Source of the DNA: Bacteriovorax sp.
Lineage (GTDB): Bacteria > Bdellovibrionota > Bacteriovoracia > Bacteriovoracales > Bacteriovoracaceae
Assembly (NCBI GenBank): GCA_014378525.1
Contig: JACMNL010000092.1
Location: 1-39,241 of the forward strand
Direction: 5' to 3'
DNA length: 39,241 nucleotides
Of the stretch, positions 1 to 39,241 are shown in pieces (the stretch's first letter is position 1; each line of letters begins with the position of its first letter). The translations under genes and the position numbers were made by a program. The notes beneath the pieces are model-generated. The model was not told the DNA's origin. It saw nothing but the letters and a program-made list of their open reading frames with translations, and did not search any database.

Positions 1-69
1 AGATTCTCCGGCCTCGGCACGTTTGATAATCTTAATAATTTGTTCTTCTTTAAATCTTTTAGCTTTCAT
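1..69 (-). CDS. IS3-family transposase OrfA, N-terminal fragment
   Basis: The first 23 codons read MKAKRFKEEQIIKIIKRAEA then GES, the typical start of the OrfA helix-turn-helix (HTH_Tnp_1/IS911-like) that recognises the element's ends and supplies the first part of the frameshifted OrfAB transposase. The ATG at 67-69 is preceded by AAAAGGGAG, a good ribosome-binding site, so the start is firm. The gene is cut by the window edge, so whether the transposase is intact cannot be judged. Confidence 0.85.
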   Translation of the reverse strand, partial: MKAKRFKEEQIIKIIKRAEAGES

Positions 70-86
70 AATCTCCCTTTTGTTAA

Positions 87-114
87 TTATAACATAGGGT
101 GACTCATCAACAAA
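87..114 (-). promoter_or_regulatory. Transposase promoter
   Basis: On the minus strand TTGTTG (109-114), a 16-base spacer and a perfect TATAAT (87-92) stand 18 bases before the orfA start codon. Confidence 0.55.
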
Positions 115-147
115 TTGGAGGTGAATTTCGGGGGAAGGTCATGAGCA

Positions 148-186
148 AAAAAGCCATCATGATTTTTATTTCCATGATGGCTTTTT
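148..186. terminator. Bidirectional intrinsic terminator
   Basis: AAAAAGCCATCATG (148-161) pairs perfectly with CATGATGGCTTTTT (173-186), with an 11-base loop. The flanking A and T tracts make it work in both directions. It lies downstream of the XRE genes on the minus strand and just outside the insertion sequence. Confidence 0.85.
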
Positions 187-226
187 AAATTATTTTTTCA
201 TAAAGAAGATTATTGTAGATGACTAA

Positions 227-598
227 TTATCCCATGGAATCAATTATACCCTTAATTAAATTTAGTTTTTCATCTGAAAGATCTAGGATCTTATTTTTAC
301 AATCTTCAATAATCACATCTCTGGTCACCTCTGCCCTCAATTACTTCTCGAATTCCTGCATTTTAAAACCGAAGGACATAATAATATGGTTTATCCTGTC
401 TGCATTAACAGTGATCCTGCCATTCTCAATATGCCCAAAGGTAGGTCTAGAGTATCCACAGAGCTTCGACGCTTCATCTTGTGAATTTTTTTTTAGTGAC
501 CGCAACGCTCTTAACGCCTTTACCTCTTTGGTAACAATTTTTTGATAACTCCTTCGGTCTAAATTACGAAGCACTTTTTTTATTGTTTTCTGATGCAC
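227..598 (-). pseudogene. XRE-type regulator interrupted by an in-frame stop
   Basis: The open frame from 598 to 341 codes for 85 residues with a helix-turn-helix (around residues 38-75, with the motif GHIENGR), then stops at TAA (341-343). The same frame stays open for 38 more codons after the stop, reading LRAEVTRDVIIEDC and ending SDEKLNLIKGIIDSMG before TAA at 227-229. That tail looks like real protein (amphipathic, no rare-codon bias) and the terminator follows directly after it. A single base change at the third position of a Tyr codon (TAT or TAC to TAA) would explain the break. The truncated form keeps the whole DNA-binding domain and could still be functional. It overlaps the upstream XRE gene by 19 bases, so the two were translationally coupled. 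Confidence 0.7.
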
Positions 599-855
599 CC
601 GATTTTTTCTATCATCCTAACTTTCTTTTTTGCTCGAAGAAAATCATGATAATTAAAACCTAAACTCGATATAATTTTTTCAATTTTTTCTTTTGTAAGC
701 TTGACCCTACCATTCTCAATGTGACCTAGGCCCTTAGACTTAATACCTAAAGGAGTTGAAGCTTGCTCCAGATTTAATTTTTTTGAAAGCCTAAGCTCCC
801 TTAAGGCTCTTTGCGCGTCTGTAATTCTTAAAGGCTGTTTCATTTTTTTATTCAT
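580..855 (-). CDS. XRE-family small DNA-binding regulator
   Basis: A 91-residue protein with a helix-turn-helix of the Cro/C1 type at about residues 15-65 (LNLEQASTPLG ... GLGHIENGRVKL). It is a paralogue of its downstream partner: both share the unusual recognition-helix motif GHIENGR and the SLGFN/SFGFK segment that follows. The start is set by AGGAGG eight bases before ATG. Its last residues overlap the start of the second regulator by 19 bases. Small tandem XRE proteins often act as autoregulators or antitoxins; no toxin is visible here. Possible operator: the inverted repeat at 892-905. Target genes are unknown. Confidence 0.8.
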   Translation of the reverse strand: MNKKMKQPLRITDAQRALRELRLSKKLNLEQASTPLGIKSKGLGHIENGRVKLTKEKIEKIISSLGFNYHDFLRAKKKVRMIEKIGCIRKQ

Positions 856-891
856 AGTCCGTCCTCCTAATTTCGTTTGAGAGAATACTTT

Positions 892-905
892 TTAGCCTTG
901 GCTAA
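892..905. promoter_or_regulatory. Candidate XRE operator (inverted repeat)
   Basis: TTAGCC-TT-GGCTAA is a perfect 6-bp inverted repeat with a 2-bp centre, 37 bases before the XRE start codon, where an autoregulatory operator would sit. No clear -10/-35 pair is visible. Related GGCTAAAA and GCTAGC words recur at 990-1017. Confidence 0.3.
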
Positions 906-999
906 CCAGCGTTCCGCTCATGTTAAAGTTCAATAGGATAACGACGAAAAAACACCTAAAAGCTAAAGTTCAGATGATGGTAAAAACACGGCTAAAATC

Positions 1000-1017
1000 G
1001 CTAGCTCAAAAGCTAGC
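1000..1017. repeat. Perfect inverted repeat in the 856-1195 gap
   Basis: GCTAGCT-CAAA-AGCTAGC has 7-bp arms and a 4-base loop, with no T tract on either side. The gap from 856 to 1195 holds only this repeat, the candidate operator at 892-905 and the tRNA terminator; I see no coding frame in it. Confidence 0.45.
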
Positions 1018-1132
1018 TTAAAATAGCAAAGCACTGTCATTCTCAGTCATGTTGAAAATTAATTGCGAAGATATTTGAAGAGATGAAACTATCAGTGGGC
1101 GTGAATCTAACTATTTAAAGTTAATAATAAAA

Positions 1133-1153
1133 ACCTCTCAAGTAATGAGAGGT
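1133..1153 (-). terminator. Terminator of tRNA-Ala
   Basis: Minus strand: ACCTCTCA-TTACT-TGAGAGGT followed by TTTTATTATT. It lies 43 bases past the 3' end of the tRNA. Confidence 0.75.
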
Positions 1154-1195
1154 GATCAATGTTCAATTTTTTGGATTTTTTCGTATCTAGTTAAA

Positions 1196-1271
1196 TGGTG
1201 GACCAGACTGGGATCGAACCAGCTACCTTCTCACTGCCAGCGAGACGCTCTACCAATTGAGCTACTAGCCC
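1196..1271 (-). tRNA. tRNA-Ala (anticodon GGC)
   Basis: A complete 76-base cloverleaf on the minus strand: acceptor GGGCTAG/CTGGTCC, D arm GCTC-AATTGGTA-GAGC, anticodon stem TCTCG/TGAGA with loop CTGGCAG (anticodon GGC, reads GCC), T arm GCTGG-TTCGATC-CCAGT, discriminator A and an encoded CCA. The third acceptor pair is G3:U70, the identity mark of alanine tRNA. It is followed by its own terminator at 1133-1153. No second copy of its 3' end is visible toward the insertion sequence, so there is no evidence that it served as an integration site. Confidence 0.95.
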
Positions 1272-1364
1272 CTACCATGCCCAAGATTATGGATTAAACA
1301 GTTCATCTTTTCCACCCTAAAATACGAACTTTCTTTAACGCATCCAACGATATCCTGACACAAA

Positions 1365-1399
1365 TTGACTTCAATCGGCGCCACCTGATAAGATATAAT
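1365..1399 (+). promoter_or_regulatory. Probable sigma-70 promoter of the nucleotidase gene
   Basis: TTGACT (1365-1370) is followed after 16 bases by GATAAG (1387-1392); a perfect TATAAT lies just beyond at 1394-1399 but at a 23-base spacing. Which hexamer is used is uncertain. Confidence 0.4.
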
Positions 1400-1437
1400 G
1401 CTGTTCAAAAGAAACAAAAACTACGAGGTCACCCAAG

Positions 1438-2799
1438 ATGGGAATTTTCATTAACCGTACTCTTAACTTAAAAAAAATCAAGGCCATCGGCTTTGACATG
1501 GACTATACGATCGTTCGCTACAATTCAGAAGCTTTCGAAGAGTTCACTCACCAGGAAACATTAAAAAAACTGGTCCACGACAAAAATTATCCTGCAGAAA
1601 TTCTTAATCTAAAATTTGATTTTAAGCGTGTCATCCAGGGCCTTGTCATCGACAAGTCGAAAGGAAATCTTTTAAAAGTATCGCGCTTTGGAAAAGTAAA
1701 ATCTTCTTACCACGGACTCACTCCACTGGATTTCAAAGAGCAACAACGTCTCTACGGAACTGGCGTCATCGATTTAGGTGACCCGCACATTCAAAGTTTA
1801 GATACAAACTTCGCAGTCTCAAACGGAGTTCTCTACTCTCAACTTGTAGACTTAAAAACGAAGGGATTAAATCTTCCGGATTTCGATACACTTGCTGGGG
1901 AAATTAAAGACGCACTCGATGCGGCCCATTCAGACGGAACTTTAAAAAATCACGTCAGACAAAATATTTCAAAATATATTATTCAGGACCCTGAAGTTGT
2001 CGCACTTTTGGAGCGCTACAAACGTTACGGGAAAAAACTTCTGGTTATCACGAACTCGGATTTTAATTACACAAAACTTCTTCTCGATTACACAATCAAT
2101 CCTTTTTTAAAAGAACACAAGGACTGGTCTGAGCTTTTTGAAATTACTGTCACTCTCGCAAGCAAACCAAGATTCTTCACAACAAAAACTCCTTTTTTAA
2201 CTGTCGATCCTGTCACAGGAACAATGACGAACACAGAAAAGAAAATCGAAAAAGGAATTTATCAGGGTGGATACGCTGGTCGTCTGCAAAAAGATATGGG
2301 ACTTGAGGGCGATGAGATTCTCTATCTTGGAGATCATATCTACGGTGACGTTGTAACAATTAAAAAAACATTTAACTGGAGAACTGCTCTGGTATTGGAT
2401 CCTCTTGCTGAAGAAATCGACGCTATCAAAAAAAGTGCACCGATTCAGGCAGAGATCGATAAACAAATGATCATCAAGGAAGCACTTGAAACCAAACTTA
2501 ATCATTTTGATTTGAGAAAACATGAATTCAATGAAGAAATCCCAAAAGAAGATTTGAATGCTTTGTTTGCTGAAGTCGATAAAGTCAACGCAGTCATTTC
2601 TGATCTTCTCGATCAGCACCGTAAATTTTTCAATCCATACTGGGGAGAAATGATGAGGGCCGGCCTTGAAGAGTCACGCTTCGCTGACCAGGTGGAAAAG
2701 TACGCATGTATCTATATGACGAAGGTATCAGACCTGATTGAGTACTCACCTCGTACTTACTTCAGGCCTCAAAGAAGAGTTCTTTCACACGAATTATAA
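1438..2799 (+). CDS. HAD-IG family 5'-nucleotidase
   Basis: A 453-residue cytosolic phosphatase of the HAD superfamily, subfamily IG (PF05761, related to eukaryotic purine 5'-nucleotidase). It should dephosphorylate nucleoside monophosphates. Motif I is FDMDYTIV with nucleophile Asp20 and acid/base Asp22; motif II is the LLVITNS stretch near residue 200; a lysine near residue 242 (SKPRFF) fits motif III; motif IV is EILYLGDHIYGD near 300. The C-terminal third (about 340-453) is the helical extension usual in this family. No signal peptide. The start follows a weak ACGAGG about 12 bases upstream; the protein begins close to the core fold, so the start is likely right. It stands alone between two terminators. 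The exact substrate cannot be read from sequence. Confidence 0.88.
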   Translation: MGIFINRTLNLKKIKAIGFDMDYTIVRYNSEAFEEFTHQETLKKLVHDKNYPAEILNLKFDFKRVIQGLVIDKSKGNLLKVSRFGKVKSSYHGLTPLDFKEQQRLYGTGVIDLGDPHIQSLDTNFAVSNGVLYSQLVDLKTKGLNLPDFDTLAGEIKDALDAAHSDGTLKNHVRQNISKYIIQDPEVVALLERYKRYGKKLLVITNSDFNYTKLLLDYTINPFLKEHKDWSELFEITVTLASKPRFFTTKTPFLTVDPVTGTMTNTEKKIEKGIYQGGYAGRLQKDMGLEGDEILYLGDHIYGDVVTIKKTFNWRTALVLDPLAEEIDAIKKSAPIQAEIDKQMIIKEALETKLNHFDLRKHEFNEEIPKEDLNALFAEVDKVNAVISDLLDQHRKFFNPYWGEMMRAGLEESRFADQVEKYACIYMTKVSDLIEYSPRTYFRPQRRVLSHEL

Positions 2800-2832
2800 A
2801 AAAAAAGGCCTTCGTAATGAAGGCCTTTTTTT
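2800..2832. terminator. Bidirectional terminator
   Basis: AAAAAAAGGCCTTC (2800-2813), loop GTAAT, GAAGGCCTTTTTTT (2819-2832). It serves the nucleotidase on the plus strand and the small secreted protein on the minus strand, whose stop codon lies on its edge. Confidence 0.9.
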
Positions 2833-3112
2833 ATAATACTTTCTTCTTTTTCTTTTTGTGGTGTTTAGTTCCAATCTGTCTTACGCATTCATCGTAACCT
2901 TGTTCAGATTCAGTGATTGTTTTACCTTCTTTAGTTACACAACCAGCAGTTGAAATTTTTCCGTTGGTCTTTACTTCTTTGCCAGCGCCATCTGAAGATG
3001 TTTTGACATCGGTCTTATAATCTTTTTCATCACCGTTTCTTGGTGTTGTTGATTGAGCGTAAAGTGTTCCTGCAAGTGTTGTTGAAAGAATGATTGTTAA
3101 TAAGTATTTCAT
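2831..3112 (-). CDS. Small secreted protein with lysine-rich tail
   Basis: A 93-residue protein with a clear Sec signal peptide (MKYLLTIILSTTLAGTLYA, cleavage after the Ala of LYA) and a charged, flexible mature part. Two cysteines (in AGCVTKEGK and YDECVRQ) about 18 residues apart could form a disulfide. The C-terminus is a run of histidine and lysine (KHHKKKKKK). The ATG at 3110-3112 is chosen over an upstream in-frame GTG because GGAG lies eight bases before it and the signal peptide begins there. I do not recognise a family. The basic tail would suit binding to an acidic surface polymer or nucleic acid, but that is only a guess. Confidence 0.78.
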   Translation of the reverse strand: MKYLLTIILSTTLAGTLYAQSTTPRNGDEKDYKTDVKTSSDGAGKEVKTNGKISTAGCVTKEGKTITESEQGYDECVRQIGTKHHKKKKKKVL

Positions 3113-3154
3113 ATTGGTCTCCACTAAGTGTTGCTCTCTACAGACTAATACGCC

Positions 3155-4153
3155 TTACTTTTTTTGAAAAGAGGTATTCTCTCCTACAAATTTTAAAAAC
3201 TGCAGGTAGATTTCCCATGACTTCTCGCCGTAGCCGCCGGCCATAACATAAGACTGGGGAATATTTCTTGATTTGAAAAACTGGTAGAGAAATTTATCGC
3301 GGTTAAGCATCTGTTCTTTTGTCAGATTAATAAACGATGCACTTGGGAGTTCATCCAGCTCATAGGGATCTGCACCATTGACGACTATAACCAAATCCGG
3401 ATTCGGAGCTGACTCATCAAGTTCAAGTAGTCCTGCTTCAAGTCTGGCCAGGTATTGATCATCTTCACCGACATCAATTCCGACATCAACTGTAGAAGGA
3501 ATAAACCAGGGATCGCGGACTGTTCCGGAATTAAGCGGCCATCCTTCCTTCATATGAATCGAGAATGTTTTTATCGATGAATCATTTTTAAAAATTTCCG
3601 GAGCACCGTCACCTTTATGAACATCAACATCCACAATCCACGCCGTTTTGATTAATCCATCGGCCTGCATTTTTCTGAGTGTGATCGCCATATCATTCAC
3701 CAGACAAAACCCGCGTCCGGCAAAACTCATCGCATGGTGCATTCCACCACCGAGATAATAACTGAATCCATTTTTAAGAGCGTACATACTTGAAGCATTC
3801 GTCATCGAAACCTGAAGCAAAATTGTATCGAGCAATTCTTTCCAGTCTCTCTTTTGATTTTTCGGATTGAATCTTTCAAATTGTCCGTCGCTGTTGACCA
3901 GTTCATAACAGCGATAAATTTCTTCCTGTCGTTCAAGTGCAGTTCCAAAAAGTCTGTGCATGAAATCTTTGGTGTGAACTCTTTCAAGATCGGCCCGGGA
4001 AATTTTATCTAAGGATTTTAAATTGGTGTACTGAAGAAAAGGATAAAGAAACTGAAGGGCCGAAAAAACGTGGGATGCACGATCATCCACGATTGGGATT
4101 TCGATTCCATATTCACTAAATCGAAGATCACAATCGGGATGATAAAAAATCAT
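3155..4153 (-). CDS. Histone-deacetylase-fold hydrolase (arginase/deacetylase superfamily)
   Basis: A 332-residue cytosolic Zn-dependent deacylase of the HDAC/acetylpolyamine amidohydrolase family. The tandem active-site histidines are His139-His140 (LGGGMHHAM), the chelating motif is VDVDVHKGDG with metal ligands Asp177 and His179, and the third ligand is Asp262 (NGADPYELDEL). GFCLVND (148-154) and MAGGYG near 307 are also family hallmarks. The usual HHGDG is HKGDG here; the changed residue is not a metal ligand. Bacterial members act on acetylated small molecules or proteins; the substrate is not visible. The start lies four bases after the stop of the secreted protein upstream, so they probably share a transcript, though their functions look unrelated. 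Confidence 0.85.
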   Translation of the reverse strand: MIFYHPDCDLRFSEYGIEIPIVDDRASHVFSALQFLYPFLQYTNLKSLDKISRADLERVHTKDFMHRLFGTALERQEEIYRCYELVNSDGQFERFNPKNQKRDWKELLDTILLQVSMTNASSMYALKNGFSYYLGGGMHHAMSFAGRGFCLVNDMAITLRKMQADGLIKTAWIVDVDVHKGDGAPEIFKNDSSIKTFSIHMKEGWPLNSGTVRDPWFIPSTVDVGIDVGEDDQYLARLEAGLLELDESAPNPDLVIVVNGADPYELDELPSASFINLTKEQMLNRDKFLYQFFKSRNIPQSYVMAGGYGEKSWEIYLQFLKFVGENTSFQKK

Positions 4154-4157
4154 TTAA

Positions 4158-4469
4158 TTAGAACCAAGTTGCCTGACATTCAATTTGTGCCCAGGCCTGT
4201 GCCATTGGATCGTAGAAGTTAGAGTGTACATAAACATCAACGAAAGCACCTGGAGCGATGATAACATTGTTGGCATACGCGTTTAAAACTACACCCTGGA
4301 ATGTTCTTCCGAAAGCATAACCAGAACAAGCTACGGGCTGAAAATTTGTATTGAAAACTCTTGCAACTGCTACCTGGTTGTTAACAAAAAATTGCATCTG
4401 AGGAACGAATGCAGATGCAGTTCCTGAAATGGTAAGAGTTGTGATTGCTGATAGAATAAATTTCTTCAT
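4158..4469 (-). CDS. Small secreted protein, unknown
   Basis: A 103-residue protein with a Sec signal peptide ending TASA and a mature part rich in aromatic residues, Asn and Val, probably a small beta sandwich. Its two cysteines (VACSGYAFG and IECQATWF) are placed to form one disulfide across the domain. The start is fixed by AGGAGATAATT before ATG. Downstream by four bases is the HDAC-fold gene. No family recognised. Confidence 0.75.
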   Translation of the reverse strand: MKKFILSAITTLTISGTASAFVPQMQFFVNNQVAVARVFNTNFQPVACSGYAFGRTFQGVVLNAYANNVIIAPGAFVDVYVHSNFYDPMAQAWAQIECQATWF

Positions 4470-4512
4470 AATTATCTCCTGAAATCATTGAGAGTAAGGT
4501 GGCTCTTTTTAA

Positions 4513-5463
4513 TCATTTCTGCGCTGGTTTAGCAAGTGCGACATACTCTTCCAACTCTGCATTTTTTGGTAAATTTGAAGCAGCTTTTAGTAACGATTGC
4601 AGTTGATCCGGAGTTTTAGCACCACAAATCGCCACCGATAATTCCGGGAAACTTAAATTATAAGCAAGGGCCATCTCGAGGCCTGTGTGATGATTTTTAT
4701 CTAAAACAGGCCATAGGTTTTTCATGGCCTCAAACTTTGCTGAGTTGTCAGCGTCTTTCCACCACGGTGCCCATGAGCGGCAGTCACTCTTGTCGTAAAC
4801 TTTTCTTTTTTCATCAACACGTCCTGTGAGAATTCCCTTGTCGAGAGTTCCCCAGCTCATGAAGCTGATTTGTTTTTCTGATAAGTAGGGAAACAATTCT
4901 TCGCGGACATATTTATTCGTGAATAAATTAAATTCACTCTGAACGACTTCGATACGATCCACTTCAAATGCGCGGTTGAGATCATCAACATAGGTATTAC
5001 ATAAACCGATATGTTTGATTTTCCCCTGGTGTTTTGCCTTTGAAATCACTTCAATTGATTTTCTTATATCCACTTTTGAATCCGGCCAGTGAATCATGTA
5101 AAGGTCGATATAGTCTGTTTGTAAGTCGCGCAGTGACTGCTCGATCATTCTCTCGGTGACTTTCGGATCGTTGGTCATATCGACTCTTTTATTTTCGTGC
5201 CACGTGACTCCTGATTTAGAAACCAGGAAAACTTTTTCGCGCATTTGTTTGAACGCTTTTCCCATTCTGATTTCCGACATACCGAAACCATAAATCGGAG
5301 CAGTATCAAAAATTTTAATTCCGCCTTCATAAGCTGCGTGCAGAAGATCGATTGAAGCGCCTTCACTGATTTCACCAAACCCGTAACCACCACCTTCTCC
5401 ACTGATAGCAGCGCCACCGAAAGCGATTTGCAGAGGTCCGAGGGATTTAAGTAATTGCGTCAT
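4513..5463 (-). CDS. Aldo/keto reductase
   Basis: A 316-residue NADPH-dependent (beta/alpha)8 oxidoreductase. The catalytic tetrad is complete: Asp53 and Tyr58 (FDTAPIYGFG), Lys83 (LVSKSG) and His125 (YMIHWPDS). The cofactor-binding end is present around residues 262-290 (SVAICGAKTPDQL). Length and motif order fit the family exactly. AAGGA lies nine bases before ATG. The substrate is unknown. It is separated from the next minus-strand gene by about 40 bases without a clear terminator and is divergent from the nucleosidase-like gene at 5543. Confidence 0.9.
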   Translation of the reverse strand: MTQLLKSLGPLQIAFGGAAISGEGGGYGFGEISEGASIDLLHAAYEGGIKIFDTAPIYGFGMSEIRMGKAFKQMREKVFLVSKSGVTWHENKRVDMTNDPKVTERMIEQSLRDLQTDYIDLYMIHWPDSKVDIRKSIEVISKAKHQGKIKHIGLCNTYVDDLNRAFEVDRIEVVQSEFNLFTNKYVREELFPYLSEKQISFMSWGTLDKGILTGRVDEKRKVYDKSDCRSWAPWWKDADNSAKFEAMKNLWPVLDKNHHTGLEMALAYNLSFPELSVAICGAKTPDQLQSLLKAASNLPKNAELEEYVALAKPAQK

Positions 5464-5542
5464 TTGATGAGTCCTTGTGAAGCTTTTCTAATAAGTGTAT
5501 TAATAATCCTTTTGCTCTAATTTGACTATTTAAAGGTGTCCA

Positions 5543-6613
5543 ATGAAGTTATTAGTTTTCGCCCATCGCGGAGAGGCGCAGGCGTTTTTTAATGAATGGG
5601 AATTTCTTCCTGAAGAATTTTTCTTCACCGGCCTCTTCAAAAATAAAAATTATTATTTGCTCATCACGGGTGAAGGGCCGAAAGATGCCAGTGAAAAAAC
5701 GGTCGCGGTTCTTTCATCTTACAAAAATGAAATCACTGAAATTATCAACATCGGTATTGCCGGAAGTTTAACTCCCAAACTTTCTGTCGGCGACATGGCC
5801 TGGGTCAGATCGAGTTACGCTCAAAATGCCGAGCGATCGGAATTCAAATCCTACACGACTAAAAATCATACCAACATAGATTGCATCACTGCTTTTTCCA
5901 GGATCACTTCTCAAATTGAGCGAAAAACACTTTCTGCTTTCGCCGACATCGTCGACCGCGAGCTCTGGTCAATTGCCAGTGCCGGCCATCTCTTTCGAGT
6001 AGAAACATCAGCTCTGAAATTAATCTCTGACGATGCAGACAGCGTAGATATGTGCAAGCTTGTTAAAGACGAAGCACCGGCCATGTCTAAAAAACTTTTC
6101 ACTGAATTTCAGAAACACGAAATGAAACTTGCTTCAGTCAAACCGGTAGAGCTGGTTGCAAAATCAGATTCCATTGAAGATTATTTTTTAAATCACCCTA
6201 AATTTTATTTTACAACTTCACAGACCAGAAAACTTTCAACAGTCCTTCGTGGTTTGTCTCTTAAAAAAATTGCAGATGATACAGAATTAAAGAACATCGC
6301 CAATAAGCTCATCGAAGAAAACGCCAATGAAAAAACATCTAAAGAACTTAGTAAAATGTTTTTAAACAGTCTTAGTGAAAGACTCAACCCACTCAATACA
6401 AAAATCAAAGACAAAATAAACCAGAGCTTAAAACCACTTCTCGACTCCGGCGCCACTGTCACTTTTGATCCCGAGCTAGAACAGGAATATATCCAGATCA
6501 ATTATCAGGTTCGAAATACAAAAGACCAGAAACGACTTCAGCTCGCTCTTGAGCAGTTCAATTATCAAAAGATCAAAGATATCTTCGCGGGAAATTTGGG
6601 CGATGATGTTTGA
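5543..6613 (+). CDS. Nucleoside phosphorylase/MTA-SAH-nucleosidase-like protein with extra C-terminal domain
   Basis: The first ~185 of 356 residues have the purine-nucleosidase fold. Glu11 (GEAQAFF), the glycine-rich INIGIAGSL (68-76), VDRELWSIA (137-145, Glu140 in place of the ribose-binding ME pair) and SDDAD (162-166, catalytic Asp) line up with MTA/SAH nucleosidase. Residues ~200-356 form a charged, mostly helical extension of unknown fold ending in a beta-rich stretch; this makes the protein about 120 residues longer than classical MTAN. AAAGG stands seven bases before ATG. Its last codons overlap the radical SAM gene, so the products are made together. A nucleosidase beside a radical SAM enzyme suggests removal of 5'-deoxyadenosine, an inhibitory by-product that MTAN is known to cleave; alternatively it acts on the operon's own nucleoside substrate. 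Confidence 0.72.
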   Translation: MKLLVFAHRGEAQAFFNEWEFLPEEFFFTGLFKNKNYYLLITGEGPKDASEKTVAVLSSYKNEITEIINIGIAGSLTPKLSVGDMAWVRSSYAQNAERSEFKSYTTKNHTNIDCITAFSRITSQIERKTLSAFADIVDRELWSIASAGHLFRVETSALKLISDDADSVDMCKLVKDEAPAMSKKLFTEFQKHEMKLASVKPVELVAKSDSIEDYFLNHPKFYFTTSQTRKLSTVLRGLSLKKIADDTELKNIANKLIEENANEKTSKELSKMFLNSLSERLNPLNTKIKDKINQSLKPLLDSGATVTFDPELEQEYIQINYQVRNTKDQKRLQLALEQFNYQKIKDIFAGNLGDDV

Positions 6614-7655
6614 AAAAATCTTCATTGAAGAACATTTAGAAAATCACCCGAAAGTTCTGGAAATCCAGTCGCGCTTTCCCAACAGTGAATTCAAGTTCAT
6701 CAAAAAAGTGGAAGATGTTTTTGGAAGAGTGAAAAAACCTTACCTGCAAAAACGAACCAACCTGAATCTTTTTATCGGCGAGAAAAAAGGCCAGCTGGTA
6801 AAACCTGCTCCTCCGGCCTACGGGCTCAGCGGCGAACCACACTACTATTTTGTCCACGCCTACAATTGTATTTACGAATGCAATTATTGTTACCTTCAGG
6901 GATACTTCCAGTCTCCGGACATCGTGCTTTTTATCAATCACGAAGAAATCGGCAACGAAATAAAACGACTTGCACTCGAGCATGCAAAAAATTCTCCCGG
7001 AGAAAAAATCTGGTTTCACGCTGGTGAATACAGCGACTCACTGGCGCTTACGCACTTAACCGGTGAGCTTCCACACTACTTTAATCTTTTTAAAGAACTC
7101 CCCAATGCCTATCTGGAGTTGAGAACAAAATCTGTAAATATAAAGGAACTTGTTAAACTCGAACCTTCAGAAAATATCGTCATCAGTTTTTCACTCGCTC
7201 CCGAGCACAGAGCGAAGATGAACGACTTAAAAACGCCGGGACTGAAAGCGAGAATCGAAGCAATAAGAGAGTTGCATGAACTCGGCTTCCCTATCGGCAT
7301 CCACTTTGATCCGATTATCTACGACGACAAACTTGTCGAATCCTACACTCAGCTCATCGATCAGCTGACACTAGCACTTCCTCCCGAGGCCATCAGGTAT
7401 ATTTCCATCGGAGTCGTGCGCTTTACTAAAAATGTTTATCACCAGGTGATTAAAAATTATCCGGACTCGGATTTTCACGCCGATGACTTCACTAAAAGTT
7501 TTGACGGCAAGATCCGCTATAACCGCCCGACCCGCTTATGGATACTGGGAAAAGTTAAATCCCTTCTGGTAGACGCCGGAGTACCGGTCGAAAAAATTTA
7601 CGAATGCATGGAAGATGAAGATCAGGACGGGGAACAAAATGATTCTCTCTCGTGA
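6603..7655 (+). CDS. Spore-photoproduct-lyase-like radical SAM protein
   Basis: A 350-residue radical SAM enzyme of the SPL family. The cluster motif is Cys89-x3-Cys93-x2-Cys96 (NCIYECNYCYLQGY), nearly the same position as in Bacillus SPL, and the total length matches. The hydrogen-donor cysteine of true SPL (Cys141 in B. subtilis, next to a SD...HLT segment) aligns with Glu142 here (HAGEYSDSLALTHLT), so this is probably not a standard spore-photoproduct repair enzyme, and nothing else suggests spores. ATG at 6603 or the next codon is used rather than the longer open frame, because both overlap the upstream stop in ATGATGTTTGA. Overlaps the oxygenase gene by 17 bases. The chemistry of SPL-like proteins in non-spore-formers is not settled. 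Confidence 0.85.
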   Translation: MMFEKIFIEEHLENHPKVLEIQSRFPNSEFKFIKKVEDVFGRVKKPYLQKRTNLNLFIGEKKGQLVKPAPPAYGLSGEPHYYFVHAYNCIYECNYCYLQGYFQSPDIVLFINHEEIGNEIKRLALEHAKNSPGEKIWFHAGEYSDSLALTHLTGELPHYFNLFKELPNAYLELRTKSVNIKELVKLEPSENIVISFSLAPEHRAKMNDLKTPGLKARIEAIRELHELGFPIGIHFDPIIYDDKLVESYTQLIDQLTLALPPEAIRYISIGVVRFTKNVYHQVIKNYPDSDFHADDFTKSFDGKIRYNRPTRLWILGKVKSLLVDAGVPVEKIYECMEDEDQDGEQNDSLS

Positions 7656-8109
7656 TCTCGAAGAAAAAAATATTCTCGAAGTGAGCTTCCCTCTCCACCC
7701 CGACGTCATCAACTTACTTCACAATGAAGACTGGAAATCCATTGATCAGTATTTTCTTGAAGCAGCAAAACCTGGAGGGGTGCTATTTGAATTCCTTCAT
7801 ACATACCTTACCTTTCAAAGCATTGAGCACATCATCGCCATTAGAAGCGCTCCTGACGACGAAGACGGCATCTGGCACGACGATGGTTCACGCATTCTGG
7901 GTTTCACGGTATCGCTTACTGAAAAACCCGAACTCATAACTGGTGGTGAACTTCGTTTTAAGAAGAAAACAGATAGCGAATGGCAGACAGTTTCAACCCG
8001 TCATTTGGGCCAAATGTTGATGTTCAAGACGGGAATTTATGGTTTTGAGCACATGGTCACAGCTGTAACAAAGGGCAGAAGAATTATCATCGCCGGCTGG
8101 TGTTCATAG
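7639..8109 (+). CDS. Small 2-oxoglutarate/Fe(II)-dependent oxygenase
   Basis: A 156-residue double-stranded beta-helix oxygenase. The iron facial triad is His80-x-Asp82 (IWHDDG) and His138 (GFEHMV), and Arg147 or Arg148 (KGRRIIIAGW) would hold 2-oxoglutarate. The GGELRF loop at 102-107 is typical of the prolyl-hydroxylase/PKHD branch. The ATG at 7639 is preferred over an upstream in-frame start because GGGG lies eight bases ahead of it. The start lies inside the last codons of the radical SAM gene, so expression is coupled. It could hydroxylate a base, a nucleoside or a peptide; the operon points to a nucleic-acid or nucleoside substrate, but that is inference. Confidence 0.8.
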   Translation: MILSRDLEEKNILEVSFPLHPDVINLLHNEDWKSIDQYFLEAAKPGGVLFEFLHTYLTFQSIEHIIAIRSAPDDEDGIWHDDGSRILGFTVSLTEKPELITGGELRFKKKTDSEWQTVSTRHLGQMLMFKTGIYGFEHMVTAVTKGRRIIIAGWCS

Positions 8110-8246
8110 GAGAGAAAGGCCTATGCTCCGAATCAACAAAGAAGAAATGCGAAAGATCCTTGTCATATTGCCCCTTATGAGTTACTCTTTCGATTCTTTT
8201 TAAGAAGAATTTATATAATTAACTATTATCTTTATAAGGATTTTTT

Positions 8247-8480
8247 ATGGCACGCACATGTGATTTAACAGGAAAGAGAAGACTAGTTGCCAACAAGGTT
8301 TCTCACGCTAACAACAAAACAAAAACTAAGAAACAAGTTAACCTACATACTAAAAAAGTATTCGACCCTGAGACAAACTCAGTTGTTCGTCTAAGACTTT
8401 CAGCAAGTGCAATCCGTACACTTGATAAAGTTGGATCAATCTCTAAGTACGTTCGTAAGAACGCTGCAATGTTTGAATAA
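8247..8480 (+). CDS. rpmB: Ribosomal protein bL28
   Basis: A 77-residue basic protein with the full bL28 pattern: ARTCDLTGKR at the start, a lysine-rich middle and RLRLSASAIRTLDKVG near the end. It binds 23S rRNA in the large subunit. Only one of the zinc-ribbon cysteines found in some bL28 proteins is present, so it is the zinc-free form. AAGGA lies six bases before ATG. A TATAAT at 8214-8219 is the likely -10, with no convincing -35. A strong terminator follows, so it is a single-gene unit rather than paired with rpmG as in many bacteria. Confidence 0.97.
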   Translation: MARTCDLTGKRRLVANKVSHANNKTKTKKQVNLHTKKVFDPETNSVVRLRLSASAIRTLDKVGSISKYVRKNAAMFE

Positions 8481-8508
8481 CTATTAAAAAAAATATGTTT
8501 ATCTTAAG

Positions 8509-8538
8509 AAGGCTTCCTTTTACGGAAGCCTTTTTTTT
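8509..8538 (+). terminator. rpmB terminator
   Basis: AAGGCTTCC, loop TTTTAC, GGAAGCCTT followed by a run of T to 8538. Confidence 0.9.
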
Positions 8539-8567
8539 ATGTATTAATTGTTTACTCGGAGGCCTCG

Positions 8568-9068
8568 ATGAAACAATTAATTTCTCTTATGATTCTGCCC
8601 TTTCTTATGATCTCTACAACATTTGCAAAAGATGCTGCATATCCAAGGCAAAAAATCGATTTATCCGGTGAACTTCTTCCCAATTCTCCCAAAAGTATTA
8701 GCTTTAAAGATTTAAAAGAACTTCAAAAACCAGTCACACTAAAAATTTTTGATCCATATAATAAAAATCTTGAAACTGCGTTCGAAGGTTTCTATTTAAT
8801 TGACCTGGTAAAAAAATATGGAAAACCTGATTTTAAAATTCTTCGCGTAGGCGCGATAGATGGTTATAAAGTCGACATTCCTAAAAATGAAATCGATTCT
8901 CAAAAATTATTTGCTTCATACAAAGATGAAAAAGGTTTTTTAACAGTAGACCGAATGGGACCTTTAAGAATTTTGGCACCAGTTAAAGGTGTTGTGAATA
9001 AAGACCTTCTTTTAAAAATTGGTGTGTACTGGGTCTGGCAGGTTAAGACTATTGAGTTCGTAAAATAA
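8568..9068 (+). CDS. Periplasmic SUOX/molybdopterin-binding-fold protein
   Basis: A 166-residue exported protein: Sec signal peptide ending TTFA, then a single domain. LTVDRMGPLRILAP (about 123-136) and VYWVWQVKTIEFVK at the C-terminus match the end of the oxidoreductase molybdopterin-binding domain (PF00174) seen in MsrP and sulfite-oxidase-like proteins. It lacks the cofactor-ligand cysteine of those enzymes, so it is probably a non-catalytic binding version. It shares one base with the following histidine kinase (TAATG), which suggests it serves as the periplasmic ligand sensor or accessory for that kinase. GGAGG precedes ATG. Confidence 0.65.
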   Translation: MKQLISLMILPFLMISTTFAKDAAYPRQKIDLSGELLPNSPKSISFKDLKELQKPVTLKIFDPYNKNLETAFEGFYLIDLVKKYGKPDFKILRVGAIDGYKVDIPKNEIDSQKLFASYKDEKGFLTVDRMGPLRILAPVKGVVNKDLLLKIGVYWVWQVKTIEFVK

Positions 9069-10432
9069 TGATTAAATCTAACGACCTCAATCGCAACTCC
9101 ATTATTACCGGAGTTCTATTAAACCTGATTATGTCGATGATATTTATAATCTTCATTATTTTAGGTTATAGAAGCACGTCGGATAATGCTGCGATTCAGG
9201 ACGATACATTCAGAACTCACTTTCAGTCGCGTATGATCTTGAAGGCGATCAATGGACTCAATTTTTCACGTGCTGATATCCTGACTGCAATGAAAGATAA
9301 TAATCCGGAGTCGCTCAACGATGCGGAAGATAATACTCTCAGTGCGAAATCTAATTATCATATTCTGCTTTCAGAACAGGAAGAATTAAAACAATCCAGA
9401 CGCTCAACTGGATTTGAAAAGGGTCTTGTAGAGCTTGCCGAAATGTATGAACAGCTTTTTAAGCAGGGCAAACCTTTAACTAATAAAAAAATGCTGGATG
9501 AAATTCTAAATAAATCAAAGTCGCTTATTACTGCCATGCACTCGGAAGAAAGCTCTTTATGGGTTGAGGAAGCACTTAAGCTGCATGATTATTCAAAAGT
9601 AAAAGAGCGCAACCTGCATATCTTTTACGGCCTGACAGTATGTTTTATTCTCATTCAACTGGTCTTTATTTATTTTACGATCATCAAACATCAGCTTAGC
9701 AAAAAAATTAATATACAGCATGAGCGACTTGTACTTCAAACCAGACTTTCAACTCTGGGAATGATGAGTGCTGAGCTTGCTCATGAGATCAACTCTCCAC
9801 TAATGGTAATTGACGGAAGACTTCGTATTCTTCACAACGAATTGATTGCATCAAATCAAAACAGCGAGAAGCTGATTAAGAATATTAAAATTATTAAACG
9901 CAATTCTTCGAGAATCCAGGGAATCATCAAGAGTTTTAAAACAATGTCGAAGAGTGGGGAAAACGATGAGCTGGAACCCTTTTATCTCATCACGATTTTT
10001 GAAGATGTAAATGACCTGGTTTCTCAAAAATTAATCGATGAAGGAATAGATTTTTCAATTGACGATGTCGGTACTGAGGATTTTATTCTTGCTAGAAGAA
10101 TTCAGATAGTTCAGGTTCTTACTAACCTGATTAACAACTCTTTGGATGCTGTCAGACACACAATTAATCCTTGGATTAAAGTTGAGACTATAGTTGATAA
10201 TAACAAAGTCATTATAAAAGTTACTGATAGTGGTGAAGGTATTCCGACGGAACATCTTGATCTGATCTTCGATCCATTTTATTCTACGAAAGGTTCGGAC
10301 ACTGGAACGGGTTTGGGATTATCGATCTCTAAAAAAATTATGAAAGAGCACGGTGGTGACCTGATCTACAATATGGCATGCCGAAATACACAGTTTATTT
10401 TGACCTTTAAAAATGAAAGGGCCCGCGCATAA
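9068..10432 (+). CDS. Membrane sensor histidine kinase
   Basis: A 454-residue kinase with two membrane helices (about 13-34 and 184-206) around a ~150-residue, mostly helical periplasmic sensor. HisKA follows with the phospho-accepting His239 (AELAHEINSPL). The HATPase domain has the N box NLINNSLDA (about 355-363), the G1 box DSGEGIP and the G2 box GTGLGLSISKKI. No response regulator lies next to it, so its partner is elsewhere. The start codon overlaps the stop of the SUOX-fold gene. The pairing suggests it senses a periplasmic redox or small-molecule signal through that protein; this is inference from gene order. Confidence 0.9.
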   Translation: MIKSNDLNRNSIITGVLLNLIMSMIFIIFIILGYRSTSDNAAIQDDTFRTHFQSRMILKAINGLNFSRADILTAMKDNNPESLNDAEDNTLSAKSNYHILLSEQEELKQSRRSTGFEKGLVELAEMYEQLFKQGKPLTNKKMLDEILNKSKSLITAMHSEESSLWVEEALKLHDYSKVKERNLHIFYGLTVCFILIQLVFIYFTIIKHQLSKKINIQHERLVLQTRLSTLGMMSAELAHEINSPLMVIDGRLRILHNELIASNQNSEKLIKNIKIIKRNSSRIQGIIKSFKTMSKSGENDELEPFYLITIFEDVNDLVSQKLIDEGIDFSIDDVGTEDFILARRIQIVQVLTNLINNSLDAVRHTINPWIKVETIVDNNKVIIKVTDSGEGIPTEHLDLIFDPFYSTKGSDTGTGLGLSISKKIMKEHGGDLIYNMACRNTQFILTFKNERARA

Positions 10433-10442
10433 GCGCAGGCCC
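10419..10442. terminator. Hairpin between convergent kinase and protease genes
   Basis: GGGCC-C-GCGC, loop ATAA, GCGC-A-GGCCC with one C/A mismatch. It overlaps the kinase stop codon. T tracts lie on both sides at a short distance (10448-10453 on plus, 10413-10409 on minus). The same layout with compensating bases recurs at 24091-24114. Confidence 0.65.
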
Positions 10443-10451
10443 TGAAAGTTT

Positions 10452-12149
10452 TTATTGAACTTCAATTTCCTGAATCAAATAACCCCATTTACTCATCGAA
10501 CGGTCTGATACGAAGTTAATCGTTACAGTGTCGCCTTCGATATAATCAGTTGTGTAGTTTGATCCCTGGCCTGTCACTTTTTCAATCGTGTTCCCTTTTC
10601 CATCAGCAATACGAACATAGTCATAACCAGTTTCTAAATCAAAACGTGCTACTTTCACTCTTAGGTATTTTGCACCAGGTACAGTAATAGTCTTCGACAC
10701 GTTTGAATTATCTGCATACGGGTGAACAGACTCAAGTGATGAATCAAGAGATTGTTTTTTCCATGCATTGTCTTTAGGCCCTGTTCTTTCAGGTCTGTAA
10801 TCTGTAAGAAGATTGTAAGCATCGATTCTTGAAGCTGTAACAGTTTTACCTCTAAGAGATGCAACAGGTACACCAGTCATCATTAAACGCTCTCTCAAGA
10901 CTTCGTGAGGCATTCTTCCTTCTTTGGCGAGTAACAATCCAAGCACACCTGAAACGTGTGGAGTGGCCATTGATGTTCCTGAGTACACATCATATTTTCC
11001 ACCGTTAACAGTAGAAAGAATGTTGTGCCCTGGAGCTGCGATATGCACTGTGTTTCTTCCGTATGAAGAAAAAGATGCAAGAGAGTTTTGAGCTGTTAAT
11101 GCTGCGACTGATACGATGTTCGGATTTTCATAAGAAGCTGGGTATGAAGGAGTTGTATCGTTGTTAGAAGATGAGTTTCCTGCAGCTGCTGTGAAGATGA
11201 TCCCTTTATCAGATGCTCTTTGAATCGCTTCAAATAAAGCTTCAGAGCGTCCGCCTCCACCCCATGAGTTCGACATTAAATCTACGTTTAACATTGTTGC
11301 GTAATCGATTGCTCTCACTGCGTTTTCTAAAGTTCCTGAACCATCATCACCTAAAAATTTAACAGCAACGATTGATACGTCGGCCATTACACCTGAAACA
11401 CCAGTCTTGTTGTTATGAACAGCACCGATTGTTCCCGAACAGTGTGACCCGTGTCCGTTTCCGTCCATTGGATCTGAATCATTATTTGCGAAGTCGTATC
11501 CATGAACGTCATCGATAAATCCATCGCCGTCATCATCAATTCCGTTACCAGGAATTTCTTTAGGGTTCGTCCAGATGTTATCTTTTAAGTCAGGGTGATT
11601 GTAATCAACACCTGTATCAATAACTGCGATTCTGACTTGTTTTGATCCTTTAGTGATGTCCCAAGCTTTAAGTGCATTGATATCCGCCCCTTCTACTCCG
11701 GCAGATCCTTTCGGTTCATTTGAACCTGTATTTCTCATACCCCAAAGTTTTCCGAAGTCAGGATCATCTGGTGTTGCAGCTAAGAAATCAGTAAACGGTG
11801 ATCTTTGCAGTTTTTTTACAAGAGCATTGTTTTCTTTAATAGGGTCAACTCTATATATGAAGTTTGGTTCAGCGAATTCTACGTTTGGATTCGCGCGAAG
11901 AGCAGCGAGAGCACCCTCTAATGATTTTTCATCAGTTGATACTTTTAATACAGAAAGCTTATCGTAAGATAATTTTACTTCTCTATGAGATGTAATACCT
12001 AAAGTTGAAAATGCTTTGTTTGAATAGAAACTTTTTTCGCGACCGGCCTTGAACTTTACAACGATCTCACCCGGAACGTGCTCTGCCTCGGAAGCAAACA
12101 GTCCTGTGGCCATTGCCAGCGCCGATAAACCTAATAGCATTTTCTTCAT
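10452..12149 (-). CDS. Secreted subtilisin-like (S8) protease
   Basis: A 565-residue exported serine protease. A signal peptide (1-19, ending LFA) is followed by a fervidolysin/I9-like propeptide (about 24-100, beginning PGEIVVKF), the S8 catalytic domain (about 130-465) and a C-terminal CUB-like beta domain (about 480-565, with YDYVRIADGKG). Catalytic residues are Asp178 (VIDTGVDYNHPD), His233 (GHGSHCSGT), Asn325 (AAAGNS) and Ser393 (SGTSMATPHV). The acidic GNGIDDDGDGFIDD insertion suits calcium binding. The internal ATG at 12147-12149 is chosen over the longer frame because AAGGAGG precedes it and the signal peptide starts there. Likely degrades external or prey protein. Confidence 0.95.
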   Translation of the reverse strand: MKKMLLGLSALAMATGLFASEAEHVPGEIVVKFKAGREKSFYSNKAFSTLGITSHREVKLSYDKLSVLKVSTDEKSLEGALAALRANPNVEFAEPNFIYRVDPIKENNALVKKLQRSPFTDFLAATPDDPDFGKLWGMRNTGSNEPKGSAGVEGADINALKAWDITKGSKQVRIAVIDTGVDYNHPDLKDNIWTNPKEIPGNGIDDDGDGFIDDVHGYDFANNDSDPMDGNGHGSHCSGTIGAVHNNKTGVSGVMADVSIVAVKFLGDDGSGTLENAVRAIDYATMLNVDLMSNSWGGGGRSEALFEAIQRASDKGIIFTAAAGNSSSNNDTTPSYPASYENPNIVSVAALTAQNSLASFSSYGRNTVHIAAPGHNILSTVNGGKYDVYSGTSMATPHVSGVLGLLLAKEGRMPHEVLRERLMMTGVPVASLRGKTVTASRIDAYNLLTDYRPERTGPKDNAWKKQSLDSSLESVHPYADNSNVSKTITVPGAKYLRVKVARFDLETGYDYVRIADGKGNTIEKVTGQGSNYTTDYIEGDTVTINFVSDRSMSKWGYLIQEIEVQ

Positions 12150-12337
12150 AAGTCTCCCTCCTTGGAGCAAATAAAAACTAAAAACAATCTCTTGCACATC
12201 CTGAGCAAAATGATTCAATTTCTAAAGAAATGGTGTCTATAAACAAGCTTAAACGATGGTGCCAGAATGCCCAGAGGTTTTACCTACGGTAATTTTTTGC
12301 CGAAAAAAACCCGGCTATCTTTTTTAAATAGAAATGC

Positions 12338-12343
12338 GATAAT
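12338..12343 (+). promoter_or_regulatory. Probable -10 element giving a leaderless mRNA
   Basis: GATAAT ends eight bases before the ATG at 12352, so the transcript would start at about 12350. No ribosome-binding site lies upstream of the start codon, and no clear -35 is visible. Confidence 0.35.
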
Positions 12344-12351
12344 TCCTCTAT

Positions 12352-13161
12352 ATGATACACAACAGCTCATCAGACCCTGTTCTTATTAAAAAAATCTCAC
12401 TAAAGATCTGGTCTCTCAGAGACGAGATTGAGTCGCGCATTCAGGAGAAACTTGATGCCGGCGAAATGGTGCCTGAGGTCCTTGAAGAAAGAATCTTGGA
12501 GCTGCGTGGACAATATACAAAGAAGACCTCAGTACCTGATAATGTCATTCCATTAAAAACAGCAAATGATCTACCGGCAGACGATGATGATGAAATGGCG
12601 AAAGCTATGGCAGCAGCAATGAACGGTGAAGAAGCTGATGAATCGGCCATTGAACCTGCAGCTCCTGCTGAAGGTGAAGAAGATGCTCCTGCTGAAAATA
12701 ATGTCGTTGGATTAAATGGAGCTCCCGTTGCAACAGCCGAGGATACAAATTTAATCACTATCGGTATTGAAGCCCCTAACCTTCCTGATGATAAAGTTTC
12801 AAAAGGAAAAACAATTCTTTCTGAAATCGGAATGGAAAAAATGTTCTTCTTTTCCAATAAAGCTTTCACTGAAGGCCAGTCAATCGTGATCCAGTTTTGT
12901 ATTCCAAAAACTTTTATAGTGAATGCCGACGTTATTTATTGTCGCCCGTTCAACATTAAAAGCAGAATCATCAGCCAGAACAATTACACCCATAGAATGC
13001 TTATCAAATTTAACTTCCTAAAAGAGGGAGAGAGAGCATTACTAAGACAATTTATTCAATCGATCGAACCAGATATGACTAAAGCAGTGAAAAAAGTCGC
13101 TGTGGCAGAAGAAGATTCCGGGGATGGCGACTTTAATGAATTGGACGATCTGGGATTGTAA
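12352..13161 (+). CDS. PilZ-like domain protein with acidic Ala/Pro-rich linker
   Basis: A 269-residue cytosolic protein in three parts: a basic helical N-terminus (1-60), a low-complexity linker rich in Glu, Asp, Ala and Pro (about 75-120), and a folded beta domain (about 155-240). The beta domain (EGQSIVIQFCIP ... VNADVIYCRPFN ... RMLIKFNFL ... LLRQFIQ) resembles the second half of a PilZ barrel. I cannot find the RxxxR and D/NxSxxG motifs that bind c-di-GMP, so it may not bind it. The 13166 gene follows after four bases. Function unknown. Confidence 0.6.
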   Translation: MIHNSSSDPVLIKKISLKIWSLRDEIESRIQEKLDAGEMVPEVLEERILELRGQYTKKTSVPDNVIPLKTANDLPADDDDEMAKAMAAAMNGEEADESAIEPAAPAEGEEDAPAENNVVGLNGAPVATAEDTNLITIGIEAPNLPDDKVSKGKTILSEIGMEKMFFFSNKAFTEGQSIVIQFCIPKTFIVNADVIYCRPFNIKSRIISQNNYTHRMLIKFNFLKEGERALLRQFIQSIEPDMTKAVKKVAVAEEDSGDGDFNELDDLGL

Positions 13162-13165
13162 ACCA

Positions 13166-14185
13166 ATGCCTAATATCCTCGCACCTCAAAAAAAAAAATG
13201 GCTTTCAAATCTCGTTCTTTTAAGCTTCCTTCTTCTCGTAGGTGGAACTGCTTTTTTGTCCAATACATTTAAGACACACTCCAAAGGTAAAAATGATTTT
13301 ATTGAAGAGGCCCTGGTCTTCAATAATAAAGAACTCGATAAAGTCACCCAACTGATTTTAAAAAATAAGTCCGGTGAATACTCTTTCGAGCGCGCCGACA
13401 CGAATACCGGTTCAATATGGCACATGACGAGTCCAAAAGATCTTTCAGCTAGCTCTGCTTTCATTGAAAAACTCTTTACGACTCTCAACACCATTAAAAC
13501 TAAAAAACTTTTGCTTGATGATAAAACTAACAATTCAAATTTCTCACTGGATAAACCAACTGCGATCCTAACTCTTACGGATGAAGCTGGAAAAAGCATT
13601 CTTCTTTCCGTAGGGATTATGAATACAATTGATAACTCTACTTACATGAAAATATCCGGAAGAAACGGAATTTATCACGTTGAGGCCCCGTCAATTTCAC
13701 TTGAGAACATTACAACAGCTGACCTGATTAAATCTACAGTGTTCGAATTTGATGCTAAAAAAATTCTCGCCTTTAAAATTTTTAAAAAGAACTCAAAGAC
13801 TCCCCAGTTTGAAGTTTCAAAAAAAGACGGTGTGTGGTCAGGGCCTGAAGGTAAAGCTCTTAACACTACCCGACTGGAAGATCTGTTAAATGAATTCGTA
13901 AATTTAAAAAGCAGCTTCGTTCTCGACGAACAGACTGATGCCCAAAAGAAACAGGCATCCACTCTCCTTTCAAACGGTGAATATACAGTGAAAGTGACGA
14001 TGGAAGATAACCAGGTTTACAGCTACCAGACGGGTGCTGTTACTAAATCAATAGCAGAAGTTCCACTGAGCGAAGAACCACACTTCATCATCGTAGAAAA
14101 TCACACACCAATCGTATACATCGTAAAAAAAGAATTTCTTAATTTATTTGAATTAAAGAATGACCGCCTCAAAAGTTTAGAGTAA
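13166..14185 (+). CDS. Membrane-anchored DUF4340-like protein
   Basis: A 339-residue protein with a single N-terminal membrane anchor (about 11-31, after KKKW) and the rest outside the cytoplasm. The repeated pattern of IWHMTSPKDLSASSAFIEKL, KPTAILTL and DKTNNSNFSL matches the DUF4340 beta-sandwich repeat, often found with Gld-type ABC transporters, though no such transporter is near. The ATG at 13166 is used instead of the longer open frame, which would overlap the upstream gene by 38 bases. Cotranscribed with the PilZ-like gene. Confidence 0.7.
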   Translation: MPNILAPQKKKWLSNLVLLSFLLLVGGTAFLSNTFKTHSKGKNDFIEEALVFNNKELDKVTQLILKNKSGEYSFERADTNTGSIWHMTSPKDLSASSAFIEKLFTTLNTIKTKKLLLDDKTNNSNFSLDKPTAILTLTDEAGKSILLSVGIMNTIDNSTYMKISGRNGIYHVEAPSISLENITTADLIKSTVFEFDAKKILAFKIFKKNSKTPQFEVSKKDGVWSGPEGKALNTTRLEDLLNEFVNLKSSFVLDEQTDAQKKQASTLLSNGEYTVKVTMEDNQVYSYQTGAVTKSIAEVPLSEEPHFIIVENHTPIVYIVKKEFLNLFELKNDRLKSLE

Positions 14186-14196
14186 ATCCAAAAAGA

Positions 14197-15642
14197 TTAA
14201 CCCGCTTTTTTAACAACCCTTGAATTCGAAGGAAGTGCCACTTCATTCTTGACTTTATCAGGATCAACGAACACCTTAATAAACTTTTCAATCAGAACTG
14301 AGTTGTAGCGTTTAACACCTGCTTTATCCATCAGAATGCGTTTTAATGCTTCCGTCGGCTGCAGTTTTTCATCCATCATAATATGTACGAAATCGTCTGC
14401 CAGGCACACGATATTTGCGAGAGTCAGGATCTTCTGTCCTTTCTTCTGAAAAGGAAATCCTGATCCATCGAAAGCTTCATGATGCTGAAGTATAATTTGT
14501 TTTACGGAGTTATTTAAAGCGCGGTTGTTTTCAATCAAACCAAACCCCAGCTCCGGATGCTGTTTATACTGTTCGACTTGCTCTGGAGACATATCTTTCA
14601 TACTCATACCGATAAATTCTTTCGGAAGAAGAGTCTTACCAATATCGTGAAACATACAGGCCATTGCTGTCGTTTCAATAGTAGCTCTTGACTGCCACTC
14701 AAACTGCTTGATTATCGCAGTAGAATAAAGAGTCACAAGGAATGCGTGTGAGTAAGCTGTCGGATCAAAGTTTTGATAAGATCTAAGTACTGTATAAAGA
14801 TCAGTTTGAGATTCAATCAATTGAAAAACAGTCTCACAGACTTCTCTTCCCTGATCAATAACCAGTGGTTTAATTCCCACGGTATAAGCTTCTTCAATAA
14901 ATTTTTCAGTTACGTTCTTAAGTATGTTTACTTTGTTATAAGCAGGAACGTTTTCATTAGCGATCAACTTTTTGCTTAGATAATTATTATATTGAATGAA
15001 TTTTCTTCTATCACTGTTATGAAAATAAAGTGCATCGACCTTCTTTTCGTTTTTATACTTATCGAGACGCTCTTTTGAGAACGTATCTCCTGTATGCAGA
15101 ATTTTTAAATATTTGTTCGCAGAAAGCTTGATATAAATATCAAATAGAACAGCTTGCGAAGAATAAAACTCTTCGATTTTAATTTTTGAAAAGTTATCAT
15201 CTGTTAGAGAAACTTCTGTCTCTTCACTGATCCCTTCTTTTTTTGGAACGTTCGCCATTAAATCTGATAGTGACAAATGCCCTTCTAGAACTTCTTTTAG
15301 CTGAAGCATTGTAAACGGCTTCACACAAAGATTGGCGACACCGATTTTCTGTAATTTCTCCTCTGTAATATCGTGAGCGTCTAAAACCTTCTGCTCGTTT
15401 CCGATGACGATGACTCTTTGATTGGTAGAATTTGATTTGATGAATTTTAAAACCTGCATGCACGAATGATTTTCTGTTGCATAGTTTATGATGATGGCAA
15501 AAAATTTATCGTTGTAAATTGCGAGCTGGGCCTCTCTACCGTTATACACAGCAGTGACTTCATATGATGCATCAAGAAAAAACTTCTTGGCCTGAACATT
15601 CCAGGACTCATCGGGGTCAACGAGTAAGATTTTTAGTGCCAA
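14197..15642 (-). CDS. HD-GYP-type phosphodiesterase with pseudo-receiver (paralogue A)
   Basis: A 481-residue signalling protein. Residues 1-122 have a response-regulator fold, but the phospho-accepting Asp is Asn53, while Lys108 (VKPF) remains, so it is a pseudo-receiver. Residues 155-225 form a small domain (DIYIKL ... LYFHNSDRRKF) shared with three other proteins in this window. The HD-GYP domain (about 270-460) keeps all expected metal ligands: His299, His332-Asp333 with Lys336 (FHDIGK), His362, His387-His388 and Asp416; GYP is GFP (DGSGFP, 392-397). It should cleave c-di-GMP. The start is TTG with AGGA seven bases ahead. A sigma-28-like promoter stands upstream. Confidence 0.85.
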   Translation of the reverse strand: MALKILLVDPDESWNVQAKKFFLDASYEVTAVYNGREAQLAIYNDKFFAIIINYATENHSCMQVLKFIKSNSTNQRVIVIGNEQKVLDAHDITEEKLQKIGVANLCVKPFTMLQLKEVLEGHLSLSDLMANVPKKEGISEETEVSLTDDNFSKIKIEEFYSSQAVLFDIYIKLSANKYLKILHTGDTFSKERLDKYKNEKKVDALYFHNSDRRKFIQYNNYLSKKLIANENVPAYNKVNILKNVTEKFIEEAYTVGIKPLVIDQGREVCETVFQLIESQTDLYTVLRSYQNFDPTAYSHAFLVTLYSTAIIKQFEWQSRATIETTAMACMFHDIGKTLLPKEFIGMSMKDMSPEQVEQYKQHPELGFGLIENNRALNNSVKQIILQHHEAFDGSGFPFQKKGQKILTLANIVCLADDFVHIMMDEKLQPTEALKRILMDKAGVKRYNSVLIEKFIKVFVDPDKVKNEVALPSNSRVVKKAG

Positions 15643-15680
15643 GCTTCGATCCTATAAAAAAACACGCTTTTCATAGGGAT

Positions 15681-15708
15681 TTATCGGTAAGTTGAGAGGA
15701 AAACTAAA
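15681..15708 (-). promoter_or_regulatory. Sigma-28-like flagellar promoter of HD-GYP gene A
   Basis: Minus strand: TTTAGTTT (15701-15708), 12 bases, ACCGATAA (15681-15688), against the FliA consensus TAAAGTTT-N11-GCCGATAA (6/8 and 7/8). The start would be near 15674, 30 bases before the TTG codon. Confidence 0.55.
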
Positions 15709-15710
15709 AT

Positions 15711-15748
15711 AAAAAAGTAGCTAAAAAGACAAGTCTTTCCAGCTACTT
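15711..15748 (-). terminator. rpmG terminator
   Basis: AAGTAGCT (15715-15722) pairs with AGCTACTT (15741-15748), and an inner AAAGAC/GTCTTT pair extends the stem. A T-rich tract follows on the minus strand. Confidence 0.8.
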
Positions 15749-15776
15749 AATATAATTTTTGAATCTTTTGAGAATA

Positions 15777-15956
15777 CTACTTAATTTCTTTATGCATAGT
15801 ATGACGTCTAAGAAATGGATTATATTTCTTAAGCTCTAAACGATCTGGTGTCGTCTTCTTATTTTTTGTTGTCGTATATCTTGAAGGAGATTTTCCTTCT
15901 TTTCTTGCTTCTGTACACTCAAGTGTTACGATAACTCTAGCACCTTTCTTAGCCAC
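15777..15956 (-). CDS. rpmG: Ribosomal protein bL33
   Basis: A 59-residue protein with the bL33 pattern [12 protein letters not shown] ... RYTTTKNKK ... [21 protein letters not shown]. Only Cys is found at the first zinc-ribbon position, so it is the zinc-free type. The start is GTG at 15954-15956, five bases after GGAGG; a longer GTG start at 15968 would place the site inside the gene. It sits divergent from the 16069 gene with a palindrome overlapping the -35. Confidence 0.95.
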
Positions 15957-15990
15957 AACTGCCTCCACGAACGAAATTAAAACAGAGCTG

Positions 15991-16019
15991 AAATTACACG
16001 TTTGTCATTGGCATGACAA
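15991..16019 (-). promoter_or_regulatory. rpmG promoter with overlapping palindrome
   Basis: Minus strand: TTGTCA (16014-16019), 17 bases, TAATTT (15991-15996). An 18-base palindrome, TTGTCAT-TGGC-ATGACAA (16002-16019), covers the -35 and could be an operator. Confidence 0.5.
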
Positions 16020-16068
16020 CCAAAAATTGTTAAACATTAAAAAAAAGCCAGATTACGAGGTTAAAACC

Positions 16069-16371
16069 ATGAATATCACGCCGAACATCAATCAAGAAAA
16101 CTGGACATCGTCTCAATTTTTTTCAGAACCTCTGAGAGCTTTCGTTTCCCTGGGGGCAGCTCCCGTTGAAACTCCGGAAGGGCTTCAGGAAGTTGAATTT
16201 CAATACCTGGTCACAATGACCGACAAAGACTATCAAGAGCTGTTTCAGAGCACTCACAAGACTCTTGATGAGGCACTGAAGGTATTAAATGAAAAGTATG
16301 GACACTGGGAACTGCAGGATGCTGGTATGAAAAACTCGGGTGATGGCTGCTCGAGCTGCGCAGCTCATTAA
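16069..16371 (+). CDS. Small protein with C-terminal CxxC motif
   Basis: A 100-residue cytosolic protein ending GDGCSSCAAH. The body (SSQFFSEPLRAFVSLGAAP ... EFQYLVTMTDKD ... TLDEALKVLNEKYG) looks like one alpha/beta domain, and the terminal CxxC could hold a metal or be redox-active. The ATG at 16069 is chosen over an upstream TTG because ACGAGG lies ten bases ahead. Divergent from rpmG. I do not recognise a family. Confidence 0.7.
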   Translation: MNITPNINQENWTSSQFFSEPLRAFVSLGAAPVETPEGLQEVEFQYLVTMTDKDYQELFQSTHKTLDEALKVLNEKYGHWELQDAGMKNSGDGCSSCAAH

Positions 16372-16421
16372 GAGTTACATCCATACTACCTAGACATTAC
16401 TTCACTGAAAGCTTCCCTGCC

Positions 16422-16450
16422 TTCGCACATGATTTCAATTGACGTATAAT
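16422..16450 (+). promoter_or_regulatory. rpmE promoter
   Basis: TTCGCA (16422-16427), a 17-base spacer and a perfect TATAAT (16445-16450). The leader would be about 75 bases long; a short GCCA/TGGC hairpin is visible in it but nothing that identifies a known regulator. Confidence 0.6.
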
Positions 16451-16532
16451 ACTATTTTGGCCATATTACTGGCTTATAAAAAACCTGGTTCTGTATACAA
16501 AGCAGAGATCACAATAAAAAAAGAAGGTCCAT

Positions 16533-16757
16533 ATGAAAGAAGGAATCCACCCGAACTACCAACCAACTCTAGTATCATGCGTATGTGGTGCAGAGTACAA
16601 AACTGGTTCAACAATTAAGTTAGAAAAGATCGACATCTGTGCGAACTGTCACCCATTTTACACTGGGAAGACAAAAATCTTAGATACTGAAGGAAGAATT
16701 GAAAAATTCAAAAAGAAATTCGGTACAGATTACACAAATAAAACTGCAAAGAAGTAA
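16533..16757 (+). CDS. rpmE: Ribosomal protein bL31 (zinc-binding type)
   Basis: A 74-residue protein with the family start MKEGIHPNYQ and HPFYTGKTKILDTEGRIEKF near the end. Zinc ligands are present as CVC (16, 18) and CANC (36, 39), so this is the C+ form, as opposed to the zinc-free paralogue induced in zinc limitation. AAGAAGG precedes ATG. Followed by its own terminator. Confidence 0.97.
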   Translation: MKEGIHPNYQPTLVSCVCGAEYKTGSTIKLEKIDICANCHPFYTGKTKILDTEGRIEKFKKKFGTDYTNKTAKK

Positions 16758-16767
16758 TTTGATAAGA

Positions 16768-16791
16768 GGCTCCGCAAGGGGCCTTTTTTTT
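16768..16791 (+). terminator. rpmE terminator
   Basis: GGCTCC, loop GCAA, GGGGCC and eight T. One wobble pair. Confidence 0.88.
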
Positions 16792-16878
16792 GCCATTTTT
16801 CCTCTGTGAGTCTTGAACTCTCATCTCAATCAAGCAAACCTTTTAATAACTAAACAAACTTAAACCCGGATGTTTTGA

Positions 16879-17340
16879 ATGAAATTGTTAATCGTGATCT
16901 GCGCCCTACTTGCTAGCGTTTCAGTTTTTGCAGGAGATAGAAATACTGCGTATGAAGTTATCTGCAAACCGATGAGCTTTGAATCAGATAGAACAAGATG
17001 TGTTGCCGCAATTAAGCCGCACAATTATTACAACGACGACGCTCTACAAATTTGTACAATTTTTACTTTTGATTCAACTAAGATTGAATGCCTTGGCTAT
17101 ATCGCTGACAAAACTTATGAAGCATATGAAATCGATACATGCAGAAACGGAACTTTTGATTCTGATAAACTTCAATGTTTGAGAACGAATGGTCAGAATA
17201 ACGGCGGGCAGTCTTGTATTCCTAAACAGGAACTACTAAATCAATTGAGACAAACTCAGAACGAACTCCACCAGGGACAAACAGGAACTGTGGATAAAAG
17301 ACTTACGTATTTAATTAGCAGAATTTCTAACTGTCAGTAG
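16879..17340 (+). CDS. Secreted protein with three Cys-x11-Cys repeats
   Basis: A 153-residue exported protein (signal peptide ending VFA at residue 18). Three repeats of about 30 residues each carry C-x11-C around a phenylalanine-acid-serine core: Cys29-Cys41 (SFESDRTRC), Cys59-Cys71 (TFDSTKIEC) and Cys88-Cys100 (TFDSDKLQC). The F-D-S-x-K/R core resembles the repeat in DUF4476 proteins but with added paired cysteines. A Cys114 and a C-terminal Cys152 bracket a helical, glutamine-rich tail. Probably disulfide-rich in the periplasm or outside. No function known to me. Confidence 0.75.
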   Translation: MKLLIVICALLASVSVFAGDRNTAYEVICKPMSFESDRTRCVAAIKPHNYYNDDALQICTIFTFDSTKIECLGYIADKTYEAYEIDTCRNGTFDSDKLQCLRTNGQNNGGQSCIPKQELLNQLRQTQNELHQGQTGTVDKRLTYLISRISNCQ

Positions 17341-17351
17341 AAACAATATTG

Positions 17352-17375
17352 AGCGCGAAGTTTATTCTTCGCGCT
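17352..17375. terminator. Hairpin at convergent gene ends
   Basis: AGCGCGAAG, loop TTTATT, CTTCGCGCT. It covers the stop codon of the methyltransferase gene. The T tracts on both sides are weak. Confidence 0.5.
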
Positions 17376-18423
17376 TAAGTTTGACTCTTAATTTTTCCTG
17401 GATCTGTTTTTCAATTTCAAAATTTAATCTTTCGCCTACGTCGGCATTCTTGAAAGCTTTCGAATCAATTTTTGATAATTGTTTTTTCTGGATTTCGATC
17501 ACAACGTTTCGATTATCGCCGTTTTCATTTTGCATGCACACTTCATATTCAAAACTAAATTTTGTTTCAGTCATGAAGCGAATTGTGACAGGGCCATTAT
17601 CAACAGCTGCTTTTTGTTTTTTGCGGTAAACATGAGCAACCATTGGAAGAATTTTTCTATCGAGACTCACCATTTGAGAAAGGCGCTCGATACTTTGATC
17701 GTGTGAAGTGCGAAGCACCTGGTGGCACCAGTCACTCGGGCATCCTGCATTTCCCGGGCACGGGTAAATCACATCGTAGGATTCAAGGATTTGTGTACGA
17801 AGTTTTTTTATGTCGTGGAAAAATTCGCTGGTCCCGGGCTCTATCCACATGACGTATTCAGGATCGATGGTCATGATCTGGTCTTGTGCCTTGTCGATTC
17901 CCATTTCATTAATTGAGTGTCCGAAAAATAAAATACTGTTGGATTTTTTTTCTGAGTATTTTCTCACTGTCTGGAATTTCGATCCGGGAAAAAAACCGTT
18001 CATGAGTTTTGTCGCCTGGTCGAGCATGATCTGTGCTGTATCAACTGCGATCATCTCGACGTGGTTACCTATGTTCATGAGCATTTTATAGCCCAATGAA
18101 AAGGTTCCCGGGCCTGCGCCCATATCAATGAAAGGTCTGTTCTTAAAATCTTCCAGAATGTCTTCCGGGAGTTTTGAGAGGAGAAAATGAAGTTTAGGAA
18201 TGTTGGTCGGCAGATAAAACGCGGCGTAGGCCGAGACTTGTCTGTGGTCTAAAACGTAATCAGTAATGTGATCGCGTTTCACCGTAAACTTCGCTGACAT
18301 GTTCTTAATCGCTGTTACGATTTCAGGTTCAGTCATGTTTGAAATTAATAAATGTGGTTTTAGTTGTTCTGATGAAAGAGAAAAGGGCCCGAAGGCCCTC
18401 TTTTCTGTAGTTGAATTATTCAA
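17362..18423 (-). CDS. Rsm22-like small-subunit rRNA methyltransferase family protein
   Basis: A ~350-residue SAM-dependent methyltransferase of the Rsm22 family (PF09243). The SAM-binding motif is FIDMGAGPGTFSLG (about 98-111), and the cysteine cluster PCPGNAGCPSDWCHQ (about 223-237) matches the metal site typical of the family. The family modifies or helps assemble the small ribosomal subunit; its bacterial role is uncertain. The open frame begins with TTG directly after the gltA stop, and the gltA terminator lies inside its first 15 codons, so translation may instead begin at the internal ATG for MTEPEIV (codon 30). C-terminal ~70 residues are basic and helical. Confidence 0.75.
   Translation of the reverse strand: MNNSTTEKRAFGPFSLSSEQLKPHLLISNMTEPEIVTAIKNMSAKFTVKRDHITDYVLDHRQVSAYAAFYLPTNIPKLHFLLSKLPEDILEDFKNRPFIDMGAGPGTFSLGYKMLMNIGNHVEMIAVDTAQIMLDQATKLMNGFFPGSKFQTVRKYSEKKSNSILFFGHSINEMGIDKAQDQIMTIDPEYVMWIEPGTSEFFHDIKKLRTQILESYDVIYPCPGNAGCPSDWCHQVLRTSHDQSIERLSQMVSLDRKILPMVAHVYRKKQKAAVDNGPVTIRFMTETKFSFEYEVCMQNENGDNRNVVIEIQKKQLSKIDSKAFKNADVGERLNFEIEKQIQEKLRVKLKREE
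18379..18406 (-). terminator. gltA terminator inside the next open frame
   Basis: Minus strand: AGAAAA-GA-GGGCC, a TTCG tetraloop, GGCCC-TTTTCT; 11 pairs with a 2-base bulge. It lies 18-45 bases past the gltA stop and within the annotated start of the Rsm22-like gene. Confidence 0.7.
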
Positions 18424-19695
18424 TTATCTTTTTCCAAGGTCAGTGTACTCGCGAGTTGTTTCACCAACGTAAACCTGACGTGGACGAGAGATTTTAGTTT
18501 CTTTTGTTTCTCTCATTTCTTTCCACTGTGATAACCAGCCTGGCATTCTTCCAAGAGCAAACATTACTGTGAACATATTTGTAGGGATTCCAAGAGCTCT
18601 GTAGATAATTCCAGAGTAGAAATCTACGTTCGGGTAAAGTTTTCTTGTAACGAAGTAGTCGTCAGAGAGAGCAGTCTGTTCTAATCCTTTTGCGATATCA
18701 AGGTATGGATCTTTTACACCAAGTTGAGCAAGAACTTTATCGCACGCTACTTTAATGATTTTTGCACGTGGATCAAAGTTTTTATAAACTCTGTGCCCGA
18801 AGCCCATAAGTTTGAATGTATCGTTTTTATCTTTTGCGCGCTCAAGAGCGTGCTTGTAATCGCCACCAGCGTTTGAAATCTCTTCAAGCATTTCTAAAAC
18901 TTCCTGGTTCGCTCCACCGTGAAGTGGTCCCCAAAGAGCATCGATACCAGCAGAGATTGAAGCAAATACTGAAGCGTTAGATGAACCAACAACTCTTACT
19001 GTTGAAGTAGAGCAGTTTTGTTCGTGGTCAGCGTGAAGAATTAAAAGAACGTCTAATGCTTTTGCAACATCTTTAGAAGCTTTCATTCCCATCATCGACA
19101 TAAAGTCTTCAGTGTATGAAAGAGCAGGATTTGAAGCTACTAAAGCTTGTCCTGTCGTTACTCTTTGAATTGCAGCTGTAATGATTTTGAATTGCCCGAT
19201 CATCAAAGAAAAGATTTCATCTTTTTGTTCTTTAGTTGGATTTGGATTATTTAATTCCGGGTAGTGAGCTGATAGTGCAACAGTTACCGCAGAAGCGACT
19301 GCCATAGGGTGAGCAGTCTTAGGGAACAGTTGAATCATCTTTGTGATGTATTCCGGAAGTGTTGAATAGCTTGCAACTTTCTTTTCGAAAGCTGTCATCT
19401 CTGCCTGAGTTGGAAGTTTTCCCCAGTTTAATAAATACGAAACTTCTAAGAAAGAAGATTTTTCTGCAAGTTGTTCAATTGGATATCCTCTGTAACGAAG
19501 AATTCCTAATTCACCATCCAGGAAAGTCACAGCTGATGCGCACGAACCAGTGTTTAAAAAACCGTGGTCGATTGTAATGCATCCAGTGTCAGCACGTAGT
19601 TTTGAAATATCAATTGCTTTTTCTTTTTCTGAGCCCACAGTGATCGGGTACTCAAGAGTTTTCCCGTCAACTTCGATTTTTGCCGTTAAAGACAT
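18424..19695 (-). CDS. gltA: Citrate synthase
   Basis: A 423-residue enzyme that condenses oxaloacetate and acetyl-CoA at the entry of the TCA cycle. It is the hexameric E. coli type by length and by its N-terminal domain (TCITIDHGF ... RGYPIEQLAEKSSFLEV). Catalytic residues are visible: the first His in LHGGANQEVL, the second in FGHRVYKNFDPR and the Asp in NVDFYSGI. The ATG at 19693-19695 is chosen because GGAGG lies six bases ahead; the longer frame has no site. A possible promoter (TTGCAG, 18 bases, TATGAC) lies between it and the pyrE terminator. Confidence 0.97.
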   Translation of the reverse strand: MSLTAKIEVDGKTLEYPITVGSEKEKAIDISKLRADTGCITIDHGFLNTGSCASAVTFLDGELGILRYRGYPIEQLAEKSSFLEVSYLLNWGKLPTQAEMTAFEKKVASYSTLPEYITKMIQLFPKTAHPMAVASAVTVALSAHYPELNNPNPTKEQKDEIFSLMIGQFKIITAAIQRVTTGQALVASNPALSYTEDFMSMMGMKASKDVAKALDVLLILHADHEQNCSTSTVRVVGSSNASVFASISAGIDALWGPLHGGANQEVLEMLEEISNAGGDYKHALERAKDKNDTFKLMGFGHRVYKNFDPRAKIIKVACDKVLAQLGVKDPYLDIAKGLEQTALSDDYFVTRKLYPNVDFYSGIIYRALGIPTNMFTVMFALGRMPGWLSQWKEMRETKETKISRPRQVYVGETTREYTDLGKR

Positions 19696-19751
19696 ATAGA
19701 TCCTCCAATGAATTTGGTCATACAAATTATTCTTAATTTACTGCAAACAAA

Positions 19752-19773
19752 AAAGTCCTGCCAGAAGAACTTT
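19752..19773 (-). terminator. pyrE terminator
   Basis: Minus strand: AAAGTTCT, loop TCTGGC, AGGACTTT followed by TTTGTTT. Confidence 0.8.
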
Positions 19774-19780
19774 GAGTTAT

Positions 19781-20422
19781 TTAAAATTTCGCAGACCACG
19801 CTTTAGGATCAGCGTGCCATTCTTTGAGGAGAGTTAATCCGTCTTTGTTTATTAAGTTTAACTCGAAAGCTGCCATTGTTAATGAGGTAAAATCTGTCAG
19901 TGCGAATAGTTGAATGGAAAGGTTACGTAAACGTTCCTGGGCACCACTCATTTCGTAATCCACCACACAAAGACAAGCATCACATTTAAGCCCTGCTCCA
20001 TTAAGTCCGGCCATAGAATCTTCGAGGCTCGCACCTTGATTGACTAAATCTTCGAATAGAAGAACTTTGTCCCCTGTCTTATATAATCCTTCGACCTGGT
20101 TTTTTCTACCGTGATCCTTAGCTTTTGGTCTTACATAAACCATCGATCGCTTCATTCTATCTGCTACAAAAGCTGCGTGAGGAATCCCTGCAGTAGCAAT
20201 ACCACCAAGGTGATCAAACGTTAGTTTATTTTCTTCGATCACTTTTATGAAGGATGAAATGACCTGATCTCTGAATTCTACTTGCGACAAGATAAGACGG
20301 TTGTCGCAATAGATTGGTCCCTTTAACCCGGATGCATAAGTGAATGGGTTTTGAGGGGAGAACTTAACTGCACCTAAATTAATAAGGTTTTTAGCGATGT
20401 CCATTTTCATTGGTGATTTCAT
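19781..20422 (-). CDS. pyrE: Orotate phosphoribosyltransferase
   Basis: A 213-residue enzyme that makes OMP from orotate and PRPP in pyrimidine synthesis. FSPQNPFTYASGLKGPIYCDNR is the substrate-side signature (residues 22-43; described here in part), and VLLFEDLVNQGASLEDS is the PRPP-binding loop. The start at 20420-20422 gives the length usual for PyrE; the open frame goes 34 codons further, but that stretch lacks a binding site and holds the promoter of the divergent gene. AAAGG lies nine bases before this ATG. Confidence 0.9.
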   Translation of the reverse strand: MKSPMKMDIAKNLINLGAVKFSPQNPFTYASGLKGPIYCDNRLILSQVEFRDQVISSFIKVIEENKLTFDHLGGIATAGIPHAAFVADRMKRSMVYVRPKAKDHGRKNQVEGLYKTGDKVLLFEDLVNQGASLEDSMAGLNGAGLKCDACLCVVDYEMSGAQERLRNLSIQLFALTDFTSLTMAAFELNLINKDGLTLLKEWHADPKAWSAKF

Positions 20423-20496
20423 AACTGATGGCCTTTGGGCAAGTGCTGATTTTTCCATAAAATCACTAAATTTCAGCATATTGCTCGAATTGAAGT

Positions 20497-20502
20497 TATA
20501 AT
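20497..20502 (+). promoter_or_regulatory. -10 element of paralogue B gene
   Basis: Perfect TATAAT, 37 bases before the TTG start. No clear -35. Confidence 0.4.
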
Positions 20503-20538
20503 GATTAAGCATATGAATTATCACTTACGAAACACGAG

Positions 20539-21924
20539 TTGTCGCTATTGAAAGCATTATTTATTGGTCACACCCCTGAAGACGACAAGAACATTCTGCG
20601 TTTAATGGGAAACAATTATCCAAAAGTGCAGCTGATCGGTTTAAAAAAACCGGAAGACTTAAGCGACATGCTTACTGATGATGGTCCGTTTTCTTTCATC
20701 GTTATTTCCATAGATAATAAAAATATTTCTGCCGAAGATATTTATAATCAGATCAATGAAACTCTGGGAACGAGACCGTTTGTTTTTATCGGTACTCCAA
20801 ACTCAGTAAAGTCGCAGCTGACAAATGCCATGGTTCACAATCAACAGACCAACGCTTTAGTCGAGCTTCCACTCGTGCTCGAAGAATTCAAAAAGGCCAT
20901 GAATCTTGCAATTGACTGGGTAAAAAAAGAAGAATTTGAAGAATCGATTCTGGAATTCTCCCGCGATGATCTTCATCCGATGAGACTTCGAAATTTTTAT
21001 CTGTTTGAACAAGTCCCTTATGATGTTTACATTGAACTCACATCTACAAAATTCGGTAAAGTTATCACTAAAGATAAATTTTACTCTCACCAGATCATCC
21101 AGAATTATTCGCGCAAAAATATAAAATACCTTTATCTGAGAAAAGATGAGCATTTAAAGTTTCTGGATATTTCCATTAAAAATCTTCTGAAGATTTACGA
21201 TGCAAAACTTCCGGATAGAAAAAAATACCTGGTGCTGCATTTAAAGACTGCTTTTTTCATTCATCAGTTTATCAGGGCCGTTAGTGTCTCGGATGAAGTG
21301 AATAAGCTCGCTCACCTCTTTATTGATTCAGTTTCGACTCTCGTTCGTTCATTTGATAGTCTTGCAGACCTGCTCGATGGCGTCAGTGAGACCGGCAATA
21401 TTACATTTGCAGAACAAAGTGTGGCGACTGCTTATGTCTGTGAAAAAATCCTGTTAAACATGGGCTGGACTGCTGATATGACCCGCGGGAAACTGATTCT
21501 TGCCTCTCTACTGCAGGATATTTCGATGTCGAATGATGATTTGATCAAGATCAGATCGCTCAATGATCCCAACCTGAAAATGTTCACTGAAGAAGAACAG
21601 GAAGATTTTAAAAATCATCCGCAGAAGGCAGCTCACCTTTCAACTTTCTTCAATGGTTTTTCTGACGTGGATTTTATTTTACTTGAACAGCATGAACATC
21701 CGACGGGAGATGGTTTTCCTAAAGGACTGAACTCATCAGGACTCACGACAATTTCTTGTATTTTTATTTTAGCGAGCAACTTTGTTTCGCGAATGGCACT
21801 GACTCCAAAATCGCCTACCCAGTATAAAGACATCCTGACAAATATGAAGCGTGTTTATAACACCGGAAACTTCAAGGACCCACTTAAAGCTTTAGAAAAA
21901 GCATTAAAGCGCGGCCAGCTCTAG
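20539..21924 (+). CDS. Degenerate HD-GYP-like protein with pseudo-receiver (paralogue B)
   Basis: A 461-residue relative of the 14197-15642 protein. A receiver-like N-terminus (1-130) has no recognisable phosphorylation site. Residues 152-215 are the shared domain (FYLFEQVPYDVYIELT ... YLYLRKDEHLKFL). The HD-GYP region has lost several metal ligands: the first His is Gln294, HD is Gln326-Asp327 (LLQDISM, no Lys), HH is Gln384-His385, and the last Asp is Asn414; His360 and DGFP (391-394) remain. Hydrolysis is unlikely; binding or protein interaction is more plausible. The start is TTG at 20539 with no strong binding site, so it could be a few codons off. Confidence 0.8.
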   Translation: MSLLKALFIGHTPEDDKNILRLMGNNYPKVQLIGLKKPEDLSDMLTDDGPFSFIVISIDNKNISAEDIYNQINETLGTRPFVFIGTPNSVKSQLTNAMVHNQQTNALVELPLVLEEFKKAMNLAIDWVKKEEFEESILEFSRDDLHPMRLRNFYLFEQVPYDVYIELTSTKFGKVITKDKFYSHQIIQNYSRKNIKYLYLRKDEHLKFLDISIKNLLKIYDAKLPDRKKYLVLHLKTAFFIHQFIRAVSVSDEVNKLAHLFIDSVSTLVRSFDSLADLLDGVSETGNITFAEQSVATAYVCEKILLNMGWTADMTRGKLILASLLQDISMSNDDLIKIRSLNDPNLKMFTEEEQEDFKNHPQKAAHLSTFFNGFSDVDFILLEQHEHPTGDGFPKGLNSSGLTTISCIFILASNFVSRMALTPKSPTQYKDILTNMKRVYNTGNFKDPLKALEKALKRGQL

Positions 21925-21940
21925 TCATATATTTATTTTT

Positions 21941-23281
21941 TTAGCCTGGGAAATTTTCCAGTGTTTCAATGATCTTCTTGTAAGTTGTCTTTTTGAATTT
22001 ATCATTAAGAATGACAAGGATCGCTTTAGTATCCAGAACGTATTCCGGTTTTTCATCGCGACTCTTCATAAATTCTTCAACAAAAGCTTCAGAGACTAAA
22101 ACAATTTTTGAAAGCGGTGAAATATCATCCTTAAAATCAATTGCGAAACCGATTCCATTGGTGATGCCGTGGTGTTGTTTAATCAAAAGATCAGCTCCGA
22201 TCGGCGCTCTTTTATAAGTCACGATGACTTCAGCGGCAAGGCGGGCGTGGTTTAAAACAACTTCTTTTTCCTTATCACTCAGTTGATCAGAAAATAAAAG
22301 GTCTTCTTCATATTTTAACTGCGGATACTTTAAGTAAATAGGCGCGAGCATAATATCGTGGAAAAAAAGAACGAAGTTAATTTTTTCAATGTGGGAGTCT
22401 CCTCCCCATGAAACACGCTTGATGATGTGATTACTTACGAAGGCCGCAAGAATTGAGTGAGTATAGATATATCCGTCACGTTGAGAGTTTAAAATTGATA
22501 AAAGTTTTTTAAGGCTTGGAGTTTCGTTGACGATCTCTTCCATAACTTTTGTACAGGCAGATGCGATATTCATTATCTCAGCTGTCACTGCTGGAGATTC
22601 ACTGAAACTTGCAGCTGCAAAATTAAATCCGACTTTAACAGCTTCACTTTTAACAGTCGTTTCAAGTCCATCAGTATTTTTAAGGAAATCGACGATAGAA
22701 GTTGAGATGATATTGATGATCAGAAGTCTGTCGAGACTGTTCACATATAAATTTGAAATTCCTTCACTGGCAAACTGCTTGATGGTTTGTCCGATGAGAT
22801 CTCCACGCTTCGCTACCATCGTGTACTCACCGTTTTTCATCTGCATGTACACTGAGCAGGGAACTTCTTTTATTTTCGATAAAAAATGCCCTTCAATCGG
22901 ATAGTACTGGGGCACATCTTTTTCGGCCATATCTTTAGCCGTCACACCTAAAAGCTGCGCACACGAACGGATCATATTCTGCAGATTGTATGAGTTCGGG
23001 ACAATAATAATGTTTTCGATTTCCTTGCCGGGATTACCGATCACCATTAAATGCGTTTTATTTTTAACCGTCGCAAGAAATGAATGAATCTCGCTTGCTG
23101 CATCAATACCATTGATATTGCTCATCGTGATGATAATATCCGGACGCGATTTTTTGAATTCTTCAATTGCTTTTTTTGTCGAGTCTACAAGAGTCACCTG
23201 AGCACCCAGATAAACTTCCAGATTTGTTATGTATAACTGATTAAGAATTTCATTGTCGGAAATGACTAAGATCTGGCTCAT
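21941..23281 (-). CDS. Degenerate HD-GYP-like protein with pseudo-receiver (paralogue C)
   Basis: A 446-residue protein with the same plan: receiver fold 1-115 with Met53 where the phospho-accepting Asp belongs (IIITMSNINGID), shared domain 130-190 (VPCSVYMQMKNGEY ... NLYVNSLDRLL), HD-GYP-like domain from about 260. His275, His308-Asp309, His345 and His370-His371 remain, but Lys of HDxGK is Leu312, GYP is GFA (378-380) and the last Asp is Glu398. Metal binding may survive better than in paralogue B. Convergent with that gene, 16 bases apart. AAGGG precedes ATG. Confidence 0.82.
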   Translation of the reverse strand: MSQILVISDNEILNQLYITNLEVYLGAQVTLVDSTKKAIEEFKKSRPDIIITMSNINGIDAASEIHSFLATVKNKTHLMVIGNPGKEIENIIIVPNSYNLQNMIRSCAQLLGVTAKDMAEKDVPQYYPIEGHFLSKIKEVPCSVYMQMKNGEYTMVAKRGDLIGQTIKQFASEGISNLYVNSLDRLLIINIISTSIVDFLKNTDGLETTVKSEAVKVGFNFAAASFSESPAVTAEIMNIASACTKVMEEIVNETPSLKKLLSILNSQRDGYIYTHSILAAFVSNHIIKRVSWGGDSHIEKINFVLFFHDIMLAPIYLKYPQLKYEEDLLFSDQLSDKEKEVVLNHARLAAEVIVTYKRAPIGADLLIKQHHGITNGIGFAIDFKDDISPLSKIVLVSEAFVEEFMKSRDEKPEYVLDTKAILVILNDKFKKTTYKKIIETLENFPG

Positions 23282-23385
23282 TTTTCACCCTTAAAACTAA
23301 GATATTGTCAGTTTATCACCAAAATACTTTCACGCTCAATTTTTCTTGATTAGGAATCTTTTTCAAACTAAATTAGTAGCCTATT

Positions 23386-24078
23386 ATGAAATTCAAAACA
23401 CCGCTGCACGAAGGAATTTTCCAGAAACGTTACAAACGATTTTTCGCCGACATCAAATTGGGCGAAGAAATAGTTGTCGCTCACACCGCGAATACCGGAA
23501 CTATGAAAACATGTTTGGCCGAAGGATGGAAGGCCATGATGAGTTTTCATGACTCTCCAACTCGTAAATTAAAATATAGTTTCGAAATGATTCACAACGG
23601 GAAAACCTGGATCGGAATCAATACCTCCCTCACGAATGGACTAGCGATTGAAGCGATTAAAAATGGAGTGATCCCGGAGCTGCAAGGTTATAGCGATTTA
23701 AAACCTGAAGCAAAGATCGGACAAAGTCGAATTGATATTCTGCTTTCTAATTCTGAAACTGATCAGTGTTATGTCGAAGTAAAAAACGTCACGTTAATCG
23801 ACGACGAAAATTACGCCTTATTCCCCGACTCTGTCACTGAAAGAGGCCAGAAGCATTTAAATGAGCTTCTAGAGCTTAAACGCAAAGGCATTCGCACAGT
23901 CATGTTATTTGTTGTCCAAAGAGAAGATTGCCATTCGTTCAAAGTTGAACAAAACATCGATCCTGTTTACTGCAAGCTTCTTAAAGAGGTTATGAGTGAA
24001 GGTGTGGAAGTTCTTGTGTACCAGTGCAAGCTTTCGCCGGAAGAGATTATTGTTCATAAAAAATTAACAATTGTATAA
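23386..24078 (+). CDS. sfsA: SfsA family protein
   Basis: A 230-residue protein of the SfsA family (PF03749), named from sugar fermentation stimulation in E. coli; it has an OB-like N-terminal part and a nuclease-like C-terminal part. Markers are LHEGIFQKRYKRF, AHTANTGTMKTCL, GQSRIDILL, VEVKNVTL and FPDSVTERGQKHL; the latter carry the Asp, Glu and Lys residues of a PD-(D/E)xK-like site. Full family length. No clear binding site before ATG. The biochemical role of the family is unsettled. Confidence 0.92.
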   Translation: MKFKTPLHEGIFQKRYKRFFADIKLGEEIVVAHTANTGTMKTCLAEGWKAMMSFHDSPTRKLKYSFEMIHNGKTWIGINTSLTNGLAIEAIKNGVIPELQGYSDLKPEAKIGQSRIDILLSNSETDQCYVEVKNVTLIDDENYALFPDSVTERGQKHLNELLELKRKGIRTVMLFVVQREDCHSFKVEQNIDPVYCKLLKEVMSEGVEVLVYQCKLSPEEIIVHKKLTIV

Positions 24079-24086
24079 ATAAAACA

Positions 24087-24118
24087 ATAAGGCCCGTGCG
24101 ATTAAGCACAGGCCTTAT
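24087..24118. terminator. Bidirectional terminator
   Basis: ATAAGGCC-C-GTGC, loop GATTAA, GCAC-A-GGCCTTAT, with one C/A mismatch as in the hairpin at 10419-10442. It separates sfsA from the convergent small gene. Confidence 0.75.
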
Positions 24119-24147
24119 AAAGCCCCCAACGGATGTGACCTAAAATA

Positions 24148-24312
24148 TCACGCCGCTTTTTTGTCTTTGTTAAAGTCATTCGTTGCAACAGTTGCAGTTA
24201 CTGCGTTTTTGTCTTTCGATCCCTGCATAAGCTTCAAATGGTTTTGAGCTTTCTTTTCTTTCGTCGTAAGTTTCTTTCCGTGTTTACTCTTATTGTCGTT
24301 CTTATCACCCAT
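24148..24312 (-). CDS. Small lysine-rich protein behind a flagellar-type promoter
   Basis: A 54-residue protein, MGDKNDNKSKHGKKLTTKEK at the start and ending FNKDKKAA, with about a quarter lysine and no membrane segment or cysteine. It is likely largely disordered. AGGAGG stands eight bases before ATG, and a strong sigma-28-like promoter lies 47-73 bases upstream, so it is very likely real and expressed with flagellar genes. No family recognised; it might bind nucleic acid or an acidic partner. Confidence 0.7.
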   Translation of the reverse strand: MGDKNDNKSKHGKKLTTKEKKAQNHLKLMQGSKDKNAVTATVATNDFNKDKKAA

Positions 24313-24358
24313 GTGACTACCTCCTTCATACTTACACGTTTTCTTTATTGTACTATTC

Positions 24359-24385
24359 CTATCGGCTACTCTTTAAAATACTTTA
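24359..24385 (-). promoter_or_regulatory. Sigma-28-like flagellar promoter
   Basis: Minus strand: TAAAGTAT (24378-24385), 11 bases, GCCGATAG (24359-24366); 7/8 at each box to the FliA consensus with exact spacing. The rest of the 24313-24628 gap holds the inverted repeat at 24541-24565 and nothing else I can identify. Confidence 0.7.
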
Positions 24386-24540
24386 GCTCTTTTCTTTGTT
24401 ATTAACGCTTTAATCCATTTGAATCAATACCTTAAGACACATTAAAGTCTGGCCTTTTTGACCATTTTTTAAGGCTTACGAAGCAGGATTGGGCGACAAA
24501 AAGACTCCACAAACTTCGGTGATCACCTAATTCCCGACCA

Positions 24541-24565
24541 TTTCAGTGCCACAATAACACTGAAA
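24541..24565. repeat. Inverted repeat upstream of the 24629 gene
   Basis: TTTCAGTG-N9-CACTGAAA, perfect 8-bp arms, 64 bases before the start codon. Could be an operator; there is no T tract. Confidence 0.4.
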
Positions 24566-24628
24566 AGTTGGCATTCAGTCTGCACTTCATCGTTGCGTGC
24601 TAACAGTTATTCTCGGGGGGGAATCACA

Positions 24629-25129
24629 ATGAACTCATCACTATCACTATTTTTATTCGTCACTTTAATGTTCTCTGGAAAAGTTCTCGCAAGAGAAGAT
24701 GTCATCGCAACAATCACTAGTGACGACAACAAACAAGTTTACAATATGGTCGTTCAATCAGACGACGAAACAAACACAATCAAGTCTTTCTACAAAGACA
24801 ACTATCTCAACGGTAAGAAAATCGACCGTGAGCTTCTATCAAGCGCTACGCTTGTCACAACTGGCGTTGTCCTTGATCAACGAGGGGAACGTACTGTCCT
24901 TAGCCTTAAGAGCGACAACTTCGATAACGAACGTGGAGGTTTGGTGACTATCGATACTCTGTTTAACGGAGTTAACGGTCAGAGAAAAGAATATGAAATG
25001 GAATTAACTCAATCGAAAGATGGATGGAAACTTTTCAAGGGAGGAAAGATTATTTCTAAGCTTCACATTTTAGTTAACAAAAAATTCTTATTAGGAGCAG
25101 TTGGGATTAAAGACATCGTAATGAAATAA
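24629..25129 (+). CDS. Secreted protein, unknown
   Basis: A 166-residue exported protein (signal peptide ending VLA at about residue 20). The mature part is beta-rich with alternating charged and hydrophobic residues (VIATITSDDNKQVYNMVVQ ... TLVTTGVVLDQRGERTVLSL), as in a small barrel or sandwich. It has no cysteine. ATG at 24629 follows a run of seven G, a strong binding site, and begins the signal peptide; the longer frame does not. No family recognised. Confidence 0.72.
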   Translation: MNSSLSLFLFVTLMFSGKVLAREDVIATITSDDNKQVYNMVVQSDDETNTIKSFYKDNYLNGKKIDRELLSSATLVTTGVVLDQRGERTVLSLKSDNFDNERGGLVTIDTLFNGVNGQRKEYEMELTQSKDGWKLFKGGKIISKLHILVNKKFLLGAVGIKDIVMK

Positions 25130-25143
25130 AATTTTAATATAGG

Positions 25144-25177
25144 AAAAAAGACCGTGGCCTAAGCCGCGGTCTTTTTT
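25144..25177. terminator. Bidirectional terminator
   Basis: AAAAAAGACCGTGGC, loop CTAA, GCCGCGGTCTTTTTT. The loop is the stop codon of the convergent 25159 gene. Confidence 0.92.
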
Positions 25178-26124
25178 ACGAATTGTTTGTTCAGTTTTAA
25201 TCTTTCAAATTCATTTAAATCAGCAATAAAATGATTTTTAGTTTTCTCTACCAAAGGTGCAAAGACATTTTTAAGATCAGTCTCATGTCCCGCTGGAAGC
25301 AGATCTTCATAACGGGCGAAAATGTAAAACTCTTCTTCAGCACTTCTCTTGGCATTATTCAAATTTCCGTAGAAATTTAAAATTCTCGATTCCAGTTTAA
25401 AAAGCATTGAGTCCTTTTCAATTGAAATTTCGTGCTGGTCGATTTTCTTAAATACATCTTCAATGGCCATGGCCTCGATTCGTTTGTACGGATTTACGGG
25501 TATCGACATCTCAAGCATGCTGGAATTTTTTATTTTGTTTAAAAAATTCTTGTCGCTGATCTTGAAGATAAATCCCATTTCCGACAGCTGATGAATCTCA
25601 ACTTTATCCTGATAAGTTTGAACGTCGTTGTCCATCTTGAATTGGACAGGTATAGTCGCGTTCAGGCGGAAAGATCTAAGCGTGTAGTGCTCAAGAAGAA
25701 TTTTTCTCATTACGAATTGAGAATAGATATCCTTATCGAGCCACTTCATTGAAGTCAGCGTGTAGTACGGCCCCTGTTCAGAGTCGTATGAAAAAAGAAT
25801 TTCTTCTTTTCTCTCAAACCACGTTAAGCGTAAGCGGCTGTCCAGGTATGATTCATAAAGGGAAAACAGATCTGTTTTGATGACCTTTACTTTATTGCAT
25901 AACCATACTGGTTTTGATTTCAGCTCTTGAAGCGCCTGATTCATTCTCAGAAGGTGAAAATTATTGTTGAAATTTTTGTAGTGTCTTCTTTGTGCCAGAC
26001 AAGTCTGATCCCAGTTTGCCCAGTGAAAAGAAAGTTCTTTGGTTAATTTCAAATGCTCCGTCAGATCTCTTGATCCAAGATAATCTTTCAGACTTTGTGG
26101 ATTAACTACGCCTCTTATTGTCAT
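25159..26124 (-). CDS. Degenerate PilZ-like domain protein
   Basis: A 321-residue cytosolic protein. Residues ~150-215 (LRSFRLNATIPVQF ... IHQLSEMGFIFKI ... MLEMSIPV) follow the PilZ order of arginine-rich start, xLSxxG turn and closing strands. The arginine motif is RSFR rather than RxxxR, and the Asp/Asn before the serine is Gln, so c-di-GMP binding is doubtful. The N-terminal part is helical and the C-terminal 90 residues are charged and helical. GGAG precedes ATG. It lies in a region dense with HD-GYP-like genes. Confidence 0.6.
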   Translation of the reverse strand: MTIRGVVNPQSLKDYLGSRDLTEHLKLTKELSFHWANWDQTCLAQRRHYKNFNNNFHLLRMNQALQELKSKPVWLCNKVKVIKTDLFSLYESYLDSRLRLTWFERKEEILFSYDSEQGPYYTLTSMKWLDKDIYSQFVMRKILLEHYTLRSFRLNATIPVQFKMDNDVQTYQDKVEIHQLSEMGFIFKISDKNFLNKIKNSSMLEMSIPVNPYKRIEAMAIEDVFKKIDQHEISIEKDSMLFKLESRILNFYGNLNNAKRSAEEEFYIFARYEDLLPAGHETDLKNVFAPLVEKTKNHFIADLNEFERLKLNKQFVKKTAA

Positions 26125-26355
26125 ATAACTTTCTCCAATCAGTGTTCTTGTAAAAACATTTTAGATGGAAGCCTTGAAGAGATGTGGAGAAAAAAATGAT
26201 TTTTTTATGCGGTTGAAATTACGGTTTTTTTGTAGAATTGAGGTTGTCCCAAGAGATGAAAAATTGGGTATTTTTTGAGGCACGTTGAAAAATTATTTAG
26301 AGTTATCCTCTTATTGCTAAATTTTTCCTAGCTTGCCTGAGTGGTGAGGGATATC

Positions 26356-26364
26356 TGATATACT
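26356..26364 (+). promoter_or_regulatory. Extended -10 promoter for a leaderless mRNA
   Basis: TGATATACT is a TGn extended -10 nine bases before the ATG at 26373; transcription would start at about 26371. A second TATAAT (26365-26370) overlaps this start site. No Shine-Dalgarno sequence is present. Confidence 0.45.
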
Positions 26365-26372
26365 TATAATTA

Positions 26373-27380
26373 ATGAAAAACCCTTTTGATATTCTTGAGC
26401 AGAATGCTCTCAACTTTAAATTGACCCCTATTTCGTTCAGGGAGATCTTTTTTATAGCTGAAACTCCTTGTGATATTTATGCACAGGTCGATGGATTGTT
26501 GAAAGTTATCCTTCATAAAAAAGCAGAAATTAATACGCAGCTTTTGAAAGAATTGCTGCAGAAAAAAATGGCAAATTTATTTGTCATGCAGGATGACCGC
26601 AAACTTTTAAGACTGGCCCAGCAGGAAAACTTAACGAATGTTACACGTTCTCTTTCCATTGGAGATCCACTGGAAAAAGCGCGACTGCAAACCAATCTTT
26701 TAACATTGAACATGGGGTATCTTTACGAAGATCCTACAGACGACAATGTTTTGAACCTACAGGTTCAGAGTGCAAAGAATCTTGCGACTTTTCTTTTTAA
26801 TAAACCACAAATTCATGAAACGCTTTACAAAGAATATATCAGACAAGGCCATCATTACATTTTTGCGCAGCCATTTCTTTCGACACTTTTTCTACTCGGA
26901 GTAATGAAGAACTCAAGACTTTATATTGATAAAGATATTGAACTTTTTTTTCTTACCAGTTACTTCAAGGATATCGGGATGTCGGCGATTCCGGTCGAAA
27001 AATATAACGATGAACATCTGACTGATGAAGATAAAATACTTTTAGCAAGCCACCCGACTCTATCGGTTAATATTTTGAAAGGCCGTGTGCCCCTACCACC
27101 AAATCATTTAAAAATTATTGAGAACCATCACATTTATAGTACGCTTACCAATCAGATGAACCTGTCTTCAAAAGATGACCCTAATAACATTTTTGGCTTT
27201 GAAACGATGATGATTTCAGTTATGGATACAGTGGCCGCGATGACAACAGATCGTCCGTTTCGAAAGGCCGAGTCTTTGTTCAAAAGTTTAGATTTAATCC
27301 GTCTTTTAATCGGTGAACAATACCCTCAAGAGTTTAAACTTATCGTTTTTTACTTCAAAAACTTTTTCAAAACGCTTTAA
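26373..27380 (+). CDS. Degenerate HD-GYP-like protein without receiver (paralogue D)
   Basis: A 335-residue protein that begins directly with the shared domain (TPCDIYAQVDGLLKV ... NLFVMQDDRKLLRL, about 30-82) and continues into an HD-GYP-like domain. HD is Lys199-Asp200 (YFKDIGM), His227 and His252-His253 remain, Asp285 is present, but there is no GYP and the segment after HH (IYSTLTNQ) is unlike the family. It is the most diverged of the four paralogues. The start lies where the shared domain starts, with no ribosome-binding site. Confidence 0.78.
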   Translation: MKNPFDILEQNALNFKLTPISFREIFFIAETPCDIYAQVDGLLKVILHKKAEINTQLLKELLQKKMANLFVMQDDRKLLRLAQQENLTNVTRSLSIGDPLEKARLQTNLLTLNMGYLYEDPTDDNVLNLQVQSAKNLATFLFNKPQIHETLYKEYIRQGHHYIFAQPFLSTLFLLGVMKNSRLYIDKDIELFFLTSYFKDIGMSAIPVEKYNDEHLTDEDKILLASHPTLSVNILKGRVPLPPNHLKIIENHHIYSTLTNQMNLSSKDDPNNIFGFETMMISVMDTVAAMTTDRPFRKAESLFKSLDLIRLLIGEQYPQEFKLIVFYFKNFFKTL

Positions 27381-27493
27381 TCAAATATCAGAGTAAATTC
27401 ATCCAGCGTAAAATTCTTTTCAAAGTGTTTTTTGATATGAAACACTAAGCTTACTGTTTTTATAATTGCCAAGAAATTCTACGGAGGGAAATA

Positions 27494-27712
27494 ATGGCGA
27501 CAACTGATATTAGTCCGTTAACGGGCATCATTGCCGAAGAACTAGTCTATGTTGATTTTGGAGAGCACGAAGGAAAATCGGTGCTGGAAATCGCAGACAC
27601 TCTGCCAGACTTCTATGAATTTTTGGTTGAAAGCAAAGAGGGTGGAAAATGTACAATCCGCCGATCTAAAGACAAGAGCTTTAGACTCTACGTTACGCAA
27701 ACCGCTCACTAA
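27494..27712 (+). CDS. Small protein related to the exonuclease-X C-terminal (DUF3820-like) domain
   Basis: A 72-residue cytosolic protein. VDFGEHEGKSVLEIADTLPD then FYEFLVES resembles the short FGxxxGxxxxxIAxxxPxYxxWL domain found at the end of some exonucleases and in DUF3820 proteins; in this case it stands alone. The last 20 residues (KCTIRRSKDKSFRLYV) are basic and beta-rich. GGAGGG precedes ATG, and TATAAT lies at 27461-27466. Function unknown; nucleic-acid binding is possible. Confidence 0.7.
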   Translation: MATTDISPLTGIIAEELVYVDFGEHEGKSVLEIADTLPDFYEFLVESKEGGKCTIRRSKDKSFRLYVTQTAH

Positions 27713-27726
27713 GAAAGAAATCATGT

Positions 27727-27751
27727 GCGGGGAGCATCAATCCCCGCCCTT
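27727..27751 (+). terminator. Terminator
   Basis: GCGGGGA, loop GCATCAA, TCCCCGC, then CCTTTTAA. The T tract is short. Confidence 0.6.
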
Positions 27752-27784
27752 TTAACACAATCCTAACATTTTAGACTTTAAATA
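27752..27784 (+). promoter_or_regulatory. Pho-box-like promoter of the pst operon
   Basis: TTAACA (27752-27757) and CTAACA (27763-27768) are direct repeats with 11-base period, as expected for PhoB/PhoP dimers, and a TAAATA -10 lies ten bases further at 27779-27784. That matches the geometry of Pho promoters, where the box replaces the -35. Confidence 0.5.
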
Positions 27785-27811
27785 TTGAGTAAAATTGTCG
27801 AATATAGGCCT

Positions 27812-28726
27812 ATGATTAAATTGAAATCTAAGACCCAGGACGCCCTTCTTTTTTATATATTAAGAACGATCGCTGTCGTCGTCATTGCACTCCTCTTAGG
27901 AATCATTTTTGTATTATTACATTCGGCCTGGCCTTCGATAAAAGCAAACGGTCTGAGTTTTCTTTTACGCAAAGAATGGAACCCGGTTGAAGATAATTAC
28001 GGTGCACTTCCCTTTATTTTTGGAACTCTCATCACCAGCTTCATCGCTTTATTGATCGCGACCCCTGTCAGTATTTTAATTGCGCTTTTTATTACTGAGT
28101 ATCTTCCAAAATCTTTTTCAAGAATTATATCTCTTCTTGTTGAAATGGTGGCTGCCATTCCAAGTATTGTTTTCGGATTGTGGGGGATTTTTTATCTCGC
28201 GCCTTTCGTAAAGAATACTCTGGCACCTTTTTTAAAATTGCATTTTGGCTTCATTCCACTTTTTCAAGGCCCGAGTTTTGGAATCGGAATATTAACTGCG
28301 TCGCTTATTTTATCTATCATGATAGTTCCGACTATTTCTTCAATCTGCAGATCAATTTTCGAACTTGTCCCTGCTCACCAGAAAGAAGCTTCATATGCGC
28401 TTGGTTCAACAAAATATGAAATGATCAAGCTGGCGATTATCTCACCTTCACTTTCAGGAATCAGCTCTGCAGTTGTTTTAGGATTGGGACGCGCTCTGGG
28501 TGAAACAATGGCCGTGACTATGTTGATTGGAAATACGCCACTCATCTCAACTTCGGTATTTGCTCCTGCAGCTACAATGGCCTCAGTCATGGCCAACGAA
28601 TACGCTGATGCCAATACTCCACTACATGTTTCATCTCTTTGTTACCTCGCTTTAATTCTCTTTTTAGTAACCTTTCTCGCAAACCTTTTCGCTAAATCGA
28701 TAGTGAAGAGTTTCTCAAGGGGTTAA
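27812..28726 (+). CDS. pstC: Phosphate ABC transporter permease PstC
   Basis: A 304-residue inner-membrane protein with six membrane helices that forms the channel with PstA. The ABC-coupling loop is visible as EASYALGSTKYEMIKLAI, and GLGRALGETMAVTML follows it, both typical of PstC. The ATG at 27812 has AGG just ahead; the open frame is longer but begins at TTG without a site. Its stop overlaps the pstA start by one base. Confidence 0.95.
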   Translation: MIKLKSKTQDALLFYILRTIAVVVIALLLGIIFVLLHSAWPSIKANGLSFLLRKEWNPVEDNYGALPFIFGTLITSFIALLIATPVSILIALFITEYLPKSFSRIISLLVEMVAAIPSIVFGLWGIFYLAPFVKNTLAPFLKLHFGFIPLFQGPSFGIGILTASLILSIMIVPTISSICRSIFELVPAHQKEASYALGSTKYEMIKLAIISPSLSGISSAVVLGLGRALGETMAVTMLIGNTPLISTSVFAPAATMASVMANEYADANTPLHVSSLCYLALILFLVTFLANLFAKSIVKSFSRG

Positions 28727-29586
28727 TGATGAAGTTGAATTACAGGCTCTATAGAAAAACAAAAAATTTCGCATTCCTGGTTTTAACTTTGGGAAGTGCG
28801 ATTGCTGTTCTCATTCCTCTTTTCATGATCATTCAATTCGTTTTAGTTCAAGGTGCAAGTTCTCTGACTCTCGACTTTTTTACTGAACTGCCAAAACCTG
28901 TAGGTGAACTTGGCGGTGGTATGAAACACGCAATTGTAGGAACGATCTGTCTCGTAATCTTAGGAGCTGCGATCGCTGTTCCTATCGGTGTGACCTGTGG
29001 AATTTATTTATCTGAGTTTAGAAAAAGTAAACTTTCAAAAAATCTAAAACTCACTGTTGATTTAATGAGTGGTATTCCATCAATCGTTATCGGTATCTTT
29101 GCTTACCTGATGGTTGTTGTGCCGTTAAAAAGTTTTTCGGCCCTGGCCGGTGGTATCGCACTAAGTATCATCATGCTTCCAATCATTATCAAAACGTCAG
29201 AAGAAATTTTAAAACTGGTACCGGATCATATCCGCGAAGCAGGCCTTGCATTGGGTCTTCCCCGCTGGAAAGTTATTTTGTTCGTCGTTTTAAAAGGCGA
29301 AATCTCAAATCTTTTAACCGGAATCATTCTCGCGATTTCCAGAGCAGCGGGAGAAACAGCTCCGCTTTTATTTACGGCATTCGGAAACATGTACATGAGC
29401 TACGGATTAAATCAGCCGATGGCCTCGCTTCCTGTTCAGATTTATACCTACGCCATTTCTCCCTATAAAGAATGGCAGAAACAGGCATGGGCCGGAGCTT
29501 TCGTTTTAATGGTCCTGATTTTATCAATGAATTTATTTGCACGATATATCCTTACAAAAATTAAAGACAAGAAAGGAATTTCATAA
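28726..29586 (+). CDS. pstA: Phosphate ABC transporter permease PstA
   Basis: A 286-residue inner-membrane protein with six helices and the coupling loop [19 protein letters not shown], followed by [18 protein letters not shown], a PstA signature. It partners PstC and PstB. Both ends overlap neighbours by one base (TAATG), so translation is coupled along the operon. Confidence 0.95.
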
Positions 29587-30362
29587 TGACTGACTACAAC
29601 CACGCCAAAATTATTCTTGAAGCAAAAAAGCTGGAAGCATGGTTCGGCGATTTTCAGGCAGTAAAAGGAATCACGGTTGATTACCGCGAAAAAACAATCA
29701 ATGCGATTATCGGACCTTCGGGTTGTGGTAAGTCGACATACCTTCGTTGTTTAAACCGCATTCACGAAGAAATTGAAGGCGCACGTACGGCCGGAGAAGT
29801 TCTGCTTGAAGGCGAAAATATTTACGACAAAAAAGTCGACGTCGTTGATGTCAGAAGAAGAATCGGAATGGTTTTTCAAAAACCAAATCCGTTTCCCTCA
29901 ATGTCGATTCTCGATAACGTCGTTATCGGACTAAGACTGCAAGGTATTTCAAAACGCTCAACTTTACTTGAAACAGCTGAGAGTTGTTTAAGAAAGGCCG
30001 CCCTTTGGGATGAAGTAAAAGATAAGTTGTCATCAATGGGTACATCGCTTTCCGGTGGCCAGCAGCAGCGTCTATGCATCGCCAGAGCACTTGCAGTGAA
30101 TCCTCCGGTGCTTCTAATGGACGAACCCACGTCAGCACTTGACCCGATTGCTACCGCGAAAATTGAAGAATTGATGAATGAAATCAAAAAGGATTATACT
30201 GTTATTATCGTGACTCATAATATGCAACAGGCCGCCCGTATCTCTGACTTTACGTCATTCTTTCACTACGGAAATATGGTTGAGCATGGAATGAGTTCGA
30301 ATATTTTTACCAACCCGAAAGAGAAGTCTACAGAAGATTATATCTCAGGAAGATTCGGCTAG
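29586..30362 (+). CDS. pstB: Phosphate ABC transporter ATPase PstB
   Basis: A 258-residue ATPase that drives PstCA. Walker A is [16 protein letters not shown], the Q loop is VFQKPNPFP (a PstB mark), the signature is [15 protein letters not shown], Walker B is [13 protein letters not shown] and the H loop is IIVTHNM. Length and motifs are fully typical. Starts one base inside pstA. Confidence 0.97.
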
Positions 30363-30382
30363 GACCAGGAAGGGAGATTTTT

Positions 30383-31018
30383 ATGGATATTTGTGCAAGA
30401 GATTTACGTGACCACGTTTTAAAGATGGCAAGCTTAGTTGAAGCTTCGCTTTCCGGCTCACTTAATTTAGATAAAAGCATGGAAGATATTTTTGCTCTTG
30501 AAAAAAAGATCAATGAATTTCACATGCTGATCGACGACGCTTGTTTTAAATACATAGCGCTCAAGAGCCCGACTGCAAAAGATCTTCGTACAGCAATTGC
30601 TGTAATGAAAATCAACGCTGATCTAGAGCGCATGGGAGACCAGGCCGTTAAAATTAAACGCCACCAGGTCATCATTAACCGCGAAGTTCTTCAGTTAAAA
30701 AATATGGCACTGGAAGTAAACCTTATGGTGAAAAACTGCCTTGATTCATTCGTCAGAAGCAATACGAAGATGGCGACAGATGTAATTCATCACGATCAGG
30801 AAATCAATGCCATGAACCGCGATATCGTTCGCCTGCATATCAACCAGATTAAAAATAATGAAATCAGTTTCGATGAAGGTTACAGCATTATCAAGATTTC
30901 AAAAAATTTAGAGCGCATCGGTGACCACGCGAAGAACATCGCTGAAGATGTTATCTTCCTTGAGTCAGGCTCGGACATCCGTCACAATCCGGAATATAAA
31001 ACTGGTAAAAAGGATTAA
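30383..31018 (+). CDS. phoU: Phosphate signalling protein PhoU
   Basis: A 211-residue protein of two three-helix repeats, each with the PhoU metal-binding motif ExxxD near DLERMGDQAVKI (about 90) and NLERIGDHAKNIAEDV (about 183). It links PstB and PhoR and restrains the kinase when phosphate is plentiful. GGAAGGGAG precedes ATG, 20 bases after pstB. Confidence 0.95.
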   Translation: MDICARDLRDHVLKMASLVEASLSGSLNLDKSMEDIFALEKKINEFHMLIDDACFKYIALKSPTAKDLRTAIAVMKINADLERMGDQAVKIKRHQVIINREVLQLKNMALEVNLMVKNCLDSFVRSNTKMATDVIHHDQEINAMNRDIVRLHINQIKNNEISFDEGYSIIKISKNLERIGDHAKNIAEDVIFLESGSDIRHNPEYKTGKKD

Positions 31019-31025
31019 CAAGAAA

Positions 31026-31742
31026 ATGGAAAACTCTACTATCGTCGTCGTTGAAGACGAAATTGAAATTAGTGAGATGATTCAAAATCAGTTGAAGACA
31101 CTGGGACATAATATCCTGGCGTTTACTGACGGTAAAAAAGCACTGGATTTTATCCAGTCAAATGACGGGAAAGAAGCGGCAGGAACAAGTCTTTTTATTT
31201 TAGACCGCATGTTGCCTTCTGTGAACGGAATGGAGATCTGTAAATTCGTTCGCCTCTTCAATCCTACAAAAACCACACCAATCCTAATGCTGACAGCTCT
31301 TAGTACACCTGAACAGATTGTAGAAGGACTAGATGCCGGTGCTGATGACTACATGACAAAACCTTTCGATCTGGCGATTCTTCTGGCAAGAGTGCGCTCA
31401 CTTCTACGTCGTCGTGAACTAAGTACTCAAACGCCGGAAAATAAAAACATTCTTCGCCACAAAGAACTCGTTGTCGATTTAGACCAGTGTAAAGTATGGA
31501 TCGAAGGAGCTATACTTGAGCTGACTCTTTCAGAATATAAAATACTTTGTTGTTTCATGCTTTCTCCAGGGAAAGTTTTAACCCGTAACCAGCTGGTTGA
31601 ATATATCCAGGATGGCCCGGTTCATGTCACAGACAGAACAATTGACACTCATATTTTCGGACTAAGAAAAAAACTTGGTGAGTATTCTTCGATCATTGAA
31701 ACGATCAGAGGAATCGGCTACCGCGTAGTCGGCCATGATTGA
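31026..31742 (+). CDS. phoB: PhoB-like response regulator
   Basis: A 238-residue OmpR-family regulator: receiver with acidic pair Glu10-Asp11, phospho-accepting Asp60 (FILDRMLP), Lys in MTKPFD, then a winged helix (LTLSEYKILCCF ... DRTIDTHIFGLRKKLGE ... IRGIGYRV). It would bind the Pho box upstream of pstC. The ATG at 31026 fits the receiver start; the longer open frame runs back into phoU. Overlaps phoR by eight bases. Confidence 0.93.
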   Translation: MENSTIVVVEDEIEISEMIQNQLKTLGHNILAFTDGKKALDFIQSNDGKEAAGTSLFILDRMLPSVNGMEICKFVRLFNPTKTTPILMLTALSTPEQIVEGLDAGADDYMTKPFDLAILLARVRSLLRRRELSTQTPENKNILRHKELVVDLDQCKVWIEGAILELTLSEYKILCCFMLSPGKVLTRNQLVEYIQDGPVHVTDRTIDTHIFGLRKKLGEYSSIIETIRGIGYRVVGHD

Positions 31743-33087
31743 GATTCGCTATAAAAAAATATTATTTTTCCAGGCCTTTTTCCTTTTTGTGCTGGGAACT
31801 TTTCTTTATAACTACTTTAAGCAGTCATTCGACGTTCAACATGTAAGTTCATCTTTCTGGATGACGTACCTTGGTGTGTGGTTTTTCTTCATCGTCTTCA
31901 ACCTGCTGTTTATCAAATTTTTTGCCCTTCCCGCTCCAAGTCTTTTAAAAAAACTGGAATCTTCCACGACTCCGGGCGAAGACCTGAGCTGGTCAGTGAT
32001 TGAAGACTCTCTTTCTAAACGAGATGTTCACCATCAAATCATTCAGTCAGAGTATGAGATTGAGAACTTAAAATATAAAATTCTTCTCGACTCACTTCAC
32101 GATCCTGTTTGTATTTTTAATAAAGAGCAGATGATCGTTTATTCCAACCAGCCATTTGACCATTTATTTTCACTTCCTGCCAACTCTTCGAAAGCTTCAC
32201 TTTTGGAAGTGACGAGAAACTTTTACTTCCAGGACTTTTTAAGCAAAGCGATTTCGACGAATGATGCACAGAAGCTGAATGAATTTTCTTTTAACCCGAT
32301 TCAGGATTCATTTAAAATGTTTTTTGAGATCAAGGTCTTCCCTCTTAAGAATATCCAGAACTATCTGTGTATCATGCACGATGTGACTGAAAGAAAACTT
32401 GCCGATCAGATGCGTGAAGATTTTGTTTCGAACTTTTCACATGAAGTGCGAACGCCGCTTACAATTTTAAACGGGCAAATGCAGACATTAAAAGCGGATC
32501 TTGAAAAAAATCCTGAATTTCAAACCAAGTTTAAGCCGACATTCGACAAGATTGATAAAAACTCAAAGCGCCTGGTGAATCTATTTAATGATCTTCTGAG
32601 ACTGACTTCTGTTGAAAAGAAAAAAGACCTCGTAAAAGAAGAAATTGAAATCGAGCCAATGATCGACGGATTATTTGAAGAGCTTGCTTTGAACTACCCG
32701 TTAAAGACTATTAAATACACTTTTGATTTCAGGACAAAAACTTTTCTGGTTGATTATAATCTGTTTGAGCAGGTTATGATTAACCTGATTGATAATGCCT
32801 ATAAATACGTCGGGGCCCTTGGTAATATTTCTGTAGTCACCCGCACTGAAGGCCTAACAGACATCCTGGAAATCAGCGATGATGGAATGGGAATTCCAGA
32901 AGACCAGCAGCATAGAATTTTTGAAAGATTTTTTAGAGTAGATTCTTCGCGCTCCAGCGAAATTGAAGGGACAGGTCTTGGACTTTCAATCGTAAAACAT
33001 ATAATCCAGAAACATGATGGAAAAATAAAAGTCACCAGTCATAAAGGAAAAGGAACAACTTTTACAATCAGTCTTCCTGCTCATTAA
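31735..33087 (+). CDS. phoR: PhoR-like sensor histidine kinase
   Basis: A 450-residue membrane kinase with two helices (about 8-28 and 40-62) and almost no periplasmic part, as in PhoR, which reads phosphate through PstB/PhoU. A PAS domain (about 115-215) precedes HisKA with His236 (NFSHEVRTPLTILNG) and HATPase (NLIDNAYKY, DDGMGIPED, GTGLGLSIVKHI). Its stop overlaps the stop of the convergent flagellin gene by three bases with no terminator between them. Confidence 0.92.
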   Translation: MIEIRYKKILFFQAFFLFVLGTFLYNYFKQSFDVQHVSSSFWMTYLGVWFFFIVFNLLFIKFFALPAPSLLKKLESSTTPGEDLSWSVIEDSLSKRDVHHQIIQSEYEIENLKYKILLDSLHDPVCIFNKEQMIVYSNQPFDHLFSLPANSSKASLLEVTRNFYFQDFLSKAISTNDAQKLNEFSFNPIQDSFKMFFEIKVFPLKNIQNYLCIMHDVTERKLADQMREDFVSNFSHEVRTPLTILNGQMQTLKADLEKNPEFQTKFKPTFDKIDKNSKRLVNLFNDLLRLTSVEKKKDLVKEEIEIEPMIDGLFEELALNYPLKTIKYTFDFRTKTFLVDYNLFEQVMINLIDNAYKYVGALGNISVVTRTEGLTDILEISDDGMGIPEDQQHRIFERFFRVDSSRSSEIEGTGLGLSIVKHIIQKHDGKIKVTSHKGKGTTFTISLPAH

Positions 33088-33923
33088 CTAACAAGTTTTA
33101 AAATCATTCCCGGAGCATCGTTGGAAATTTTTAGCATAGCTAAAGATGCACTTTGACCGATTTGAGTTTTAATTCTGTTGGCCGCTTCTGCTGCAACGTC
33201 TGTGTCTCTGATTTTAGAATTACTTGCCGAAGTGTTTTCTCTGTAAACCTGAAGGTTTTGAATCACTGACTGAACTCTTGTTTCCATACTTCCAAGTTGA
33301 GCACGTGAAGCTCCGATGTCACTCATCATTTTGTCGATTTTTGTCAGTGAGTTTTGAGCAGAATATTTTGTTTTTAAATCAACATTACCAATACCGAAGT
33401 TTCCATCGGCATCCATAACTTTTCCCATGTCATATCTTAGGCGGTCGTTTTGTGCTGTTCCGTTGATACCAACCTGAAGATCGTAAACGCTGTCGCTTCC
33501 CTTGATAATATGATTACCGTTGAAAGTTGTTGAAGCAGTAATACGTTTTACTTCCTGCTTCAGTTGTTGAAATTCAGAATCGATTACAGTTCTTTCTCCG
33601 TCGCCTAAAGTATCGTTGGCCGATTGCATAGCAAGTTCGCGAAGACGAATCCCCATTCCCTGCATAACTCCCAATGAGCCTTCTGCAACTTGTAACAATG
33701 AAATTGAATCATTTGAATTTCTTTCTGCCTGATAGTTACTGCGAATTCTTGCGCGCATTCCTTCAGAGATAGCGAGACCTGCAGGATCTATTTCAGCACG
33801 CGCAATTCTATCCCCTGAGGACAGTTGCTCATTTTGAATTGATTGCTCTTCAGTACGCTGTTGTACGTACCTCATTGCAGTCATCGAATTTGTATTCGTT
33901 GAAACTCGCATTGCGATGTTCAT
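33084..33923 (-). CDS. fliC: Flagellin
   Basis: A 279-residue filament subunit with only the conserved D0/D1 parts. The N-terminus (RVSTNTNSMTAMRYV ... LSSGDRIARAEIDPAGLAISEGMRARI) and C-terminus (SNSKIRDTDVAAEAANRIKTQIG) are standard; the outer domain is very short (about 140-185). The sequence ARAEIDPAGLAIS replaces the usual SAADDAAGLAIS. AGGG touches the first ATG and lies 12 bases from a second in-frame ATG at 33909-33911, so the start may be either. A sigma-28-like promoter and a leader hairpin lie upstream. A single flagellin gene here does not exclude others. Confidence 0.95.
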   Translation of the reverse strand: MNIAMRVSTNTNSMTAMRYVQQRTEEQSIQNEQLSSGDRIARAEIDPAGLAISEGMRARIRSNYQAERNSNDSISLLQVAEGSLGVMQGMGIRLRELAMQSANDTLGDGERTVIDSEFQQLKQEVKRITASTTFNGNHIIKGSDSVYDLQVGINGTAQNDRLRYDMGKVMDADGNFGIGNVDLKTKYSAQNSLTKIDKMMSDIGASRAQLGSMETRVQSVIQNLQVYRENTSASNSKIRDTDVAAEAANRIKTQIGQSASLAMLKISNDAPGMILKLVS

Positions 33924-33941
33924 CCCTGAAGGTCATTTACA

Positions 33942-33959
33942 GATCTCAACCGTGAGATC
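33942..33959 (-). repeat. Hairpin in the flagellin leader
   Basis: GATCTCA-ACCG-TGAGATC, perfect 7-bp arms, lies just after the predicted start site and 18 bases before the start codon. Likely stabilises or regulates the mRNA. Confidence 0.5.
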
Positions 33960-33967
33960 CTGCTGAC

Positions 33968-33995
33968 TTATCGGTAATATTTTCCTAGAACCTAA
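33968..33995 (-). promoter_or_regulatory. Sigma-28-like promoter of flagellin
   Basis: Minus strand: TTAGGTTC (33988-33995), 12 bases, ACCGATAA (33968-33975); 5/8 and 7/8 to the FliA consensus. The -10 is identical to that of the HD-GYP gene at 15681. Confidence 0.6.
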
Positions 33996-34010
33996 ATTTG
34001 CCGGGTTTAA

Positions 34011-35141
34011 TTAGAAAAGACGAGTGTAACACTCAAGCAACTTCTCAGTGGATTGCTTACGTGTAAACTTCTGAACGAAGTTATGTCCGCGCGAAATCAT
34101 TTTGTCCTGCAGACTTACGTCGTTTAAAACTTTAAGGATTTTGTCGGAGATATCGGTTAGGGATAGTGGATCAATGTACTCTGAATCAGGGCCTGCGCTC
34201 TCGGGAAAACATGAACCAAAACTTGTGATGACCGGTGTTTTTGAAAAAAGTGCTTCAACAATCGGTATACCGAAGCCTTCAAAGTGCGATGGAAAACAAA
34301 ATAAATCTGCAGTCTGATAAAAAACCGGAAGTTCTGAAAATGGAATGTTCGAGAGAAAATGAACACGCGAGGAAATTTTTAAATCCTCTACTTTCTTTTT
34401 ACATTGTTCCAGATAAGATTTTCCATTACCAATGAGCACGAGGTCCTGCTCAACCTGACTGGCAATTTTTGCGAATGCTTCAATCAGCATCAATTGGTTT
34501 TTTCTTTCTTCGAAAGCACCGACATTTAATATGAACGGGCGTTCAAAATTATATTTTTCCATTAAAGATTTTTTTTCTGCAAAACTTCTTTCATTATAAA
34601 AAACCGGATCACAACTCTGGTAGTGAACAACAATCTTTTTTTCGTCGACTCCAAGAAAGTTAATCAGGTCGAGTTTAGTTTGCTCGCAAATGGCGATGAC
34701 CATATCAGCATTGTGACTTGAGTAATTAAATTTCTTTTTATAAGTCACGCGGTCAATGAAAGGAAAAAATTCCGGGTATCGAAGAAAAATTAAATCGTGA
34801 ATTGTAACAACTGATTTACATCCGGTAGACCCCACCGGGATTTCATGCGAGAGACCATGATACAAATCCAGCTGGTCTTTTTTGATATCATTAACGATAG
34901 AAAATGAACGCCACAAAGAAGGAACGGCCTGCTCCAGAATATTTCCGGGTTCTCTTAGTTGTAATCTTGGATTTTGATTTTCTTTAAGCCAGTTGAGAGC
35001 GCGCTCTTCAGTGACTTTGGGAGTATAGAGAAATAGCTCATCTTCAGAATACTCTAGAAGACCTTCGATCAGCCCGCGGGAATAATTCCCGAGTCCGCGA
35101 AAGTTTTGTGTTGCTCTTTTTCCGTCAAAACCAAAACGCAT
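34011..35141 (-). CDS. GT4-family glycosyltransferase
   Basis: A 376-residue GT-B enzyme. The N-terminal half has GLGNYSRGLIEGLL and VVTIHDLIFLRYP; the C-terminal nucleotide-sugar domain has ILNVGAFEERKNQLMLIEAF, FLSNIPFSELPVFY and the E-x7-E motif in PSHFEGFGIPIVEAL, marks of family GT4. It transfers a sugar to an acceptor in surface polysaccharide or glycoprotein synthesis; the acceptor is unknown. It may act on flagellin next door, but gene order alone is weak support. It lies 24 bases after the lipoprotein gene. Confidence 0.9.
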   Translation of the reverse strand: MRFGFDGKRATQNFRGLGNYSRGLIEGLLEYSEDELFLYTPKVTEERALNWLKENQNPRLQLREPGNILEQAVPSLWRSFSIVNDIKKDQLDLYHGLSHEIPVGSTGCKSVVTIHDLIFLRYPEFFPFIDRVTYKKKFNYSSHNADMVIAICEQTKLDLINFLGVDEKKIVVHYQSCDPVFYNERSFAEKKSLMEKYNFERPFILNVGAFEERKNQLMLIEAFAKIASQVEQDLVLIGNGKSYLEQCKKKVEDLKISSRVHFLSNIPFSELPVFYQTADLFCFPSHFEGFGIPIVEALFSKTPVITSFGSCFPESAGPDSEYIDPLSLTDISDKILKVLNDVSLQDKMISRGHNFVQKFTRKQSTEKLLECYTRLF

Positions 35142-35165
35142 GATTTGATTGTCCTGCAGTGAAAT

Positions 35166-35855
35166 TTAAAAACCTACGTTGAATTTTATACTAAAACTCA
35201 CCGACCCTGCTAGTGACATCGTGCTTTTTGGCACAGAATTTATGACGATCTTCGGTTGAAGCTTAACTTTGGGATTGTTCTGGATCAATTCTTTCCAGTC
35301 TAGTTTTTCGATTCTAAGATTAAGGCATCGTCCGTCACATTCCAGCGGATGGATTTTTTTATCGAAATACACGAGACGAGTCATGCCGTTTTCATCAGGC
35401 GGATGATTTTTCAGAGGGTGTTCAAGGATCGCATAGATTTCAATCTTCTCGATAAAGCCCAATGAATCTCTTTTTTTAGCGTTATCAATCAGGGCCAGAA
35501 GTGAGTCCAGTCTGATCCAGTCAATGAAATTAAAATCGATTTCGCCCAGTGAATTCAGGTCGACTTCAATAGGATCCATGGGAAGGTCATGGCCACCTTT
35601 CGAAGCAATAGTTGAATTGGCAAGAACGACTGCGATCCCTTGAAATAGTTTGCCAAAAATCGGGAATTTCCCTGCATTTCTGGCGTACTCATCGATCTGG
35701 GTAGAATCCACCTTATATGAAAAATTGATGGGTTGATCATCCCTTAATTCATTGACGGTTTTGGCACTTACCATAGGCGTAAGCTTCTCTTTCCCGCAAG
35801 AAGCGAGAATCAGAAGCGATGCCAGAATAAGGGGCAGAAAAGAGGTTTTTTTCAT
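35166..35855 (-). CDS. Lipoprotein, unknown
   Basis: A 229-residue lipoprotein: signal peptide with the lipobox LASC (Cys20) followed by GKEKL. The mature part is beta-rich and ends in SMSLAGSVSFSIKFNVGF, an outer-membrane-like last strand; two cysteines (ECDGRCLN) could form a disulfide. Probably anchored to the outer membrane. Possibly cotranscribed with the glycosyltransferase. No family recognised. Confidence 0.78.
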   Translation of the reverse strand: MKKTSFLPLILASLLILASCGKEKLTPMVSAKTVNELRDDQPINFSYKVDSTQIDEYARNAGKFPIFGKLFQGIAVVLANSTIASKGGHDLPMDPIEVDLNSLGEIDFNFIDWIRLDSLLALIDNAKKRDSLGFIEKIEIYAILEHPLKNHPPDENGMTRLVYFDKKIHPLECDGRCLNLRIEKLDWKELIQNNPKVKLQPKIVINSVPKSTMSLAGSVSFSIKFNVGF

Positions 35856-35963
35856 TAGCAGAAGGATAACATGTGTATAAATTTTGTGGGGTAGTTTGTA
35901 GTTTTTTCACTAAACCTATTATCTTTTACAGGGCCATCCTGAAATCCGATAGAATCCTTGGAA

Positions 35964-37211
35964 ATGAAAATAAAAAACCTCACACTATTAATCGCGTGCG
36001 TGCTGCCATTTGCTGTTCAAAACAGCTTCGCGGCTTCGTATGACACTCTTCCAAAGAATGTTAATACGTTCGTTTTTAAGCAAGTTACTACTTCGAAAAT
36101 CCAGTCTAAATACAATTCGAAAAATGAAGAAGATACATTAAATTTGAAAGAAGAATTTACTTCAAGTAGACTCGAAGATATCAGCTCCGTGATCAAATCT
36201 TATTTCCAGGAACTAAGACAAATTTCTCCGGAAGCATATGATAATTTCTCACTCGGAGAATTTTCTGCTGATGTTGAAGCACATGTAACAGCTCAGGGTC
36301 TTGGTTATGGATTCGGTGTTACTGATCACTTGACTGTTTACGGGTCACTCCCTATTTATCACATCACGACAGACATTAAATTCAAACAGAGTAAAGATAG
36401 TAACCTGGCCTCGGTTCAGGCGACGATGAGAAACTCTAATCCGGATACGGCCATCGGGAAATTTGTTAAAGATTTAACTCTTCAATTGCCAAACACAAAT
36501 GCAGAACTACTGCAGTCTCTGGTTGTAAATTACTACGGATACAAACCAATTGGTAAATGGCAGAAGGATGCTTTAGGTGACGCTGAAGTGGGATTCATTT
36601 ACCGCTTAACAGATTTTTCAGACCGTGGAGTTTCTGTATCTGCCGGTGCTGTTCTTCCTACGGGAACTTCAGATGATCCTGATTCACTTCAGGACGTTTC
36701 AACAGGTGATGGTCAATATGATGCGTTTACTGAAGTTGCGACGGGAATTTCATTTTTTGATAATACATTTCAACTGGACTTGAAAGGAAGATACACTTAC
36801 CAGTTCGCTTCGCAAAAAGAAGTTCGCTGGATTAATGATGCTGATCTGCCTTTATCAGGCCAGAAAAAAACTGTTAACCAGAAGCTGGGAAATAAAATCG
36901 ATGCGACGTTAACTCTGACTTACAATCCACTTTACTGGATGAACTTCAATACATCTTTACTGGCCACCAACATTGCTGCAACAAAATATACAAACGTTGC
37001 AGACGCTAAAGTTAGAACGGCACTTGAAAGTAATACTGAAACCCAGACCAGATGGGTACGTGTGGGTATGGGGGTTTCAACAATTGAAGCTTATAAAAGA
37101 AAACAATTCGATTTACCAATGGACATAGGTATTTCAGCGCAAAGACTTTTAAATGCAAAAAACACGGCCAGCTATGACCGCTTCGATTTAGATTTCAGAC
37201 TTTATTTTTAA
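35964..37211 (+). CDS. Outer-membrane beta-barrel protein
   Basis: A 415-residue exported protein (signal peptide ending SFAA). From about residue 100 on it is built of alternating amphipathic strands (GYGFGVTDHLTVYGSLPIY ... GVSVSAGAVLPTG ... FQLDLKGRYTYQF), and it ends with the aromatic residue of a barrel (DFRLYF). The region GVSVSAGAVLPTGTS resembles PF13557-type phenol/meta-pathway porins (transporter-like barrels). The ATG at 35964 is preferred over a TTG two codons earlier. Function unknown. Confidence 0.8.
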   Translation: MKIKNLTLLIACVLPFAVQNSFAASYDTLPKNVNTFVFKQVTTSKIQSKYNSKNEEDTLNLKEEFTSSRLEDISSVIKSYFQELRQISPEAYDNFSLGEFSADVEAHVTAQGLGYGFGVTDHLTVYGSLPIYHITTDIKFKQSKDSNLASVQATMRNSNPDTAIGKFVKDLTLQLPNTNAELLQSLVVNYYGYKPIGKWQKDALGDAEVGFIYRLTDFSDRGVSVSAGAVLPTGTSDDPDSLQDVSTGDGQYDAFTEVATGISFFDNTFQLDLKGRYTYQFASQKEVRWINDADLPLSGQKKTVNQKLGNKIDATLTLTYNPLYWMNFNTSLLATNIAATKYTNVADAKVRTALESNTETQTRWVRVGMGVSTIEAYKRKQFDLPMDIGISAQRLLNAKNTASYDRFDLDFRLYF

Positions 37212-37216
37212 ACTGG

Positions 37217-38218
37217 CTACTGAATATAAGAATAAAAAATCTTGCCGCTTTCTTCGCTTACTAATTTGTAAGGATCGTCCTTAATTAAAAGACATCCATC
37301 CAGATCGTAGAAGTCCACTCCTCCAGCGATATTCAGAGCACTGGAGATTCCCAGACTCGTTTCAACCATACATCCGAGCATCGTTTTAAGCCCCAGCATT
37401 TTTGCCTGTCTCAATTGTTTAACTGCTCTTAGATATCCACCGGCCTTCATCATCTTGATGTTTACGCCGTGGAATCTTTCAACGTGATAATTGTTTACTT
37501 CTTCTTTGGTGACAGACTCATCGGCCATTAATAGAACTTGTGAATGTTTTTTTAATTCCAGTGCTTCGTCATGAGCATTACTTGGCAGAGGTTGCTCTAA
37601 AAATTCAATTCGTTTGATGTCCTGGAATTTTTCCAGAAATTGTAACGTTTCTTTTGCCGATTCAAAAGATTCATTGGCATCAATTCTTAGAGGAACATTT
37701 GTATGCTTTAATACTTCACCACAAAAATCGTGTGCGATTTCGCGGTTTACTTTAACTTTTAAAACTGAAAATCTTTGCAGGTTATTTTCTTTGATGAAAC
37801 TTTCAATTTTTCCAATTTCCATAATGGGAATTGAAAAAGAAGTTTTCACGCTGCTCACAACATTTGTACCCATTAGCTGGGGAACAGATTTACCTGACAA
37901 AATTGATACGTAATGAACGAAACTTGATTCGATACCGAATTTTAAAGACTGAGGTAGCTCAGTTGTTTCGAGGTAGGCCACCAGACTCTCAACGCCGTTA
38001 AAATCCTGTGGAGCATTGTTTTTGAATTCTTCGAATTTCTCAATGATAAGTTCTCTGCTTTCGCCATAACGAACATTAAAGGCCACTTCGCCGTAAGCTT
38101 CAATGGAACCATTTTTTACTTTAACGATAAAGTTTCTTTTAATATCTGAGCTATTTCGTGAAATATTCCAGGTGAACTTCAGAGGCAATTCGATTTCTTT
38201 TATTGACCAGTTAAACAT
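37217..38218 (-). CDS. L-Ala-D/L-Glu epimerase-like enolase-superfamily enzyme
   Basis: A 333-residue enzyme of the muconate-lactonizing subgroup. Active-site residues in order: KVKV (KxK, general base), Asp of RIDANESF, Glu of FLEQPL, Asp of MADES (three metal ligands), Lys of NIKMMKAGG (second base), GCMVETSLG, and YDLDG, the DxD motif that dipeptide epimerases use to bind the substrate's amino group. It would convert L-Ala-D-Glu from peptidoglycan to L-Ala-L-Glu for reuse. This suits an organism that takes up murein fragments. Confidence 0.85.
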   Translation of the reverse strand: MFNWSIKEIELPLKFTWNISRNSSDIKRNFIVKVKNGSIEAYGEVAFNVRYGESRELIIEKFEEFKNNAPQDFNGVESLVAYLETTELPQSLKFGIESSFVHYVSILSGKSVPQLMGTNVVSSVKTSFSIPIMEIGKIESFIKENNLQRFSVLKVKVNREIAHDFCGEVLKHTNVPLRIDANESFESAKETLQFLEKFQDIKRIEFLEQPLPSNAHDEALELKKHSQVLLMADESVTKEEVNNYHVERFHGVNIKMMKAGGYLRAVKQLRQAKMLGLKTMLGCMVETSLGISSALNIAGGVDFYDLDGCLLIKDDPYKLVSEESGKIFYSYIQ

Positions 38219-38267
38219 CTATACTCTCACCCTTCATGGAATTTTATTAAATAATATATCTGATTAA

Positions 38268-38276
38268 TGATACTAT
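38268..38276 (+). promoter_or_regulatory. Extended -10 promoter, probably leaderless
   Basis: TGATACTAT (TGn plus TACTAT) ends five bases before the ATG at 38282. No ribosome-binding site is visible. Confidence 0.4.
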
Positions 38277-38281
38277 ATTTT

Positions 38282-39241
38282 ATGCTTCTTAATAAAGATA
38301 TTATCGTTCGTGTCGTTGTCGGCATCATTTTTTTTGTCATCTTTGTCAAAGTGGTGGGCCCTGTCATTTATGAAGTATTGAAAGGAAAAATTCCCGGCGC
38401 GCACAATCCTGAAAATGATATCGACAGTATGATCAAGAGACAAAAAGAACGGCTTAAAGCTCAGTATGGAATTACAGGCCAGAGTTTAGACTCAATACCT
38501 CCAGTTCATTCATCGAAGGAAGAATCAGAAGAAAAATCTACTCCTGCTCCCACTAAAGAAATAGAAGCTATTTATAAAGAAACACGCTGGGGCGGTGGTG
38601 AATTTGCAAAAAATATTCAAGCAGAGATTTCAAAAAATTATTCGTATACCCTTGCTGAAACAAAAGTTAATTCATTCATCATGCTCGCTGAAAAAAGACA
38701 TTACCTTCGTTACCTGAGTGCAGATAACCAGAAAAATCCTGCGGCCATTAAAAGTTATTTGAGCCTTGTTATGTTGAACCTGATTCTCATTGATGAAATA
38801 AGTTCAAAAGAATTTAATCTACTGGATCGTGTGGCGAAAAAATGTCATGTAAGTACTACTGAATTTATGCTGGCGCTGCAGTTGAAAATTCTTCATTCCA
38901 TTCACAACAAACACCCGATGAAAGAAGAGCGCTTATTTGTCGACTCTCCTTCTTTGCACCAATATTCGGAAGAAACAATTAAAGAAGCATTTATTTTTAT
39001 CCTGAAAAAAGAGGCCAATCTCTGGGCAAAAGGTCACTCTCAGTACTTTGAAGAAATGTCTCTGCACTTAAGTTACGCTGATATTATTATACCTCTACCG
39101 AAACCTGAACACAAAAAAGACCTGACAACTTCCTATACAATTCTGAAAGCAGATGAAGATATGGAGACGGAAGAGATAAAAAAACTATATAAAAAAATGG
39201 CGATGGTTAAACATCCCGATAAAATCGGACAGATGAAACTG
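38282..39241 (+). CDS. DjlA-like membrane J-domain protein, C-terminus outside window
   Basis: The frame is open from ATG for 320 codons to the window edge. One N-terminal membrane helix (IIVRVVVGIIFFVIFVKVVG) is followed by a linker with proline and charge, a helical TerB-like domain (about 130-240) and the start of a J domain with the HPD motif in MVKHPDKIG. This order matches DjlA-type co-chaperones, which are held in the inner membrane and stimulate DnaK. The J domain is cut after its second helix. Confidence 0.8.
   Translation, partial: MLLNKDIIVRVVVGIIFFVIFVKVVGPVIYEVLKGKIPGAHNPENDIDSMIKRQKERLKAQYGITGQSLDSIPPVHSSKEESEEKSTPAPTKEIEAIYKETRWGGGEFAKNIQAEISKNYSYTLAETKVNSFIMLAEKRHYLRYLSADNQKNPAAIKSYLSLVMLNLILIDEISSKEFNLLDRVAKKCHVSTTEFMLALQLKILHSIHNKHPMKEERLFVDSPSLHQYSEETIKEAFIFILKKEANLWAKGHSQYFEEMSLHLSYADIIIPLPKPEHKKDLTTSYTILKADEDMETEEIKKLYKKMAMVKHPDKIGQMKL

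Follow-up and report, generated by a model that had tools for sequence, protein, structure and literature searches.

Overlapping genes for a nucleosidase-fold protein and a spore photoproduct lyase-like radical SAM protein in Bacteriovoracaceae: a conserved pair with a possible role in 5'-deoxyadenosine removal

Introduction

The locus described here raises the question of why the gene for a protein with a nucleosidase fold should overlap the gene for a radical SAM protein resembling spore photoproduct lyase (SPL), and whether the 2OG-Fe(II) oxygenase gene that overlaps the latter in turn belongs to the same system. It lies in a window of 39,241 nucleotides, the whole stretch of DNA that was analysed, from a Bacteriovorax sp. 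genome assembly of 3.6 Mb (144 contigs, 93% complete). A preliminary description of this DNA had treated the three genes as equal members of one system performing stepwise chemistry on a base or nucleoside, with 5'-deoxyadenosine removed by the first protein. No description of a pairing of these nucleosidase-type and SPL-like proteins was found among the papers listed in searches of the open-licence PMC literature.

Gene organization

The window carries the following features.

4513..5463, minus strand: aldo/keto reductase (AKR), divergent, 79 bp from NUC
5543..6613, plus strand: NUC, nucleosidase-fold protein, 356 aa
5543..6142, plus strand: MTAN-like domain of NUC, residues 1 to ~200, assigned from the PF01048 match, fold search and conserved residues
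6170..6610, plus strand: SPL-associated C-terminal domain of NUC, residues ~210–356, predicted to be helical and then beta-beta-alpha-alpha
6603..7655, plus strand: SPL-like radical SAM protein, 350 aa, ATG at 6603 (or 6606)
6867..6890, plus strand: CX3CX2C motif (Cys89, Cys93 and Cys96) for the [4Fe-4S] cluster
7026..7028, plus strand: codon of Glu142, at the position of the hydrogen-donor cysteine of true SPL
7639..8109, plus strand: OXY, small 2OG-Fe(II) oxygenase, 156 aa, ATG at 7639

The ORF coordinates confirm the overlapping arrangement noted earlier, with 11 bases shared by NUC and the SPL-like gene and 17 by the SPL-like gene and OXY. All three encode proteins that are conserved in relatives and are therefore not chance open reading frames. 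The C-terminal domain of NUC (~150 residues), the glutamate that replaces the SPL cysteine and the divergent AKR gene are features beyond those of the preliminary description.

Conservation of the pair

SPL-like matches were found in 158 of 290 genomes sampled from the phylum, some of which are incomplete assemblies, and were sorted by score into class 1 (E < 1e-100), class 2 (~1e-43 to 1e-66) and class 3 (17 genomes at 1e-33 to 1e-39, with the motif read in three). Three genomes with intermediate SPL scores (G118, G140 and G191) and two with very weak ones (G079 and G225) were left unclassified. Class 1 comprises 78 of the 290 genomes, 74 of them in the family of the window. In each of the 78, a NUC sequence that includes the C-terminal domain lies on the contig that holds SPL, counting three in which NUC is split over contigs and only its C-terminal piece is paired with SPL (G280, G207 and G292) and one with a split SPL, represented by the piece next to NUC (G205). 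With gaps measured between match ends and not ORF ends, NUC lies within 60 bp of the class-1 SPL gene in 77 of the 78; in G295, the one that departs from this, the gap is 840 bp and contains an opposite-strand frame. The two genes are co-oriented in all 61 genomes for which the loci were read.

NUC matches are missing from the 11 genomes of the family for which no SPL match was listed, and two genomes from the genus of the window (G002 and G009) have neither gene. No NUC match was seen near class-2 SPL genes at E 1e-4 in the 13 loci examined. Short matches at 1e-16 to 1e-17 (G050, G059 and G183) and weaker ones, mostly frames of 180–300 aa, were not counted as NUC. When contigs from all species were scanned with short exact patterns, 17 loci came up, each in a record titled Bacteriovorax, Halobacteriovorax, Bacteriovoracaceae or Bdellovibrionales; coverage outside Bdellovibrionota is thin, consisting of plasmid-collection records, in which NUC had no match, and protein matches among those listed. 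The earlier suggestion that the nucleosidase and the radical SAM protein belong together is borne out by their pairing in 78 of 78 class-1 genomes and by an apparent fusion in Fusobacterium.

Nucleosidase domain of NUC

NUC matches PF01048 above the Pfam cut-off (E = 1.7e-10, best stretch residues 16–90), and its score and predicted MTAN fold place it in the phosphorylase/nucleosidase superfamily. Glu11, Glu140 and Asp163 are invariant in 30 of 30 aligned sequences; Glu140 and Asp163 align with the catalytic residues of MTAN by profile and Glu11 is matched by position only. Their catalytic roles are taken here to be those of the MTAN residues.

NUC differs from MTAN (MtnN) in its additional SPL-linked C-terminal domain, in an Arg that replaces the Met before Glu in 119 of 120 NUC homologues among the matches listed, and in scoring below the MTAN equivalog cut-offs (TIGR01704, 19.2 against 73.8 bits; NF004079, 26.4 against 169). 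It is also far below the cut-offs for HpnG (TIGR03468, 17.4 bits against 187.1) and the futalosine hydrolase MqnB (TIGR03664, 30.7 bits against 124.7), so that its substrate could differ from 5'-deoxyadenosine. The other PF01048 genes above the cut-off in its own genome are a purine nucleoside phosphorylase and an MTA phosphorylase, with no further MTAN-type gene above the cut-off in this 93% complete assembly.

SPL-like radical SAM protein

The SPL-like protein exceeds the gathering score of the SPL family PF20903 (8.6e-25, 87.8 bits against 27) and falls below the cut-off of PF04055 (23.3 against 29.5). The CX3CX2C motif, invariant in 24 of 24 aligned sequences, places it in the radical SAM superfamily, for which its own genome has 24 matches. 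Its profile matches the SPL structures at E = 2.7e-24; common to it and SplB (PDB entries 4fhc–4fhg, 4rh0 and 4k9r) are the CX3CX2C radical SAM domain and two tyrosines, those at the positions of SPL Tyr96 and Tyr98, which are invariant in 24 of 24 SPL-like sequences.

Alignment with the solved SPL structures and with Bacillus SplB places Glu142 where true SPL has its hydrogen-donor cysteine (C141 in Bs, C140 in Gt). Glu142 belongs to an invariant GE pair (24 of 24), and a HAGE motif is present in all 120 homologues among the matches listed. The SPL-like protein further differs from SplB in reaching only 90.2 of the 400 bits required by the true-SPL model TIGR04070 and in its gene context, since Bacillus splB follows a SplA-domain gene whereas the SPL-like gene is overlapped by a nucleosidase-type gene. 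It also scores below TIGR03886 (104.8 bits against 437.55), the model after which 'spore photoproduct lyase family' proteins of Deinococcus, Streptomyces and Roseomonas are named. In an alignment of 41 proteins, which took in 17 of the class-1 loci at hand and seven annotated SPL-family proteins, the donor position is Cys in SplB and four of these seven and Glu in the other three (Deinococcus, Roseomonas and Streptomyces); the class-1 and class-2 proteins used all have Glu (17 of 17 and 12 of 12), the three of class 3 have Gln and the Fusobacterium protein has Tyr. A glutamate at this position is not confined to enzymes linked to a nucleosidase.

Passages of PMC3742179 describe the SPL cysteine as the likely hydrogen donor, report that a C141A mutant forms 5'-deoxyadenosine in an amount equal to product while SAM is not regenerated, and place SPL in a small group of radical SAM enzymes believed to regenerate their own SAM. 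The neighbourhoods read around annotated SPL-family genes, for which gene tables are incomplete, contain no nucleosidase; repair genes occur in three of the seven (uracil-DNA glycosylase and DinB; photolyase family; DNA ligase). An SPL-family gene of Curtobacterium is described as UV-induced in PMC12029717, and a gene-neighbourhood study ties SplB-like proteins to SOS repair systems (PMC3765255).

C-terminal domain of NUC and a fusion in Fusobacterium

Eight genomes (G024, G029, G083, G159, G184, G213, G221 and G296) encode a NUC of ~190–220 aa that lacks the C-terminal domain. None of the eight has a class-1 SPL and all are among the 17 class-3 genomes; the short NUC gene sits apart from SPL and in five of the eight adjoins an AKR gene. 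In the remaining nine class-3 genomes, no match to NUC was better than ~1e-16. By this distribution the C-terminal domain accompanies class-1 SPL, and the nucleosidase domain tends to accompany SPL-like genes in general. G050 is a counterexample: it has a NUC-like match in a short gene (4.2e-17) but none listed for SPL.

Each of the 13 class-2 SPL genes examined is overlapped or closely preceded by another gene, and in two of these loci (L073 and L074) this upstream partner has a ParB_N domain, the C-terminus of which protein resembles that of NUC (hhalign E = 2.2e-4, probability 45%). The NUC profile gave no match at E 1e-4 with the 13 class-2 partners (L073–L084 and L088) or with the partner gene of L130; at five other loci it did match (1.4e-8 to 2.4e-7), the target being the partner gene in four of them and a partner-type gene in one. 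These comparisons suggest a weak kinship between the C-terminal domain of NUC and the class-2 partners. A ParB-type domain and a nucleosidase on apparently the same SPL-linked domain would point to an SPL-partner domain, for which no convincing Pfam family was found.

A known fold for the C-terminal domain was considered and rejected. Its profile matched eIF2-alpha (0.0026) and otherwise mostly apolipoprotein helices in the PDB, its Pfam matches were scattered, no family being shared by more than two of the 14 members, and the fold search, which used the whole NUC model, was filled by matches to the MTAN domain.

In another phylum, a Fusobacterium protein of 623 aa has an SPL-like C-terminal half (207 bits), and its first 300 residues score 28.6 bits with the NUC profile, compared with 18.9 and 7.5 bits for the best and second best of 2000 shuffles. 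The nucleosidase half is below the PF01048 cut-off (15.1 against 25.1), and the first 200 residues, used as a single sequence against the PDB, retrieved MTAN at E = 0.22 behind chance-level matches. The homologues listed (120 of 471) are all of 623 aa and 92–97% identical. In a FastTree phylogeny of the 41 proteins, the Fusobacterium protein joins class 1 with a support of 0.967 if the tree is rooted on SplB and its kin. It is an apparent fusion of NUC-type and SPL-like parts.

Proposed function

The side-by-side genes in many relatives and the apparent single-protein version in Fusobacterium suggest that the two proteins are likely to form one machine. The reading favoured here, with moderate confidence, is that NUC is a docked nucleosidase that clears 5'-deoxyadenosine from a SAM-consuming SPL-like enzyme. 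An SPL-type enzyme with Glu in place of the hydrogen-returning cysteine would consume one SAM per reaction, and NUC would cleave the 5'-deoxyadenosine released, with its C-terminal domain as the predicted docking part; more speculatively, the divergent AKR might then reduce the freed 5-deoxyribose. In the absence of the cysteine, 5'-deoxyadenosine would be made in each turnover and, being inhibitory, would need on-the-spot removal. Passages of PMC8102628 name this compound as an inhibitor of radical SAM enzymes and describe its cleavage by an MTA phosphorylase in a cyanobacterium. A nucleosidase tied to an SPL-like protein that presumably does not regenerate SAM is best read as a means of removing 5'-deoxyadenosine, so that this element of the preliminary description survives as the most plausible account of NUC. 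5'-Deoxyadenosine is the presumed substrate of NUC, and the two proteins presumably touch. The radical chemistry would probably act on nucleic acid, as SPL kinship, the repair-gene neighbours and the UV induction in Curtobacterium suggest, and a function of the pair in DNA or RNA repair or modification is possible.

Several observations count against this reading. Glu142 is also present in class-2 proteins without a nearby NUC match, the residue is Tyr in Fusobacterium, the kinship with class-2 partners is weak, the nucleosidase half of the fusion is below its cut-off, G050 has a short NUC-like gene with no SPL match listed, and G002 and G009 lack both genes. The MTA phosphorylase in the same genome means that a second enzyme for 5'-deoxyadenosine is not strictly needed, and the NUC genes unlinked from SPL in eight genomes imply that NUC can act alone.

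A Glu-for-Cys branch of SPL tied to a nucleosidase would illustrate how a radical enzyme deals with an inhibitory by-product of its own. As two purifiable proteins, the pair offers a simple biochemical route to the function of SPL-like proteins in bacteria that are not known to form endospores, e.g. Deinococcus and Roseomonas.

Alternative functions and the neighbouring genes

In 51 of 61 genomes examined, AKR and NUC are divergent genes no more than 400 bp apart; five named Bacteriovorax-type records instead have AKR ~4.3 kb upstream. Among 20 loci, the flanks of some of which end before the place of HDAC, AKR is found in 20, OXY in 12 and HDAC in four. AKR is a probable functional neighbour of the pair. 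It could also serve a different chemistry, in which the SPL-like protein adds the 5'-deoxyadenosyl radical to a substrate and NUC strips the adenine, leaving a ribosyl adduct for AKR to reduce, as in HpnH/HpnG hopanoid side-chain synthesis. MqnE/MTAN is an example of a radical SAM enzyme paired with a PF01048-type enzyme. According to passages of PMC12583986, HpnH and HpnG likewise work together in this way, the radical being added to the substrate and adenine removed afterwards. Both precedents involve other radical SAM families and substrates, whereas NUC and the SPL-like protein have overlapping genes and an apparent fusion. The presence of HpnG among the weak family matches of NUC and the frequent divergent AKR are consistent with such an adenosylation, and loss of the hydrogen donor would allow a substrate radical to persist. 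However, the SPL branch differs from that of HpnH and the invariant tyrosines hint at hydrogen abstraction of the SPL type. This alternative is unlikely.

OXY is a member of the 2OG-Fe(II) oxygenase family PF13640 (1.3e-7, 33 bits against 27), with an iron/2OG set (His80, Asp82, His138 and Arg148) that is invariant in 20 of 20 sequences. The closest folds to its model (pLDDT 96.5) are PHD2, bacterial P4H and PiuC-type enzymes, a group from which it differs in its smaller size of only 156 aa; AlkB is not among the best 50 structural matches listed. Against the PDB, the single sequence gave no match and the profile gave one weak match, to prolyl 3-hydroxylase 1 (E = 0.051). The model suggests that OXY is probably a protein hydroxylase. 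Counted at E 1e-20 or better, leaving out weaker matches in G002, G105, G135, G216 and G254, OXY is present in 61 of the 78 class-1 genomes and missing in 17, and it also occurs in 14 genomes without a class-1 SPL. OXY and SPL are 60 bp or less apart in 21 of the 78 and no more than 5 kb apart in 52, and opposite-strand genes intervene in four loci read (L033, L037, L038 and L041). OXY is an optional neighbour of the pair. A search across genomes for the same trio, as the preliminary description had proposed, thus recovers a conserved pair without a matching conservation of OXY, and the core is NUC and the SPL-like protein with OXY loosely linked.

These counts and the resemblance of OXY to protein and prolyl hydroxylases tell against the three-enzyme chemistry envisaged earlier, in which the SPL-like protein and OXY would alter a base and a glycosylase-like NUC would cut the base or nucleoside. 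Although the SPL kinship, the repair genes in three of seven annotated SPL-family neighbourhoods and the tight trio in 21 genomes fit such a scheme, OXY is dispensable and has its best predicted folds among prolyl hydroxylases and PiuC-type enzymes. PF01048 enzymes, moreover, are known for acting on free nucleosides. The scheme is rather improbable.

It is improbable, too, that NUC is a general purine nucleosidase that stands in for MTAN and is linked to the SPL-like gene by nothing more than a common operon. The genome has no other MTAN-type gene above the cut-off (at 93% completeness), and the domain-less NUC genes apart from SPL, five of the eight beside AKR, would agree with this; but the pairing in 78 of 78 genomes, the class-1-linked domain and the apparent fusion are hard to ascribe to chance, and the missing NUC matches in the 11 genomes of the family with no SPL match listed would be unexpected of a housekeeping enzyme.

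A nucleic acid modification, with 5'-deoxyadenosyl put on a DNA or RNA base by the SPL-type enzyme, adenine stripped by the docked NUC and the ribosyl mark reduced by AKR, is quite improbable; such a modification module would be swappable, because the same C-terminal docking domain would carry a nucleosidase or a ParB-type domain depending on the lineage. A place for NUC in futalosine menaquinone synthesis as MqnB, suggested by the weak TIGR03664 match, is highly improbable and is contradicted by the missing PF02621 (MqnA/MqnD) match in its own 93% complete genome, such matches being found in 4 of 14 control genomes.

A SOS or other common operator upstream of NUC was rejected: in 58 upstream stretches no 4+4 dyad exceeded shuffles (the commonest occurred in five, and the shuffle maximum was also five), and five LexA-like dyads were each found in none. 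An anti-phage defence role was likewise rejected, PADLOC giving no match for NUC, SPL or the ParB-type partner. OXY matched the generic '2OG' model of PADLOC only (2.9e-10).

Next to the gene for the nucleosidase-fold protein, NUC, lies an oxidoreductase gene:

4513–5463, divergent aldo/keto reductase, adjoining NUC

This neighbour is retained in 51 of 61 genomes and also adjoins the genes for short NUC proteins, which lack the C-terminal domain (five of eight). The freed sugar could be the substrate of the reductase.

In another Bdellovibrionota family, two SPL-like genes of the second group (class 2) each have an overlapping partner just upstream:

L073, 4024–4959, ParB_N-domain protein
L074, 3847–4827, ParB_N-domain protein

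The encoded protein is possibly a ParB-type DNA-bound partner for an SPL-like enzyme. A Roseomonas plasmid (L137) carries two SPL-family genes in overlapping tandem (2299–3354 and 3344–4420), with glutamate at the hydrogen-donor position in one and cysteine in the other. The pair sits immediately downstream of repA–repB.

The source genome of the window encodes a DNA photolyase domain (G000, contig C16, 38297–38782), so that light-dependent repair may coexist with the SPL-like enzyme.

Further window genes were judged by eye:

8248–8481, rpmB-like (ribosomal protein L28), 3′ of the oxygenase gene OXY
341–598 and 580–855, minus strand, small genes of helix–turn–helix regulator type

An L28-like gene likewise lies downstream of OXY in L033, L037, L038 and L041. 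The two regulator-type genes overlap and are similar to each other.
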